From contig NZ_SSMQ01000049.1 in NCBI RefSeq assembly GCF_005144585.1, positions 1 through 64,000 of the forward strand: a DNA stretch of 64,000 nucleotides, written 5' to 3'. The notes beneath the pieces are model-generated. The model searched no databases and was not told the origin of the DNA. It saw only the letters and a program-made list of their open reading frames with translations. Source of the DNA: Polyangium fumosum (GTDB lineage Bacteria; Myxococcota_A; Polyangia; Polyangiales; Polyangiaceae). Shown piece by piece: positions 1 to 64,000 of this stretch. Both the position numbers and the translations under genes were made by a program. Positions within the stretch are counted from its first letter, which is position 1; each line of letters starts with the position of its first letter.

Positions 1-597
1 GGCAGCGGCGGCGTCGGCGGCCAGGGCGGCGAGGCCGGCGCGGGCGTGGGCGGCGGCGGCGGCAGCGGCGGCGAAGGCGGCAGCGGCGGCTCCTCCTGCG
101 TCGGCCCGGACGACAGCACCAGCGATGTCGCGGCCTGCGACGCCATGAACATCACGCCCAAGCCGAAGGGCCCCGCGGCGACCTGCCAGGGCGTCGACGC
201 GAACGGCAACCCCATCGAGTACGACCCCCCCGGCTACGGCACCTGCAAGCGTGGCTTCGAGATCTACACGCGGGGCGCGGCGGGCGTGCTCGAGGACTGC
301 CTCTCGGGTATCGGCGTCGAGCCCTCGAACGCCTGCGACGACAAGCAGGTCGCCGACTGTGTCGGGAAGATGTACGCCGCGGCCTGTCCGTCGGCCGACT
401 CGGCCCTCGCCTGCCAGACGATCGCCACGGATCTCTGCATCAACGGCGAGATCTTCGACACGCAGGGCTGCCAGCTCGAAACGAACCCCTTCAACAGCGC
501 GGCGCTCCAGGAGCTCGCCGACTGCATCACGAACAGCGCCGAGCCCGACTGCAACAAGGCGTACGACGGCTGCTTCGCGCTCGTCACGAGCTACTGA
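1..597 (+). CDS. Gly-rich linker / Cys-rich surface protein, 5' truncated
   Basis: The reading frame is open from the first base, so the start and any signal peptide lie before the window. About 30 residues of Gly/Ser linker are followed by a roughly 150-residue domain with about 13 cysteines, probably disulfide-bonded outside the cytoplasm. The C-terminal part has evenly spaced Cys pairs around an amphipathic helix pattern. I do not recognise the domain. The linker style matches the lipoproteins downstream at 951 and 2595, so by analogy this is probably the C-terminal end of an exported lipoprotein. No enzymatic motif is visible. Confidence 0.8.
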   Translation, partial: GSGGVGGQGGEAGAGVGGGGGSGGEGGSGGSSCVGPDDSTSDVAACDAMNITPKPKGPAATCQGVDANGNPIEYDPPGYGTCKRGFEIYTRGAAGVLEDCLSGIGVEPSNACDDKQVADCVGKMYAAACPSADSALACQTIATDLCINGEIFDTQGCQLETNPFNSAALQELADCITNSAEPDCNKAYDGCFALVTSY

Positions 598-950
598 TCC
601 GCCCACGTCGCGCGCCCGGCGCGGACCATCGTCCCGGGCGCGCCGCTCCTTCGGCGCACGCGCCTCGCACCCCTCCGTCCTCGCGCCATTCCCCCGGATC
701 GCGAGTTCTCCCACGATGGCGGCCGTTCGTTTGGGCGGCCGCTGCGCGCGTCGGGCCTCGTCCGAGTTGAGCCGCACGCGGAAATCTGAGACGATGCTCC
801 GGAAGTCGCTTCGGCCCGCTTGATTCGGAGCGGCACTCCCGGCAGGCGCGCGCTCCGGATCCGACATGAGCGGCGGGTGCTCCACGTGGCCGCACCACCG
901 CTGGTATCGGGCGGCGCCGCGCCGGCGCTTTGCTCCCGGAGGTTTTGCTG
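598..950. other. Intergenic region with one hairpin
   Basis: No convincing gene is present; the open frames here have arginine-rich composition typical of antisense shadows. A 9-bp inverted repeat at 611-619/634-642 just after the upstream stop could end transcription, but it lacks a T-tract. The 3' end carries the ribosome-binding site GGAGG at 938-942 for the next gene. Confidence 0.5.
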
Positions 951-2495
951 ATGGCTCGTACCCTTCTCTTTTCCAGCTCGCTGCTCCTGCTCGCGGGCGC
1001 CCTCGGTCTCGCGTCGTGCGCGGACGACACACAGGGCGGCGTGGGTGGCAGCGGCGCGACCGGCGGCTCGGGCGGCGCAGGCGCGACCGGCGGGATCGGC
1101 GGCACAGGCGGCGGCGGCACGGGGGGCACCGGCGGGATCGGCGGCACAGGCGGCGGCACAGGCGGCACCGGTGGCGTCGGCGGCACCGGCGGGATCGGCG
1201 GCACCGGCGGCGTCGGGGGAACCGGCGGCGAAGGGGGCGTCGGTGGTGCCGGCGGGATCGGCGGCGCAGGCGGCGCAGGCGGCGCAGGCGGCGCAGGCGG
1301 CGCAGGCGGCGCAGGTGGCGCAGGCGGCGCGGGTGCCGGTGGGGCCGGCGGTCAGGGCGGCGATCCGACGGCCGTCGACAACGACGGGGATGGCTGGACG
1401 GTCGCCAACGGCGATTGCTGCGACAGCGACGTCAAGTGCGACAAGCCGGCGAGCGTGAACCCCGGCGCGTTCGAGTACCCCGGCAACGGCTTCGATGACG
1501 ACTGCGACGCTTCGACGAAGGACGACGTCGGCGCAACCGACTGCACGGATCCGCCGCTCCAGGTGCCGACGAGCACGCTCGAGCTCGTGAAGGCGATGGA
1601 TCTCTGCCAGTTCACGACGGAGAACCCGCCGCTCCCGCAGAGGAAGTGGGGCGTGATCTCGAGCCACCTCTTGCTCGCCGACGGGACGAACGCGGTCGTG
1701 CCGAAGGACATTCAGGTCGGCGTGCTCGCGAACTACGGCCCCAACGTGCTGCCGAAGCGGGGCGCGACGATGGCCGTGCTCTCGACGGGCACGGCGCGCG
1801 ACGAGGGCGACCCGGGCTTCATCCACCCGCAAAACGGGCCGAACCCCGACGTCCAGAAGGGCAACTACAAGGCGAACACGGTCTGCCCGATCCCGCCCGC
1901 TTACCTTACGGCGAACGGCGGCAAGGTCCCCTCGCCCCCGGAGTGCCCGGCGTGCCAAGGCGAGGACTGCACGAAGGCGTTCGACTCGGTCAACTTCAAG
2001 ATGCGCATCCGCGTGCCGACGAACGCGAAGTCGTTCTCGTATCGGCTGAAGAGCTACACCGCGGAGTACCCCGAATATAGCTGCGGCCAGTTCAACGACT
2101 TCTTCCTCGCGCTCCTGAAGAGCAACTGGACGCCCGGTCCGAACGACCCTCCGCCCCCCGCGGATCGCAACATCGCGAAGGACTCGACCGGCAAGACGAT
2201 CACGGTCAACAACGCGTTCTACGACGTCTGCTTCCCCTCGCCCATCGCGCTGCCGGATGCGTGCTCGTCGGGCACGCTCGAGCTCATCGGCACGGGCATG
2301 GGCGGCTGGAACGGTGATTACAAGGATGGCGGCGGCACGGTGTGGCTCGTGAACGAGGCGCCCGTCCTGCCCGGCGAGATCATGGAGATCGAGTTCATCA
2401 TCGCCGACGCCGGCGACGCGAACGTCGATTCGACCGTGCTCCTCGACTACTTCCGGTGGGGCCTCGAGCCCACCGGGTTCGGCGTTCACAAGTGA
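951..2495 (+). CDS. Choice-of-anchor L lipoprotein with DxD-rich metal-binding segment
   Basis: This 514-aa secreted lipoprotein starts at ATG 951, eight bases after GGAGG; a TTG 21 bases upstream is less likely. The signal peptide ends in lipobox LASC (Cys23). Residues 28-135 are a Gly-Gly-X linker. Residues about 140-190 contain Asp-rich NDGDGW and DDDCD motifs with paired cysteines and NPGAFE, as in the putative metal-binding motif family (MopE-like). Residues about 200-514 match a choice-of-anchor L domain, with conserved blocks such as RVPTNAKSFSY, FNDFFLALL and a terminal LDYFRW. It is probably an outer-surface Ca2+-stabilised protein; its ligand is unknown. A longer paralogue follows directly. 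Confidence 0.85.
   Translation: MARTLLFSSSLLLLAGALGLASCADDTQGGVGGSGATGGSGGAGATGGIGGTGGGGTGGTGGIGGTGGGTGGTGGVGGTGGIGGTGGVGGTGGEGGVGGAGGIGGAGGAGGAGGAGGAGGAGGAGGAGAGGAGGQGGDPTAVDNDGDGWTVANGDCCDSDVKCDKPASVNPGAFEYPGNGFDDDCDASTKDDVGATDCTDPPLQVPTSTLELVKAMDLCQFTTENPPLPQRKWGVISSHLLLADGTNAVVPKDIQVGVLANYGPNVLPKRGATMAVLSTGTARDEGDPGFIHPQNGPNPDVQKGNYKANTVCPIPPAYLTANGGKVPSPPECPACQGEDCTKAFDSVNFKMRIRVPTNAKSFSYRLKSYTAEYPEYSCGQFNDFFLALLKSNWTPGPNDPPPPADRNIAKDSTGKTITVNNAFYDVCFPSPIALPDACSSGTLELIGTGMGGWNGDYKDGGGTVWLVNEAPVLPGEIMEIEFIIADAGDANVDSTVLLDYFRWGLEPTGFGVHK
1045..1365 (+). repeat. Coding GGC/GGN tandem repeat (Gly-rich linker)
   Basis: Imperfect 9-18 bp units encode GGTGGIGG-type sequence, ending in five or more consecutive GGCGCAGGC units near 1261-1325. 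All units are multiples of three and stay in frame, so copy number can change linker length without frameshift. Similar shorter tracts occur near 2700-2835 and, on the other strand, 10725-10870. Confidence 0.8.
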
Positions 2496-2594
2496 TCTGC
2501 TGCGCGCCGCGATCTGCGGGGGCGCGGCGCGTGGCCTCGGGCTTCGGATGGTGCGGGCTCGGCCCGCTCGTGGTTTTACGGTGAGGTATTCGAA

Positions 2595-4685
2595 ATGATG
2601 AAGCGTACGAGGCGGACCGACATGCGCATTTCGCTATCGACCCTGCTCGTCCCTGCGCTCGTCGCATACGCGGCTGCGGCTGGCTGCAGCGCGCAGGTCG
2701 GCGGGGGAGCGGGCGGCTCGGCGGGCACGTCGAACGTGAGCGACGGCGGAAGCGGCGGCACGGGGGGTGCAACCGGCACCGGGGGCATGGGCGGCACCGG
2801 GGGCATGGGCGGCGCAGGCGGCATGGGCGCCGGGCCCACGGGTTGCGTGAACGACAACGATTGTGCGAGCGATCCCAACGGCACGATCTGCAACGCGGAC
2901 ACGAACACGTGCGTCGAGTGCATCCCGAGCGGCGACCCCTTGGTCGATGACTGCGGCCTCGGGCAGTACTGCAATCCGCAGTCGATGAAGTGCCAAGTCG
3001 GCTGCACGCACAAGGGGGACTGCCTCGGCTCGCAGGTCTGCGACGAGAAGAACAACTGCGCCGACGGCTGCAACGTTGACACGGACTGCTTCCCGGGCTC
3101 GATCTGCATCTCGAACACCTGCATCCCTGGCTGCTCCGCGACCCAGCCTTGCCAGGCTGGCTTCAGTTGCTGCGGGTCGAGCTGCTACGACTTCGCGACG
3201 GACGAGGCCAACTGCGGCTTCTGCAACAACCCCTGCTCGCTCGCGTGGACCATCGACAAAACCACGGACCCGCCGACCATGGGCCCCCCGCCGAACGGCG
3301 TCGCGGTCTGCGACAACGGCGTCTGCGCGCTCAGCGCTTGCAAGCCTGCCTTCTCCGACTGCAACAATGACCCGACCGACGGTTGCGAGTGGAACGTGCT
3401 GCAGGACGGCCCGTGCACCTGCGTGCCTGGCCAGACGCAGTCGTGCTACCAGGGCCTGCAGGGCACGCTCGGCGTCGGGCCGTGCAAGGCCGGCACGCAG
3501 ACGTGCAAGGAAGACGGCACGGGCTGGGGCCCTTGCGTCGGCCAGGTGCTCCCGAAGTACGAGATCTGCGCGAACCTCGTCGACGACGACTGCAACGGCG
3601 AGGCCGACGACTCCACCGGTGACTACGACGGCGACGGCTACAGCTCGTGCGGCGGCGGCGACTGCTGCGACTTCCTGAGCCCCGGTTGCCCGAACCCGAG
3701 GGCCGTCAACCCCGGCGCCTTCGAGTTCGCCGGCGACGGCGTGGACAACGACTGCGACCCGACGACGCCCGACACCGAGGCGCCGCCCTGCAGCTCGTCC
3801 GCGAAGTTCGCCGCCGTCACGGCCGAGGACGTGGCGAAGGCCATCGAGCTCTGCCAGTTCGTGCCGGAGACCCCGCCGGCCGGGCAGTTCAAGAAGTGGG
3901 GCGTGCTCGGGGCGAAGCTCGTCTTCGCCGACGGCTCCACGCCGACCGCGGCGCAGCAGTTGGTTTTGTCGGACAAGTCGAGCGCCATCCTGACGGGGTA
4001 CGGCACGGTCGTGACGCCGCGGAAGGGCCTCACGATGGCCGGCCTCTCCAGCGGCGTCATGCGCGATCAGGACGACGCGGGTTACGCGGGCACGAGCACG
4101 AGCCACAGCATCAACGGCAGCCCGCCGGCCACGTACCTCCTGGCGAACGCCGGCAAGCTGCCTTCGTCGCAGGGCTGCAGCGGCAGTTGCGCGGCGGGCT
4201 CGGGCGCGAACGACTCGGTCAACGTGCGGCTCGACATCCGCGTGCCTACGAACGCGAAGTCGTTCGAGTACCAGTTCCGCTTCTTCTCCTCGGAGTACCA
4301 GAGCTGGCAGTGCTCGTCGTACAACGACTTCTTCCTCGCGCTGCTCCAGTCGGGCGCCATGGGCCTGCCGCTCGACAAGAACATCGCGAAGGACGGCGGA
4401 AACAACCCCGTCAGCGTCAACAACGGCTTCTTCCAGGTGTGCGTCGCCAAGGGCTGCAACACGTGCCCCTCGGGCGCGGGCGAGCTCACGGGCACCGGCA
4501 TGCAGATCAGCAACGTGGGCGGCGGGACGGATTGGCTCTACAACACCGCCTCCGTCGTGCCCGGCGAGAAGATCACGCTCGAGCTCATGATCTTCGACGT
4601 GACCGACACCATCCTCGACTCGCTCATCCTGCTCGACAACTTCCGCTGGAACGCGGCCGATCTCGGCACCGGCATCCACGAGTGA
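2595..4685 (+). CDS. Large Cys-rich choice-of-anchor L lipoprotein
   Basis: This 696-aa protein starts at ATG 2595, eight bases after GAGG (2583-2586); Met10 is an alternative. The lipobox-like AAGC puts the lipid on Cys31. Residues 36-78 are a Gly/Thr linker. Residues 80-290 hold many short Cys modules (CxxDxxC, GxxCCGxxC) resembling EGF-like or Dickkopf-like repeats. A DGDGY...DNDCD segment at about 335-390 resembles the MopE-type metal-binding motif. Residues 395-696 are a choice-of-anchor L domain sharing RVPTNAKSF, YNDFFLALLQS and LLDNFRW with the upstream gene, so the two are tandem paralogues. The Cys-rich insertion is the main difference. It is a predicted surface lipoprotein of unknown ligand. 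Confidence 0.85.
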   Translation: MMKRTRRTDMRISLSTLLVPALVAYAAAAGCSAQVGGGAGGSAGTSNVSDGGSGGTGGATGTGGMGGTGGMGGAGGMGAGPTGCVNDNDCASDPNGTICNADTNTCVECIPSGDPLVDDCGLGQYCNPQSMKCQVGCTHKGDCLGSQVCDEKNNCADGCNVDTDCFPGSICISNTCIPGCSATQPCQAGFSCCGSSCYDFATDEANCGFCNNPCSLAWTIDKTTDPPTMGPPPNGVAVCDNGVCALSACKPAFSDCNNDPTDGCEWNVLQDGPCTCVPGQTQSCYQGLQGTLGVGPCKAGTQTCKEDGTGWGPCVGQVLPKYEICANLVDDDCNGEADDSTGDYDGDGYSSCGGGDCCDFLSPGCPNPRAVNPGAFEFAGDGVDNDCDPTTPDTEAPPCSSSAKFAAVTAEDVAKAIELCQFVPETPPAGQFKKWGVLGAKLVFADGSTPTAAQQLVLSDKSSAILTGYGTVVTPRKGLTMAGLSSGVMRDQDDAGYAGTSTSHSINGSPPATYLLANAGKLPSSQGCSGSCAAGSGANDSVNVRLDIRVPTNAKSFEYQFRFFSSEYQSWQCSSYNDFFLALLQSGAMGLPLDKNIAKDGGNNPVSVNNGFFQVCVAKGCNTCPSGAGELTGTGMQISNVGGGTDWLYNTASVVPGEKITLELMIFDVTDTILDSLILLDNFRWNAADLGTGIHE

Positions 4686-4701
4686 TCCCCTGAGCCCGCC
4701 G

Positions 4702-4737
4702 CCGCGAGGGCGCCTCTCCCCGAGCGCGCCCTCGCGG
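4702..4737 (+). terminator. Strong GC hairpin after the 2595 gene
   Basis: A perfect 12-bp inverted repeat (4702-4713 with 4726-4737, 12-nt loop) lies 16 nt after the stop codon. There is no T-tract, so this is a terminator-like hairpin only by position and stability. Confidence 0.5.
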
Positions 4738-4958
4738 ACAAACCCGTCCGTGGTCCAACCATTGGACCTCCAAAGACAGATTTTCCGAGGAGCCTCGAGC
4801 CCGTTGTCAAGCGGCGAAAGCGCGGGAAGACGATCCCGCCTGCGGGCGTTGGCATTTTCCCCATTGCGTCTCGCCGCGACCGCAGGCATCGTTCGAAGCG
4901 CGTGGCGGTAACGGCGGACGACGCAGACTGCAGAATGCCCGGCCCTCCTGGGCAGCCC

Positions 4959-5951
4959 ATGCGATCCAGCCTCCGCGCGCCTCGCGCCGCACGGCACCTT
5001 TCCAGCCTCGTCGTGACGGCCGCCCTGGCCTCCGCGGCCGTGGGGTGTGCTGCCCCGGGCGGGCTCTCGCAGCTCCACGCCGTGAAGGAGCCGAGCGCGA
5101 ACCCGCGCGTCGCGTCGGTGGTCGCCGCCCGCCCGCCCGCGCCTGCCGCGCCTGCCGAGCGGCCCATCGCGGTCCGTTCCACCGAGGCGCGTGTCGTCAC
5201 GGTCGAGACGCGCCTCGCCGCGGCCGCGTGGCGCTCCTTCGCCGAAGACGTCGACAGCGAGATCCTCGCGAACACCGCGCGCTGCCCGATGGAGATGGCG
5301 CTCGTCGACGGCCGCGTCTGCGTCGATCGCTGGGAGGCGTCGCTCGTCGAGCGTGGCCCGAGCGGCGAGGTGCACGCGTGGTCGCCGTTCTACCCCGTGG
5401 ATGGGCACGAGGCGGCCGTGCGCGCGGTGTCCCGGCCGGGCGTGATCCCCCAGGGCTACATCAGCGGAGAGCAAGCGCAGCGCGCCTGCCAGGCCTCGGG
5501 CAAACGGCTCTGCGCGGCCGACGAGTGGGAGCGCGCCTGCCGCGGCCCGAAGCACACCCGCTTTCCCTACGGCGACGAGCGCAAGAGCCGCGTCTGCAAC
5601 GACGACATCCGCAGCGCGCATCCCGTCATCGAGGTGGCCTTGCGCCTCGGCATCCCCGACGAACGTCGCTGGAGCGAGGGGATGAACCAGCCGCTCATCA
5701 ACCAGCTCCCGGACTCGCTCTTCGAGACCGGCATGCGCGCCGAGTGCACGAACGAGTACGGCGTCTTCGACATGGTCGGCAACCTGCACGAGTGGATCGA
5801 GGATCGCGACGGCACGTTCCGCGGCGGCTTCTACATGGACACGTCGCTGAACGGCGACGGCTGCTCCTACCAGACCACCGCCCACGACTTCCGCTACCAC
5901 GATTACTCCACGGGCTTCCGCTGCTGCATGGATCCCGATCGAGTCGAGTGA
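4959..5951 (+). CDS. SUMF1/FGE-fold lipoprotein
   Basis: The C-terminal 250 residues have the sulfatase-modifying-factor (formylglycine-generating enzyme) fold signature: MALVDGRVCVDRWEAS near the start, GKRLCAADEWERACRG in the middle, and MVGNLHEWIED...GGFY...TGFRC at the end. Starting at ATG 4959 gives 330 aa with a signal peptide ending AVGC; ATG 4935 and GTG 4902 are alternatives, and none has a clear ribosome-binding site. Many exported bacterial members are non-catalytic structural or binding proteins. No sulfatase gene is near, so formylglycine synthesis is not supported here. The next lipoprotein begins one base after the stop, so the two are probably co-expressed. Confidence 0.85.
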   Translation: MRSSLRAPRAARHLSSLVVTAALASAAVGCAAPGGLSQLHAVKEPSANPRVASVVAARPPAPAAPAERPIAVRSTEARVVTVETRLAAAAWRSFAEDVDSEILANTARCPMEMALVDGRVCVDRWEASLVERGPSGEVHAWSPFYPVDGHEAAVRAVSRPGVIPQGYISGEQAQRACQASGKRLCAADEWERACRGPKHTRFPYGDERKSRVCNDDIRSAHPVIEVALRLGIPDERRWSEGMNQPLINQLPDSLFETGMRAECTNEYGVFDMVGNLHEWIEDRDGTFRGGFYMDTSLNGDGCSYQTTAHDFRYHDYSTGFRCCMDPDRVE

Positions 5952-5952
5952 G

Positions 5953-7395
5953 ATGTTTCGAACGACGATGGGCCCCTGGTCCCCGACGGCCTGCGCGCTC
6001 ATGCTCGCGCTGTCGCTCCTCCCGAGCTGTTCCAAGAAAAAGGAAGAGGCTCCGATCGCGCCGCCGCCGCCTCCACGCGGGGCTGCCTCGCTCGATCAGC
6101 TCTCCACCGGCCTCGGCACCGCCAAGGGCCTCGACGCGAGCCTCGCGCCGCCGTCGATGAAGTTCGATCACGTGCTCGTGCTCGACGACAAGCGGGCCAT
6201 CCTGGCCGGCGGCGTCCCTGGCAGCGTGGCGATCGCGCTCATGACCGTGGACGCGGGCAAGACGTGGAAGGCCTTCCGCACGGACCGCGACACCTGGTCG
6301 AGTTACGCCTTCGGGACCGACGGCATGTTCGCGCTCGCCCTCGGCCCGAAGGAGACGACCGCGGAGGCGCCCCCGGCCTTTGGAAAGAAGGCGCCTCCGC
6401 CGCCGCCCTTCCAGTTCTTCTTCGCGGGGCTCGACGCGCCCTCGTTCGGCACGGCGACGATGGTCGACCAGCCGCCGCTTGCGCGAAAGCCTGACCCGAA
6501 GCAGCCGCTCCCCAAGCCGCGCCTCGCGCTCCTCGACAAGGAGACGGCTTCGCTCGTCGTCGAGCCTACCGCCAAAAAGTTCGTCGCGCGGTACGTCACG
6601 CCGCCTGGCACCGACGCGCCGGCCGAGGTCGTGTTGCCCAAGCTCGAGACCTTCGCCACGGGGCCCGTCGGAAGGCCGCCGCGGCTCTTCTCCGTGAAGG
6701 GACGGGAGCTGCTCTCGCGCAAGTGGCCTGCGCCCGGCCAGCCCATCGGCGAGCCCGAATACGTGGACGCGGTGAAAACGACGACGACGCTCGTGAGCGA
6801 ACTCTCCGCGTCTTCGGCGTGCGATGTCGGTTCGATGTCGTACCAGGCGATCACGCAACCGCCGACGAAGCAGAATCCGAACAAGAACTACTACCTCGTG
6901 GTGACGCCCGATCGGCTCACGCTGGTCCCGCGTCCGGTCGAGGCGCTCGCCGGCGCGGCTATCGGGTGCAACGACACGAAGTTCGTCGTCGAGGCGCCTG
7001 ATGCCGACAAGCAGAGCATAACGCTCTTGTTGTGTGACCTGGAAGGCAAGTGCACGACCCCAACGCGCCCCGTATTCAAGCCGTGGATCGAGAAACACGA
7101 GCGGGAGATCGTCGCGGTACCGACGTCGACGGGCGCGGCCGCCGTGATGGGCGCGCAGGCCGGTGAGCGCTGGGGCCTCTACTACGCGCAGTCGACGGAC
7201 GGCGGGAAGTTTTACGAGCGCGCGCGCATCATCGGCGAAGGGACCGGCGCGCGCGGGCGCGTCGACTTCGGCGCGCTCGTTTCGTTCGGGAAGCGCACGT
7301 TGCTCATCGTGTCCGCCGATGTAACGGGTACTTCGAGGCGCGGCTTCTACGTGCTCGTATCCGACGACGACGGCGCGACGTGGAACCCGCCGTAA
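5953..7395 (+). CDS. Asp-box (BNR-like) beta-propeller lipoprotein
   Basis: This 480-aa exported lipoprotein has a signal peptide ending LLPSC and a Pro-rich spacer. The body contains Asp-box type motifs (T-V-DAGKTW, STDGGKFY, SDDDGATW) spaced through the chain, as in sialidase-like or Ycf48-like beta-propellers. I see no sialidase Arg triad or catalytic Tyr/Glu pair, so a binding or structural role is more likely than glycoside hydrolysis. It follows the SUMF1-fold gene with a one-base gap, implying one transcript and perhaps one surface complex. Confidence 0.75.
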   Translation: MFRTTMGPWSPTACALMLALSLLPSCSKKKEEAPIAPPPPPRGAASLDQLSTGLGTAKGLDASLAPPSMKFDHVLVLDDKRAILAGGVPGSVAIALMTVDAGKTWKAFRTDRDTWSSYAFGTDGMFALALGPKETTAEAPPAFGKKAPPPPPFQFFFAGLDAPSFGTATMVDQPPLARKPDPKQPLPKPRLALLDKETASLVVEPTAKKFVARYVTPPGTDAPAEVVLPKLETFATGPVGRPPRLFSVKGRELLSRKWPAPGQPIGEPEYVDAVKTTTTLVSELSASSACDVGSMSYQAITQPPTKQNPNKNYYLVVTPDRLTLVPRPVEALAGAAIGCNDTKFVVEAPDADKQSITLLLCDLEGKCTTPTRPVFKPWIEKHEREIVAVPTSTGAAAVMGAQAGERWGLYYAQSTDGGKFYERARIIGEGTGARGRVDFGALVSFGKRTLLIVSADVTGTSRRGFYVLVSDDDGATWNPP

Positions 7396-8078
7396 AACGT
7401 TCGTCGCACGATTCCCGCGCCTGCATCCCCGCTCCCTCACGCGCGACGGCGTTTGAAGATGAAACGCGCGCGGGCGTGCGTCGTTCAAAATTGAAAGGTT
7501 CGACCGTTATCGGTCTGTAAAAAGGCGTCGAACGCGTGACGCCCGCGTCGTTTTGGCGACGCGCATAACGACGAGCGCGTGTCCGCGCAGCGCGGCATGA
7601 CGTGCAACCCACGGACTCGCTGGCCGGGTTCGTCCGAGCAAGCGGCGTGGAAGTGGCCTCGGTCCGAAAGGACATACCGTCTGCGCGCGCCAGCGTTTTG
7701 CCCGACACACGCCTGCCCGTCGTGCTGGGTTTGGCCGCCGACCACCAATCGAACGGGCGACGCGATCCAGCGCGAAAAACGTTTTGGACGTCGCGGCCTC
7801 CGGGGGGGCGACGCGTCATTCGGGCGTCACCGCGGGGTCGGCCATAACGATCGATCGTGGGCAACCGCTCCGGTCGAGCAGAGCCGGAGGGCGCGTGATG
7901 TCGGCGACGTCGTTTTGACTTCGTCCGGACGACCGATCGACCCTTCGAAACGACCGCGCGGCCCGAATCGAGGGCGGGGAGTCCTCTCCACCACCTTCGC
8001 GTCGGGCCGCCACGTTGCTAGCAGGACGTCGATAAAGTTGCTTCGCGCCCTGCTGGCAGGTTGTTGATCAGTCGCGAC
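7396..8078. other. 683-bp gene-free region with repeated CGTTTTG
   Basis: No credible gene lies between these convergent genes; the open frames lack ribosome-binding sites and have implausible composition. The region is less GC-rich than its surroundings. It carries four identical CGTTTTG heptamers on the + strand at 7549, 7694, 7780 and 7911, and a small hairpin (GACCG/CGGTC) near 7502-7515. It could hold a non-coding RNA or protein-binding sites, but nothing is proven. Confidence 0.4.
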
Positions 8079-8711
8079 TCACTTCGCCGCGGGCGCCGCC
8101 GCAGGGGCCGCCGCGCGCTTACGCGTGACCTTCGCCGCGGGGGCCGCCTTCTTCGCGGGGGCGCCGGCCGTCGAGGGGCCGCTCGCCGTCTTGCGCGCGT
8201 TCAGGCTCGCCTGCTCCGCCGTCTTGAGGTCGGCCGCATAACGGGCGAAACGACGATCACCACCCTGGAAGATGCGCTTCGCGAGCTTCAGCTCCTTGAG
8301 CGCCGCCGCCGCCCGCGTCTGCGGAATGCCGGCCTGGCGGGCCACGTCGCTCGCGCTCACGCCGTTCGACGCCTTCACGATGCGCTCCACCGAATTGAGG
8401 ACCTCTTGCCGCTCCGCGGAGAGGGCCGCCGTCTTCTTCGGACGGCCGGGCTTGCGCTTCGCGGGCGCCGCCGGAGCCGCCGCGCGGCCACGCTTCGCGG
8501 GAGCGGGGGCTTCCGGCACAACCGCGAGCGCCTGCGGCACGCGCGCCGGACGACCGCGACCCCGGGTCGCAGCCGCAGCCACGAGCGGAGCCGCCGCCGG
8601 AGCGGAGGCAACAGCCTGGCCGAGTTTATCCTTGACCAGTGCGAGAATCGCCGAGTCGGGCATCTTCCGCACAAGTTCCACAATCTGCTGCTCGAAAGCG
8701 TCGGTTGCCAT
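8079..8711 (-). CDS. AT-hook / winged-helix-like DNA-binding protein
   Basis: This 210-aa protein starts at 8711 behind an AGGGAGAAG ribosome-binding site; an upstream in-frame extension to 8813 is unlikely. Residues 1-35 form a short acidic helix region. Residues 50-115 are Ala/Pro-rich with three AT-hook-like cores (RGRPAR, KRGRA, KPGRPKK). Residues about 115-170 read as a helix-turn-helix or winged helix (VSASDVARQAGIPQTRAAAAL). The tail is Ala/Lys/Pro-rich and histone-H1-like. It is probably a nucleoid-associated or transcription factor that binds the minor groove of AT-rich DNA. The low-complexity basic tail is common in myxobacterial chromatin proteins. Confidence 0.75.
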   Translation of the reverse strand: MATDAFEQQIVELVRKMPDSAILALVKDKLGQAVASAPAAAPLVAAAATRGRGRPARVPQALAVVPEAPAPAKRGRAAAPAAPAKRKPGRPKKTAALSAERQEVLNSVERIVKASNGVSASDVARQAGIPQTRAAAALKELKLAKRIFQGGDRRFARYAADLKTAEQASLNARKTASGPSTAGAPAKKAAPAAKVTRKRAAAPAAAPAAK

Positions 8712-9599
8712 GTCTTCTCCCTCGCCGAATCCCGCTCGGCGGATGGTTACGACTATGCCTTTGGTGACGGTCGGGTCAAGCGAATAAAGTGGCAGGACGG
8801 TCCTTTCGTTCATTTTTTGGTTCGGCCCGCGCGAGGCTCCCTGGGTTTTGCCTCCACCGCCGCCCGGTAGCGCCGGACGTTTACCGGACCGACCGACCGC
8901 TCGAAATCCCCCGAGAGACTGCGCGATGCTCGCATTGTCCAGTCAGGCCCTCTCGTTTGGCGCGCGCGGGCTGCCAGTCGATCCTGGCTTTGCGACCCGG
9001 GCTTTGCCGTGCGTGCTGCCGTGTCTTCCCGGATTGGGGGCGGGGCTCTCCCTAAAGACCGGCCCCGACGTCCCCTCATTGCTGCACCTGCACTACGCAG
9101 CCCATGCTCGGCGGTGGCACCGGGATAGCCACGAGGACGACCTCGAGCCCTTCGTCGTTGACGAGGCATGCCTCACGACGCGTCCGTGACGATTTGTGTC
9201 CGGCTCGCGCGCGTGCCCACGCCCGAGGCCTGAGCGGCGATAGCGGCGCGTCCGGCGCCCATGAAGCCAAGCGGTTCGCCGCAAAGCCGCAGCACGTTGC
9301 GCCACGAAACCGACGAGGAGCAGGCGCCCGGGACTTCGGGCTTCCGCCGCGGCTCGTTCTCGCGCTCTATATTATAAGGAGAGGAGGCGCGCCGAGGCAG
9401 CCTTCCGGCCGTGCAGCGACGGCCCTCACGAAGCAAGCCGGCGCGCGGTCGACGTTGTCTCCTTTTCGAGGAGCCCGGCTCCACCGAAGTCACGATGGTG
9501 CGCCGATCGAGATGAAGAGGAGATGGAGACGAGATGTAGAGAGATGAAGAGGCGCGCGTATCGACGCGGGAGCGCCCCCCGAGGGAGGGCGCGTCGATG
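8712..9599. other. 888-bp intergenic region, no gene supported
   Basis: All open frames here lack good start signals. An AT-rich tract followed by an SD-like purine run (9368-9388) has no start codon at a usable distance. A short minus-strand frame ending at 9076 has a protein-like hydrophobic pattern but no clear start. A GA-rich stretch lies at 9505-9552. The 3' part would carry termination signals for the minus-strand gene ending at 9600 only if downstream of it on that strand; none is obvious. Confidence 0.4.
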
Positions 9600-10961
9600 T
9601 CACTCCGGGTCGATGCGGTACAGCTTGCCGGGTGTCCCGCCCTGGCTGTTGTCCACGATGACGTAGAGCTCGCCCGCGGTGTCCTCGCCGAACGAAGTGA
9701 TGCCTGCGCTCAGCGCCGTGCTTTCGAGATCGGCCGAAATCTCCCCTTCGGCGATGACGTTGCCCTTCGACCACGCGAGCGTGTAGAAGCGCTTCGAGCA
9801 ATAGTCGGCGTAGAGGTACGTCCCGACGAGCCCCGGCATCTTCGACCCGCGGTAGACGTATCCGCCCGTCACCGAGCAGTCGCCGAGGCCGCTTGCATGG
9901 ATGTACTCCGTGACCGGCAACGTGAGGCCCGTCTTGTCGCAGTTGGCTGCCGGGTCGAAGCAGTGCGTGCCTTCCATGGTGTTCCAGCCATAGTTTTTGT
10001 TGCCTTCACCCGGCGGCTCGACGTTGATTTCTTCGACCACGTTCTGGCCGACGTCGGCGATGTAGAGATCGCCGGTGCATCGATCGAAGCTGAAGCGCCA
10101 GGGGTTGCGCAGGCCCCAGTCCCAGATGTCCTTGTCGCCGTCGTTGAGGTTTCCCGGCGGCGGCGTCGGGTAGTTATCGACATCGATGCGGAGGATCTTG
10201 CCGAGCTTGGCGTTGATGTCCTGCCCGTTGTCGTCCGGATCGCCGCCACCGCCGCCGTCGCCCGTGCCCACGTAGAGGTAACCGTCGGGCCCGAACGCGA
10301 GCATGCCGCCGTTGTGGTTGCTGTAGCCCGGGTGCGGGATGGTGAGAATCACCTTGCCCGAACCCTGGACCGCCACGTCGGGCGAGGCGCCACGCGCGTA
10401 CTCGGCGACGGCGATCGCGCCGCTCGGGTTCGCCTTCTGCGTGTAGTAGACGAAGAATCGGCCATTCTGGGCGTAGTCCGGGTGGAACGCGAGGCCGAGC
10501 AAGCCGCGCTCATTGGCCTGCCCCTCGACGATCGCGCTGATGTCGAGGAAGGGCTCCGGCGCGAGATTGCCGCCGTTCACGACGCGGATGCGCCCCGGCT
10601 TCTCCAGCAAGAAGAGGCGGCTGGTATCGCCCGGCGCGCCCGTCACGTAGGTGGGGCGGTCGAGGCCCGTCACGAGCTCGGTGAGCTTCAGCTTGGGCAA
10701 GGGGTCGGCCGTGCCGGGCGCGCATGCCTGCATGCCGCCGCCGTTGCCGCCCGCGCCGCCCATGCCGCCGTCGCCGCCCGCGCCGCCCTCGCCGCCCATG
10801 CCGCCCATTCCGCCGGCTGCGCCCGCGCCCCCGTCACCGCCGGTGCCTCCGCTGCCGCCCTTGCCGTCGTCGCCGCAGCCGACGGCTGTCAGCGCGGTGG
10901 TGGCCGCGCCGACGAAGAAGAGAAATGCAAACCTGGTCCCGTTCGACTTCAAGAAATCCAT
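9600..10961 (-). CDS. PQQ-dependent sugar dehydrogenase lipoprotein
   Basis: This 453-aa protein belongs to the soluble glucose/sorbosone dehydrogenase (GSDH) beta-propeller family, which oxidises sugars using PQQ. I chose ATG 10961 because it places a signal peptide ending TAVGC (Cys29) at the N-terminus; the ribosome-binding site is weak. A Gly-rich linker covers residues 33-80. Family motifs follow: VTGLDRPTYV, ERGLLGLAFHPDY, YSNHNGGMLAFGPDGYLYVG with TGDGG, and LRNPWRFSFD. The NHNGG histidine corresponds to the usual catalytic base. The enzyme is probably outer-membrane tethered and faces the periplasm or surface. No pqq genes are in the window. Confidence 0.88.
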   Translation of the reverse strand: MDFLKSNGTRFAFLFFVGAATTALTAVGCGDDGKGGSGGTGGDGGAGAAGGMGGMGGEGGAGGDGGMGGAGGNGGGMQACAPGTADPLPKLKLTELVTGLDRPTYVTGAPGDTSRLFLLEKPGRIRVVNGGNLAPEPFLDISAIVEGQANERGLLGLAFHPDYAQNGRFFVYYTQKANPSGAIAVAEYARGASPDVAVQGSGKVILTIPHPGYSNHNGGMLAFGPDGYLYVGTGDGGGGGDPDDNGQDINAKLGKILRIDVDNYPTPPPGNLNDGDKDIWDWGLRNPWRFSFDRCTGDLYIADVGQNVVEEINVEPPGEGNKNYGWNTMEGTHCFDPAANCDKTGLTLPVTEYIHASGLGDCSVTGGYVYRGSKMPGLVGTYLYADYCSKRFYTLAWSKGNVIAEGEISADLESTALSAGITSFGEDTAGELYVIVDNSQGGTPGKLYRIDPE

Positions 10962-11131
10962 GTCCACAACGTACGCGGATCGACCCGCGACGTCGATCCC
11001 TTCGCTGGAAATGGCCGGTGGACGGTCTCCGTGGAAGCGGCCATCGGGACGAAACATTGCGACATCGCGGTGGATGACTACGTTTCGTCGGACCGGTTCT
11101 TCACCCGCACATCATCCAGGGAGTGAACAGC

Positions 11132-11893
11132 ATGAACTCGTGGGACTACAGGGAGCAACCGTGGGGCGCGCAAGGCCTCACCCGTGGCGCGAGCCGCGTG
11201 GCCTTCCTGAAACGCGTCTACGGCCTCTTCACGGCGAGCGTCGTGTTTTCCGCCGCCGGCGCGCTTTTGGCCCTCCGCGGGGGTCTTTCCGCTTCGCAGG
11301 CGTTCGTGAGCGTCGGCGGTTCACGCGTGGCCGTGCCGCCGCTCGTCGCGTTCTTCGGGGAGCACTACATCATCGGCATGCTCGTCATGCTCGGCGCCGT
11401 CTTCGGCGCTTCGATGGTGCGACACATGAAGGGCATCAACGTGGTCGCGCTTTTTGGTATGGCGACCGTGATCGGCGTGGTCCTCGCGCCGTCGCTCTTC
11501 TACGCGACGCTCGCCGCGGGGATCGGCAAGACGCTCTCTTCGTCCCCCATTCGCGACGCGTTTTTGCTCTCCGTGGGTGGTTTCGGCGGGCTCACGGCGT
11601 ATGCGCTTACCACGAAGAAGGACTTTTCGTTCCTCGGCGGCGCGCTCACGATGGGCCTCTTTGTGGTCATCGGCGCGGGGCTTCTGAACATCTTCCTCGG
11701 CAGCGCGGTCTTTGGCCTCGCCATCGCGAGCGTGTCCGTGCTGCTCTTCGGCGCATACGTCCTCTACGATACGTCGCGCCTGCTCCAGGCCGGGGAAGAC
11801 GACGCGGTGGGCGCCGCGATCCAGCTCTATTTGGACTTCCTGAACATCTTCCTCGCCCTCCTGCGCATCCTCTCGTCGCGCCGCGGAGATTGA
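11132..11893 (+). CDS. Bax inhibitor-1 / YccA family membrane protein
   Basis: This 253-aa integral membrane protein has seven predicted hydrophobic segments. An N-terminal loop (FLKRVYGLFTAS) begins the BI-1 domain, followed by the family's membrane-embedded small-residue pattern and a C-terminal helix ending in DFLNIFLALLRIL, a characteristic BI-1 ending. ATG 11132 is preceded at ten bases by AGGGAG; the GTG nine bases upstream would sit on the ribosome-binding site. Family members are Ca2+-leak or stress-associated proteins, also linked to FtsH quality control. No operon partner is evident. Confidence 0.9.
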   Translation: MNSWDYREQPWGAQGLTRGASRVAFLKRVYGLFTASVVFSAAGALLALRGGLSASQAFVSVGGSRVAVPPLVAFFGEHYIIGMLVMLGAVFGASMVRHMKGINVVALFGMATVIGVVLAPSLFYATLAAGIGKTLSSSPIRDAFLLSVGGFGGLTAYALTTKKDFSFLGGALTMGLFVVIGAGLLNIFLGSAVFGLAIASVSVLLFGAYVLYDTSRLLQAGEDDAVGAAIQLYLDFLNIFLALLRILSSRRGD

Positions 11894-11920
11894 CGCGCGG
11901 CAGGAGACGCGCGAAGCACC

Positions 11921-11950
11921 TCGGCGCCCGCACCCCTTCGCGGGCGCCGA
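11921..11950 (+). terminator. Hairpin after the BI-1 gene
   Basis: A perfect 11-bp inverted repeat (11921-11931/11940-11950) with an 8-nt loop lies between the BI-1 stop and the next start. It has no T-tract. It probably separates the two genes transcriptionally. Confidence 0.5.
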
Positions 11951-11957
11951 ATCCCCG

Positions 11958-12548
11958 ATGCGACACTGCGTTTCCACGGCCCTCTCCTTGATCGCCTGCC
12001 TTTCCCTCGCCGCTTGTGAAAAAAGCGGGAACGAGGGGGGATCGCCGCCTGCTTCCTCCATCGCCCCCGCGCCGGCCGTTCCGTCCGGAAAAACCGCCGA
12101 GGTCGCGCCGAGCGCCGCCGCGCCGAGCCCGAGCGCTTCGGCCGCCGCGCCCGCCGAGCCGCCTGGGCTCGTGGGGACGTGGGAAGGCCGCTACGACGCA
12201 AAAAAGGGCGAGGTGGAGATGCCGCCCAAAGTGAAGGACAAGGTCCGCACGAAGGACGACGGCAAGGCGGCGATGGGACCGGGGACGCTCTCCATCACCA
12301 TCGGCCCGGACGGGGAGCTGAAAGGAAAAACCTCGGGCGCGCTCGGCGCCGCGGCGCTGAGCGGCAAAGTCGAGGGCGACGAGGTGCGCGCGACGTTCTT
12401 CCCGGACGACGCGGTTTCGAAAGAAGCGATGTTCGGCATCGTCCAGGGCAAGCGCAAAGATGACAAGATCGTCGGGCGCATCCGCGTGGCGAGCGGGGAT
12501 GCGTCGGTCGTGCGCGAGGCCGAAATCGAGCTGAAGAAGAAGGACTAG
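11958..12548 (+). CDS. Small lipoprotein of unknown function
   Basis: This 196-aa protein has a signal peptide ending SLAAC, so it is a predicted lipoprotein with Cys20. A Pro/Ala/Ser-rich spacer covers residues 25-65. A compact domain then begins PPGLVGTWEGRYDAKKG, a lipocalin-like or calycin-like opening (GTWEG), with alternating beta-strand pattern to the C-terminus. I do not recognise a named family. The hairpin upstream and the palindrome at its stop codon suggest a monocistronic unit. Confidence 0.75.
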   Translation: MRHCVSTALSLIACLSLAACEKSGNEGGSPPASSIAPAPAVPSGKTAEVAPSAAAPSPSASAAAPAEPPGLVGTWEGRYDAKKGEVEMPPKVKDKVRTKDDGKAAMGPGTLSITIGPDGELKGKTSGALGAAALSGKVEGDEVRATFFPDDAVSKEAMFGIVQGKRKDDKIVGRIRVASGDASVVREAEIELKKKD

Positions 12549-12571
12549 AGCGCCGAACGGTTCGGCGCTCT
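12547..12571 (+). terminator. 25-nt palindrome overlapping the stop codon
   Basis: AGAGCGCCGAAC and its exact reverse complement are separated by a single base. The palindrome begins within the TAG stop of the 11958 gene and ends 100 nt before the convergent GAF/HD-GYP stop. No T-tract follows. It could be a bidirectional terminator or a palindromic protein site. Confidence 0.45.
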
Positions 12572-12671
12572 GCGCGATCGCAAAGCGAACTCGCCTCGGG
12601 GGGTGAATCGTCCGGGCTTTGCCCGGGCGAGAGGGGGACGCGAGGCGTCCCCCTCGGGACGACGGCCCGCG

Positions 12672-14699
12672 TTATCGCGAAGACGCCGCGAGGGCCGAGT
12701 GCGGCGCGCCGGGCTGTTCGAGCACGGTCCACACCTTCGCTTCGATGAAGACGCGCACGAGGTCGGCGTCGACGTGCTGGTCTTTGACCTCGAAGCCGAG
12801 GATGTCGAGCGCGCGGTCGACGGGCACGGCCTTCTTGTAGGGCCTGTCGCTCGCGGTGAGCGCGTCGAAGATGTCGCTGACGCTCATCATCTTGGATTGC
12901 AGCGGGATTTCCTCGGCGCGCAGTCGGTGCGGATACCCCGTGCCGTTGAGGCGCTCGTGATGCGAGCCGGCGATGACGGCGACGCGGCGGAACTGTTTGC
13001 CCCAGGGGATCTGCGAAAGGAACTGGTAGGTGTGGACCACGTGGTTGCGGATTTCTTCGATCTCCGCGGGCGTGAGTGATCCTCGCGCCACCGACAAACA
13101 CGCGACCTCTTCGGCGCGCAGGAGCGGCACGACGTCGCCCGAGAAGTCGGTGAACGTCTCGCGCGCGATGGCCTCGATGCGCGCGAAATCGCCGCCTTTG
13201 AGGACCGAGGGTTCGTTCGCGGCGACGATGGCCGTATACGCGGCTTCGAGCTCGGCCTTGCGCGCCGATAACTCCTGATCGAGCGCGGCGAGCTCGTCGG
13301 CGCGCGCGCCGCGTTGCACGAGCCGGAGCTTGCGTTCGAGGATCTCCACCTCGTACGAGCGCGAGGCGATCTCGATGCGATGGCGGATGATGGCGAGCTC
13401 GTGGGGATAGAGCTTCTTCGCCTTCACGAGCACCTGCTCGCGGACGCCGATCTTGCCGAAATCGTGTAGCAGCGAGGCGTACTCGAGCTCGCGCAGATCG
13501 TCCTTCGTCCATGTGACGCCGCGATAGGGCCCGGCCTTGTCGCGCTCGAGCGCGCGCGCGAGCCCCACCGTGAGGAGCGCGACGCGGCGCGAGTGACCAC
13601 TCGTCGTCGGATCCCGCTGCTCGATGGCCTCGACGCTGGCGCGCACGAACCCTTCGAGCATGTGGTGGATCTCGGTATAAAGCACCGCGTTTTCCAGCGC
13701 GATGCCGGCCTGCGATCCGAGCGTGCCGACGAGCTCTTCGCTGCGCGCGTCGAAGGGGACGACTTGGTCTTCGACGTCCTCCTCGGAAAGCAGCTTGCGG
13801 TCGGCCGCTCGTTTCTTGTTGATGAGCTGGATGACGCCGATGACCTCGCCTTTGCGCGAGAGCAGCGGCATGCACAGCATCGACTTCGTGCGATAGCCGA
13901 TCTTCGCGTCGAACGATCGATCGAAGCCGTACGGCGATACCGCGGGCAGGTCGTAGACGTCGGCGATGTTGATCGGCCGTTTGTGGAGCGCGACGTACCC
14001 CGACATCGATCGGGGGCTCACGGGCAGGGTGAACTCGCGCGCGTCGAAGGGGACGGAGTCGTTTTGCGAGAGCTTGAAGCGCAGGGTGCGGCGTAGCGGA
14101 TCCGGGTCGTCGCCTTCGACGACGTAGATGCTCCCGGCGTCGGCGCCCGTGATGAAGCGGCTCTTCTCCAGGATGAGCGAGAGCAGTTTGTCGAGCTCGC
14201 GCTCGGTGGTGATGGCCTTGGCAATCTCGATGAGCTCGCCGAGCTCGTAACGATAGCGGTTCAGCCATTTGCCGCGCGCCTCGGCGCGGGCCTTCGACTC
14301 GAGCAGCTCGCAGACGTTGTGGATGGCGACGTAGAGCTCGTCGGCGCTCGGATCGGGGCTACAGAGCGCGCCGAGGCCGCGGTTCAAAGCGCCCGCCACG
14401 TCGCTCACGGCGGGGCTGCCGACGAGGACGAGCATGGCCTCGCCCGAGGCGAGCTTGTGCGCGAAGGGGCGGAGCACCTCGCGGCCGCGATCCCAGAGCG
14501 AGCCGGGCGCGAGCACCGCGAAGAGCCTGTCGCTCCGCACCGTGACGAGCAATGGATGCGGCCGGACGACGGTGCGATCGGAGAGGCGCGCGTCCGACAC
14601 GAGGCGCGCCTCGATGAGGTTCATCGTGGTCAGCGCGTCGCGGCCGGATCGCGCCGAGCTCCGGGCGGCGTCGTTCGCCCCGTCGAGGAAAAGGCTCAC
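12672..14699 (-). CDS. GAF / HD-GYP phosphodiesterase-like protein with insertion
   Basis: In this 675-aa protein, residues 1-140 are an unassigned regulatory region, 160-340 are a GAF domain, and 355-655 are an HD-GYP domain, the class that hydrolyses cyclic di-GMP. The metal-binding motif is LHDFGKIG (His412-Asp413). The signature reads HHERLNGTGYP (580-590), with Asn replacing the usual Asp. Between them a 90-100-residue charged, coiled-coil-like insertion separates two copies of the P-E-x-x-x-I-R-x-H helix. The GTG start overlaps the phoH stop (GTGA, 14696-14699), so translation is coupled. Activity is likely but untested because of the insertion and substitution. Confidence 0.85.
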   Translation of the reverse strand: MSLFLDGANDAARSSARSGRDALTTMNLIEARLVSDARLSDRTVVRPHPLLVTVRSDRLFAVLAPGSLWDRGREVLRPFAHKLASGEAMLVLVGSPAVSDVAGALNRGLGALCSPDPSADELYVAIHNVCELLESKARAEARGKWLNRYRYELGELIEIAKAITTERELDKLLSLILEKSRFITGADAGSIYVVEGDDPDPLRRTLRFKLSQNDSVPFDAREFTLPVSPRSMSGYVALHKRPINIADVYDLPAVSPYGFDRSFDAKIGYRTKSMLCMPLLSRKGEVIGVIQLINKKRAADRKLLSEEDVEDQVVPFDARSEELVGTLGSQAGIALENAVLYTEIHHMLEGFVRASVEAIEQRDPTTSGHSRRVALLTVGLARALERDKAGPYRGVTWTKDDLRELEYASLLHDFGKIGVREQVLVKAKKLYPHELAIIRHRIEIASRSYEVEILERKLRLVQRGARADELAALDQELSARKAELEAAYTAIVAANEPSVLKGGDFARIEAIARETFTDFSGDVVPLLRAEEVACLSVARGSLTPAEIEEIRNHVVHTYQFLSQIPWGKQFRRVAVIAGSHHERLNGTGYPHRLRAEEIPLQSKMMSVSDIFDALTASDRPYKKAVPVDRALDILGFEVKDQHVDADLVRVFIEAKVWTVLEQPGAPHSALAASSR

Positions 14700-15793
14700 G
14701 AGGCCGCCCCTTTTTCGCGAGGTTCGTCCGCGGGATCGGGGTTCGTCGGGGTCGATTGCGCCGCAGCCGGTCCGTCGCGCCGATCTCGCTCGCGTTCTTT
14801 TTCTGCGCGCCGGGCCGCGACCTCCTGATCACGTTTCTCGTAGGCGACGATGATGCGCTGCACGAGCGGGTGGCGGACCACGTCGACCTCGGTGAAGTGA
14901 CATATCGCGATGCCATCGATCCCCGCGAGCAGCTCCCGCGCTTCGGCGAGGCCGCTGCGGGCGCCGTGCGGCAGATCGACCTGCGTGACGTCGCCCGTGA
15001 CGACCGCGCGCGACGAGTAACCGAGGCGGGTCAGGAACATGCGCATCTGATCACTCGTCGCGTTCTGCGCTTCGTCGAGGATGACGAAGGAATCGTTCAG
15101 CGTGCGGCCACGCATGAACGCGAGCGGCGCGACCTCGATCTGCCCGCGCGAGACGAGTCCGGAGGCTTTGTCGGCATCCATCATGTCGTGCAAAGCATCA
15201 TAGAGCGGACGGAGGTACGGGTTTACTTTCTCCGCGAGGTCGCCCGGCAGAAACCCGAGCCGCTCGCCCGCTTCGACGGCGGGCCGCGTGAGGATGATGC
15301 GTTTCACTCGCCGTTCGAGGAGCGCGTGCACCGCCATGGCCATGGCGAGGTACGTCTTGCCCGTACCGGCCGGCCCTATGCCGAACGTCATGTCGTGCGT
15401 ACGGATCGCCTGGATGTATCGCTTTTGCGCGATCGTCTTGGCGGTGACGGGCCTGCGCCGCGCGGTCACGAGCACGACGTCTTCGAAGAGCTCGCGCAGC
15501 GTGAGCGCGGGGTCGTCGTGGAGGGCTTGCACGGCGCGCACGTAATCTTGCGCGTCGAGCACGGCGCCGCCGCGCAGGAGCTGGGCTGCCTCGGCGAGGA
15601 ATCGCTCGGCGAGCGCGACTGCGTCGGCGTCGCCGGCGAGGCGAATGATGTTGCCCCGCATGCTCGCGTCGATGCCGAGGGTTCTCGCCACGGACTTCAG
15701 GTGTTCACTCGCAGGACCGGCGAGCGAGACGAGCGTGGCGTTGTCGAGCACCTCGACGTCTGCCGTGATCCGAATGGGCGTGCTGCTGCTCAT
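14696..15793 (-). CDS. phoH: PhoH family P-loop ATPase
   Basis: This 365-aa protein begins at ATG 15793; GGAGGAAG lies rather far (about 16 bases) upstream. Residues 1-100 are the KH-like N-terminal part of YbeZ/PhoH proteins. The ATPase core has Walker A GPAGTGKTYLAM, the family motif RPAVEAGERLGFLPGD, Walker B FVILDEAQN and the VVTGDVTQVDLP block. The C-terminal 35 residues are a charged, disordered tail. PhoH/YbeZ proteins act in RNA metabolism, often beside ybeY; here the coupled downstream gene is instead a GAF/HD-GYP protein. Confidence 0.92.
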   Translation of the reverse strand: MSSSTPIRITADVEVLDNATLVSLAGPASEHLKSVARTLGIDASMRGNIIRLAGDADAVALAERFLAEAAQLLRGGAVLDAQDYVRAVQALHDDPALTLRELFEDVVLVTARRRPVTAKTIAQKRYIQAIRTHDMTFGIGPAGTGKTYLAMAMAVHALLERRVKRIILTRPAVEAGERLGFLPGDLAEKVNPYLRPLYDALHDMMDADKASGLVSRGQIEVAPLAFMRGRTLNDSFVILDEAQNATSDQMRMFLTRLGYSSRAVVTGDVTQVDLPHGARSGLAEARELLAGIDGIAICHFTEVDVVRHPLVQRIIVAYEKRDQEVAARRAEKERERDRRDGPAAAQSTPTNPDPADEPREKGAAS

Positions 15794-15907
15794 GGTTGGA
15801 ACCGTCGCTTCCTCCGTGCGACCCGGACCGCGCGTGGCTTGACCGTCCGCGCGTCGCATGCGAGCGTCGTGCCCGCCTGTCGGGCGCGAAGCCGGAAACA
15901 TTCGCGA

Positions 15908-17776
15908 ATGCTGCATAGGAAAAGCCGGGACACGAAGCGCCTCGAAGGAGGCCTCCGCGGGAGCATAGCCAAGGCGGTGCTCTCCGGCGCGCTCGCGTGT
16001 GTTTTTTCTGTCCCCGCGGCGCTCGCGCAAGTCCCGCCGGCGCCGCCTGGTCCCGGCCCCAAGCCAGCAGGGGAAGGAAAAACCCAGGCCGATCCGGCGG
16101 CGCCCAAGCCCACGGGGAGCGTGCCGCGGCCCTTCGTGCGGCCGAACGCGTTGATTCCAGCGCCGCAGCCCGCCGGCCCTCCGCCGCCGCCGCCCGCCGG
16201 CAAAACACCACCTGCGATCACGCCGCCGCCCGCGCCCGTGCAGCCGTTTCCGATCGAGGTCGACGTGCCGACGCGCACGGAGCCGCGGATGGCGCTGGCC
16301 GGTTTTCAAGGCGGAATTTTCCTTCGGGATCCCTCGGACGACATCCGTGTGTATGTCCGGGGCCGCCTGCACCTCGATTTCCATTCCTTCCTCGGGGGTG
16401 GCGCAGCCGACTTGCCCGCCGCGGAGGGCGGCGCGCTGCTCGCGCCTCGTTTTTTTGCACGCCGCGCGCGTATCGAGCTCGCCGCCGACCTCTTCCGTCG
16501 ATGGTTTGCCCTGGTCGGGGTGGATTTCGGCGGGCAGCCCATAACGAACCCGATGGGCGACGCGCAGCCGCCCACGTTGCCGCCCGGACAAGCGCCGCTC
16601 CAGGCGTGGACGCGCTTCGCGCCGCCGCAGTCCGTCGGGCCGTCGGCGCAGCTCGCGAACGTGTACATCGACTACACGCTCCTCCGTCAGTTTCACGTGA
16701 TGCTCGGGCAACACCAGGCGCCGTTTTCCCTGGAGAACCGCACGGGCAACGATCAGCACCCGTGGATGGAGCGCGTGCTGCCGATTCGAGCGTTCGTCCA
16801 GCCGAACGGCAAGGAAATCGGCATGACGATCTGGGGCGACATCAACGAGGCGCAAACCCTGAGCTACGAGCTCGGCCTCTTCGTCGGTGACGGACCGAAT
16901 CGACCGCAGGTCGACAGCTACCCCGATTTCATCGGCCGCATCGTGGTGCGCCCGTTCGCCCGGGGCACGCCGGTCGGGAAGGAGGAGGCGCCTTCGGGTT
17001 TGTCGAAGTCGTTCTCCCGCGCGCACCTCGGCGTGAGCATGCAACGGGGCGCGCGCGACCCGGCGTTCGTCGTGTACGACTATCCGGCGATCACGACGGC
17101 GCAGGGGTTCGCATTGTGGGATCCGCGGTACGTCGACGCGCGCGGCAGGCTCGTGCGGGTGCTGCCGTCGGGCGCGCAAAACCGCATCGGAGGTGAGCTA
17201 CGCGTGCCGATCGATCGGTACGAGCTGCGCGCCGAAGCGTACTGGGTCGACAACGGGACACGCGAGGCGATCGACGGGCTCGCGTTCGAACACACCGCGC
17301 GGCTTGGAAATGTCGAGGGCGTGGGCTGGTACGTGCATGCCTCGGCGTGGCCTGTCGGCGATGCGTTCGTGAACGGGGAGCCGGGTTTTTCCCGGCCACC
17401 CAGGCTCGAACTGTCCGGTGCGACGCCCAAAAAGAGCTACGACGATCGGCGCGGCCTCGAAGTGATGGCGATCGCGGCGGGTGTACAGGCGCGATACGAC
17501 GGCGCCGCGCGCGACGGCGACTACGACGCGGCGACGCCGGGCGCTCCGGGGCGGACGTCGAAGATCTCGGTCGTGCAGCTCGGCCTCGGCGCGACGTACT
17601 GGCACACGCGGTTCGTCCGGGTGTCGGTGAACTGGCTCGCCTACCACACGCCGGGGAGCGGCGCGGGGGAGAACCTCGCGCTCGTCCCGGGGAATTTGCT
17701 GCGGGACGCGGAGAACCCCGCGCGATCCGCGGCGTGGATGCACGAACTCGGCGCGCGCGCGGCCGTGAACTTCTGA
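15908..17776 (+). CDS. OprO/OprP-type porin
   Basis: This 622-aa outer-membrane protein begins with a signal peptide ending AALAQ and a Pro/Ala/Gly-rich spacer to about residue 115. A beta-barrel follows, matching phosphate-selective porin O/P proteins: a strand-rich start (VRGRLHLDFHSFL), FARRARIELAADLFRRW, then the family block VMLGQHQAPFSLENRTG and a C-terminal GARAAVNF ending in Phe, the outer-membrane sorting residue. ATG 15908 gives a complete signal peptide but has a weak ribosome-binding site; GTG 15977 is an alternative. Substrate selectivity cannot be read from sequence. The promoter region is shared with the divergent phoH. Confidence 0.82.
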   Translation: MLHRKSRDTKRLEGGLRGSIAKAVLSGALACVFSVPAALAQVPPAPPGPGPKPAGEGKTQADPAAPKPTGSVPRPFVRPNALIPAPQPAGPPPPPPAGKTPPAITPPPAPVQPFPIEVDVPTRTEPRMALAGFQGGIFLRDPSDDIRVYVRGRLHLDFHSFLGGGAADLPAAEGGALLAPRFFARRARIELAADLFRRWFALVGVDFGGQPITNPMGDAQPPTLPPGQAPLQAWTRFAPPQSVGPSAQLANVYIDYTLLRQFHVMLGQHQAPFSLENRTGNDQHPWMERVLPIRAFVQPNGKEIGMTIWGDINEAQTLSYELGLFVGDGPNRPQVDSYPDFIGRIVVRPFARGTPVGKEEAPSGLSKSFSRAHLGVSMQRGARDPAFVVYDYPAITTAQGFALWDPRYVDARGRLVRVLPSGAQNRIGGELRVPIDRYELRAEAYWVDNGTREAIDGLAFEHTARLGNVEGVGWYVHASAWPVGDAFVNGEPGFSRPPRLELSGATPKKSYDDRRGLEVMAIAAGVQARYDGAARDGDYDAATPGAPGRTSKISVVQLGLGATYWHTRFVRVSVNWLAYHTPGSGAGENLALVPGNLLRDAENPARSAAWMHELGARAAVNF

Positions 17777-17840
17777 GGCGAACCGGTCGCACAACAATTT
17801 TGGCCCAGCCCCACGCCGCGCGTTAAGGCCCGAGGAGCCA

Positions 17841-19121
17841 ATGCGTCAGTGGATCGCCATCGGTGCCGCCGTGGGCCTCGTCGCCGTCACGCTTCCCATG
17901 CTGCGCAAGCATGACGTGGAGCTCGCGGGCCTCCTCGCAAAAAGCAAAATCGAATCGAACGGAGGGCCCGTCGTCACGCGGGAAGTGACGCCACCACCCC
18001 TGACGGACATCGACCTGACGCGGATCGACGATCGCGGAAACATCGCGATCGCCCCCGCCCACGGCAATCGCAGGGCCGAGCTCACCGTGGTGCCGAAGTA
18101 CCAGCGCGCCGCGGTGGCGCTCTTGCGCGGCGGGCACGTGCCCGAGGGCGCCGTCGTGATGACCGACATCAAGACGGGTCGGGTGCTCGCGTGGGCGAGC
18201 TACGTGGATCAAGGCGCGATGCACGACGTCGCGGCGGAGGCTTCGGCGCCTTCGGCGAGCGTGTTCAAGATCGTGACCGCGACGGCGCTCGTGGAGCACG
18301 CCGGGCTCGGGCCGAACACGAAGCAGTGTTACTCGGGCGGCGAGCACGCGATCACCGCGAAGGACATGGTCGACAACAAGAAGCGCGACAAGTGGTGCGC
18401 CACGCTCGCGCAGGCGATGGGCCGCAGCTTGAACACGGTGTTCGCGCGGCTCGCGGCCAAGAACCTCGATCGCAACGAGCTCGAAGGGACGGCGCAAAAG
18501 CTCGGCTGGGGGCAGGACATCCCGTTCGACGTGAAGCTCGCGCAGAGCACGATCACGCTGCCCGAGGATGACCTCGGCTTCGCCCGCACGGCCGCTGGCT
18601 TCTGGAACACGACGCTCTCGCCGTTCCAGGGCGCGAACCTGGCGACGACGATCGCGAACGGCGGCGAGATGGTGCGCCTGTCGATCGTGGCGAACGTGAA
18701 GGACGAGGACGGCGAGATCTACAAGGGCCCCACGGTCCGTATGCCCCTCAAGCGCGTGATGAACGAGCAGACGGCCCGCGCGATCACGTCGATGATGGAA
18801 GAGACCGTCGACTCGGGGACGAGCTACAAGTCGTTCCACGATCGCGCCGGCAGGGCCTATCTGCCGGACATTCGCATCGCGGGGAAGACCGGCACGCTGA
18901 CGAAGCCGACGCCCGAGGGCCCGTTCTACACGTGGTGGGTGGGCTTCGCGCCGAGCGACAAACCCGAGGTCGCGCTCTCGGTGCTCGTGGCGAACGGCGC
19001 GAAATGGCGCGTGAAGGCGACGCACGTGGCCTCCGACATGCTTCGCGTGTACTTCGCGGACAAGAATGCGCCGGGTGTGCGGAGCCCCTTCGATTCCGGG
19101 TCCGTGGCGCGGCGCGACTAA
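17841..19121 (+). CDS. Penicillin-binding transpeptidase
   Basis: This 426-aa protein has an N-terminal membrane anchor (residues 4-22) and a transpeptidase domain with the three active-site motifs in order: SVFK (nucleophile Ser140), SLN (196-198) and KTGT near 350. It lacks a glycosyltransferase domain and the usual PBP dimerisation domain, so it is a compact class-B-like or class-D-like D,D-transpeptidase. The start follows GAGGAG at good spacing. It would act on periplasmic peptidoglycan. Its stop overlaps the stop of the convergent thymidine kinase gene (19118-19121). Confidence 0.85.
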
Positions 19122-19735
19122 AACTCGGTGCGGGGGACGTCGCGGTCCTCGAAGCAGCCGCGGCAGCGCGCCTCGTAGCTCTCGGCGCCGCCGACGAGCA
19201 CCGTGGTGGCCTTGGGGATGAGCCGCTGCGAGCGGCTCGCAGGACCGCCGCAAACGGCGCAGACGGCGTGCACCTTCGTGACCTCCTCGGCGATGGCCAT
19301 GAGCTCGGGCATCGGCGGGAAGGGGCGGCCGAGATAGTCCTGGTCGAGGCCGGCCGCGATGACGCGCAGGCCACGATTGGCGAGTTTGTCGCAGACCTCG
19401 ATGATGCCCCGATCGAAGAACTGCGCCTCGTCGATGGCGACGACGTCGGTCTCGTCGAGGACGCGCTCCTCGATGCTCGCGCTCGTGCCGACGGCGACGG
19501 CCTCGACGCTCACGGCCTCGTGGCTGACGATGCGGTGCGCGTCATAGCGATCGTCGATGCGAGGCTTGAACGCCTGCACGCGCTGGCGAGCGAGGATGGC
19601 GCGCTTGATGCGCCGGATGAGTTCCTCGGTTTTTCCACTGAACATCGAGCCCGTGATGACTTCGACGGACCCGGTCGGACGAGCAGGTACCCCGCGCACG
19701 GGCGGAGACAGACCGCGGACGGCGGAAAGAGGCAA
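19118..19735 (-). CDS. tdk: Thymidine kinase
   Basis: The protein is up to 205 aa and phosphorylates thymidine in the pyrimidine salvage pathway. Walker [12 protein letters not shown], the Walker-B-like DEAQFFD and the type II TK lasso region are intact. Two CxxC pairs (CAVCGG, CRGC) provide the structural zinc site. The start is uncertain: TTG 19735 keeps the whole open frame and GTG 19699 starts nearer the conserved [11 protein letters not shown]; neither has a good ribosome-binding site. The 3' end overlaps the convergent penicillin-binding protein by four bases. Confidence 0.9.
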
Positions 19736-19977
19736 GGGGAAACGGCAGGCACGGGGGAGACGTGCCGCCGGGCCCCGCGTATGACGCGCCTCGGAATGGC
19801 TAGGATCTCGGGGAATTTCGGAGGTTTGTGGGAGCCTGGTCGCTCGATGAAAACCCTCCCGAGGCGAAGCACGCGTCGCGTCGTTGGCGGATTTGCAAAG
19901 ACGCGCGCTGGACGGAAGCGCGGAAATCAGGCGACGCCTTTGTGCAGCTTGTGCCCGGCTCGCGAGTGCATGCTAGG

Positions 19978-20241
19978 ATGGCTGCTGTGCAAGTTGTGCT
20001 CCGCAAGCTCGGCCGTGGCTCCCGCGCCGTCGTCGGTCGACTGGTACGTGCTCCGCGGAAAGGCTCCGTCGTCGTGATCGAGTTTTCCGACGGGATGCAC
20101 GAATACGTGACGACGCCGGTCAAGCGGGTCCTCCGGCTCGCGGGGCGGGAAGTTTTCTACATCGAGACGGTGAACTCCCGGTATCGCCTCGAGGTCCGCG
20201 GCCGTGAGGTCGCCCTCGACGGAGCGGTCGGCGGGAGCTGA
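19978..20241 (+). CDS. Small conserved-looking protein, 87 aa
   Basis: I do not recognise this protein. From ATG 19978 it is rich in beta-strand-like, basic segments (VVLRKLGRGSRAVVGRL, VVVIEFSDGMHEYVT, EVFYIETVNSRYRLEV). Codon third positions are strongly GC as in neighbours, which supports coding. Upstream in-frame sequence is arginine-rich and shadow-like, so I reject the longer start at 19828. A terminator-like hairpin with T5 follows, suggesting a real transcription unit. No signal peptide or membrane segment is seen. Confidence 0.6.
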   Translation: MAAVQVVLRKLGRGSRAVVGRLVRAPRKGSVVVIEFSDGMHEYVTTPVKRVLRLAGREVFYIETVNSRYRLEVRGREVALDGAVGGS

Positions 20242-20272
20242 CGAGCCCACCTCGATCGCTACCCAAATCCTT

Positions 20273-20313
20273 GCGGGCGGGCCCCTTCTTGGGCAGATTT
20301 GCCGCCCGTTTTT
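20273..20313 (+). terminator. Rho-independent terminator with T5 tract
   Basis: CGGGCGG (20274-20280) pairs with CCGCCCG (20302-20308), with an inner GCCC/GGGC stem at 20281-20294, and five T residues follow at 20309-20313. It lies 30-70 nt after the 87-aa gene and before the small basic protein gene, and is the best intrinsic terminator in the window. Confidence 0.6.
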
Positions 20314-20385
20314 CAGACCGAACGACGGGGCCTCCGCAGCCGTGGCTGCGCAGAGGCCCAACGATCCCCCGAGGAGTCACACGCG

Positions 20386-20547
20386 ATGGGTTACCGTGAT
20401 CGCCGCAGCTCAATCAAGATGAGGCGCCGCAAGGCACAGGCGAAGAAGAAGGCGCGCGCCAAGGCCCCGAAGGTCGAGCAGACCACGCAGGAGACCGCAG
20501 CGCCGAAGAAGTCGCGCAAGGCCGCGGCGGCGCCTGCGGCGAGCTGA
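20386..20547 (+). CDS. Very basic 53-aa protein
   Basis: ATG 20386 lies nine bases after GAGGAG, a good ribosome-binding site. The protein starts MGYRDRRSSIKMRRRKAQAKKK, continues with a Lys/Ala/Pro-rich tail and is about one third basic. It resembles nucleic-acid-binding ribosomal or histone-like tails but matches no family I can name. The T5 terminator directly upstream makes it a separate unit. Confidence 0.65.
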   Translation: MGYRDRRSSIKMRRRKAQAKKKARAKAPKVEQTTQETAAPKKSRKAAAAPAAS

Positions 20548-20580
20548 GCGGATCGACTCCCTCACTCTCTGACCGACTCT

Positions 20581-20623
20581 CTCACCCCCACCCCCTCTCC
20601 CCTGCGGGAGAGGGGAGGGTGAG
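20581..20623. repeat. REP-like palindromic element
   Basis: A CTCACCCC...CTCTCCC arm and its near-complement GGGAGAGGGGAGGGTGAG flank the loop CTGC. This composition (pyrimidine arm, short loop, purine arm) is typical of dispersed intergenic REP-type palindromes in high-GC genomes. It lies between convergent genes, so it may also stop transcription from both sides. Confidence 0.55.
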
Positions 20624-20641
20624 GAGAGGACCTCAAAGGTT

Positions 20642-21103
20642 CTACAAACCGTCCTTTGCGCTGCCGGTCTCGCCTTCGGGCGTGTCCGTGTCCGCGGGAC
20701 GATCGAGGAGCGCCGTGTCGCCCGAGGCGCACTCCTCCGTGGCGACGTGCCAGCCGCTCGCGTTGCGCCACTTCTGGACGAGCTCGGTCGTGCGCAGCTC
20801 GGCTTCGTCGGGGCGTTGCCACTCGACACGCACGTGCACCTCGGCTTCGTCGCGCGTCTTCATGCGGACGTCCGCGAGCTCGAGATCGAGGACGCGCACG
20901 CGGTCGCGCCAGGACGCATGGCGCTTCGCCCACGCGTCGCGCGCCGAGGCCGCGACGTGCTCCCGCGCGAGATCCATGCGCCCGAAGCGCAGCGCGGTGT
21001 TGTGGTCGTACGCGGCGTCCATGAGTTTGTCCGTCGGCGTATTGGGCATGACGCAGCCGAGCGGGGCGAGCGCGAGGAGGAGGAGGGCGAGGGGGCGGCG
21101 CAC
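20642..21103 (-). CDS. Lipoprotein of unknown function, 153 aa
   Basis: Starting at GTG 21103, the protein has a short signal peptide (RRPLALLLLALAPLGC, Cys at about 17) and so is a predicted lipoprotein. The mature part begins with helices and continues as strands in a pattern of alternating charged and hydrophobic residues (VRVLDLELADVRM, AEVHVRVEWQRPD), suggesting an NTF2-like fold. No catalytic motif is visible. The same open frame continues upstream as antisense to the 21157 gene; that part is a shadow. It lies 53 bases after the beta-barrel gene and may share its transcript. Confidence 0.7.
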   Translation of the reverse strand: MRRPLALLLLALAPLGCVMPNTPTDKLMDAAYDHNTALRFGRMDLAREHVAASARDAWAKRHASWRDRVRVLDLELADVRMKTRDEAEVHVRVEWQRPDEAELRTTELVQKWRNASGWHVATEECASGDTALLDRPADTDTPEGETGSAKDGL

Positions 21104-21156
21104 GTGCCGAAGAGACGCCTTGCGCGAGGATCGGGGCAAGTTCTTGGCCTTTCTCG

Positions 21157-24100
21157 TCAGAACGCGCTCGAAGCGACGAAGTACGCCTGGCCGCCCGGGA
21201 TCGCCTTCCCGCTGAAGCCATAGGCGTAGCCGAGGCGGAGCTGCGTGTTGAGGTAGTAGCCGAGCGAGAGGCCGAGCCAGAGCTCGGCGCCGACCGAGGT
21301 GTGGAGCTTGGGCGCGTCGATGAGCGCGCCGTTCGAGAGGAACGAGACGTCGTCGCGCGTGAGCTTGTCGAAGGCGCCGCCGTAGTCGACGAAGACGTTG
21401 CCGTCGAGGCGGCGGATGAAGAAGGGGAGCGTGGACAAACCCCAGTCGGGCTTGACGATCGGGAAGCGGTACTCGGCGTTCGAAAGGACGTACGCGCGGC
21501 CCGACGCGCTCCCAGGCGCATACCCGCGCAGGACGAAGGAGCCGTCGTAGATGCCCGTCGTGACGGTGTCGACGATGCTCACGTTGTCGAGGTCGTAGCC
21601 GCCGACGAAGAAGAAGCCGTCGCGCGGGTAGCTGCCCGCGGCGATGCCACCCGCGACGCGCAAGGCGAGCGTGTGGAGGCCACGCCAGGGCATGGGGATG
21701 TAGCCCGCGATGGAGGTCTCGGCGGTCTGCAGGGTGAAGTCGCTGCCCGTCATGGGGCCCGCGTACTCGACGGCGAGGCGCATGGAGTAGCCACGGATCG
21801 AGCCCGCGGCGTCGAGCGAGCCTTCGACGTTGGAGAACGAGTACGCGGCGCGGACGGTGCCGATCGTGCCGCCGATGGGGAGGCGCGTGCGCGTGGCGTA
21901 GGGGTCGGGCTGGGTTTGTCCGGGGAGGTCGCCGCGGAAGCCGGTGAACGAGTAGGAGAAGCTCACGCTCTGATCGGTGAACTCGCCGGGCATCCGGTAG
22001 ACCATGCTCGACGAGAGGCCGATGCCGCGCTCGTCGTAGGGGATGTCGCGGCCGTTGCTGCGGTAGCCCTGGTAGCGCGGGGAGACGGCGTAGAAGAAGC
22101 GGAGGCTGAGATCGACGGGGAGCCTGCGGTAGGAGTAGTCGAGGTTCACGCGCGGCGCGGGCGCGGCGAAGTCGGCGATCATCTCCGCCTGGAACTCGTG
22201 AAAGCCCGCGACGTCGGCGCCGAACGTGGAGAGCGTGAGCGCGTTCTGGCTGTAGTTGCCGGGGCCAAAGGCGACGCCGTAGTTGCGCGGCGCGAGCGTG
22301 GAGAGCGCCTGGTACGGGACCTTGCGCATGAGGACACGCTCGGGCTCGGGCGGCGGATCGGGGCGATCGGTCGGCGCAGGCGGCGCGTCGAGGAAACGCG
22401 CCGGGTCGAGCGGCATCGCGTAGAGGTCGTAGCCCTTCGAGGTGTAGCCGACGTAGACGAGCGTCTTGCCGTCGGGGCTCACCGCGGGCTGGAGCGCGCC
22501 GATGCGCACGTTCGTGACTTGCTTGAGCGCGCGGCTCGCGACGTCGTAGGCGTAGATGTTCGGGACGCCGCTGCGATCCGAGGAGAAGTAGAGGGTCTTG
22601 CCGTCGCTCGACCAGGTGGGGTTCGCCTCGATCGCGCGGTCGTGCGTGATGTTCTGGAAGGAGCCGGTGGCGACGTCGACGACGCGGATGTCGCGGTAGC
22701 CGCCCGTGGTCCACGCGCTGTAGGCGATGGAGCGGCCGTCGGGCGAGAAGCGCGGCGTGTAGGCCTGCTCGAAGCGCGCGCTCGGGACGAGGTCGCGGCG
22801 GTTCTGGATGCGGCCCTCGGGGTCGAGGTCGGCGATCTGGAGGAAGGTCGTGCCCTTCGTGTTGACGGTGAACGTGATGCGACGGCCGTCGGAGCTGATG
22901 TCGGGCGCGCCGGCGCGCAGGCCCGTGGTGAGGCGATGGCGCGCGGCTTCGTCGCCGCGTGGGGCCGTCTTGCCGTTCTCGACGCGGTAGAGGTCGTCGC
23001 GGCGGTAGACGAGCTTGAAGGGGCTGTTGCTCTGGTGGAAGTGATCGCCGGCGGGCGAGAACGCCGAGGGCGAAGCGCCGCGGGTGCGCGCGACGAGCTT
23101 CGCGTCGTCCTCGAACGCGTCGTGTCGGGCGCTCAGCCGCGCGCGGTAGATGCCCTCGCGGACGTTGTAGTCGTCGCGGTAGTAGACGAGCTCGTCGGCG
23201 TCCGTGGCGCGGGCGTTTCGTGGGACGAACCGCGGGTAGAGGACGTTTCGGCCGTGGCGCGTGAGGCGCACGCCTTCGCGCAGGCCTTTGGCCTCGATGG
23301 CGCGCACCTGCGCGGCGTACTTGAGGCGCAGGTGATCCTTGAAGCCTTCGAAAAGCTCCTCGTACGTCCGGCCGGTCGCGCGGCGCATCGAGCGGTTGAT
23401 GCCCCAGGGGATGACGTTCTGGCCGTAGTCCGCGGCCACGGCCGTCATCGTGTGCCCGCCGTAGACGTCGGTGATCCAGCCGAGGAAACGCGAGCCGTAG
23501 AGGTACCAGATGTTGCCCTGCGGCCAGCGCATCGAGGTCGACGACATCTGATCGAGCCGGGCGATGTTGTCGTCGAGCACGTCGGCGCGCAGGAACATGT
23601 CGAAGAGCGCCGAGCGCAGGCGGCCCGCGCTCGACTCGCGCGACTCGTACACCGTGGCGAGCCCCTCGATGACCCACCGGGGCTGCACCTGGTTCGGCGC
23701 GTAGCTCTTGCCGAGGATCGCGTTGGCGATCGCTGGAATCCCCGAAATGTTGTCGAGGTGCAGGATGTGCGTGTGCTCGTGCGTGATGAGGTCGAAGAGC
23801 CAGTCGTCGTAGTCGCCGAGCGGCGAGAGGTCCTCGGGCGAGGTCGCGTAGAGGCGAACCGTGTTGAAGGGCAGCGCCGTGGCCGAGCCGTTCGCCGAGT
23901 CGACGTCGTCGGTGATCACGACCTCGGTGATGCTGCGCGGGCGGTTGCCGAGCGCGACGGTGAGGCGCTCGTGGATGGCCTCCGAGAGGCGCGCCACGCG
24001 CTCGGCGAGTGGCGTGAGCGTGCTCGGGTGATGCACGCGGAAGTGCGCTGTCTCGATGGTTTGCCAGTCGAGATCCGGGTCTCCGACGGCCTCCGCGGTG

Positions 24101-24171
24101 CGCGGCACGGCGAGGGCCAGGGAGAGCGCGGCGCCTACGAGGGCCGCGCGGCGCGCGAAAAAAGCTTTCAC
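21157..24171 (-). CDS. Metalloprotease / TolB-propeller / BamA-like barrel fusion
   Basis: This 1004-aa exported protein combines three modules. Residues 30-330 are a gluzincin-like peptidase region with HEHTH (131-135, an HExxH zinc motif) and the third-ligand glutamate in WVIEGLATVYE (Glu169). Residues about 380-640 hold WD40-like/TolB repeats (FSPDGRSIAYS, WSSDGKTLYFSSDRSG, VSPDGKTLVYVGY). The last 320 residues form a surface-antigen (BamA/Omp85-like) beta-barrel ending in Phe. This would tether a protease and propeller to the outer membrane. GTG 24171 overlaps the stop of the upstream PilZ gene (GTGA). Substrate and topology are unknown. Confidence 0.85.
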   Translation of the reverse strand: MKAFFARRAALVGAALSLALAVPRTAEAVGDPDLDWQTIETAHFRVHHPSTLTPLAERVARLSEAIHERLTVALGNRPRSITEVVITDDVDSANGSATALPFNTVRLYATSPEDLSPLGDYDDWLFDLITHEHTHILHLDNISGIPAIANAILGKSYAPNQVQPRWVIEGLATVYESRESSAGRLRSALFDMFLRADVLDDNIARLDQMSSTSMRWPQGNIWYLYGSRFLGWITDVYGGHTMTAVAADYGQNVIPWGINRSMRRATGRTYEELFEGFKDHLRLKYAAQVRAIEAKGLREGVRLTRHGRNVLYPRFVPRNARATDADELVYYRDDYNVREGIYRARLSARHDAFEDDAKLVARTRGASPSAFSPAGDHFHQSNSPFKLVYRRDDLYRVENGKTAPRGDEAARHRLTTGLRAGAPDISSDGRRITFTVNTKGTTFLQIADLDPEGRIQNRRDLVPSARFEQAYTPRFSPDGRSIAYSAWTTGGYRDIRVVDVATGSFQNITHDRAIEANPTWSSDGKTLYFSSDRSGVPNIYAYDVASRALKQVTNVRIGALQPAVSPDGKTLVYVGYTSKGYDLYAMPLDPARFLDAPPAPTDRPDPPPEPERVLMRKVPYQALSTLAPRNYGVAFGPGNYSQNALTLSTFGADVAGFHEFQAEMIADFAAPAPRVNLDYSYRRLPVDLSLRFFYAVSPRYQGYRSNGRDIPYDERGIGLSSSMVYRMPGEFTDQSVSFSYSFTGFRGDLPGQTQPDPYATRTRLPIGGTIGTVRAAYSFSNVEGSLDAAGSIRGYSMRLAVEYAGPMTGSDFTLQTAETSIAGYIPMPWRGLHTLALRVAGGIAAGSYPRDGFFFVGGYDLDNVSIVDTVTTGIYDGSFVLRGYAPGSASGRAYVLSNAEYRFPIVKPDWGLSTLPFFIRRLDGNVFVDYGGAFDKLTRDDVSFLSNGALIDAPKLHTSVGAELWLGLSLGYYLNTQLRLGYAYGFSGKAIPGGQAYFVASSAF

Positions 24172-25433
24172 AGGTCGTCGTAGAACATGGGCTCGCGGTT
24201 CCGCGCGTAGCGGTAGACGAGCTGCCTGCCCTCGTTGCCGATCTGGGTGAATCGAGCGCCGAAGCCGGGCTCGGAGGAGCCGCTCGACTCGCGCGTCCAC
24301 TGCACGACGGCGCGCGCGTAGAACTCGTAGTCGCCGGGGAGCAGGACGCGGAGCTGCACCTCGGCGCCGAGCTTCGGGATGCGGTAGGTCGAAACGAAGA
24401 TGCCGCCGTGCTCGATGACGTCGTTGCCGGAGAGGCCCTTGTAGAAGTTTGAGGAGCTGTGCGTGCCGAGCTCGACGTCGACGGTGCGCGTGCCGGGCGG
24501 AGGCGTGGGCTCCTTGGCCTTCACGGACGCGGGCGCAGGCGTGACCTTGGCGGGCGCGGGCGTGGGCTGCACCTTCGCAGGCGCGGGCGTGGGCGCGGGC
24601 TCCTTGGCCTTCACGGGCTGCGGCGCAGGCGTGGCCTTCACCTCGACGACGGGCTGCGGCGCGAGGATCGGCGCGGGCTTGATCTCGGCGACGGGCTGCG
24701 GCGCAGGCTCGGGGACGATCTGGAGGACCGGCGCGGGCTTGATGATCTCGACCGGCTGCGGCGCAGGCTCGACCGCGACAGGGTGCGGAGGAGGCTCCGG
24801 AGCGGGCTTGGGAGCTTCCGCGGCTTGCAGCGGTTGCGCCGGAGCGGGCTTGGGCGCTTCCGCGGCTTGCAGCGGTTGCGCCGGAGCGGGCTTGGGAGCT
24901 TCCGCGGCTTGCAGAGGTTGCGCCGGAAGGGGCTTGGGAGCTTCCGCGGCTTGCAGCGGCTGCGCTGGAGCGGGCTTGGGAGCTTCCGCGGCTTGCGGAG
25001 GTTGCGCCGGAAGGGGCTTGGGCGCTTCCGCGGCTTGCGGAGGTTGCGCCGGAGCGGGCTTGGGCGCTTCCACGACGGGTTGGGGCGCAGGCTGCGCAGC
25101 GGGCGCGGGCGCGGCGGTTCCCTTGTACTTCGCGAGCGCGTTCACCTTCGCGAGTGACGCGGCGACCGCTTCGAGCACCGTGTCGACGGCGGGGTGATCC
25201 ACGTCGAGCGCCTGCACGTCCGCGAGGACCTTGCGCACGTTCTTGAGGGCGACGTCGCGGCCGTCGAGCACGGCGCCGTGGCTGCGCTCGATCTTGTGCA
25301 AGATGCCCATCGTCTTCGCGATGGGCTCGGCGGCCTCGAGGAGCTCGTCGGGCGCGTCGTCGGCACTCTGCAGGGCACCGAGCGCTTCGGCGAGGGATGC
25401 GCGCGCGGTCTTTGCGAGCTGAGCGGGTTCCAC
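24168..25433 (-). CDS. PilZ-domain protein with long Pro/Ala repeat linker
   Basis: This 421-aa protein starts at GTG 25433 behind GGAGGAGG. Residues 1-105 are helical, 106-310 are Pro/Ala/Lys-rich linker, and 320-421 form a PilZ-like domain of the type seen in myxobacterial paralogues (VELGTHSSSNFYKGLSGND, GGIFVSTYRIPKLGAEVQL, GFGARFTQI). The classical c-di-GMP motif RxxxR is not evident before the beta-barrel, so nucleotide binding is doubtful. No signal peptide is seen; it should be cytoplasmic. Translation is coupled to the downstream protease/barrel gene. Confidence 0.8.
   Translation of the reverse strand: MEPAQLAKTARASLAEALGALQSADDAPDELLEAAEPIAKTMGILHKIERSHGAVLDGRDVALKNVRKVLADVQALDVDHPAVDTVLEAVAASLAKVNALAKYKGTAAPAPAAQPAPQPVVEAPKPAPAQPPQAAEAPKPLPAQPPQAAEAPKPAPAQPLQAAEAPKPLPAQPLQAAEAPKPAPAQPLQAAEAPKPAPAQPLQAAEAPKPAPEPPPHPVAVEPAPQPVEIIKPAPVLQIVPEPAPQPVAEIKPAPILAPQPVVEVKATPAPQPVKAKEPAPTPAPAKVQPTPAPAKVTPAPASVKAKEPTPPPGTRTVDVELGTHSSSNFYKGLSGNDVIEHGGIFVSTYRIPKLGAEVQLRVLLPGDYEFYARAVVQWTRESSGSSEPGFGARFTQIGNEGRQLVYRYARNREPMFYDDL
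24790..25085 (-). repeat. 42-bp coding tandem repeat (AEAPKPxPAQPxQA x7)
   Basis: About seven near-identical 42-bp units encode the 14-residue period of the PilZ-protein linker. Units differ mainly at Ala/Leu and Pro/Leu positions. The period is a multiple of three, so length change stays in frame, unlike the 43-nt arrays at 29220 and 58335. Confidence 0.85.
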
Positions 25434-25474
25434 GGTCCTCCTCCAAGAAAGCGCGCCTGTCGCGGAGCGCGGCG

Positions 25475-26368
25475 TCAGCCTAGCAAAGGCTCCGGCGCAA
25501 GAAAGAGCCGGGCGAGGGCTTCCGCCTCGACGGGCGCGCCTTCGATCTCACCCCGGACCAGGATCACCGCGCCATCCCCGGTGCGAATCACGGCGTGGCC
25601 CCCCTCGGCGTACCCCTCTCCAGGCTCGAGCGCGTCGGGAAACCGAGGCGCTTTGCGGGCCTCGAGCACGGTGACGAGCACGCCCGCGATTTCGGTGAAG
25701 GCCCCCGGCGTGGGCGCGAGCGCGCGGATGTGCCGGAGGACGCGGTCGGTGGGCCAGGACCAGCGGATCGCGTGCTCGTCCTCGCCGAGGGCAGGCGCGT
25801 GCGTGACGAGGTCTTCGTCTTGCGTGATCTCGGCGATCGTCTCGCCCCGCGCGAACCTCTGGCACGTGCGACGCAGCGCGCGGAGCGAAGGTCGATCGAG
25901 GGCGCGCGCGAGATCCCAGCCGGTCCAGCGTGGATCGATCACGAGCTCTTCCTGATCGAGGATCGCGCCCGTGTCGTACTCCGCGGCGATGCGATGCACG
26001 GACACGCCCGTCACCGCGTCGCCGCTCAAGATCGCCCACGTCGTCGGATCCGGGCCGCGATGGCGAGGCAGGAGCGAGGGGTGGACGCCGATGCCGCCGA
26101 GCCGGGCGGCCTCGACGAGGCGCATGGGCAGGCGCGTGGTCCAGAACCAGCTCACGACGAGGTCGGGCGCGAGGCGCTCGACCCGGTCGGCGAGCGCGCG
26201 ATCGGTCACCTTGGGCCGGACGAGGACGCGCTCGCCGAAGACGCGCCGCGCGCGGCGTGCGCCGAGCGCGTCCTTGCGGCAGAGGGCGCAGAGCTCGATC
26301 GAGTGCCCGTCCTTCGCGAGCAGGAGCGCGGCGAGCGGCAGGCCAAAAAACGCGATGCGGAGCGGCAT
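25475..26368 (-). CDS. Formyltransferase-fold protein lacking the catalytic Asn
   Basis: This 297-aa protein resembles methionyl-tRNA formyltransferase and related 10-formyl-THF-dependent enzymes. The signature reads GIGVHPSLLPRHRGPDP (92-108). The conserved Asn of the Asn-x-His catalytic pair is Gly94, whereas His96 and the later Asp132 (EYDTGAIL) remain. The C-terminal 70 residues resemble the Fmt OB-like tail. It may be a divergent enzyme with a different carbonyl substrate or an inactive homologue; it should not be assumed to be the housekeeping fmt. The start has the ribosome-binding site AGGGAGAGAGG. The gene is divergent from ftsE. Confidence 0.8.
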   Translation of the reverse strand: MPLRIAFFGLPLAALLLAKDGHSIELCALCRKDALGARRARRVFGERVLVRPKVTDRALADRVERLAPDLVVSWFWTTRLPMRLVEAARLGGIGVHPSLLPRHRGPDPTTWAILSGDAVTGVSVHRIAAEYDTGAILDQEELVIDPRWTGWDLARALDRPSLRALRRTCQRFARGETIAEITQDEDLVTHAPALGEDEHAIRWSWPTDRVLRHIRALAPTPGAFTEIAGVLVTVLEARKAPRFPDALEPGEGYAEGGHAVIRTGDGAVILVRGEIEGAPVEAEALARLFLAPEPLLG

Positions 26369-26430
26369 GTCCTCTCTCCCTTACCCCAAAAATTTTCCCG
26401 CTCCGTAGGGCCCTGATAGCAATCGCGCCC
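26369..26430. promoter_or_regulatory. Divergent promoter region, formyltransferase / ftsE
   Basis: These 62 bases separate two divergently transcribed genes and contain the AT-rich core CAAAAATTTTCC (26387-26398), unusual in this GC-rich window. No clean -35/-10 pair can be assigned. Confidence 0.4.
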
Positions 26431-27219
26431 ATGGCGTCATCCCCGCGCCCTTCGTTTCACCCGGCCTTGCGGACCGGACATCGGTTCGACCCGGCTACAG
26501 CGAGGCGACCGATCCTGGTGTTCGAGGACGTGCACAAGGCCTACCGGTCCGATCAGCCCGTCCTGCGGGGGATGTCGCTCACGATCGAGCGGGGAGAGTT
26601 CGTGTTCATCACGGGACCCTCGGGCTCGGGCAAGAGCACGCTCCTGCGCCTCGTGCACCGCACCGAGCGCGTCGACGACGGGCGGATCCTCTTCCTCGGC
26701 CGCGACGTGGGTCGCCTCCGAGACGAGTCGATCCCGGCCTTGCGCCGCAACATCGGGTACGTGTTCCAGGACTTCAAGCTCGTGCCGAGCTGGACCGTGT
26801 TCGACAACGTCGCCGTGGCCCTCGAAGTCGTGGGCCTGCCGCCGCGCCTCGTGCGCAGCCGCGTGGGCGAGGCGCTCGAACGCGTGGGTCTCACGGGGCG
26901 CGGCGACGAGGAGGCCAAGCGCCTCTCGGGCGGCGAGCAGCAACGGGTCGCGATCGCGCGGGCGATCGTGGGCGAGCCGGCGCTCATCCTCGCGGACGAG
27001 CCGACGGGCAACCTCGACCCGCAGCTCGCGATCGACATCCTCGGCCTCTTCGAGGACATCCACGAGACCGGGGCCACGGTGCTCTTCGCGACGCACGATC
27101 GGACATTGCTCGATGTGCGTCCGCGGCGCGTGGTGGTGCTTGATGCCGGCAAGGCGACGGACGCGCCGAACGGGCTCGACGCGGCGGGGGCAGAAGCCCC
27201 GATGAACCTCGTGGCGTAG
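26431..27219 (+). CDS. ftsE: Cell-division ATPase FtsE
   Basis: This 262-aa ABC ATPase pairs with FtsX in the divisome to control septal peptidoglycan hydrolases. Walker [10 protein letters not shown] (62-70), Q-loop FQDFKLVPS, signature [15 protein letters not shown], Walker [14 protein letters not shown] and the H-loop THDR are all present. The N-terminus is about 25 residues longer than usual, and the true start could be inside. ftsX follows after 15 bases, then an EnvC-like gene, a standard functional trio. Confidence 0.93.
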
Positions 27220-27234
27220 AGAGGGAGTGACCGC

Positions 27235-28125
27235 ATGGCGAGCGAACGGTACGGCGTGCGAGTGCCCATGAAGGCCTGGAGACCCGGGCGAGGGGACATG
27301 CGCGTGCACGTGCAGTCGATCTTCTCCCTCGCGGTCGCGTTCGTGTGCCTGGCGGCCTCGCTGCTCGTGGTGACGAACCTCTCGGCGGTGCGGGATCGCT
27401 GGTCGCGGGCCGGGCGCGCGACGGTGTACCTGCGCGAAGGCGTGGCCGATCCCGACGTGAACGAGCTCGTCCGCGCGCTCGAACGAACACCCGGGATCAA
27501 GCGCGTGCGGCACGTGACGAGCGTGGAGGCGCGGCGCGAGATCGTGGTCGACGAGTCCGACGCGGCGCTCGCGTCGCTGCCGCCTGGCGCGTTTCCGGCC
27601 TCGCTCGAGCTCGGCTTCACGGACGACATCGGCGAGACCGATCTCCAGTCGATCGCGCTCAAGTTGCGGGCGCTGCCGGCGGTGGAGTCGGTCGAGACGT
27701 ACCAGCGCTGGACCGAGCGCCTCTCATCGCTTCTCGGCGGCGGCGTCTCGGCGAGCGCGGCGCTCGCGGTGGTCGTGATGTGCGCGGTCTTCAGCGTCAT
27801 CAGCTCGACCATGCGCCTCTTGCTCAGCCGTCGGCGGACCGAGGTCGAGGTCTTGAAGCTCGTCGGCGCGACGAACGAGTTCGTGCGTCGTCCCTTCGTG
27901 ATCGAGGGCGCGATGCAGGGTGCGGCGGGCGCGGCGGCGGCGATCGCGCTGCTCGGCGGGCTGTTCTTCCTGGTGCGCGGGCGCTTCGATCACGAGCTCG
28001 CGAACCTGCTCGGTCTCTCGCCCTCGTTCTTGCCCTGGACCGTGTCGCTCGGTCTCGTGCTCCTCGGCGGCGCGCTCGGCGCGACGACGGCGCTCGTGAG
28101 CCTGCGCCGGATGGCGGCGATCTGA
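27235..28125 (+). CDS. ftsX: Cell-division permease-like protein FtsX
   Basis: This 296-aa membrane protein starts at ATG 27235 after GGGAG. It has the four-helix FtsX topology: one helix at residues 28-50, an extracytoplasmic domain ([10 protein letters not shown]...[11 protein letters not shown]) and three C-terminal helices with the conserved [18 protein letters not shown] segment. It transmits FtsE ATP hydrolysis to periplasmic EnvC-type activators. The next gene starts two bases after its stop. Confidence 0.93.
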
Positions 28126-28127
28126 TC

Positions 28128-29096
28128 ATGTTGCGCCGCACGTCGTTCCTGCCGCTCGTGTTGCTCGCCCTCGTCTCGGGCGCGGCGCAGGGCGGCACGC
28201 CCGTGGAGCCGCTGCCCGCCCAGGCAACGAGCGCGCTCTCGTCCGTCGCCGATTTCGAGCGGCTGCTCAAGCACATCGACGACGAGCAACGCGCTGTCGA
28301 GACCGAGCTCGCGGGGATCGACCCGCGCATCGAGACCGTGCGCAAGCGCATGCTGGCGCGCGGCCGGGCCTACTACCGCCACGTGCACGCGGGCCTCTTG
28401 CCGGTGGGGGAGGGCTTCGATGCGCTCGTCGATCATGCGGCGCGGGTCGAGCGGGTTCGCCGCGCGCTCGAACGCGACATCGCCGACGAGAAGGCGCTGC
28501 TCGAACGTCGGACCGAGCTCGAAGGCCGCATCCTCCGGCTCCGCGGCGAGCGCGCGCCGCTCGAAGTCCAGCGCGAGGCCATGATGCGGGCCAAGCGCGC
28601 GCTCGAAGCCGAAGACGAGCGAAGGGCGGCGTTCGCGCGCGCCTTCGAGTCGTCGTCACGCCCCGATTACGTGGCGATCTACGGCGCCGACAGCGGACCT
28701 CGGGACGCGGACGCGCGCCTTGGGTTCGAGGCGCAAAAGGGCCGCCTGCTCTTCCCGGTCGCGGGTCGCGCCGAGGTGCGACGCTCGTCGAAGCACGGCG
28801 TGAGCGGCGTTGAGCTCTTCACGCAGCCCGGCGCGGCCGTGCGCAGCGTCGCCGCGGGTCGTGTGGTGTTCGCGGATCGGTACGACAGCTACGCGCTCAC
28901 CGTGATCATCGACCACGGGGATCGGTACTACAGCGTGTACGCGAGCCTCGGCGGGACCGAGCTGCGCGCCGGGGATCCCGTGGCCGCGGGTGCGCGCGTG
29001 GGGACGGCGCCGAGCGCGGGGCAGGGCGACACCGTGTATTTCGAGATCCGACGCGGCGCGAGCGCGCTCGATCCCGGCGACTGGCTCGGGCTCTAG
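28128..29096 (+). CDS. EnvC-like murein hydrolase activator with degenerate LytM domain
   Basis: This 322-aa periplasmic protein has a signal peptide ending AAQGG, a coiled coil (residues 35-185) and a C-terminal M23/LytM domain. Catalytic LytM residues are lost: the terminal HxH is replaced (TVYFEIRR) and the first His/Asp pair reads KHGVSGVEL. This matches EnvC, which is non-catalytic and activates amidases when recruited by FtsEX through its coiled coil. It lies two bases after ftsX, which supports the assignment. Downstream is a G-rich repeat array. Confidence 0.85.
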   Translation: MLRRTSFLPLVLLALVSGAAQGGTPVEPLPAQATSALSSVADFERLLKHIDDEQRAVETELAGIDPRIETVRKRMLARGRAYYRHVHAGLLPVGEGFDALVDHAARVERVRRALERDIADEKALLERRTELEGRILRLRGERAPLEVQREAMMRAKRALEAEDERRAAFARAFESSSRPDYVAIYGADSGPRDADARLGFEAQKGRLLFPVAGRAEVRRSSKHGVSGVELFTQPGAAVRSVAAGRVVFADRYDSYALTVIIDHGDRYYSVYASLGGTELRAGDPVAAGARVGTAPSAGQGDTVYFEIRRGASALDPGDWLGL

Positions 29097-29219
29097 GCCA
29101 GGGGATCGACGCGACCGCACAGGGCTTGCGACCTGCCGCGGGGTGGGGCTCGGCGGTGCTCGCCGATGGGTCGACCTGCGCGCATGCGGGTTGCCTGGGT
29201 CAGGCGGAGGTGGTCGACC

Positions 29220-29565
29220 CTGCTCGAAGGGGTGGTGGGAGGGTGTTCGGGCAGGGTGGGACCTGCTCAAAGGGGTGGTGGGAGGGTGTTCGAGGAGGGT
29301 CGAGGCAGCCGGGGAGAGGCTCGGGGTGGGTGTTGGAGGATGATGGGACCTGCTCGAAGGGGTGGTGGGAGGGTGTTCGAGCAGGCGGGGACCTGCTCGA
29401 AGGGGTGGTGGGAGGGTGTTGGAGGAGGGTAGGACCCGCTCGAAGGGGTGGTGGGACGGTCTTCGAGGAGGGTTGAGGAAGCGGGAGAGAGGCTCGGGAG
29501 GGTGTTGGAGGAGGGTAGGACCTGCTCGAAGGGGTCGTGGGAGGGTGTTCGAGCAGGGTTGAGGA
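29220..29565. repeat. G-rich hairpin array, 43-nt period, about 8 units
   Basis: Copies begin at 29220, 29263, 29350, 29393, 29437 and 29522; the two gaps of 85-87 nt each contain a degenerate extra unit. In the best units (29350, 29522) CTGCTCGAA and TTCGAGCAG form a 9-bp stem around a loop with four G-runs (GGGGTGGTGGGAGGG), able in principle to form a G-quadruplex. The 43-nt period is not a multiple of three, so it is not a protein repeat. It fills the space between the convergent envC-like and TPR genes. The remaining sequence at 29097-29219 shows nothing else. Confidence 0.8.
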
Positions 29566-29570
29566 GGTCG

Positions 29571-31103
29571 TCAGGGGGAGGAGGACAGATCGGAGAGGAC
29601 GGCGGTGGCGAGGTCGAGCGCGTAGCGGTTCTGTGTACGCTCGGCGAGGGGGAGGGCGCGCGTGATGGCGACGAGGGCTTCGGTGGGTTGACCAAGGAGC
29701 GCGTGGGCGCCCGCGATCGCGGCGAGGACGCTGGAGAGGCCAAAGGCATTGTCCAGGGCCTCGTACAGCGCCAGCGCGGCCTGATAGTGGGGCAGGGCGG
29801 CGGCGGGCTCGTCGCGGACGATCTCCACGTCACCGTGCGCTTGAAGGACGTTTGCCTGTCCGAGGCGGGAGTCGACGAGGAGGTAGAGCTCGAGAGCGCG
29901 CTCGTAGTCGAGGAGAGCGCCGTCGAGGTCGTCCTTGACTCGTCGGAGGTCGCCGCGTGCTTTCAGGACGTTTGCCTGTCCGAGGCGGTCGTCGACGAGG
30001 AGGTAGAGCTTGAGAGCGCGCTCGAAGTCGAGGAGAGCATCATCGAGGTCGTCCTTGACTCGTCGGAGGTCGCCGCGTGCGTAAAGGACGTTTGCCTGAC
30101 CGAGGCGGTCTTCTGTTTGGTCAAACGACACGAGCGCCTGCTCCAGATCCTGAAGGCTCGTCTCCACATCGTCCGACGCCCGTGCGCGCTTCCAGAGGAT
30201 GCGTCCGCAATCTGCCGCTCGTTCGAGTGCCTGGTACATCGCCAGCGCGCGACCAAAGGCTGCCATCCCCTCGCGGGGGTTATGCAGCCAAACGTCGACA
30301 TCCCCCCGCAGCTCCTCGCAGAGCGCCTCCTCGTAGCTGCCATGAAACGATGGGAGACCCCCCAGGATCGCGGCCCCCTCCGCAAGACAAGCCTCGGCGC
30401 CCCGTGGATTCCCCTGCCACAGCAGCTCGTTCGCATGCCGCAGCAGCAACCGCCCGAGGTTTCTGTCATCGCCGACCTTCCGCGCCGCCTCGATCAGGCG
30501 CGGCGTCTCCTCGCGATCGACCACCTCGCTCCCCACCATCATCGTCGAGGAGGCGCGCTGCATGTCGTGCGTGCCGAGCAGCGGAATCCGGAACGTGAGA
30601 TCCCGGATCGACCAGAAGTCCGGCGCCTCCTCCCACGTCGCATTCAAGAACGTCCGAAGCCCACACCAGACGAGCGTCTTGCCGAGCCTCGCTGCCAGCG
30701 TGTCGCGCTGCAAGTTGAGCCCGTTGAGCCCGTCGCGGATGTCGTCCGTCACGTCGCGCGGCCCGAGCACCACCACCACGTCCACGTCGCTCACGGGCAC
30801 GGAGAGCAAGTCCCGCGCGAACGCGATGCCCTGTCCCGGCGTCACCACTACGCGCGCGACCTTCATGCCCGCCCGCTCGAACGAGGCCACGAGCTCGCGG
30901 CCGACGTCCATGGAAGGCACCTCCACCGGCGCGAGCACGAACCCCTCCTGCATCGCGAGCGTCGCGCGGAACTCCGCGAAGTGCCCGAGGTAGGGACGCG
31001 CGAACGGCGGCGCTAGCTCCCGCTCGGCTCGCTCCCGCTCGGCTTCTTCAGGCGCGCGGAGACCCTCGGATCCCGTCGCGCCATCGGATGAAGGTCGTAC
31101 CAT
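29571..31103 (-). CDS. TPR protein with STAND-associated N-terminal domain
   Basis: This 510-aa protein begins at ATG 31103, with GGGAAGGA upstream. Residues 40-175 form an alpha/beta domain containing GLNLQRDTLA and APDFWSIRDLTF, a motif seen N-terminal to TPR or NTPase modules in bacterial signalling proteins. Residues 200-500 are TPR-like helices, including three near-identical 40-residue units (RLGQANVLxARGDLRRVKDD). The gene overlaps the upstream ATPase by 91 bases in another frame, so the pair is co-translated. It is probably an adaptor or sensor for that ATPase; the pathway is unknown. Confidence 0.75.
   Translation of the reverse strand: MVRPSSDGATGSEGLRAPEEAERERAERELAPPFARPYLGHFAEFRATLAMQEGFVLAPVEVPSMDVGRELVASFERAGMKVARVVVTPGQGIAFARDLLSVPVSDVDVVVVLGPRDVTDDIRDGLNGLNLQRDTLAARLGKTLVWCGLRTFLNATWEEAPDFWSIRDLTFRIPLLGTHDMQRASSTMMVGSEVVDREETPRLIEAARKVGDDRNLGRLLLRHANELLWQGNPRGAEACLAEGAAILGGLPSFHGSYEEALCEELRGDVDVWLHNPREGMAAFGRALAMYQALERAADCGRILWKRARASDDVETSLQDLEQALVSFDQTEDRLGQANVLYARGDLRRVKDDLDDALLDFERALKLYLLVDDRLGQANVLKARGDLRRVKDDLDGALLDYERALELYLLVDSRLGQANVLQAHGDVEIVRDEPAAALPHYQAALALYEALDNAFGLSSVLAAIAGAHALLGQPTEALVAITRALPLAERTQNRYALDLATAVLSDLSSSP
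29845..30110 (-). repeat. 120-bp tandem duplication inside the TPR gene
   Basis: Units at 29845-29964 and 29965-30084, with a partial third to about 30110, are more than 90% identical over an exact 120-nt period (40 codons, one TPR-like unit). This points to recent in-frame repeat expansion. Confidence 0.85.
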
Positions 31104-32359
31104 TCCTTCCCGTTCCTGTACGCCAGCACGAGCCAGCGATCGAGCAGGCGGATGAACCGCCCCACCTCCCCATCGTTGCTCAGCGGGACCGCGTTCTTCT
31201 CCGCCACCTGCACGAGGACGTCGAGCTCGTCTCCGTAGAGCGCCATCGCGTAGTCCTGCGCGAGCCGCTCGATCTGTCGCTCGATCTGCTCGGGCGTCGC
31301 CGGGAAGCCGCCGCCGGAGGTGAGCAGGTTGCGCACGAGGCGGAGCAAGTCCCGCGGATAACCGCCGGTCGCGAGGATCATGCGGTCGAGCGTGTTCGAC
31401 GTGTCGTCGCCGAAGATGCTCTTCACATCGAGCCGCTTGCCGACGAGCGTCGTCAGGCAGTCGATGCCTTCCCGGACGGGCTCACGCTCCTTCGTCGTGA
31501 CCTTCACCATAGGCAGGACGAGCGGCTCGCCGTCGTACGTCGCTCCGAGGTCCGGGCGTCGATACCGCAGCCACAAGGGAAACGTGTAGATGACGTGGCA
31601 TGGCAGCCGCAGGAGCGGCGCGTGCGTGGAGAACAAGAGCTCGACGCTCGCCGCGATCGCCTCGCGATCTTGCTCCCTGCGGGGTCGCATCTTCTCCAGG
31701 CCGTCCGCGATGACCACGACGCGCTGGGCGTGCGAGCCCCGCGCCTTTTTCAAGCGCACGACGGAGTTCATGATGCTCAGCCGTGCCTCGTCTACGAAGA
31801 GCTGAAACCGCCCGCTGAGGGCCTTTTCCGCGCGCTGGTAGAAGTCGGGGTTGTTCTTGAACTCGAGCATGAGCGTGGCGCCGTAGGCGCTCAGCTCGAC
31901 CCCCTTGGGCAGCTCGATGTTGGTCTGCTCCAGGAACTTGATGAACCGCTGGAGATACCCGGGCTTCTTGTCCGGGTCGCCGCCCTCCATCCGTGTCGCC
32001 TCCCGGTCCATGCAATACGCGAGGATGCGCAGGACGTCGGTGACCGCGATGGGCGAGAAGATGTCGATGTACTCCTCGAGGTCGACGTAGACGATCTGCG
32101 TGGGCAGGTCCTTCGCGTCCTCGAAGCGCTGCTTCAGCCGGCGGAGTTCGGTGGTCTTTCCGGTCCCGGGGAAGCCCGTGAAGAGCTGGCAGGACTCGTC
32201 CGTGATGAGGACCGTCTGCTCCAGGAGATCCACGCACGTCGGCCCGGTGCTGCCGCGGACGCGGTCGAGCGAGACGTACCGCTCGTCCGTACCCGAGAGA
32301 GACTTGTTCGGATCACACGAAGCGTAGAAGCGCTTCAGATCTTCACGCGGGACCGTCAT
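31013..32359 (-). CDS. P-loop ATPase of STAND/AAA type paired with TPR protein
   Basis: This 448-aa protein starts at ATG 32359; the upstream extension of the open frame is arginine-rich and rejected. Walker A is GFPGTGKTTEL (62-72) and Walker-B-like VVVIADGLEKM is near 240, with sensor-like and winged-helix-like segments after it (ILATGGYPRDLLRLVRNLL). This resembles AAA/KAP/STAND NTPases that switch on ligand binding. No membrane segment is visible. The 91-bp overlap with the downstream TPR gene makes a two-gene unit. A role in signalling or defence is inferred from architecture only. Confidence 0.8.
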   Translation of the reverse strand: MTVPREDLKRFYASCDPNKSLSGTDERYVSLDRVRGSTGPTCVDLLEQTVLITDESCQLFTGFPGTGKTTELRRLKQRFEDAKDLPTQIVYVDLEEYIDIFSPIAVTDVLRILAYCMDREATRMEGGDPDKKPGYLQRFIKFLEQTNIELPKGVELSAYGATLMLEFKNNPDFYQRAEKALSGRFQLFVDEARLSIMNSVVRLKKARGSHAQRVVVIADGLEKMRPRREQDREAIAASVELLFSTHAPLLRLPCHVIYTFPLWLRYRRPDLGATYDGEPLVLPMVKVTTKEREPVREGIDCLTTLVGKRLDVKSIFGDDTSNTLDRMILATGGYPRDLLRLVRNLLTSGGGFPATPEQIERQIERLAQDYAMALYGDELDVLVQVAEKNAVPLSNDGEVGRFIRLLDRWLVLAYRNGKEWYDLHPMARRDPRVSARLKKPSGSEPSGS

Positions 32360-32536
32360 CGCGCGGCACGGTACCGCGGAGCGCGCGCGGGCGCCAAGAA
32401 GCCGCGGGACGTCGCGCCTCGAGGCGTCCCAGGCGGCAGGGGCCGACGAAGAGGCAGACGAGCGCAAGTCGGTCTCGTGCTTGACGCCCGGGTGCGATCT
32501 GCTTGTCCTCGGGCCCGCGAGCCAAGGCGATCCCTC

Positions 32537-33439
32537 ATGACCGACGACCGGCCATCTCTCCTCACCCGCCGCCGCGCCCTCCTCGGCCTCGCCGCGTTCT
32601 CGCTCGGCGCCTGTCGCAGCAAGCAGACGCCGCCGTCACCGGTGGACGGGCTCCGCTGGAAAGACCTCTCGTTCCCGATCGACGAGCAGCGCGCGCTCGT
32701 GCTCACGCCGCCGTCTGCAAGGCCGCTCCCCGTCCTCGTCGCGCTGCATGGTCGTGGGGAATCCGGGCGCGGCCTCGAGGTCGGCGCGTTTGCGTGGCGG
32801 GACGACTACGGCCTAGATCGGATCGATCGAAGGCTCTCCGCGCCGCCGCTCACAGGCGTTGATCTCGAAGGGTTCTTCCGATCCGAACGCCTCGCGCAGA
32901 TGAACGACTCGCTCGCGAAGCACCCGTACGAGGGGCTCGTCGTCGCTTGTCCGTACACGCCCGTCGTCGCGGATCGATCCGAGAAAGGCGCCGCGCCCTT
33001 CGGCCGGTTCGTGACGGACGTGCTCCTGCCGCGCGTGCGCGCCGAAGCAAAAGCGTCCACGGATCGCGCGGCGACGGGCATCGACGGCGTGAGCATGGGC
33101 GGGCGGCTCGCGCTCTTCGTCGGGTTCGCGTTTCCGGAGATCTTCGGCGCGGTCGGCGCGCTTCAACCCGCCTTGAAGCCGGACGAGGCTCCGGTCTTCG
33201 CCAAGCTCGCCCGCGCCGCGATGGATCGGCAGCCGTTCGCGCTCCGGCTCGTGTCGAGTGACGGCGATCCGTTCCTGCCAGCCGTCCGGGCGCTCGCCGC
33301 GGCGCTCGCGGACGTCAAGGTCCCGCACCAGCTCGTCGTGACGCCGGGGCCCCATGACTACGCCTGGAATCGTGGGCCCGGCGGGGCCGAGATGCTCCTG
33401 TGGCACGAGCGCGTCCTGCGCAGATGGCCCGCCCCCTGA
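32537..33439 (+). CDS. Alpha/beta-hydrolase esterase, Tat/lipoprotein signal
   Basis: This 300-aa protein begins with twin-arginine-like TRRRALLGLAAFSLGAC, a Tat signal with lipobox LGAC. The hydrolase fold shows the oxyanion segment LVALHGRGESG, nucleophile elbow GVSMGGR, acid segment SSDGDPF and histidine in PGPHDYAWN, the layout of esterase-D and feruloyl-esterase-like enzymes. It probably hydrolyses carboxylic esters outside the cytoplasm; the substrate is unknown. Confidence 0.85.
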   Translation: MTDDRPSLLTRRRALLGLAAFSLGACRSKQTPPSPVDGLRWKDLSFPIDEQRALVLTPPSARPLPVLVALHGRGESGRGLEVGAFAWRDDYGLDRIDRRLSAPPLTGVDLEGFFRSERLAQMNDSLAKHPYEGLVVACPYTPVVADRSEKGAAPFGRFVTDVLLPRVRAEAKASTDRAATGIDGVSMGGRLALFVGFAFPEIFGAVGALQPALKPDEAPVFAKLARAAMDRQPFALRLVSSDGDPFLPAVRALAAALADVKVPHQLVVTPGPHDYAWNRGPGGAEMLLWHERVLRRWPAP

Positions 33440-33474
33440 GCGCCGCCGCGCACAAAGCATGGTAAGGCGTCGGC

Positions 33475-36276
33475 GTGGTCGACCCTTCGGCGCGAGCAGG
33501 TAGAACGCCCGGCGGCACGGACACGCCGAACGGCTACGAGAACACCCTCCGTCCGCTCGCGCTCGCCTGGAGCCGCAGGCGCGGCGACGCACGGCGCTTC
33601 GGCGGCAAGGCCACGAGCCTCGGGCGCCTCGTTCGCGAGGGCCTGCCCGTCCCGCGCGGCTGGGTCCTGCCCGCCGATCACTTCGACGCGCTCGCCGAGA
33701 CCACGCTCCCGCGCGGCCACGACCTGCCCACGCTGATCAAGCTCGCCGGCAGCCGCACCGGGATCGATCGTGCCGCGCGCGCCCGCGATCGCATCCAGGC
33801 ATCCGCGCTCGCCGCGCCGCTGCAAGCCGCGATCGAGGCGCTCTGGGCAGACGTCGGCGAGAGCGCGCCGTGGGGGCTCGCCGTGCGATCGAGCGCGACG
33901 TGCGAGGACGGCGACGAGACGAGCTTCGCCGGGCTCGCGACCACGGTGCTCGGCGTGCGTGGACCCGAGGGGCTCGCCGCGGCGATCAAGCAGGTGTGGG
34001 CGAGCGCGTTTTTGCCGCGCGCGATCGAGTACCTCGCGCACCACGGCGTGCGTGACGTGGCCATGGCCGTGCTCGTGCAGGTGATGGCGCGCGCCGAGGC
34101 CGCGGGCGTGCTCTTCACCGCGCCGCCGCCGGGGCTCGCGGGGGAGCACTGGGGCGAAGACGAGCGGCTCGTCAACGTCACGCTGGGGCTCGGCGCGCCC
34201 GTCGTGGAGGGCGCGATGCCGACGGACGCGGTGCGCTTCTCGAAGGCGGGCGGCGTGGTCGCGACGATCGTCGCCGAGAAGCGGCGCGCGCTCGTCGTGG
34301 GCGCGCGTGGCATCGAGGAGGTCTCGATCCCCGAGGATCACGCGAGGAAGGCCGCGCTCTCGGCGGATGCGATCGGGCAGCTCGGCGATCTCGCGAGCCG
34401 GCTCGAACAAGGCGGCACAGGGCCCTTCGATGTGGAGTTCGCCGTCGAGCGGACGCCCGAGGGCAAGGATCAAGTGCTCCTCCTGCAGGCGCGTCCGATC
34501 GGCGGCGGGGGTTTTCCCGAGGGCGGCGATGCGCAGACGGTCTGGTCACGCGCGAACGTCGGCGAGGCCTTGCCCGGCGCGGCCACGCCGCTCACGTGGT
34601 CGATCGCGCGGAGCTTCAGCGAGAAGGGGTTCCGCGAGGCGTTCGCTGCGCTCGGTTGTCGCATCCCGCGCGGCGCGCACCTCGTCACCAACGTGCACGG
34701 GCGCTTCTACCTGAACCTCACGGCCTTCATGCAGATCGCCGCGCAGGTCCCGCTGCTCTCGCCCCGCGCGCTCCTGCAAGCCTCGGGCGGCGCGGGCGAG
34801 GCCGCGATCGCGCTCCTCGAACGACAGACCGAGGACGTCTCGAAGCGAGGCTTTCTCGCGCGCCTGCCGCTCGTGGGGCCGCGCGTGCTCGCGAGCCAGG
34901 CGCGGCTCGAGCGCGACGTCGCGAGTTACGAGATCGAAGCCGAGCGCGCGCGCCGCTCCCTCGCCGAGATGGACCTCGGCCTCCTGCCCGACGACGCGCT
35001 CGCGACCACACTGCGCACGGCGAGCGCGCTGCTCGATCGCACCGGCACGTTGATGCTCTCGTGCGCGTCGGCCTCCCTCGCGAGCCACCTCGCGCTCGCG
35101 CGCCTCCTCGATCGCGTCGCCGCGCGCCGCTCCTCCGCGCGGGACGATGAAGACGACGCGCTCGCGACGGACCCGCTCATGCCCCGGTCCCTCTCGACCG
35201 GCGCGTCCCTCGCGCACGCCCTCGTCGGCGGCGTTCGCGAGCTCGAAAGCGCGGGCCCCGGCGTCGCGCTCGCCCGCATCGCCATGCGCGCCCGCGAAGA
35301 ACCCGAGGCCCGCGAGCGCCTCCTCGCCGGCAAGGTCCGCGCGCTGAACGATCTCCCCGAGGGACCCACGCGCCGCGAGCTCGAAGCGTTCCTCGACACG
35401 TTCGGCGATCGCGCCGTCCGCGAGGCCGAGCTCGAAACGCCGCGCTGGCGCGAAGATCCCTCCGCGGTCCTCGCCATGCTCGTCGCCGCGCTCCGCGCGC
35501 CCGACAGCGACCCCGAGCGCGCGCTCGCCCGTGCCCGTGCCCTCGCCGACCGCGAGATGGCGCAGCTCGAAACGCGCATCGGCCCGGCCATGCTCTACGC
35601 CGTCCGCGCCCTCGTCACGCGCACGCAGCGCTTCACCCGCCTCCGCGAGCGCATGCGCATGTGGGTCACGCGTGTGCTCGGCATGCTCCGCACCATCGCG
35701 CTCGACGTCGATCGACGCCTCCGCCGCATCGACCCCTCCTTGCCCACGGGCGCCGTCTTCTTCTGCACCTACGACGAGCTCATCCTCGCGCTCCGCAGCG
35801 GTCGCGCGGAGATCGGCCACGTCGCGCGCCTGCGCCGCGCCGAGCACCTGCGCGACGCGCAGCGCCCCGATCCTCCGCCGACCTTCATCGGCCGCCCGCC
35901 GCCCGTCCAGCTCCCGCCGGCGTCGGGCCGTCGCCTCGTCGGCCTGCCTGCTTCGAGTGGCGTCGTCGAGGGCCGCGCGCGGGTCCTCGCGCCCGGCACC
36001 GGCGGCCTCGACGCCGTCAGCGTCGGCGAGATCCTCATCACGCGCACGACGGACGTCGGCCTCTCGCCGCTCTTCCTCGTCGCGGCCGCGGTCGTCACCG
36101 AGCTCGGCGGCCCGCTCTCGCACGCGGCGATCGTCGCGCGCGAGTACGGCGTCCCTGCCGTCGTCAACGTCCCGGGCGCGACCGTGGCGATTCGCACCGG
36201 TGATCGCGTCCGCGTCGATGGGGACCGCGGGACGATTGAAATCTTCGGCGACGATGTCAGGTCCAAGGACACGTGA
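33475..36276 (+). CDS. PEP/pyruvate-binding phosphotransferase (PpsA/Rph-like)
   Basis: This 933-aa protein has an N-terminal PPDK ATP-grasp domain (residues 40-350; FGGKATSLGRLVREGLPVP, AVRSSATCEDGDETSFAG) and a C-terminal swivelling phosphohistidine domain (GGPLSHAAIVAREYGVPAVV, His883). The 400-residue middle domain is helical and does not match the PEP/pyruvate TIM barrel, so the layout is closer to rifampicin phosphotransferase-like enzymes, which move phosphate from ATP to a small molecule. The substrate is not determined. The start is GTG 33475. It overlaps the next gene by GTGA. Confidence 0.8.
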   Translation: MVDPSARAGRTPGGTDTPNGYENTLRPLALAWSRRRGDARRFGGKATSLGRLVREGLPVPRGWVLPADHFDALAETTLPRGHDLPTLIKLAGSRTGIDRAARARDRIQASALAAPLQAAIEALWADVGESAPWGLAVRSSATCEDGDETSFAGLATTVLGVRGPEGLAAAIKQVWASAFLPRAIEYLAHHGVRDVAMAVLVQVMARAEAAGVLFTAPPPGLAGEHWGEDERLVNVTLGLGAPVVEGAMPTDAVRFSKAGGVVATIVAEKRRALVVGARGIEEVSIPEDHARKAALSADAIGQLGDLASRLEQGGTGPFDVEFAVERTPEGKDQVLLLQARPIGGGGFPEGGDAQTVWSRANVGEALPGAATPLTWSIARSFSEKGFREAFAALGCRIPRGAHLVTNVHGRFYLNLTAFMQIAAQVPLLSPRALLQASGGAGEAAIALLERQTEDVSKRGFLARLPLVGPRVLASQARLERDVASYEIEAERARRSLAEMDLGLLPDDALATTLRTASALLDRTGTLMLSCASASLASHLALARLLDRVAARRSSARDDEDDALATDPLMPRSLSTGASLAHALVGGVRELESAGPGVALARIAMRAREEPEARERLLAGKVRALNDLPEGPTRRELEAFLDTFGDRAVREAELETPRWREDPSAVLAMLVAALRAPDSDPERALARARALADREMAQLETRIGPAMLYAVRALVTRTQRFTRLRERMRMWVTRVLGMLRTIALDVDRRLRRIDPSLPTGAVFFCTYDELILALRSGRAEIGHVARLRRAEHLRDAQRPDPPPTFIGRPPPVQLPPASGRRLVGLPASSGVVEGRARVLAPGTGGLDAVSVGEILITRTTDVGLSPLFLVAAAVVTELGGPLSHAAIVAREYGVPAVVNVPGATVAIRTGDRVRVDGDRGTIEIFGDDVRSKDT

Positions 36277-36911
36277 AGCACCGCCGCCTCTTCCTCGCGC
36301 TCGGCCTCGGCGCTGCCCTCGGCGCTGCCGCTGCGCTCTCGCTCGCCGAGCCTTCCCGCGCGAAGGCGCCCGCCGCGCCCGCGCCCCCCAAGGGTGGTTT
36401 TGTCCCGGATCCGCCGGGCAACGCGTCGAAGAAGCAGTGGGTCTTCGATGTCTCGATCCAGGGCGGCAAGGCCGCGCTCCCGCGCGCCTCGTCGGTCCTC
36501 GTGGACACGCCGACGCCCACGCTGCGCATGATGGGCCGGTTCGCGGTCGAGTTCTGGGTCGGCAAGGAGCTGCTCGATCGGATCCGCTTCGACGTGCCGA
36601 TGCTCGATCGCGACCCGAACAATCGGCGCCGCGACCCGCTGCGGGGCCCGGATTTCACGAACGTCTCGACGCGCCTCAAGGTGCGCATGGCCGACAGCCC
36701 GCGGACGGCGTTCGTCGCGCTCGTCGACCGCGCCACGGGCGATGTGCAGCGCTTCGCGTGGCCGCCCGACGCCGAAGGCAGGCTCGCCCCGCTCGGCGCG
36801 CCGGCGGCGCCTGCGCAGGCCAAGGAGGCCCCGTCGGACGCGGGTTCGCCGGGGGATTCCGGCAGTTTTGGGGACGCGGGTCCGGGCGACGCGGCGGCGG
36901 ACGGCCGGTAG
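36273..36911 (+). CDS. Exported protein of unknown function, 212 aa
   Basis: GTG 36273 overlaps the stop of the PEP-utilising gene (GTGA), implying coupling. A signal sequence covers residues 5-30. The core (residues 50-165) is strand-rich with VEFWVGKELLDRIRFDVPML, and the tail is Ala/Pro/Gly/Asp-rich and disordered. I do not recognise a family. Location should be periplasmic or outer surface. Confidence 0.7.
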   Translation: MKHRRLFLALGLGAALGAAAALSLAEPSRAKAPAAPAPPKGGFVPDPPGNASKKQWVFDVSIQGGKAALPRASSVLVDTPTPTLRMMGRFAVEFWVGKELLDRIRFDVPMLDRDPNNRRRDPLRGPDFTNVSTRLKVRMADSPRTAFVALVDRATGDVQRFAWPPDAEGRLAPLGAPAAPAQAKEAPSDAGSPGDSGSFGDAGPGDAAADGR

Positions 36912-36968
36912 GGTTTCTTTTCGGCAGAAGTTCCATGCCGTCCGGGGCTGAGGTAGGCTGCTCGGGCC

Positions 36969-37646
36969 ATGGCAAGCCGTCTGCTCGTTGCCTCCCTCGT
37001 GATCTCTTCGTTCGCGCTCGCCGGAACGGCGCTCGGCCAGGGTGCGGCTCCTGCGAAGGCCGACGCGGCCAAGCCTGCTGCGGGCGCGGCAGCTCCCACG
37101 GCCCCCGCGGCGCCTGCGGGACCGCTCAAGGATCCCGAGAACAAGAAGGGCTTGAGCCCGTACATGGAGGCGATCAAGAAGGGCGAGGACGCGTTCGTCG
37201 CGCGTGACTTCCCGGCCGCGGTGACGACGTTCCAGGACGCGATCAAGATCGACTCGTCGAAGATGCTCGGCTTCTACCGGCTCGGCGAGGCGCAACTCGC
37301 CGCGGGCAAACCCGAGGAGGCCGAGGCCGTGTGGAACGTCGCGCTGAACAAGGACGGCCCGCCGGATCTCAAGTCCAAGGTGCTCTTCGTCCTGGCCGAC
37401 CTGCGCGAGCGGCAGCGCAAGCTCGACGTGAGCAAGGAGGCGTGGGCGAAGTACGCCCAGTTCCTCAAGGATCAAGCCGACGCGAAGGGGTACGCGGGCA
37501 CGCCCGAGGAGCGGCAGAAGGTCATCGACCGCCGCGTGAAGGACGAGAAGGACTACGCCGCCGTGAAGGAGCGCATCCAGAAGCGCCAGGCCGAGCGTGA
37601 AAAAGAGGCGGAAGAGAACGCCAAGAAGGACAAGCTCAACAAGTAA
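36969..37646 (+). CDS. Periplasmic TPR protein
   Basis: This 225-aa protein has a signal peptide ending TALGQ, an Ala/Pro spacer to residue 50, and two or three TPR helix pairs (AFVARDFPAAVTTFQDAIKID, GFYRLGEAQLAAGKPEEAEAV). The last 40 residues are a highly charged helix (KRQAEREKEAEENAKKDKLNK). It is likely a scaffold; no enzyme motif is present. A bidirectional hairpin follows. Confidence 0.75.
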   Translation: MASRLLVASLVISSFALAGTALGQGAAPAKADAAKPAAGAAAPTAPAAPAGPLKDPENKKGLSPYMEAIKKGEDAFVARDFPAAVTTFQDAIKIDSSKMLGFYRLGEAQLAAGKPEEAEAVWNVALNKDGPPDLKSKVLFVLADLRERQRKLDVSKEAWAKYAQFLKDQADAKGYAGTPEERQKVIDRRVKDEKDYAAVKERIQKRQAEREKEAEENAKKDKLNK

Positions 37647-37669
37647 CGAACCGGCTCCGCCCAAACGAA

Positions 37670-37709
37670 AAGGCCCGCTGGCTGTCACGCCCGCGGGCCT
37701 TCGTGTTTG
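37670..37709. terminator. Bidirectional terminator between convergent genes
   Basis: AAGGCCCGC (37670-37678) pairs perfectly with GCGGGCCTT (37693-37701), and CGTGTTTGT follows on the + strand, with an A-run (AAACGAAA) on the other side giving T residues for the minus strand. It sits between the TPR gene and the hydroxyacyl-CoA dehydrogenase gene. Confidence 0.65.
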
Positions 37710-37719
37710 TCGGGTCGTC

Positions 37720-38625
37720 TCAGCGCTTGTGCGCGATGGGCACCGGGCCCGACTCGGTCCAGCGGTAGAACCCTTCGCCGCTCTTCTTGCCGAGCCTGCC
37801 CGCGCGCACCATCTGCCGCAGGATCGCGGGCGGCCGGAACTGCTCGCCGATCTCGCGGTGCAGGTGCTCGAGGATCATGAGCCGCACGTCGAGGCCCACG
37901 AGGTCGGTCAGCTTGAGCGGGCCCATCGGGTGCCGGTAGCCGAGCTCCATCGCCCGATCGATGTCCTCCGCCGAGGCCACGCCGCTCTCCAGCATGCGCA
38001 TCGCCTCCGCGCCGATCACCACGCCGAGGCGGCTCGTCGCGAAGCCGGGCATGTCGTTCACGACGATCGGCGTCTTGCCGATGCGCTTGGCGATCGCGAG
38101 GCTCGTCGCCACGACGCCCTCGTCCGTGCCGAGCCCGCGCACGACCTCCAAGAGCTCCATCACGGGCGGCGGGTTGAAGAAGTGCAGGCCGATCGTGCGC
38201 GCCGCGGCGGCCGTGCGCGTGCCGATCTCCGTGATCGACAAGCTCGACGTGTTCGTCCCGAGGATCGCGCGCTCCGGCGCGAGCGCCTTCACCTCGCGGA
38301 GCAGCCCGACCTTCAGCTCCATTTGCTCGGGCGCGGACTCGATCACGAGGTCCACGTCGCTGCACGCCTGGGCGAGATCGGACGTGGGCACGAGTGCGCC
38401 GATGAGCTCGCTGCGCGCCTCGTTCAGCATCTTGCCCTTCTGCACGAGTCGATCCGTCGCCTGCTTGATCGACTCGATCGCGCGCCCGATCCGCGCCGCA
38501 TCGACATCGTAGAGGTGCGTCACGTACCCGGCTTGCGCCATCACCTGCGCGATGCCCTGGCCCATCGTGCCCGCGCCGAGGACCACGACGCGACGCACGT
38601 CCGAGGCCTGCACGGACTCGCTCAT
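37720..38625 (-). CDS. 3-hydroxyacyl-CoA dehydrogenase (short, HbdA-like)
   Basis: This 301-aa NAD-dependent enzyme oxidises 3-hydroxyacyl-CoA, or reduces acetoacetyl-CoA, in beta-oxidation or butyryl-CoA metabolism. The Rossmann motif is GAGTMGQGIA, the catalytic His lies in GLHFFNPPPVMELLEVV, and the C-terminal domain has DLVGLDVRL and GRLGKKSGEGFY. The length is normal for the single-domain class. ATG 38625 overlaps the stop of the upstream gene (ATGA). Confidence 0.92.
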   Translation of the reverse strand: MSESVQASDVRRVVVLGAGTMGQGIAQVMAQAGYVTHLYDVDAARIGRAIESIKQATDRLVQKGKMLNEARSELIGALVPTSDLAQACSDVDLVIESAPEQMELKVGLLREVKALAPERAILGTNTSSLSITEIGTRTAAAARTIGLHFFNPPPVMELLEVVRGLGTDEGVVATSLAIAKRIGKTPIVVNDMPGFATSRLGVVIGAEAMRMLESGVASAEDIDRAMELGYRHPMGPLKLTDLVGLDVRLMILEHLHREIGEQFRPPAILRQMVRAGRLGKKSGEGFYRWTESGPVPIAHKR

Positions 38626-39089
38626 CGCGGCACCGGTTGCGCCGGCTGCGGCTGCGGCGCGCCGCCCTGCTGCTGCTTCGCGCGGAGCGCCTCGATCTGC
38701 TGCTGGATCTGCTTCGCCTGATCGGGCGAGAGCTGACGCAGGCCGCCCGAGCCAAGCGGCGCCGGCGCCGGACGCGTCAGCGGCACCGCCGGCGGCACGC
38801 GCCCGGGCAGAGCTTGCGGCTGCTGCGGTTGCGGCTGCGGTGCGGCTTGCGGCGCGGCCTGGGCGGGCGCCGTGTCGGCCTTCGGCTGGGCCTCGTCGCC
38901 GCTGCCCGCGAGCAGCCACGCGGTGCCCGCGAAGAAGAACAACAAGAGCCCCACGATCGGGATCCACGTGGGCGTGCGCGGCTCGTCCGCCGGCAGCTCC
39001 TGCACCGGATCGTTGTCGAAGTGATCGTGATCGTGGGAGGCGTGGTGGCCCGCGGCGTGAGCTCCGTGGGCGTCGTGCGCTGCGCTCAT
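38622..39089 (-). CDS. Single-pass membrane protein with His-rich N-terminus
   Basis: This 155-aa protein has an N-terminal 25 residues containing about ten His and several Asp (HDHDHFDND), which could bind metal. A single hydrophobic helix (WIPIVGLLLFFFAGTAWLLAG) follows, then a Pro/Gln/Ala-rich tail with a helical QQQIEALRAKQQQ segment. I do not recognise it. Coupling to the dehydrogenase gene suggests co-expression but not a shared pathway. Confidence 0.65.
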   Translation of the reverse strand: MSAAHDAHGAHAAGHHASHDHDHFDNDPVQELPADEPRTPTWIPIVGLLLFFFAGTAWLLAGSGDEAQPKADTAPAQAAPQAAPQPQPQQPQALPGRVPPAVPLTRPAPAPLGSGGLRQLSPDQAKQIQQQIEALRAKQQQGGAPQPQPAQPVPR

Positions 39090-39130
39090 GGTGGGGGAGG
39101 GAATGCCCCACTTCCGGCCCGAAGTCCATG

Positions 39131-39168
39131 GGAAGCCCCCCGGACGATGCGCGCTCCGGGGGCTTTCC
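39131..39168 (-). terminator. Hairpin after the anti-sigma gene
   Basis: GGAAGCCCCCCGGA (39131-39144) pairs almost perfectly with TCCGGGGGCTTTCC (39155-39168). On the minus strand it begins four bases after the stop of the 1517-aa gene. No strong T-tract follows. Confidence 0.5.
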
Positions 39169-39171
39169 GTT

Positions 39172-42100
39172 TCACGGACCCCAGGGATTGAAGGGCCTGT
39201 CCGTGACCGGGACCAGGCGGGAGGTGAAGAACACCCGCATCGTCCCGACCTCCGCGCGCGGACCCGTGAGCACGAAGGGCACCTTCCGCGTCTCGCCCGC
39301 GAGCTTGAGCAAGAGCTCGCCCCGCACCGGGATGTTCTGGTCGGCGCCCGATGCGCGGGCGATCTCGACCACGTAGCTGCCCGAAGGCGTGTTCACGAGC
39401 CCGAGCGCCTCGGTCCGCGTGCTCGTCACGTCCCGCGCGCTGACGAGCGCCTTGCCGGCCGAGCCGAGCCACGAGGTGCGGCGGCCCTGCCCGTCGATGA
39501 GCCCGATGTCGAGGTCCACGCCGCCCGTCCACTCGGCCGTGACCTGGATGTCACCGCGCAGCGAGGACGCGGCCGGGGTCTCGGGCTGCGCGAGCAGCTT
39601 GTCGATCGAGCTCCGCACCGACTCGCTCGCGTCGAGCTTGAGCAGGCTCGCGAGCTCCGTCATGCCGAGCGTGTTCGCGCAGCGCACCGCGTCCGCGACG
39701 AGCTTCGCCTCGCCGGGCGCCATGTCCGCGAGCGCGATGCGGTGCTCGCAGGCGAGGGCGCGGTTGCCCGATGCCTCGTGCATCTCGGCGAGCCGCGTCT
39801 GTGTGGCGCGATCACCCGGACGAACGTCCGCGAGGCCGCCGAGGATCCGGATCGCACGCTCCCTGTCGCCCTGCCGAGCCGCGAGATCCGCGCGCGCCGT
39901 GAGCGCATCCGGATCGAGCGCGTCGCGTCCGCTCCACTTCGCCGTGAGCTCCTGCGCCTCGCCGAGCCGCCCCGCCGTCGCGTAGAGCGCGAAGAGCTCC
40001 ACGGTCTTGTCGCGGCTGTCGGGCGTGCTCGCGAAGGCGTTCTCGGCGGCGAGCAGCTTCGTGGCGTTCTGCGAGGCGAGCGTGTTCAGCGCCTCGAACG
40101 ATCCTTTGCGTTCAAAGATCTTGCGCATCGGGACCAGGCGCTGCGAGGGCCGTCGCGTGCCGCTCCATCCGCTGCTGGCGCCGATGTCCTCCTCGGAACT
40201 GCGGCCTCTCCATCCGCCTCCCCCAGCCTTGGATGCGGGCTTCGGCGCCGACGCCGCCGTTGCGGTCGGCGCGGGCGGAGGCGAGGGCATGTTCGGCGCC
40301 GCAGCGCCCGGGGCGAGGTTGTCGTCGCCAAACGCGTCGAACGGGGCCTCCGCCGCGGGAGCCGACTCGGTTCGTTTGCCCTTCGCAGGACCACGCGTGT
40401 CGAGGTCTGCCGAGGCCTCCGCCTCCTGCTTCGCCTCGTCGGCGGCCTTCTCCTCGCCCTCGGCGTCCGCGTTCGAGCTCTTCGCGAGCTCCTCGCCCGT
40501 GAACGTCGGCGCGACGCGCGTTCGTTCGAGGCCGAACGCGTTCATCATCGCCTCGCTCTCCAGCACGAGCAGCGAGGTGAAGCGGCTCGCGACCGCGAAG
40601 CGCTTCGACAGCTCGATCGCCGCGAGCTTGCTCGACGCGCCGCCCGTGTTCTCGAGCTCCGCGATTTTCGCGGCGGCGTAGAGCCGCGGCACGAACGCGT
40701 TGCCCGCGCTCGACGTCGCGAGGATCTTGATCGGGTACGTCTGCTCGAACCGCTCGCTCGCGACGCGGCCGCGCAGCCGGATCGCCCCTTCGATCGCGTC
40801 GCCGCTCGACATGCGCGCCACAACGAACGTCTCGCCGCCGGCGCGGATCGGATCGAGCCGCCCCGGCGTGACCTGCGTGAGCCCAGACGGAAGCTCGATC
40901 TCCGGATCCCGCAGCGTCACGCCGTACGCCGCGGAGAGCACCTCGAGCGCCGCGGACGAGACCTTTTGTCCGGGCACGTACGGCACCACGACGCCACCGC
41001 CGCCGCGCGCGAGCGCCGCGAGCGAGGTCAGATCCGCGTCGGCGCCCATCGCCACGGACACGACGGATCCATCGTTGCCCGACAGCGAGCTGCGCACCGC
41101 GGCCTCGATGTGCGAAGGCCGCGTCGGGCCCACGGTCGGCGTACCGTCGCCGAGGTAGAGGATCCGAAGCTCCTTGCCGCCGAGTGATCCGGCCGCGCTC
41201 CGCGCCGCGCTCACGGCTGCCGCCATGTCGCTGCCGCCGTCCGGTTCGACGCTCCCGAGGAAGCGCTCCACCTCGCCCGCCGCCGCCGCGCCCGGCGCGC
41301 TCGGCGTGGGCAAACCGTTGCGGCCGTCCTGCGTCATCGGTCGGCATACGGTGTCGCACGCGAGCAGCACGAACGAGTCGCGCCGATCCATCTCGCGCAC
41401 CATCGTCGAGGCGAGCCGCGTCGCCCGCGAGAAACGCTCGCCGACCATCGACCGGCTCGCGTCCACGACGATCGCGTGCACGCGCTCCTTCGCCTCCTGC
41501 CATCGCGGCAGCTTCGGCCGGAGCGCGATCGCCACGTACGGCGACGAATCGAACGCGATGGCGCGCGCCGCCGCGGCTGCGTCCTTCTCCTCGTTCGTCT
41601 TCGCCTTCGTCGCGGCCGGCCCGTCCTTCGGCTCCTCCGGCAGCGGCGCGCTCGTGGGCTCCATGCGGTACGCCCACGCCGTTGCCTCGCGATCCCGATC
41701 GGGGAGCGCGTACTCGACCGTCAGATCCCCCGCCGGGACGAACCCCGTCGCGCTCAGCGTGCGCCGCTCGGCCGCTGCGTCGCCGCCCGAGGGCGAAAGC
41801 TCGTAGCCGCGCGTCTGCACGCCGAACTCCTTGTCGTGCCCGAGCACCTGCATGTCGAGGTCGAACGCGTCGATCTTCGTCGTCCCGCTCGGATCGTGCG
41901 CGAGCGGGTAGGTGAAGCGCCGGACGCCCGCGGCCTGGTCCACGGTCTGCGTGTACGTGAGCACCACGCGACGGGATCCGCGCCTCGGGATCGGGAAAAT
42001 TTTGAGTTCGAAGCGCCCGCCGCGCTGCCACTCGAGCAGCGCCGGATCCCGCCACGGCCCCGGCACCCAGATGATCTCTTCGCGCGGCTTCGGCGTCTTC

Positions 42101-43725
42101 GGCGCCGCGTTCTGGATGACGCCGCGCCAGATCGCCGCGCCCTTGTCGCGGTCGACGAACGCGCCCTCCATCATCTTGCCGTCCACCTCCAGCGCGAGTT
42201 TTTCGATCTGCGCGCCCGGCGGCAGCGGGAAGCGGAAGATGCCTTCGAGCTCCTCGTCCGTGTCGTTCGTGAACGTCTCGTCGACCTCGGTCCGCGCCAC
42301 GACGTCCACGATGCGCACCTTCACCGAGTGCTTCGCGAGCCGCACCGCGTGGTCCTTCTCCTTGGTTTGTCCGGGCTTGCGCGCCCGAAGCTCGCCGAGC
42401 CCGCGCAGCACCGGCGCGTCGAGCTCCTCCGGCGATCGATCGCTCCATTCGAGCGAGTCCGCGACGCTCGACGTGCTCGCCACGAGCGGCTCGCGACCCT
42501 TCTCGATCGTCGCCTCCTCGCCCGCGCGCACGGCGACCGGCTTGCCCGACGCCGCCGAACGCACGAGCACCACGCCCCGCGCCACCTCGACGCTCGCGCG
42601 GCCCTTGCTGGCCGTCATGACGAGCTTCGTGCCGACCACCTCGACCTCGCCGTCATCGACGCTGATCTTCGCCGAAGGCCCGTGCTTCAGGCTCGCCACG
42701 TCCGCGACGATGGTCCCTTCCACGAGCTTCGCCTGACGCACCTTGCCGCCCTCGAGCGAGATCGACGAACCTCGATCGATCGCGAGCTGCGAGCCGTCCG
42801 CGAGCGACACGTACGCCCGCGTGCGTGCGTCCGTGCGCAGCGTCGTGTCGTTCTTGAACGCCCATCCCGGCTTCACCGGCTTGCACGCGCCGCTCGCGTC
42901 ACACGCTTCGAGCCCGCCTTCCTTGTCGGCGGATGCGCGCGAGATCGAGTCGATCTTGCCCGACCACGCGGCCTCGAACTTCGGCTCCTCCGGCCCTTGC
43001 TTCTGTCCCTTCAGGTAGAACCCGACGGCGGCTGCCGCGGCCATCGCGCCGAGCAGCCCCGCGACGAACGTCGGGCGGCGAAAGAGCGAGACGACCTTGC
43101 CTCCCTCGCCCCCCTTCGTCGTCTGCGGCGGCGACGTGCGCGCCGCTCCCGTCGTCGCGCTCTTCGCCTCGGGCGCGCGCGAACGGGGCGTCTCACGCTC
43201 CGTGATCGCCTGCGTCGGCTCGGCCGCCTTTGCTTCGTCGTTCACCGTCGGCGAAGGCTGCGTCGCATCGAGCCCACGCTCCGAACCTTTGGACACCAAC
43301 GTGTTCGTCCGCGTCCGCGGGGGCTCGCTCTCCGTCGTCGCGCTCGCGACCTCGGTCTTCGCCGTCGCGATGTCCGTGATCTTCGGCTCGGAGACCCGAT
43401 CCTCGGCGACCACGCTCTTCGCCGTGCGCGGCGCCGACACCGTGGCCTCGGCGCTCTTCGGCGCCACGCCGGCCGGCGGCTTCAAGTTGTCCACGTCGAG
43501 CCGCGCGAGCACCTTGTCCGCGAAGCCCGCGTCGACCCGGAAATCGCCGCCCGTGTGCCCCACGAACTCCGCTGCGCGCTCCGCGTCGTGCCGCAGGTCC
43601 CGGCACGTGTCGCAGTCGGCGATGTGATCGAAGAGCTCCTTCGGCGCCGAGCCGTCCAGCACCTCGGCGATTCGCTCCTCGACCTCGCGGCAGAGCCCAC
43701 CCTCGTTCGTCTCGCTCGTGCTCAT
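39172..43725 (-). CDS. Giant anti-sigma / FecR / VIT / vWA / TPR membrane protein
   Basis: This 1517-aa protein starts with a zinc-binding anti-sigma motif (His34-x3-Cys38-x2-Cys41). A transmembrane helix follows at about 231-250. A FecR-like domain covers 275-390 (LRTDARTRAYVSLADGSQLAID). A VIT domain starts at about 467 (VKVRIVDVVARTEVDETF), then a vWA domain near 750 with a MIDAS-like DASRS (Asp-x-Ser-x-Ser needs checking). Residues 1200-1400 are TPR-like and the tail is beta-rich. It is four bases downstream of an ECF sigma gene, so it is that factor's likely membrane-bound repressor, with an unusually elaborate exterior sensor. Confidence 0.85.
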   Translation of the reverse strand: MSTSETNEGGLCREVEERIAEVLDGSAPKELFDHIADCDTCRDLRHDAERAAEFVGHTGGDFRVDAGFADKVLARLDVDNLKPPAGVAPKSAEATVSAPRTAKSVVAEDRVSEPKITDIATAKTEVASATTESEPPRTRTNTLVSKGSERGLDATQPSPTVNDEAKAAEPTQAITERETPRSRAPEAKSATTGAARTSPPQTTKGGEGGKVVSLFRRPTFVAGLLGAMAAAAAVGFYLKGQKQGPEEPKFEAAWSGKIDSISRASADKEGGLEACDASGACKPVKPGWAFKNDTTLRTDARTRAYVSLADGSQLAIDRGSSISLEGGKVRQAKLVEGTIVADVASLKHGPSAKISVDDGEVEVVGTKLVMTASKGRASVEVARGVVLVRSAASGKPVAVRAGEEATIEKGREPLVASTSSVADSLEWSDRSPEELDAPVLRGLGELRARKPGQTKEKDHAVRLAKHSVKVRIVDVVARTEVDETFTNDTDEELEGIFRFPLPPGAQIEKLALEVDGKMMEGAFVDRDKGAAIWRGVIQNAAPKTPKPREEIIWVPGPWRDPALLEWQRGGRFELKIFPIPRRGSRRVVLTYTQTVDQAAGVRRFTYPLAHDPSGTTKIDAFDLDMQVLGHDKEFGVQTRGYELSPSGGDAAAERRTLSATGFVPAGDLTVEYALPDRDREATAWAYRMEPTSAPLPEEPKDGPAATKAKTNEEKDAAAAARAIAFDSSPYVAIALRPKLPRWQEAKERVHAIVVDASRSMVGERFSRATRLASTMVREMDRRDSFVLLACDTVCRPMTQDGRNGLPTPSAPGAAAAGEVERFLGSVEPDGGSDMAAAVSAARSAAGSLGGKELRILYLGDGTPTVGPTRPSHIEAAVRSSLSGNDGSVVSVAMGADADLTSLAALARGGGGVVVPYVPGQKVSSAALEVLSAAYGVTLRDPEIELPSGLTQVTPGRLDPIRAGGETFVVARMSSGDAIEGAIRLRGRVASERFEQTYPIKILATSSAGNAFVPRLYAAAKIAELENTGGASSKLAAIELSKRFAVASRFTSLLVLESEAMMNAFGLERTRVAPTFTGEELAKSSNADAEGEEKAADEAKQEAEASADLDTRGPAKGKRTESAPAAEAPFDAFGDDNLAPGAAAPNMPSPPPAPTATAASAPKPASKAGGGGWRGRSSEEDIGASSGWSGTRRPSQRLVPMRKIFERKGSFEALNTLASQNATKLLAAENAFASTPDSRDKTVELFALYATAGRLGEAQELTAKWSGRDALDPDALTARADLAARQGDRERAIRILGGLADVRPGDRATQTRLAEMHEASGNRALACEHRIALADMAPGEAKLVADAVRCANTLGMTELASLLKLDASESVRSSIDKLLAQPETPAASSLRGDIQVTAEWTGGVDLDIGLIDGQGRRTSWLGSAGKALVSARDVTSTRTEALGLVNTPSGSYVVEIARASGADQNIPVRGELLLKLAGETRKVPFVLTGPRAEVGTMRVFFTSRLVPVTDRPFNPWGP

Positions 43726-43729
43726 CGCT

Positions 43730-44335
43730 TCACTCCTCGCCGATCTCCGCTCGCATCTTCCCGAGCGCGCGGCTCACGCGTTTGCGCGCCGCCGCCTCGT
43801 CGATCCCGCACGCCTGGGCCACCTCTCGGAAGCTGAGCCCCGCGTCGTACCGAAGCACCAAGGCCTCCCGCTCACTCGGCTTGAGCTTCGAGAGCGCGTC
43901 GCGCGCGCGCGTCGCCCTCTCCTTCTCCAGCGCGAGCTCGCCCGCGTCCGCACGTCCCGACGACGTGTCGTGCACCAGCCGGAGCCGCGCCTTCTGCCGC
44001 GCTTGCGTCTCGGAGAACCGACCGCAGATGCGACGCGCGATCCCGAACAGGAACGCCCGCACGCTTCCTTCTGCTCGGTACGTCGGGAACGCGTCGTACG
44101 CGGCCAGCAAGGTCTCTTGCACGAGCTCCTCGCTGTCCGCTTGCGAGCCCGTGAAGGCCATGCAAAGCCGACCGATCGGCGTTGCGTAGACCCGGGCGCA
44201 CCGCGCGAGCGCCTCGCGATGGTTGCCCGCCGCGAGGAGCTCCTCGATGTCGCGCGCCTCCTCGGCGTGCGATCGGCCTTCCTTCATTTCTGCACGTGCC
44301 AGACCCGGGGCCATGGTTGCCTCTTCGCCTGCCAT
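43730..44335 (-). CDS. ECF-type RNA polymerase sigma factor
   Basis: This 201-aa protein has sigma region 2 (QADSEELVQETLLAAYDAF) and region 4 (LSKLKPSEREALVLRYDAG with FREVAQACGIDEAAARKRVSRAL). ATG 44335 is chosen because the frame upstream is arginine-rich, and GAGGAG lies 11 bases before it. It is cotranscribed with the large anti-sigma protein downstream (4-bp gap), which would hold it at the membrane until a signal arrives. Target promoters are not identifiable in the window. Confidence 0.9.
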   Translation of the reverse strand: MAGEEATMAPGLARAEMKEGRSHAEEARDIEELLAAGNHREALARCARVYATPIGRLCMAFTGSQADSEELVQETLLAAYDAFPTYRAEGSVRAFLFGIARRICGRFSETQARQKARLRLVHDTSSGRADAGELALEKERATRARDALSKLKPSEREALVLRYDAGLSFREVAQACGIDEAAARKRVSRALGKMRAEIGEE

Positions 44336-44570
44336 GTTGCTCGGAGCTCCTCTTTTGTGACCGCGACCGAAGCGATTCGCGCGAACCCCCGGAAAGCGAC
44401 GTCGCGCGGACCCGGAGCGCCCCGCCCCGCGCCGTGGTAGGATCGAACGAGATCGCCGGCCCCTCGCCGGCGGCCCGGCCGCCCACGGCGCGACCTTTGC
44501 AGCGCCCCCGTCCACGCTACATCATCGCGCGAGCGCCGATCTCGCCGACGAGCTTCGAGGAGCGCCTCCC

Positions 44571-45875
44571 ATGACGAATTTCCCCGCCTCGCCCGCCAAG
44601 TCCTCCACGTTCGGTCACACCTCCGGCGTGAAGAATCGTCAACGCTGGTCGATCGCGGGGTGCCTCGCCGTCCTCGCGCTCATGGCCCCGACGGCGGTCT
44701 TCGCCCAGCCGGCGCCCGCGGTCGCCCCGGCCGATGTCGAAGCCCCGCCGGTCGCACGGCCTCAGCCGAACGCGCCGCCGCGCCGCGTCGCGCCGCCCCC
44801 GCAATTGCCCGCCGCGATCCCTCCCGCGCCCACGCCCGCCGCAGAACCCAACACGCCCGCAGATCCCAACGCCAAGAAGGAGCCCTCCGTCGAGGAGAAG
44901 GCGCTCCGCGGCGTCGTGGCGATCGAGCGCGCCGGCCAGCCCCTCTCGCTCGGCGTCGCGCTCGCGGGCGACGGTCGGATCCTCGCGGCGCTCTCGCCGC
45001 TCGGCTCGGGCAACGATCTCGAAGCGCGCTTCGCCGACGGCGCCGTCGTCCGCGTCAAGCTCGGCCACCACGATCGCACGTGGGACCTCGCGCTGCTCGT
45101 CCCGCAGTCGGGGCGCTGGACCGAAGGGCTCGTCGCCTCCACGCGGGACCCGCTCCGCACCGACGCGACCATCCGCGGCTTCGCGATGGGGCCCAAGGGC
45201 AAACCCTCGGTCGCGCAGATGGTGATCCGCGGCCGGAAAAACCTCCTCGGCGCCGACGACGCCACGCTCGCGAACGCGTTCGAGCTCGGCTCGCGCATCT
45301 CGCCGCTCGACCTCGGCGCGCCGGTCATCGACGAGGACGGCCGCGTCGTCGCCCTCCTCGGCCGCGGCTGCTCCCCGAACGAAGGTCGCCCCTGCACCCC
45401 CGTCGCGTTCGGCATCCCGATGAACGCGATCCGCGGCTTCCTGCGCAGCGTCCCGCCGACCGCGGTCGCGCCTGCGGCTTGGCTCGGCATCCAGGGTTCG
45501 TCCGAGGTCGGCATGTTCGCCAAGGGCGTCCGTGTGCAGAGCATCCATCCGGACAGCCCCGCGGCCGAGGCCAAGCTCAAGGGCGGCGACGCGTCCGTGA
45601 GCGACATGATCGTCGCCGTCGACGGCGTGCCCGTGACGAGCCCCGAGCAGCTCGCGGAGGTCATCCGGACACACGCGGTCGGCGAGAAGGTGCCGCTTAC
45701 GGTGTTTGGCCAGGGCAAGTATCGTCAGGTCACGGTCGTGCTCCGTCAGGCGCCCGATCCGCGCGCCGCACCGAAGGCGCCGCCGGCGCACCCGGCCGAG
45801 CTCCCGACGCTCGGCGATGCAGCGCCCCCCACGCAAGCCCGTCCCAGAGCGGACGGGCTCGACCGGAGGAGGTAA
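44571..45875 (+). CDS. HtrA-like trypsin-fold pseudoprotease with PDZ domain
   Basis: This 434-aa exported protein has a signal peptide ending TAVFAQ and a Pro-rich spacer to residue 105. A trypsin-like domain follows at 110-290 and a PDZ domain at 300-395 (GVRVQSIHPDSPAAEAKL, DMIVAVDGVPVTSPEQL). The catalytic triad is degraded: Asp is retained in TWDLALL, but the usual GNSGGP serine loop reads LDLGAPV and no active-site His is evident. It is therefore probably a binding or chaperone protein. GAGGAG lies eight bases before the ATG. Confidence 0.8.
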   Translation: MTNFPASPAKSSTFGHTSGVKNRQRWSIAGCLAVLALMAPTAVFAQPAPAVAPADVEAPPVARPQPNAPPRRVAPPPQLPAAIPPAPTPAAEPNTPADPNAKKEPSVEEKALRGVVAIERAGQPLSLGVALAGDGRILAALSPLGSGNDLEARFADGAVVRVKLGHHDRTWDLALLVPQSGRWTEGLVASTRDPLRTDATIRGFAMGPKGKPSVAQMVIRGRKNLLGADDATLANAFELGSRISPLDLGAPVIDEDGRVVALLGRGCSPNEGRPCTPVAFGIPMNAIRGFLRSVPPTAVAPAAWLGIQGSSEVGMFAKGVRVQSIHPDSPAAEAKLKGGDASVSDMIVAVDGVPVTSPEQLAEVIRTHAVGEKVPLTVFGQGKYRQVTVVLRQAPDPRAAPKAPPAHPAELPTLGDAAPPTQARPRADGLDRRR

Positions 45876-46041
45876 GGTCGATCCCATCTGATCCCCTTGG
45901 AAACGACGCCCGCGACGACCCCTCTCGCGGGATCTCGTTGACACCCCGCCGAACGATCCCGACCATGACGAGCGCGGCTCTCGGCTCCCCTCAAAGGAAC
46001 GAGACAAGGCGAGCCGCTCCGTCCCCCACATTCGGTGAACC

Positions 46042-46815
46042 GTGGCTCAACAGCTCCGCATCGAGGTAGCCGGCGAGACGAACGTCGGCCGCAAGCGTAA
46101 TCACAACGAAGACAACTTCGCGATCATGGCGGAGTACGGCCTCTTCATCGTGGCCGACGGCATGGGTGGTCATGCATCGGGCGAGGTCGCCTCGAAGATG
46201 GCCGTCGATGCGATGCAAGAGTTCTTCGCGCAGACGCAAGAGGATCCCGAGCGCACGTGGCCCTACAAGATGGACCGCACGAAGGGCTACGAGGAGAACC
46301 GCCTCATCACGGGCATCAAGCTCGCGAACCTGCGCATCTACGAGACCGCGCAACGCGAGTCGAAGAAGCGCGGCATGGGGACGACGTTCGTCGGCATCTT
46401 CACGGCCAACGACGGCGTGTACATCGCACACGTCGGTGACAGCCGCGTCTACCGGCATCGCGACGGCAAGCTCGAGTGCCTTACCGAGGACCACTCGCTG
46501 CTCAACGACTACATCAAGATGAAGCGCCTCACGCCCGAGGAGATCGCGAACTTCCCGCACAAGAACGTCATCGTTCGTGCGCTCGGGATGAAGGAGACCG
46601 TCAAGGTCGACACGCGCTTCGAGGTGCCCGCGGTCAACGACACGTACCTGCTCTGCTCCGACGGCCTCTCCGGCCCCGTGAGTGACCCCGAGATCGCCGA
46701 CATCCTCTCGCGCCACGGCGACATCAAGACCGCGACGGCGAAGCTCATCGAGCGCGCCAACGAGAACGGCGGACCGGACAACGTCACGTGCGTCCTCGTC
46801 CGCTGGACGCTCTGA
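46042..46815 (+). CDS. PP2C-type Ser/Thr protein phosphatase
   Basis: This 257-aa metal-dependent phosphatase has all PPM motifs: RNHNEDNF, VADGMGGHASGE, GTTFVGI, IAHVGDSRVYR, LTEDHS, LLCSDGLSGPV and GGPDNVTCVLV. It starts at GTG 46042. It would reverse phosphorylation by Hanks-type kinases such as the convergent kinase at 46896-48413. It is cytoplasmic with no extra domain. Confidence 0.93.
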   Translation: MAQQLRIEVAGETNVGRKRNHNEDNFAIMAEYGLFIVADGMGGHASGEVASKMAVDAMQEFFAQTQEDPERTWPYKMDRTKGYEENRLITGIKLANLRIYETAQRESKKRGMGTTFVGIFTANDGVYIAHVGDSRVYRHRDGKLECLTEDHSLLNDYIKMKRLTPEEIANFPHKNVIVRALGMKETVKVDTRFEVPAVNDTYLLCSDGLSGPVSDPEIADILSRHGDIKTATAKLIERANENGGPDNVTCVLVRWTL

Positions 46816-46841
46816 CCCACGTCCCACGCGAACGACGTCTT

Positions 46842-46863
46842 ACGCGCCGCACCCACGGCGCGT
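46842..46863. terminator. Hairpin between convergent PP2C and kinase genes
   Basis: An 8-bp stem (46842-46849/46856-46863) with a 6-nt loop lies between the two stop codons. There is no T-tract on either side. Confidence 0.4.
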
Positions 46864-46895
46864 GAGGGCGTTTGTGCGCGCGGCGCGCGCGAGGA

Positions 46896-48413
46896 TCACT
46901 TGCCCGTCGAGAGCATGATCGCCGCGACGATGCCGAAGCCGATCAGCGCGAACAGCACGCCGCCGAGCAGGAAGGGCCAGACGCGGCGCGGCGCGGGCTG
47001 CGAAGCAAGGTCGGTCGCGACCGGCTGCAGCCCGGTCTGCTGCTGCCACGGAGCCTGCTGCACCGGCGCGCTCATCGACCGCTGCGCGTAGGACTGCGAG
47101 GCCTCCGGGTACGATGCGTTCGGCATCGGCGTCTGCACCGGCGAGCCGTAACCCGGCGGCATGCTCGGCGACGCGGACACGGGCGGCTGCACCGCGCCGT
47201 ACGTCCCCGAGTTCGCCGCGCCCATGTAACTGTTGGAGCTCGAACCATACTGCGACGGGCTCGGCCGCCCCGCGCTCGAACCCGACGGCTGCGGCAGCGG
47301 CGGCCACTGCGGGCCCCCTCCGTTCGGGTTCGGCATGAGCCGCGCGATGGGCATCGCGAGCGTCGCGGCCGCGTCGTCGGTCGTGTTCTCTGCCTCGATG
47401 GGCGGAGGCTCGGGGCGACGGATGTGCGGCTCGTGGCGCGTCACGTCGTACGGCATCGTCCCGCGGGGCCCGCCGCTCAGCGACGATGGCGTGTGGGAGG
47501 GCGCGGGCATCGTGTGCGCGGTCCCGAGCGCGGCGGGCTGCATGTACGAACCCGACGAACGCGGGCTCAGCTCGCGCCACGCGGCGAGCGCCTCCGTCGC
47601 GGTCTGGAACCTCTGGTCCGGGTCTCGCGCGAGCCCGCGCGCGACGAACGCCTCGAGCCGCGGATCGACGGGGCCGTCCATCGCGTCGCCGATTCGCCGC
47701 GGCGGCGCCTTGGCCTTCATCTCCACCATCACGAGCACGTTCTTCGCGAGGTAGGGGAGCTGCCCCGTCAGCGACTGGTAGATCATCGTCGTGCACGCGT
47801 AGATGTCCGCGCGCTCGTCGACCATCTTCGCCTTGCCGATCTGCTCGGGCGGCATGAACGAGAACGTCCCGAGGCTCTGCCCCATCTCCGTCAGCGTCTC
47901 GCCCTCCATCTCCTTCGGCAGCTTCGAGATGCCGAAGTCGAGGATCTTCACCCGCGTCGAACCGTCGGGGCGGCGCTCCAGGTAGATGTTCGAGGGCTTG
48001 AGGTCGCGGTGGATGATCTTCACGCGGTGCGCGTCCGCGAGGCCCATCCAGACCTGCTCGATGATGGTGTAGAGCTCGTCGAAGTGAATCGGCCCGGTGC
48101 GCTTCAGCCGATCGATGAGGCTCTCGCCTTCGAGCAGCTCGAAGACGAGCACGATGCCGAAGTTCGCGTCCTCCTCGACGTCGAGGACCTGCGTGACGTA
48201 GTCGCTGTTGATCGAGCCCGCCGCGCGCGCCTCGCGCCGGAAGCGCTCGACGGCCGAGTGCTTCGCCTTCGCGTCGGCGTGCAGCACCTTGATCGCCACC
48301 TGGCGCCCGGTGCGCGTGTTCTCCGCGGCGAACACCTCGCCCATGCCGCCGCGCCCGAGCGGGCGGATCACGCGGTAGCGACTCGCGATGAGGGTGCCGG
48401 TTTCGATCTCCAA
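46896..48413 (-). CDS. Hanks-type Ser/Thr kinase with C-terminal membrane anchor
   Basis: This 505-aa protein has its kinase domain at residues 10-275: LGRGGMGEVFAA, VAIKVL, HRDLKPSNIYL, ILDFGISK and MPPEQIGK. The rest is a Pro/Ser/Gln-rich linker and a single terminal membrane helix (WPFLLGGVLFALIGFGIVA) with almost nothing beyond it. The start is TTG 48413, with AGG upstream; no better start is seen. The gene for a TPR-containing exported protein lies 22 bases upstream, so the two probably share a transcript. Confidence 0.9.
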   Translation of the reverse strand: MEIETGTLIASRYRVIRPLGRGGMGEVFAAENTRTGRQVAIKVLHADAKAKHSAVERFRREARAAGSINSDYVTQVLDVEEDANFGIVLVFELLEGESLIDRLKRTGPIHFDELYTIIEQVWMGLADAHRVKIIHRDLKPSNIYLERRPDGSTRVKILDFGISKLPKEMEGETLTEMGQSLGTFSFMPPEQIGKAKMVDERADIYACTTMIYQSLTGQLPYLAKNVLVMVEMKAKAPPRRIGDAMDGPVDPRLEAFVARGLARDPDQRFQTATEALAAWRELSPRSSGSYMQPAALGTAHTMPAPSHTPSSLSGGPRGTMPYDVTRHEPHIRRPEPPPIEAENTTDDAAATLAMPIARLMPNPNGGGPQWPPLPQPSGSSAGRPSPSQYGSSSNSYMGAANSGTYGAVQPPVSASPSMPPGYGSPVQTPMPNASYPEASQSYAQRSMSAPVQQAPWQQQTGLQPVATDLASQPAPRRVWPFLLGGVLFALIGFGIVAAIMLSTGK

Positions 48414-48435
48414 ACGCGCGCCTCGTCCCTTCGGA

Positions 48436-49521
48436 CTAGAACGTTCCGACGGCCATCATGCCGCCGCCTTGCGGTATCGCCCATGGAGCGAAGGCGAACG
48501 ACTCCTTCGGCGGCTCGGCCGGCTTCTTCTCGGGCCGCAGGACGAAGAGGACCGTCGCCGCCACGGCGCCCGACGCGGCCAGGCCGAAGCACACGTCCGC
48601 GACCGCGTTGAGCGTCACGACCTTCGAGCGCATGTCTTCGAGGACCTGCAGCTCCTCTTTGCTGTTCGCTTTCCCGTTCGACGCGTCGAAGTCGGCCCTC
48701 GCGCCCGTCGCGAGCGCGCCGCCGACGATCGCGCCGGCCACGCCCGCGGCGATCGCCGCGCCGCCGACGACGAACACCGTGATGGGCACCGGACGCGAGG
48801 GCTGCTCGGCGGGTTTGTCCTCGTTCCCGAGGAAGTCCTTCTCGGTAAAACCCTCGGCCGTCACGGGCTTGCCCTTGTCGAACTCGAACTCGCGATCGTA
48901 CTTGCCGCCGTTCGTGATCTCGACCTTCCAGACCTGATCCGGCGCGCCTTCGACGCTCGCCTTGAACTCGTGCGTGCCGGGGTGGATGCCGATGCGCGTG
49001 CCCGTGAGCCCGATCGTGTAGCGGTTCGTGATCGGAAAGCCGCGCGCCGGCGTGCGCACGTCCGTGATGGTCACGCCCGGCCTGTCCGACTTCAGCGTCA
49101 CCCACGCGACGACCGAGCGCAGCGCCTTGAGGTCGGTCTCCATCTGCTGTTTGTCCGCGGGGTCGAGCTGATCGCCCTTCGCTTCGAGGAATTTTTCGAG
49201 CAGGGAGATCGCCTCGCCGTCGCGTTCGAGCTCCATCGCGCAGAGGCCCATGCCCTTGACCGCGTTCATCGAGCCCGACAGGTCGAAGGCCTTCTTGAAC
49301 TCGCGATACGCCTCCTCGCACTTGTGCCCGGAGGGATCGTTGTAGAAGGCGGCGCCCGCCTCCATGTGCTTCTTCGCTTCGACGAGGTTCGGATCCTCGG
49401 GCGCCGCAGGCTCGGCCGGAGGCTTTTTGCCGCCTTTGCCCTGCGCGAGGGCTGGGCATGCAGTGGCAAGCATGGCGAGAGCCGTGATCGCGGAGAACGT
49501 ACGCGTCAGCGCGGACCGCAT
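48436..49521 (-). CDS. TPR/PEGA-like exported protein, kinase partner
   Basis: This 361-aa protein has a signal peptide ending PALAQ, TPR-like helices at 45-120, a PEGA-like beta segment (WVTLKSDRPGVTITDVRTP) at 140-230 and two hydrophobic helices near 260-285 and 315-335. This layout recurs beside myxobacterial Ser/Thr kinases. It probably sits in the envelope; no catalytic motif is visible. Confidence 0.75.
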   Translation of the reverse strand: MRSALTRTFSAITALAMLATACPALAQGKGGKKPPAEPAAPEDPNLVEAKKHMEAGAAFYNDPSGHKCEEAYREFKKAFDLSGSMNAVKGMGLCAMELERDGEAISLLEKFLEAKGDQLDPADKQQMETDLKALRSVVAWVTLKSDRPGVTITDVRTPARGFPITNRYTIGLTGTRIGIHPGTHEFKASVEGAPDQVWKVEITNGGKYDREFEFDKGKPVTAEGFTEKDFLGNEDKPAEQPSRPVPITVFVVGGAAIAAGVAGAIVGGALATGARADFDASNGKANSKEELQVLEDMRSKVVTLNAVADVCFGLAASGAVAATVLFVLRPEKKPAEPPKESFAFAPWAIPQGGGMMAVGTF

Positions 49522-49640
49522 GCCCCAAAGGGTACCGCGGGTCGCGCAGGATCGGAAAGAGAACCGCAGGGATTCGGGGCGTGGCTCCGCTCGCGGAGCG
49601 CAGGCCCGCGCGTCGAACGACGCGGCGGCAGGGGGGCGTC

Positions 49641-51608
49641 TTACTCCTCGTTGGAGCGGAGCTTGGCGAGAACGCTGAGGTCTTCGAGGGTCGAGGTGTC
49701 GCCGGTGGTCTCGCGCCCGCTGGCCACGTCCTTCAGGAGGCGCCGCATGATCTTGCCGCTCCTCGTCTTCGGCAGCGCGTCGGCGAAGCGGATCTGATCC
49801 GGCCGGGCGAACTTGCCGATCTCCTGGCCGACGTGATTCGCGAGCTTGGTCGCGAGCTCCGGATTCGCTGAAAAGCCGGGGCGCAGCGAGACGAAGACCA
49901 CGAGCGCCTGGCCCTTGAGGTCGTCCGGCCGGCCGACCGCGGCCGCCTCGGCCACGGCCGGATGCGAGACGAGCGTGCTCTCGATCTCCGCGGTGCCGAT
50001 GCGATGTCCGGCGACGTTCAGGACATCGTCGATGCGGCCGACGACCCAGTAGTAGCCGTCCTCGTCACGTCGCGCGCCGTCGCCCGTGAAGTAGCAGCCC
50101 TCGATGTCGCTGAAGTACTGCTTGCGGAAGCGCTCGTCGTCGCCCCACACGGTGCGCAGCATCGACGGCCACGGGCGCTTGAGGACGAGCATGCCGCCCG
50201 CGTTCGCGCCGACGCTCGTGCCTTCCTTGGTCACGACGTCCGGCACCACGCCGAACATCGGGAGGCCCGTCGATCCGGGCTTCGCCGCGGCCGCGCCGGG
50301 CAGGGTCGTCATGAGGATCGAGCCCGTCTCCGTTTGCCACCACGTGTCGACGATGGGGCAACGCTCGCCGCCGATGTTCTTGTGGTACCAGATCCACGCC
50401 TCGGGGTTGATCGGCTCGCCGACGGAGCCGAGCAGGCGCAGGCTCGAAAGATCGCTCTTCTTCGGCCAGTCGTCGCCTTGGCGCATGAAGGCGCGGATCG
50501 CGGTCGGCGCGGTGTAGAGGATGGTCACGCCGTGCCGCTCGATGAGGCGCCAGAAGCGGCCCCAGTCGGGGAAGTTCGGCGCGCCTTCGTAGAGCAGACA
50601 CGTCGCGCCGTTCGAGAGCGGGCCGTAGACGATGTAGCTGTGCCCGGTCACCCAACCGACGTCGGCCGTGCACCAGTAGACGTCGTCGTCGCGCAGGTCG
50701 AAGACGTACTTCGTGGTGACGTGCGTGCCGACGAGATACCCCGCGGTCGTGTGAAGCACGCCCTTCGGTTTGCCCGTCGATCCCGAGGTGTAGAGGATGA
50801 AGAGCGGGTGCTCGGCGTCGACGATCGTCGCCTCGCGGCGCGCGTGTCCGTTCGGATCGACGATGTCGTGCCACCACACGTCGCGCCCCTCGACCATCGT
50901 CACGGGGCACTTCTCGGCGCCGAGGTGACGCAGCACGACGGTCTTCTGCACGCTCGCCGATTGCGGCTGCGCGAGCGCCTTGTCGACCGTCGACTTCAGC
51001 TCGAGCACGTGGCCGCGCCGGTAGCCGCCGTCCTGCGTGATGACGACCTTCGCCTGGCAGTCGTGCACGCGGTCGCGGATCGCGTCCGCCGCGAAGCCGC
51101 CGAAGATCACGGTGTGCACGGCGCCGAGGCGCGCACACGCGAGCATCGCCACCGCGACCTCGGGCACCATGCCCATGTAGATCGCCACGCGGTCGCCCTT
51201 CTCCACGCCGAGCTTCGCGAGCGCGTCGGCGAAGAGCACGGTCTCGCGGTAGAGCTGCGCGTACGTGAGCGTGCGCGTCTCGCCGTACTCGCCCTCCCAG
51301 ATGATCGCTGCCTTGTTCCGCGTCGGCGTCGACATGTGCCGATCGAGACAGCTCTCCGAGACGTTGAGCGTCGCGCCCTGGAACCACTTCGCGTGCGGGA
51401 GGTTCCATTCGACCGTCTGCGTCCACGGCGTGCGGAAGACGAGATCCTTTGCCTCGCGACGCCAGAACGTGTCCGGATCGTCGAGGCTTTCGCGGTAGAG
51501 CGCGTCGTAGGCCTCACGCGAGGTGATGCGCGCGCGCGCGGCAAACTCGGCCGGCGGATCGAACCGGCGCGTCTCCTTGAGCAAGCTGGTGATGGCTTCG
51601 TTCGACAT
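49641..51608 (-). CDS. acs: Acetyl-coenzyme A synthetase
   Basis: This 655-aa ANL-family enzyme activates acetate with ATP to acetyl-AMP, then acetyl-CoA. Motifs are the P-loop [53 protein letters not shown] and the C-terminal catalytic lysine in [11 protein letters not shown], the site usually regulated by acetylation. Length and N-terminus match standard Acs. ATG 51608 follows GGGAGGAC. It appears to be a single-gene unit. Confidence 0.96.
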
Positions 51609-51724
51609 GCGTCCTCCCGAGGCGGACGCGGAGGATACCGCCGCGCACGCACGAACCAAGACAAGGATCGCGTCCTAGCTTTGCCCGGGTTCGATCGCTC
51701 GCGACGCAGCCGCGACGCACGGCG

Positions 51725-53085
51725 TCACCAACCGCCGAGGCCCACGCGCGCGCCGAGGCCCAGGGTCACGCGCGGGTCGGCGAGCTCGACCTCGGCCGTG
51801 TCGGTCCCGCCGAGCAGGAGCGTCTGCTGCGCGGCGAGGCCGACCAGGACGCCGCTCCAGTCGAGCTCGAAGCCCGTGTCGAGGTTGATGAAGGCGACGC
51901 CGCCGGGGCTCTCGCCGCTGCCGAGCCAGTTGTACGCGAGGCCGCCGCCGATCGTGGCGACGAACCGCGCCTTGCGCCCGGGGCTCATGAGCCGCACGCC
52001 GCCGCCGAAGCGCGCCGAGTTCAGGCGGACCGTGCTGTCGCCGCTCTTCGTGGCGATGGGGTTGTTCGCGTAGTCGAAGATGAACTCGAGCCCGATCGGC
52101 GTGGAGATCCGGTAGCCGAGCCGCGCGCCGACCATGCCGCCCGCGCCCTCCTCGCCGAGCATCAGGAAGACGCCGCCCGTCGCGTTCGCGTACGCCCCGC
52201 GGAGGGGCGGCTCCGGCGGCTTCGCGATCTTGGGCGGCGGCGGAGGCGGGGTCGGGAGCGAGCGCGGCACGGCGATGGGCACACCGCCGACGTCGGGACG
52301 AACCTCCTGCGCTTTGCCGGCCACGACGAGCACCTGGAACGCGTACTCGGGGCCGCCCTGCCGATACATCTGCACGAGGTGCGTCCCCGGCTCGACGAGG
52401 CCGGCCCACTGCCCGAGCGCGAGCGGCACTTGATCGATCGCGATGGCCATCTCGGGGTCGTCCGTCTTCACGACGACCCACCCCTTGTTCGGCACGAGCG
52501 CGAGCTTGACGACCTTGTCCTGGTCCTTGCTCGTGATCGTGATCGTCTCCTCGGCGTCCTCGTACCCCTCGGCGCGCGCGCCGATGCGGTGCCGACCCGG
52601 GCCGAGCGGCAGCGGTTTGTCCGCGGTGCCGGGGGGCTGCGGCTCGTCGTCGACGAGGAGCACGGCGTGGGACGGCGAGAGCTCGACCTTCACGTACCCG
52701 ATGAGCGCGCGCATCTCGGCGATCGCGCTCTCGGCGGCGGCTTTGTCCTCGGGCTCCATCGTGTCCGCGTGCTTGCGGAGCGCGAGCTCGAGGGCGGCGA
52801 TGGCCTTCGGGTATGCGAAGAGGCTCTTGTGCGCGAGCGCGATGTTGACGAGCGGGCTCGCGCGCGGGCGTTCGGCGTAAGCGGCCTCGAACTCCACGAC
52901 GGCGGCGGCGAAGTTGCCGTCGCCGTAGAGCTTCACGCCGTTCGCCATGTGCTGCTTGTACGCGTCGGAGAGCGGCGCGTTTTCGGCCTTGGGCTCCCCG
53001 GCCGCGACGGCATCGGGCGCGATCGTGGCGAGCGCGATCGTGATGGCGAGGGCCGCGTGGGACCTGGATCGACCGAGGAGCGAGC

Positions 53086-53089
<4 letters not shown>
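51725..53089 (-). CDS. TPR / PEGA / outer-membrane barrel protein, kinase partner
   Basis: This 454-aa protein has a signal peptide ending AVAAG and TPRs at 45-125. PEGA-like domains cover 130-270 (VEVELS-type strands, PLGPGRHRIGARAEGYEDAEETI). A Pro-rich linker is followed by a roughly 150-residue beta-barrel ending in GLGGW. It would span from periplasm to outer membrane. ATG 53089 overlaps the stop of the kinase (ATGA), so it is translated with it. Confidence 0.78.
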
Positions 53090-54603
<1,514 letters not shown>

Positions 54604-54722
54604 CGAGGCCGGGTCGACCTCGTCCCCCCATGGACGAGTGAACGAGAGAAAACCTTCGGCCGATCGGGCCGAGCTTATCACCGCTCCCCCGGGGCGTGCA
54701 CGATCTCGACGAAACGGCGTCT

Positions 54723-55025
54723 CTAACGAGGCAGCGGCGACAGATCCGGCGGGGGGGTCTCGCCGAGCAACGCGTCGAGCTTTCCGTTTTGATCGAGCGC
54801 GGCCACGTCCGTAAATCCGCCCACGGGGCGGCTGTTGATGAACACCTGCGGCACCGTGCGCTGGCCCGTGGCCTCCGAGAGCCAGCGGCGGAGGTCGGGC
54901 CGTGTGTCGACGTCGATTTCCTCGAAGCGTACGTTCTTCCGAGAAAGCAAGGCTTTCGCGCGCTGGCAGTAGGGGCACCAAGGGGTCGTGTAGACGGCGA
55001 CGTCGGCTGGCATGATGCTGGACAT
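54723..55025 (-). CDS. grxC: Glutaredoxin
   Basis: This 100-aa dithiol glutaredoxin has the active site TPWCPYCQRAK, the TVPQVFI cis-Pro loop and GGFTD glutathione-binding motif. ATG 55025 or the ATG at 55013 could start translation; the longer frame upstream is not supported. It reduces protein disulfides with glutathione. The 259-bp gap to the divergent NACHT-like kinase holds presumed promoters for both; no motif stands out. Confidence 0.92.
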   Translation of the reverse strand: MSSIMPADVAVYTTPWCPYCQRAKALLSRKNVRFEEIDVDTRPDLRRWLSEATGQRTVPQVFINSRPVGGFTDVAALDQNGKLDALLGETPPPDLSPLPR

Positions 55026-55284
55026 TTCGGTTCTACCAGCGACGAGCGCAAGGGGTGGATGCGTGCTCGGTCGGTTGGTGGACGGATGGAGGGGGTGGGG
55101 GGACGAGGGGTCGCTGGGGGAAGCGAGGGGGCGGCGGGCCGGTGGTTGTGTGAGCAACGCAGGGGCTCGACGACCTCGTTCGTGTCGCTTCACCTGGCAA
55201 GGTCGAGGGCATCTTTGGCGGCGACGAGCTTGTCCGTGGTGCGGACCCCCAGTACGTCTGGGCCTCGGAGCACAGAGAGGTGTC

Positions 55285-57342
55285 ATGAAGCCGCCGATGT
55301 TCCAGCTAGAAACGGACGGAGATCCGCAGGAGGCCGTGGCGCAGGTCTACCGTGCCGCGGGCTTCGAGGTCGAGCGGCGCGTCGGCGATGCGCCTGGCAC
55401 GGTCGAATGGTTTGCTTCTTCCACGGGGTTTCCCCGCGTGCGCACCTACTTCCGGGTCTTGCCGAAGGTCCCCGAGGACCTCGCACGTGAACTCGCGGAA
55501 CTCACCGCCATTTGCCAGGTCACCGCTTCCGACCGCGCGATCGGGATCGTGCTGGAGGGCGAGTTGCCCGAGGGCTACGAGCCCAACCTCGCCACGGCGA
55601 CGTCCGCGGCCCTGATCACCATCCGGCAATGGGTGCTGGAGGTCACGGGTATCGCAACCAAAGCGAGAGAGCTCGTCCGTACGATGGACGCGGCTGCGGC
55701 AGGCCTCTACTTCCCCCGGAGAGCGCGGCTCGCATCGGGCGAGGAGGTGGACGCGGATGTGTTCATCGCTCGCTGGGCAGACGAGTCGGTCGACTCCACA
55801 CTCATCGTTGTCGGACCAGGGAAGAGGACGACGGTGTCCCATGCCGCATGGAGCCTCGCTCGTCGGTTCGAGGAGCGGCCGGACGTCGTGACTCCGCCCA
55901 TCATGTCGTACGCGGGTGAACGGTCTTTTCACCTGCCCAGCGTCGTGGTCGTGGCGGACGCCAGGCATTACGACCGCCCACCGCCCACGCGTAGCCTGCT
56001 GTATTGGAGCGATCGTAGCGACAAGACCCTGCTCACGGCGCCTGGCATCGTCGTGCTGCGGTTGCTACCGCCCCGCGCAGACGAGATCGAGCGTTGGTTC
56101 GAGCGGCATCTCGAACCACGCCCGTCCTTCGATCGCTTCCTCGCGGCGCGCAGGACCAGCAAGGACTTCGCTGATCTCTCGAATGTCCTCGGAAACCTCG
56201 TGCTCCTGCGGGACACGATCCGTGCCCTGCCGACCCCTGCCTCCGATGCGACGCCCATCGAGGCATGGATCGTCGTGGTGGCCGCTGCTCATGTCGGCCA
56301 GGTGGCGTCGACCGTATCGCAGGATTGGGGTCGTGACCGCGCCAGCGCCTCCGATCTCGAGGATCTCGCCCTGGAGCAGTTTGCGATCGGCAAAGCAGCG
56401 TCCCGAAGGTTCCTGCTTCCTTGGGAATCCTATGGCTGGTTGGACCGGGAAGGCGAGCTCTTCTCCAACCAGCTCGTCATGCACTTCTTCCTCGCCCGGA
56501 AGATCGTCCGCGAGGTCCGCGCTGGTCACGACGACGTGCTCCTTCGGTACCAGTTCCCTCGGGAGGTCTTTCTCTTCCTGACCGTCATCGCACCGGACGT
56601 CGCCGCACGGCTCACGGACAGCGCCGTCGCCGGCATGGAGCAGCGGATCCGCGAGGAGGCCGAGCGCATCGCGCAGCTCGGGTTCGCGCATCGGCTCAAT
56701 CGTCCGGTCGGCGCGATGCGCCAGCACCTCGGCGAGATCCGTGACGCGCTCGACAAGGAGCAACGAGCATCGCTCGCGCGTCCCTTCGCCAGACTCGAAG
56801 AGGAGATCGACTACATCGAGCGGCTCACCGAAAAGACACGTATCTGGGAGGCAGGGCCCACGGGCACCAAGGCGAACGTCGTGCTCCGTCCGCTCGTCGA
56901 GGACGAACTCGCGCCCCTCACACGACGCTACACGGAGGTCGATACGCTCGTCGAGGTCCCGAGCGAGCTCCACGTCGAGGCGATCTCCGACGCGCTCCAC
57001 GAGACGCTGCACTGCCTCCTCGAAAACGCCTTTCACGCGGTCCTGTGCAGCACGCGGGCGACGGTTCGAAGGATCGTGGTCTCGGGGAGTCGCACGGGCG
57101 ACGTGATCCGCCTGGAGATCCGCGACAGCGGCGACGGCGTGAACTCCGGCGACCGCGATCGCATCTTCGAACCGTTCAACACGAACAAGACGGGCGGCGC
57201 CGGCAAGCCTCGCGGCACGGGCCTCGGTCTTGCGATCGCCAAGCGCTTCGTGGAAAGGATGGGGGGCCGGATCGGCCTAGATCCTGCGCACGAGGAGACC
57301 TGCTTCTTCATCGAGCTGGTCGCGGGCAAGGAGGACGGATGA
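55285..57342 (+). CDS. Degenerate REase-like / NACHT-like / histidine kinase fusion
   Basis: This 685-aa soluble protein starts at ATG 55285 after GAGAGG. Residues 10-95 look like a decayed Mrr-type nuclease fold without the catalytic Glu-x-Lys. Residues 155-430 follow the STAND/NACHT pattern: RWADESVDSTLIVVGPGK in place of the P-loop (Walker A is broken), LRLLPPRADEIERWF, LSNVLGNLVLLRD, then a winged-helix-like block ending FSNQLVMHFFLARKIVREV. Residues 455-520 are a DHp helix with phosphoacceptor His469 (AHRLNRPVG). The ATPase has LLENAFHAVL, EIRDSGDGV and GTGLGLAIAKR. It overlaps the response-regulator nuclease by ATGA. The NACHT and nuclease assignments are inference; the kinase is certain. 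Confidence 0.85.
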   Translation: MKPPMFQLETDGDPQEAVAQVYRAAGFEVERRVGDAPGTVEWFASSTGFPRVRTYFRVLPKVPEDLARELAELTAICQVTASDRAIGIVLEGELPEGYEPNLATATSAALITIRQWVLEVTGIATKARELVRTMDAAAAGLYFPRRARLASGEEVDADVFIARWADESVDSTLIVVGPGKRTTVSHAAWSLARRFEERPDVVTPPIMSYAGERSFHLPSVVVVADARHYDRPPPTRSLLYWSDRSDKTLLTAPGIVVLRLLPPRADEIERWFERHLEPRPSFDRFLAARRTSKDFADLSNVLGNLVLLRDTIRALPTPASDATPIEAWIVVVAAAHVGQVASTVSQDWGRDRASASDLEDLALEQFAIGKAASRRFLLPWESYGWLDREGELFSNQLVMHFFLARKIVREVRAGHDDVLLRYQFPREVFLFLTVIAPDVAARLTDSAVAGMEQRIREEAERIAQLGFAHRLNRPVGAMRQHLGEIRDALDKEQRASLARPFARLEEEIDYIERLTEKTRIWEAGPTGTKANVVLRPLVEDELAPLTRRYTEVDTLVEVPSELHVEAISDALHETLHCLLENAFHAVLCSTRATVRRIVVSGSRTGDVIRLEIRDSGDGVNSGDRDRIFEPFNTNKTGGAGKPRGTGLGLAIAKRFVERMGGRIGLDPAHEETCFFIELVAGKEDG

Positions 57343-58313
57343 GTGACGCTGCGAAGCGGATCCTGCTCGTCGAGGACGACGATCAGAACGCGGAAGACTA
57401 CACGGACTGGCTGAAGACCGCCGGCTACGAGGTCGAGCGCGCCCGCGCCGCCGAGGACGGCCTCACGCTCGCCGAATCGTTCCGCCCGGACGTCGTCGTC
57501 CTCGACCTCCAGATCCCTTCTCAGCCGGGGCGGACCGACGAGGACACGCGGTTCGGGCTCGCCACGCTCGAAGGGCTCATCCACGCCGATCCGTTCCGGC
57601 CCGTCGTGATCGCCACCGCGCACAAGAACAACCCCGAGCTCATGCGCGAGATCATGCAGCGCACGCGGGGCGGTCAGTTCCTCTTCAAGAGCGAGCGCGA
57701 TCTGAAGGGCGCTTTGCTCCGCTCGGTCGTGCTCGCACTCGCGAGCCCTGTCTACGTCGGGAGCCGCGCGGTTCGCGCGTTCGAGGCCCTCGTCGAAAAG
57801 AACGAGAAGGAGGACAAGTACCGCGACTTCTTGAAGAAGAACTGGCGCATCCTGCTCGGCCCGAAATATCGCGACTGCCGCTCCCCACACGAGGTCGGTC
57901 GCGGCGCCGAGGTCGATCTGCTCTTCGTCCGGCATGACGGCTTTCCGGACCTCTGGGAGCTGAAGCGCCCCGATCAGCCGGTGTTCAAGGCGTACAACAA
58001 CGGTCGCCTCCACCAGAGCGAGGAGTGCTCCCGCGCGGTCGGTCAGGTCATCGAGTACCTCGATCTGGCCGAGAAGCAGCCCTCCGGTCCGAACAGCTAC
58101 GAGGTGCAGCGCGGGATCCGCGTCGACCTCAACCGACCGCGCGGATACGTGGTCATCGGCCGGCGCAAGGACGAGCGCGAGCGCGACCGCCTCGCCTTGG
58201 AAAACAGCTTCCTCGCCGGGATCACCATCCTCACGTACGACGACCTGCTCGAAGGCGCGCGGGAGGTGCTGACCTTCCTGCGCGACTACAGAAACGGGGA
58301 CGCAGGGACCTGA
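57339..58313 (+). CDS. Response regulator with Shedu-type (DUF4263) nuclease output
   Basis: This 324-aa protein starts at ATG 57339 behind GGAGG. Residues 5-135 are a receiver domain: acidic Glu12/Asp13, phosphoacceptor Asp56 (VVVLDLQIP), Thr93 and Lys117. Residues 155-315 match Shedu/DUF4263: FLKKNWRILLG, a PD-(D/E)XK core with Asp193 and Glu207-x-Lys209 (DLWELKRP), Gln236 in AVGQVIEYLD, then RGYVVIGRRKDERERDRL and ILTYDDLLEGA. Shedu proteins are anti-phage nucleases; here phosphorylation of the receiver would be the natural switch. No DNA-binding output domain is present. It is coupled to the upstream kinase. Confidence 0.87.
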   Translation: MSDAAKRILLVEDDDQNAEDYTDWLKTAGYEVERARAAEDGLTLAESFRPDVVVLDLQIPSQPGRTDEDTRFGLATLEGLIHADPFRPVVIATAHKNNPELMREIMQRTRGGQFLFKSERDLKGALLRSVVLALASPVYVGSRAVRAFEALVEKNEKEDKYRDFLKKNWRILLGPKYRDCRSPHEVGRGAEVDLLFVRHDGFPDLWELKRPDQPVFKAYNNGRLHQSEECSRAVGQVIEYLDLAEKQPSGPNSYEVQRGIRVDLNRPRGYVVIGRRKDERERDRLALENSFLAGITILTYDDLLEGAREVLTFLRDYRNGDAGT

Positions 58314-58334
58314 CGAGGCCGGGGATGTGCGCGA

Positions 58335-58726
58335 GGGCTCGGCGAAGCGCCAAGCGAGGGTCGGACGAGGTCAGGTGGCGAAAGGCGAAGCGCCAAGCAC
58401 GGGGGAGCAGAGCCAAGCGGGGGCTCGGCGAATCGCCACGGACCGTTCCTTCGCGCCAGGGTCGTGCTTGGCGAAGCGCCAAGGAGAGGTCGGGAGGGCC
58501 GGTCGCCGGGATGGCGACGCGCCAAGGAGAGGTCGGAACAGGTCGAACGGTGCTTGGCGCAGCGCCAAGGAGGCGTCAGAGAACTCCGGGGTGCGCTTGG
58601 CGCAGCGCCGAAGAAACGTCCGAGGACGCCCGGGTGCGCTTGGCGCAGCGCCAGGGAGGCGCGAGGGCTCCCGAGGGTTGCTTGGCGATGCGCCGAGCGC
58701 CTCCGAGGGGGCTCGGGGATGTCAGG
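58335..58726. repeat. Palindromic array, 43-nt period, 9 units
   Basis: The core GGCGNNGCGCC begins at 58341, 58384, 58427, 58470, 58513, 58556, 58599, 58642 and 58684: seven intervals of exactly 43 nt and one of 42. The best copies read GCTTGGCGCAGCGCCAAGG, a short hairpin; the other ~24 nt of each unit vary but share AGG-rich sequence. A 43-nt period shifts reading frame each unit, so it is not coding. It fills most of the gap between the REC-Shedu gene and the AAA ATPase gene. It superficially resembles CRISPR but its repeat is too short and its spacers are related. Confidence 0.88.
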
Positions 58727-58804
58727 ACCGAGCGACGGCGGCGCCTATCCAGACCATGACGGGATCCGCTACCCTGCGACCGCCCTTTGGGGGAAGGGGA
58801 AGCC

Positions 58805-60040
58805 ATGGGCGAATACCAGGACGACGAGCTGAGTGCGGACAGCGAAGACGAGGTCGGGATGCTCACGGACGTTCCCCTGCCTCGCATCGAGCGCATCGAG
58901 ATCAGCGGGTATCGACCGTTCTCGACGTTCGTTGCTTCTCCGGGTCCGCTCACCGTGCTCATCGGCGCGAATGCGTCGGGCAAGTCGAGCCTCTTCGATG
59001 CGCTGCGGCTCCTCACGTATGCCGCGCAAAGCCCACTGCCGCCGGAAATCGATCCGCGACTCGGCACTTCGGCGGCCTTGTTCCACGCAGGGGGGCCCCC
59101 TCGAATCGATCTCGGGATCCGCACGCAGCTCGCGGGGCGATCGCTGCGTTACGAGGTGAGCGTGGAGGGACCCGTGGGGACACCACGGATCGCGAGGGAG
59201 CTTCTCGCCACGGCGCCGACGGATCCCGAGGCGAAGCCCCACGCATTCCTCGACTTTCACTACGGCACGGGTCGCGTCGCCGCGAGCGAGGATGCCGTCC
59301 GAACGCCGCAGTGGACGATGTCCCCGAACGAGCTCGCCCTTCGCCGCGCCTTGTTCCCGGATCTCGACGTTCCTGCGAAGTTCCAGGGGTTCGTTTCGTC
59401 GTGGCGGTTCTACGGAGACATCGACGTCTCGCCCGGGGCGGCGACGCGGCGACCTGCGTACGTCGATGAATTCGCGGTGCCAGCCGAGGACGGGGGGAAC
59501 CTCAGCGCCGTGCTGAGTTCGCTGTTCCTCGAGCATCCCGACGCGTGGGGCGAACTCGAAACAGCGCTTCGATCTGCCATCCCCGGCTTTGAATCCATCA
59601 CGGTAAAGCCCCGCGGCGCCAAGGGGATGGTCATCGGCGTGTGGCGTGAGCGCGGTGTGAAAGACGAGCTCACGCTGGTCGATCTGTCCGACGGGACGCT
59701 GCGATTGCTCTGGTGGCTCGCGCTCGCGTTCTCACCGAAGCTGCCGCCCGTCGTGTGCATCGACGAGCCCGAACTCGGGCTACATCCGCGTGTGCTGCCC
59801 ATCCTGGCGGGCGCGTTCAAGCTGGCATCGGCGCGCTCGCAGCTCCTCATCGCCACACACTCGCCGCACTTCCTCTCGCAGTTCGAGCTCGAAGACATCG
59901 CGGTCATGCGCAAGGAGGACGGGCGCGCGAGGTTCGTGCGTCCTGCGACGAGCGATGCGCTTCGGCGCGAGGTCGCGGAGATCGGGGGCGAGGCGATCGC
60001 CAAGCTGTTCCTGAGCGAGGAGCTCGAGGTCCTGCCGTGA
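58805..60040 (+). CDS. AAA_21-type (OLD-like) ABC-fold ATPase
   Basis: This 411-aa protein starts at ATG 58805 with AAGGGGAAG upstream; TTG 58787 is rejected. An acidic N-terminal 25 residues precede the ATPase: Walker A GANASGKSS (54-62), an ABC-signature-like LSDGTLRLL near 295, Walker B VVCIDEPELGLHP (316-328) and an H-loop ATHSP near 351. This is the AAA_21/AAA_15 class found in OLD, PARIS-type and retron-linked anti-phage systems. The GTGA overlap with the DUF4276 gene fixes the pair. Defence is inferred from family and context. Confidence 0.88.
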   Translation: MGEYQDDELSADSEDEVGMLTDVPLPRIERIEISGYRPFSTFVASPGPLTVLIGANASGKSSLFDALRLLTYAAQSPLPPEIDPRLGTSAALFHAGGPPRIDLGIRTQLAGRSLRYEVSVEGPVGTPRIARELLATAPTDPEAKPHAFLDFHYGTGRVAASEDAVRTPQWTMSPNELALRRALFPDLDVPAKFQGFVSSWRFYGDIDVSPGAATRRPAYVDEFAVPAEDGGNLSAVLSSLFLEHPDAWGELETALRSAIPGFESITVKPRGAKGMVIGVWRERGVKDELTLVDLSDGTLRLLWWLALAFSPKLPPVVCIDEPELGLHPRVLPILAGAFKLASARSQLLIATHSPHFLSQFELEDIAVMRKEDGRARFVRPATSDALRREVAEIGGEAIAKLFLSEELEVLP

Positions 60041-60705
60041 AGGTCATCGTCTACGTCGAAGGTCCTTCCGACAAGAGCGCCCTCGAAGCACTTCTCAAGC
60101 CGATCATCGAGGAGGGTAGACGCAACGGAAGAGGGATCAGCTTCTCTCCCCAGGGCGGCAAGGCACAGATCCTCAACGATGTTCCCAGGAAGGCAGCCGA
60201 ACACCTGAAGCAGCACCCCCAAGATTGGGTCTTCGTGCTGCCTGACCTCTACCCGATGGCGTATTACGACGGTGGCCCAAACGAGCACCGCTCGTTCCCC
60301 GCGTTGCGGCAGCTTTTACAGGACAAGTTCAAGAGGTGGGCAGATAAATTCGGTCTGTCCGTGGAGACCCTCGACCACTTTCGTGTGCACTGCCTGAAGC
60401 ATGATCTGGAGGCGTTGTTGCTCGCGGCGCCGGATGCACTTCGCGCCCGGCTCAAGACGAAGGACAAGCTTCATGGGCACTGGCGGATGCCCGTCGAGGA
60501 CCAGAACGACAACAAGCCCCCCAAACGTGTGGTCGAGGCGCTCTTCGAGAAATATCGGGAGAAGCCCAAGTACATCGACACGATCGACGCCGTCTGGATC
60601 CTCGGCCGTGCCGTGTTCTCCGACGTCGAATCCGCCTGTCCGCAGAACTTCGCCCCCCTCGTCCGGGAGCTGCGGAGCATCGCGGCGGATGGCGCCCTCC
60701 CGTGA
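60037..60705 (+). CDS. DUF4276 TOPRIM-like protein
   Basis: This 222-aa protein starts at GTG 60037, inside the stop of the ATPase gene. The N-terminal VIVYVEGPSDKSALEALL provides the conserved glutamate of TOPRIM-like folds, and VFVLPDLYPM the acidic DLYP motif typical of DUF4276. His/Asp residues in HCLKHDLEALLL follow. TOPRIM nucleases paired with AAA ATPases cut nucleic acid in OLD-type defence; by analogy this is the effector. A complete active site cannot be confirmed by eye. Confidence 0.8.
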   Translation: MKVIVYVEGPSDKSALEALLKPIIEEGRRNGRGISFSPQGGKAQILNDVPRKAAEHLKQHPQDWVFVLPDLYPMAYYDGGPNEHRSFPALRQLLQDKFKRWADKFGLSVETLDHFRVHCLKHDLEALLLAAPDALRARLKTKDKLHGHWRMPVEDQNDNKPPKRVVEALFEKYREKPKYIDTIDAVWILGRAVFSDVESACPQNFAPLVRELRSIAADGALP

Positions 60706-60770
60706 CCCGACCTAGAAGCACGACGCGCCGTCCCTTGCGCGCGCGGTTCACCTGGTGAGAAAAAGGACCC

Positions 60771-63404
60771 ATGGCCGACACCGAGGGCACAATCCACCTC
60801 GAACGCTTCACGAACGACGCGAGGCAAATCGTCGCGGGCGCGCAGGCGCTCGCCGACGACCGGAAGCACGCCGAGGTCTCGCCGCTGCACCTGCTCGTGC
60901 GTTTGCTCGAACGGGATCGCGGCGTCCTCGAGGTCTTCCGGCGCGCCGGCGCCGACCCGAACGAGACGATGAACCTCGCGGAGGCGGCCCTCCGGCGTCA
61001 GCCGAAATCGACGGGCGGCGTCTCGTACGTGGACGCCCGGCTGCTCGATCTGCTCGGGCGGGCCGAGCGCGAGGCGACGCGGGACAAGTTGCCGAATGTC
61101 GGCATCGAGCACCTCCTGCACGCGCTGGCGCAGGAGATCCGCGGGCCGGCGGGGGAGATCCTCTCGTCGTTCGGCATCAGCCCGGGCGCGTTCCGCCCGC
61201 ACCTCGGCGCGCTCGCGGAGGGCGAAGCGAAGTCGCCGGCCCCGCGGGATTCGAGCGCGGCGGTCGTCACGAGCGCAGCGGGGAGCACCGAGGCGAACGG
61301 CTACACGCGGGACCTCGTGGCCGACGCGCGCAAGGGCCTCTTCGATCCGGTGATCGGTCGTGACGGGGAGGCGCGGCGGTTGCTCCAGATCCTGGAGCGC
61401 CGTTTCAAGAACCATCCGCTCGTCGTGGGGGAGCCGGGCGTCGGCAAGTCGGCGTTGATCCGCGGGCTCGCCGATCGCATCGCGCGTGGCGACGTGCCGT
61501 CGAACCTCGCGGGCGCGCGCCTCTACGAGCTCGACACGGGCGCGCTCGTCGCGGGCGCGAAGCTGCGCGGCGAGATCGAGCAGCGCCTCAAGGCCCTCAT
61601 CGACAAGCTGCGCAGCGTGCAGGACGCCGAGACCATCCTCGTCGTCGAGGACATCGACGCGCTCTTCGGCCAGGGCGTGCAGGGCTCGGGTGTCGGTGAT
61701 CTCCTGAAGCCGCTGCTCGCGCGGAGCGAGATCCGCATTCTCGCGACCACCACGACCGAGGGCATCCGCAAGCTGAACGAGCGGGATGCTTCGATCCTGC
61801 GGCGCTTCGCGGTGGTGAACATGGAGCCGCCGTCGATCGAACAGGCGACCGAGATCCTGCGCGGCGTCGCCACGAAGTACGAGGCGCACCACCGCGTGCG
61901 CATCGGCGAGAGCGCGATCCTCTCGGCCGTGAGCCTCGCCAAGCGTTACCTCTCGGATCGCGCGCTGCCGGACACGGCGGTGGATCTCCTCGACGAGACC
62001 AGCGCGCGCAAACGCGTCGAGGTCGACGGCGTGCCCGCGGAGGTCGACGCGCTGAGCCGCCGCGTTGATGCGCTGAAGGCGCAGATCGCGGCGCTCGCGG
62101 ACGACGAGGATCGGCTGAGCGTGCAGGCGCGGCAGCGGCTGGAGAAGGAGCTCGGCGAGGTCGAGCCGCGCGCGAAGGAGATGCGGACGAACATCGCGGC
62201 GCGGCGTGGGGTCGTCGCGGCCGTGCAGTCGATCCGCAAGGAGTTCGCGGCGGCGAACGAGGCCCTCGCGACGGCGCAACGCGAGAAGAACTACGCGCGG
62301 ATCGGCGAGATCGAGCACGTGACCTTGCCCGAGATCCGTCGACGTCTGGAGACGGCCGAGGGGGCCGCGAAGCGCGAGGGCGCCGAGAGCGGCGCGAACA
62401 TGGTCACGGAGAACGACGTGGCCGGCACGCTCGCCGAGTGGACGGGCATCCCGGTCGCGAAGATGCTCGAAGGCGAGTCGGAGAAGCTGCTCAAGATGGA
62501 AGAGCGGCTCGCGCGCCGCGTGGTCGGTCAGGACGAGGCCGTGCGCGCGATCGCCCGCGCCGTGCGCCGCGGCCGCGTGGGCCTGCGCGATCCGGGCAAG
62601 CCCATCGGCTCGTTCCTCTTCCTCGGGCCGAGCGGTGTCGGCAAGACCGAGCTCGCCAAGGCCCTCGCCGAGTTCTTGTTCGACGACGAGCAGGCGCTCA
62701 CGCGGCTCGACATGAGCGAGTTCATGGAGCGGCACATGGCGCAGCGCCTCATCGGCGCGCCGCCCGGCTACGCCGACAGCGAGCAAGGCGGCTTCTTGAC
62801 CGAGGCGGCGCGGCGCAGGCCCTACAGCGTCCTGCTCTTCGACGAGGTCGAGAAGGCGCACGCGGACGTGTTCAACCTGCTCCTCCAGATCCTCGACGAC
62901 GGCCGCCTGACCGACGGTCGTGGCAGGACGGCGGATTTTTCGAACACGGTCGTGATCATGACCTCGAACATCGGTTCGAAGCGGATCCTGGAGACCGACG
63001 CGAAGCTCTTCGGCACCGAGGACGGGCGTGACGCGATTCGCGACGTGCTCTTCGAGGAGCTGAAGAACTTCTTCCGGCCGGAGTTCTTGAATCGAATCGA
63101 CGACATCGTCGTGTTCAAGGCCCTGACGAAGCAGGATCTGCGCGGCGTCGTCGACATCCAGCTCCGGCGGCTCGAGCGGCTCCTGGCGGATCGAGAGATC
63201 AAGGTGCAGCTCGACGACGCGGCGAAGGACCTGCTCGTCGACATCGGCTACGAGCCCTCGCTCGGCGCGCGCCCGCTGAAGCGCGCCATCCTGAAAGAGC
63301 TGCAAAACCCGCTCGCCGAGGCGATCCTCGCAGGCGGCTACAGCCCCGGACAGGTCGTGCACGTCCGCGGCGCCGACGGTTCGTTCTCCTTCACCAAGGT
63401 CTGA
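60771..63404 (+). CDS. ClpA/ClpB-type AAA+ chaperone
   Basis: This 877-aa protein has a Clp N-domain (1-145) and nucleotide-binding domain 1 with [11 protein letters not shown] and [11 protein letters not shown] middle region follows, about 90 residues of coiled coil and shorter than typical ClpB. Domain 2 has [31 protein letters not shown] and arginine-finger region RPEFLNRID, then a C-terminal D2-small domain. It has no obvious ClpP-binding IGF/IGL loop, so disaggregation (ClpB-like) is more likely than proteolysis. ATG 60771 follows AAGGA. It unfolds aggregated proteins with ATP. Confidence 0.9.
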
Positions 63405-63539
63405 GCGCGGCGCGTCGACTGACGCGTTGCGTCGGCGGGACCCATCCTCGCTCGTTCGAGAGACGGCGGATCGGGACTCCGCGCAAACATTGACGCCGCT
63501 GTGACGAGCGGAGATCCTACGAGTGTAGGAGGCTCCGGC

Positions 63540-64000
63540 ATGCCTGGCAGGAACGTATCGCGGCGCTTGTTCGTGGGAGTGATGGGGGGCGGAGTGCTCG
63601 CCGCACCGGTTGTCGCCTCCGCGCGCCCGGAGACCACGTCCGCCGCAAAAATTGCGGCGCCCAGCGAGAAGCCGCTCGACGCGCCGACGCGCGAGAACGT
63701 CGCCAAGCTGCTGCATCCGCTGGCCGCGGGATCTCGCCTCGCGCGCTGGACGATCGTCCAGATCGATCCGGTCGTGAACGGGTGTGTGAGCATCAAGGTT
63801 CGGACGGACGATGGGCACACGTTTGACCTCGAACTGCTCGCGCGCGACCGCACCGCGCTCGCGCAGCGGCCGCCCGCGGAGACGGAGCGGCACGCGATCT
63901 TCGTGGTGAACGGCGGCAACGGCTGGGCGACCACGCAGGAGGAGCTCGGGCTCGCGGCCATGACGCTCGCGCAGATCGTCGCGAAGAACGAGCGTGAGGT
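63540..64000 (+). CDS. Tat-signal exported protein, 3' truncated
   Basis: ATG 63540 follows TAGGAGG at seven bases, a strong ribosome-binding site. The frame stays open for 153 codons to the window end. The N-terminus NVSRRLFVGVMGGGVLAAP is a twin-arginine signal ending at VASA, so a cofactor-containing or folded periplasmic protein is possible. The rest (residues 45-153) reads as helix-strand sequence (WTIVQIDPVVNGCVSIKV, HAIFVVNGGNGWATTQEEL). I do not recognise the family. Confidence 0.75.
   Translation, partial: MPGRNVSRRLFVGVMGGGVLAAPVVASARPETTSAAKIAAPSEKPLDAPTRENVAKLLHPLAAGSRLARWTIVQIDPVVNGCVSIKVRTDDGHTFDLELLARDRTALAQRPPAETERHAIFVVNGGNGWATTQEELGLAAMTLAQIVAKNERE

Follow-up and report, generated by a model that had tools for sequence, protein, structure and literature searches.

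In the analysed window, the whole stretch of 64,000 nucleotides of Polyangium fumosum DNA, an intergenic tandem array of nine near-palindromic cores is located upstream of clpB. The array lies between a gene for a REC-Shedu protein and an AAA_21/DUF4276 gene pair (Table 1). These neighbours had been named in the preliminary description, and Pfam and PADLOC gave the same genes (SduA match, E 8e-163; HEC-01 matches, E 4e-52 and 5e-9), while PADLOC gave no match for the HATPase protein of the window. At 55297-58313 the HATPase gene is followed by REC-Shedu, representing a receiver-domain Shedu protein that adjoins a kinase-like gene. This arrangement is common to the window's genome (G000, 12.98 Mb) and G004, one of the five other Polyangium genomes compared (G001-G005), and REC-Shedu is also present at the clpB locus of G005.

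Table 1. Positions of the two arrays, the nine cores and the neighbouring genes in the window
Feature	Position	Strand	Core start, TTGGCG register	Description
Second 43-base array	29219..29559	+		Other unit, CCTGCTCGAAGGGGTGGTGGGAGGGTGTTCGAGCAGGGTGGGA, about 8 copies; Tandem Repeats Finder
Glutaredoxin-like ORF	54723..55286	-		Identity by eye from sequence
REC-Shedu gene	57339..58313	+		Pfam REC-SduA_C; PADLOC SduA
Array	58337..58722	+		386 bp; nine units, each counted from 4 bases before its own GGCG
Core 1	58341..58351	+	58339	GGCGAAGCGCC
Core 2	58384..58394	+	58382	GGCGAAGCGCC
Core 3, deviant	58427..58437	+	58425	GGCGAATCGCC
Core 4	58470..58480	+	58468	GGCGAAGCGCC
Core 5	58513..58523	+	58511	GGCGACGCGCC
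Core 6	58556..58566	+	58554	GGCGCAGCGCC
Core 7	58599..58609	+	58597	GGCGCAGCGCC
Core 8	58642..58652	+	58640	GGCGCAGCGCC
Core 9	58684..58694	+	58682	GGCGATGCGCC; preceded by the lone 42-base step
AAA_21/DUF4276 pair (HEC-01-like)	58805..60705	+		Pfam; PADLOC HEC-01
clpB	60771..63404	+		Pfam ClpB; next gene downstream of the array in G004 and G001 as well

The regular register of the nine cores, reported in the preliminary description, was confirmed. The steps between the GGCGNNGCGCC-type cores are 43 bases seven times and then 42, and the self-identity of 58311-58740 is 0.57 at lag 43 and 0.53 at lag 86, the next best lag reaching 0.37. Allowing at most two mismatches, TTGGCGNNGCGCCAA has 17 matches on both strands of the window, 15 of them inside the array, while 100 dinucleotide shuffles gave 4.73 matches on average and 11 at most. 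The exact GGCGNNGCGCC is present in eight of the nine cores, the exception being core 3, in which T replaces the last central G. The palindrome is imperfect (GGCG-NNN-CGCC, the third central base being a mostly conserved G), and the consensus strand of the array reads GCTTGGCGNNGCGCCAAG followed by a G-rich spacer. ORFs cross the array, yet 43 is no coding period. The clpB-locus arrays of G004 and G001 have their lone 42-base step at the same place.

The gene order at clpB differs among the six Polyangium genomes. In G000 it is the glutaredoxin-like gene, HATPase, REC-Shedu, the array, AAA_21, DUF4276 and clpB; G004 has this order without AAA_21 and DUF4276; and in G001 the array stands between the glutaredoxin-like counterpart and clpB, with no Shedu beside it. 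G005 has Shedu, another gene and clpB, without an array in between, and in G002 and G003 the glutaredoxin-like gene and clpB were found without an array. The array is dispensable in G002, G003 and G005, in which the stretches examined show none upstream of clpB. The AAA_21/DUF4276 pair is upstream of clpB in G000 only, the presence or absence of modules in the sister species referring to the stretches examined at this locus. ClpB identity to G000 is 92 percent in G001, the most distant genome, and 96-97 percent in the others (97 percent in G004). Because six of the nine units of the distant G001 array best match the G000 unit of the same index, the array is probably old at the clpB locus and was later lost in some species, with the modules differing between close relatives.

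We detected exact core pairs, with a spacing of 28-58 bases allowed, in all six Polyangium genomes and in none of 33 relatives of other genera (39 genomes in total). A scan of named genomes gave 31 matching stretches, of which 14 came from Polyangium sp. 6x1, 15x6 and y55x31, with all pairs at step 43, and 17 from other organisms, none with pairs at step 43 as judged by match length. Twenty-four arrays of this GGCG family were collected (five from G000, three from G004, two from G001 and 14 from named records; several are mutual counterparts), after one of 25 array rows, G001_C17b, was left out as a duplicate of another array. They have seven units in one case, eight in six, nine in twelve and ten in five, numbers possibly off by one since end units were added on a liberal score. 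Their 189 steps are 43 bases in 165 cases, 42 in 20 and 44 in 4. For each of the five G000 arrays, one or more other species have a counterpart that adjoins the same gene or genes. At clpB the arrays of G000, G004 and G001 have nine units and 386 bp each, and at the C190 locus there are 8-10 units (eight in the G002 counterpart) and lengths of 386, 386, 387, 387 and 428, one of the two values of 387 being that of G001, taken after a poorly scoring first unit of G001_C17a was left out. The array of nine cores belongs to a class of intergenic DNA elements spread through the genus, occurring in all six Polyangium genomes examined. At another locus (L031:7778-8172) and in its G004 and G001 counterparts, 11-12 bases separate the end of the array from the predicted start codon of a conserved gene of 458 aa, which has an AAA_16 match below the Pfam cut-off, and any promoter of this gene lies inside or beyond the array.

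The comparison of G000 with G001 at clpB gave core differences at 2/72 positions and differences in the rest at 107/314 over all units. The G001 locus was found by the core pattern, and the corrected count, omitting the four units that matched it, is 2/40 for the core and 57/175 for the rest (p=1.5e-4). Over 12 array pairs, with all units included and the pattern bias uncorrected, the core differs by 0-12 percent and the rest by 12-39 percent; in the other pairs core differences range, likewise uncorrected, from 0/72 to 10/80, the least favourable pair (other loci) having 107/348 in the rest. A count by column over 71 unit pairs from eight locus pairs, with those below 0.5 identity left out, gave differences of 0-7 percent for the eight core columns, 10 percent for the third central base, 8 percent for the first base of the unit and 27-46 percent for the flanking TT and AA. 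Gaps are also rare, 11 per 951 substitutions in ten array pairs versus 23 per 690 in 21 promoter-flank pairs (p=0.004; same aligner, the pairs sharing species and not being independent). The core and the step look protected by selection at the clpB locus, and the core GGCGNNGCGCC appears to be kept by purifying selection, the spacer changing much more freely. Slippage copies without core conservation, an outcome allowed for in the preliminary description, are not what is seen here, and pure slippage at this locus was rejected by the constant length together with the conserved core. Matching of units by index is also clear for the first four of ten units between G000 and G004 at C11 and for the end units at C190, and is weak at C167 and C183 (diagonal 0.57-0.69, off-diagonal 0.57-0.62).

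Selection on hairpin and spacing had been proposed for the array in the preliminary description; selection on the core and the spacing is borne out by the clpB counts and the equal lengths, and a hairpin as such is less likely. Among 213 units, 35 deviate from the core, and their 53 changed pairs comprise 1 compensated, 14 G-T and 38 broken pairs. A-C pairs, the mirror of G-T, number seven among the changed core pairs, so that one strand is mildly favoured. Beside the core, the first two pairs (3-15 and 2-16) have no covariation, and the third has a slight one (89 versus 76 expected, p 0.01), which would fit a stem. As the core pairs are uncompensated, sequence recognition, probably of DNA, fits better than an RNA hairpin.

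Arrays of other units have the same step. The second array of the window lies between convergent M23 peptidase and TPR genes; it is present in G004 and was not found at that place in G001, G002, G003 and G005. In 784 kb of G000, taken regardless of arrays except for the window, which was chosen for the finding, 12 intergenic segments had a best lag with z>6: 43 in six, 130 in one, 42 in two and 21 in three, with none elsewhere. Two of the six 43-lag segments are halves of one array according to a second detector, which adds weaker intergenic arrays at 24, 27, 41 and 85. The segments at 21 and 42 may include coding repeats overlooked by the gene caller, a custom codon-score caller, and all G000 arrays called coding have a period divisible by three. 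Only segments with z>6 were used because triplet periods, which probably come from overlooked genes, dominated the correlogram of all intergenic DNA. About six distinct arrays at 43 or 130 are present in the 784 kb. Outside the window, 720 kb contain four of them, each in contig C167 or C11, and the 400 kb of C111 contain none; a rough extrapolation from this uneven sample gives perhaps 70-100 arrays per genome. Contig C111 has three arrays with 21- or 42-base steps, half of or near 43 (L157:15215-15648, L160:16093-16514 and L167:4842-5304), called non-coding and possibly coding.

In 340 kb of G004 the four segments with z>6 are at 15, 21, 43 and 86, and the second detector adds 64 and others. 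In two further genomes of the Polyangium family, G023 and G024, no lag-43 array was detected in 220 and 160 kb, respectively; G023 has lags 65 and 85-86. Steps of 64 and 65, about 1.5 x 43, were observed in the intergenic arrays L115:6783-7166 (G004) and L135:16669-17024 (G023). The genome G036, from another family of the order, has 18 segments with z>6, at 41 (four), 42 (two), 15 (two) and once each at 20, 21, 22, 36, 60, 66, 82, 91, 102 and 129, so its step preference leans to 41-42 and is less pure than that of Polyangium. By eye, two to three unit sequences follow one another in a single intergenic array of G036 (L147:4523-5090), all at a 41-base step.

Unlike units share the 43 step in the Polyangium genomes. 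Two other units, searched over the genus with 28-58 bases allowed, gave steps solely of 43-44 (22 matches in three of six genomes and 35 matches in two of six), and a third gave three matches in one genome, also at 43-44. The first two of these units are related to each other, and the link of the GGCG family to them is weak. As to one ancestor for all unit families, B and D are joined by intermediates and related, B and C are weakly related (p 0.020), and family E is linked solely to E. Between the GGCG family and the other Polyangium units, only A_generic with D_3129 was below p<0.03 (p 0.010, from many comparisons and uncorrected). A palindrome in every family was considered and rejected, as only 8 of 24 consensus units were significant at p<0.05 (2/5 in the GGCG family); the palindrome excess over 19 arrays outside the GGCG family has a combined p of 2e-4, and the eight of G036 alone 0.016.

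Two further genes have upstream arrays at the same place in G000, G001, G003, G004 and G005, with best lags of 43, 86, or 88 with 43 second (G005, at one locus); in G002, with a contig end at that locus, the lag is 44. At the first locus (L041) neighbouring units are up to 0.81-0.95 alike within species and, ungapped, 0.38-0.53 between species; at the second the contrast is weaker, with 0.65-0.74 inside each of four species, 1.0 inside G005 and 0.45-0.67 from one species to another. The greater likeness within species suggests that arrays can homogenise within a species with the step and the position kept, and slippage-like turnover fits some other loci better than the clpB locus.

We give an even chance to the interpretation that the array is a row of tandem sites for a sequence-specific DNA-binding protein, spaced about four helical turns apart. 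In this proposal an array would consist of 7-10 copies of a unit with the step held at 43 bp, each with the core GGCGNNGCGCC and a freer spacer, and each near-dyad core would be one candidate protein site. Since 43 bp is about four helical turns, the sites would be on the same face of the helix and the bound proteins could touch their neighbours. Because many arrays adjoin gene starts, the likeliest effect would be on promoter activity or local chromosome architecture; some arrays are flanked by convergent genes, which makes a promoter role there unlikely. No sigma-70-type site was detected by a promoter scan of 58200-60800; promoters at other loci were identified by eye. A binding protein, its cooperativity and any effect on transcription are inferred. 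Tandem sites would account for the conserved core, the freer spacer, the rigid step and the limited number of units, and a conserved candidate core at constrained spacing is what is found in a tandem operator array. Tandem sites alone leave the common step of the families with other cores to related proteins, common descent or fixed-step copying, as the cores of these families differ and could not all be recognised by one protein. Also against this interpretation are the species that lack the array upstream of clpB, the small share of consensus units with a significant palindrome, the least favourable core count of 10/80 and the slight covariation of the third outer pair.

Several other explanations have been weighed. 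If the array were transcribed, its row of hairpins could be processed, stabilise the message or bind a protein, and such a structured RNA agrees with folding better than shuffles on both strands (z -5.1 and -5.7), with four arrays that end 11-14 bases before a predicted co-oriented start codon and with the excess of G-T over A-C pairs. The z-scores are uninformative, however, being strong on both strands as for any palindromic array, and the core pairs are uncompensated. The orientation is also not fixed, since 16 of the 23 arrays with a downstream gene call have that gene co-oriented (24 arrays in all, each counterpart counted by itself). Rfam gave no array match at threshold in the window stretch (best over the array E 0.12, 20.8 bits, the gathering score being 81) and none at seven other loci, where the sole match was a tRNA-Sec and not an array. 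We consider a structured RNA improbable. Much less credit is due to the proposal that the array belongs to an anti-phage system, serving Shedu or the AAA/DUF4276 pair as a non-coding RNA or an operator. The array adjoins both modules in G000 and Shedu in G004, and the preliminary description had noted its place between them; array and modules are nevertheless found apart at the same locus in sister species, the array without Shedu in G001 and Shedu without an array up to clpB in G005, and a defence RNA or operator was rejected by this presence and absence in six species. Other arrays of the kind occur at intergenic sites with no link to defence genes, a result that the preliminary description had itself named as contrary: the flanking proteins include cytochrome b, P450, M23 peptidase, a hybrid kinase and an FG-GAP protein, many are without a family, and none of six tested had a PADLOC match. 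An anti-phage role is close to negligible, and the adjoining defence genes appear to be there by coincidence. An insertion or recombination site that draws incoming modules would explain why at clpB one module is to the left of the array (G000 and G004) and another to the right (G000 only). We regard it as quite improbable: in G005 Shedu is at the clpB locus with no array between Shedu and clpB, the neighbours at other loci are diverse or without a family, and neither the array in phage and plasmid collections nor the pattern in viral contigs had a match.

Two further explanations deserve more weight than these, each of them still rather unlikely in our estimate. The array may be a neutral minisatellite in which descent and copying have spread a 43-bp unit and whole-unit unequal exchange keeps the period, with no protein reading it. 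The L041 units, which are alike within species and differ between species, with unit numbers that differ by eye, are consistent with such an origin, as are the families B and D grading into each other and the three of nine clpB units (G000-G001) that best match off their own index, as partial homogenisation would give. The clpB array argues against it, since core bases there change 6-12 times less than the rest, the length is equal in three species and most units best match at their own index; in addition, all 24 arrays of the GGCG family have 7-10 units. The other explanation, no less doubtful, is a lineage-specific ruler, in which a machine whose fixed footprint is near four helical turns, and not the sequence, would determine the step. 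It would cover Polyangium units that are unrelated or nearly so and step by 43 (also by 86 and 130, and by 42 and 21) and the 41-42 of the other family, with the step held even where the unit itself turns over. The machine would be either an oligomerising DNA-binding protein family by which the arrays are kept, or a copying process that produces them.

Should a protein read these arrays, large-genome myxobacteria would have in them a multi-site regulatory or architectural element of a new kind. Should the step be set by a mechanism, they would offer a testable ruler for tandem duplication. The class is of interest as one whose step stays while the sequence changes, with strong core conservation at the clpB locus. 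Genes beside such an array should not be read as one functional unit with it.

The arrays were also compared with known systems. The repeats are not of the CRISPR type, as constancy is limited to the 11-base core and the spacer follows a consensus of its own, and no Cas protein was detected among the five window neighbours scanned with Pfam. Type III toxin-antitoxin RNA repeats (ToxI; PMC8860590) are tandem too; here no toxin family is among the scanned array neighbours, and Pfam gave no type III toxin for the neighbours, on one or both sides, of the window's two arrays and ten others, many of these neighbours having no family. In repeat size the two kinds are similar. The CarH operators of myxobacteria are, according to PMC9304148, tandem protein sites at promoters with cooperative stepwise binding; they comprise three or four repeats, and where there are three the footprints cover about 34-38 bp. 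The present arrays would share with them tandem protein sites at promoters and cooperative binding, and differ from them in that each array has 7-10 candidate sites with a spacing of 43 bp and that a genome has arrays at several loci. REP and BIME elements are dispersed intergenic palindromes that also occur clustered; the arrays are likewise dispersed and palindromic, but they have a fixed register, another sequence and a stem almost without compensatory change. No description of such arrays in these bacteria was found among the open-licence papers listed. Tandem repeats in bacteria are usually treated as unstable, neutral markers. VNTR or MIRU-type minisatellites are head-to-tail intergenic repeats of tens of bases at many loci. 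The head-to-tail arrangement is common to both. The unit number, compared between species, is not variable at clpB in the three species that have the array (absent in three others) and is 8-10 at C190, and the arrays further differ in their conserved core columns and in one period for several units.
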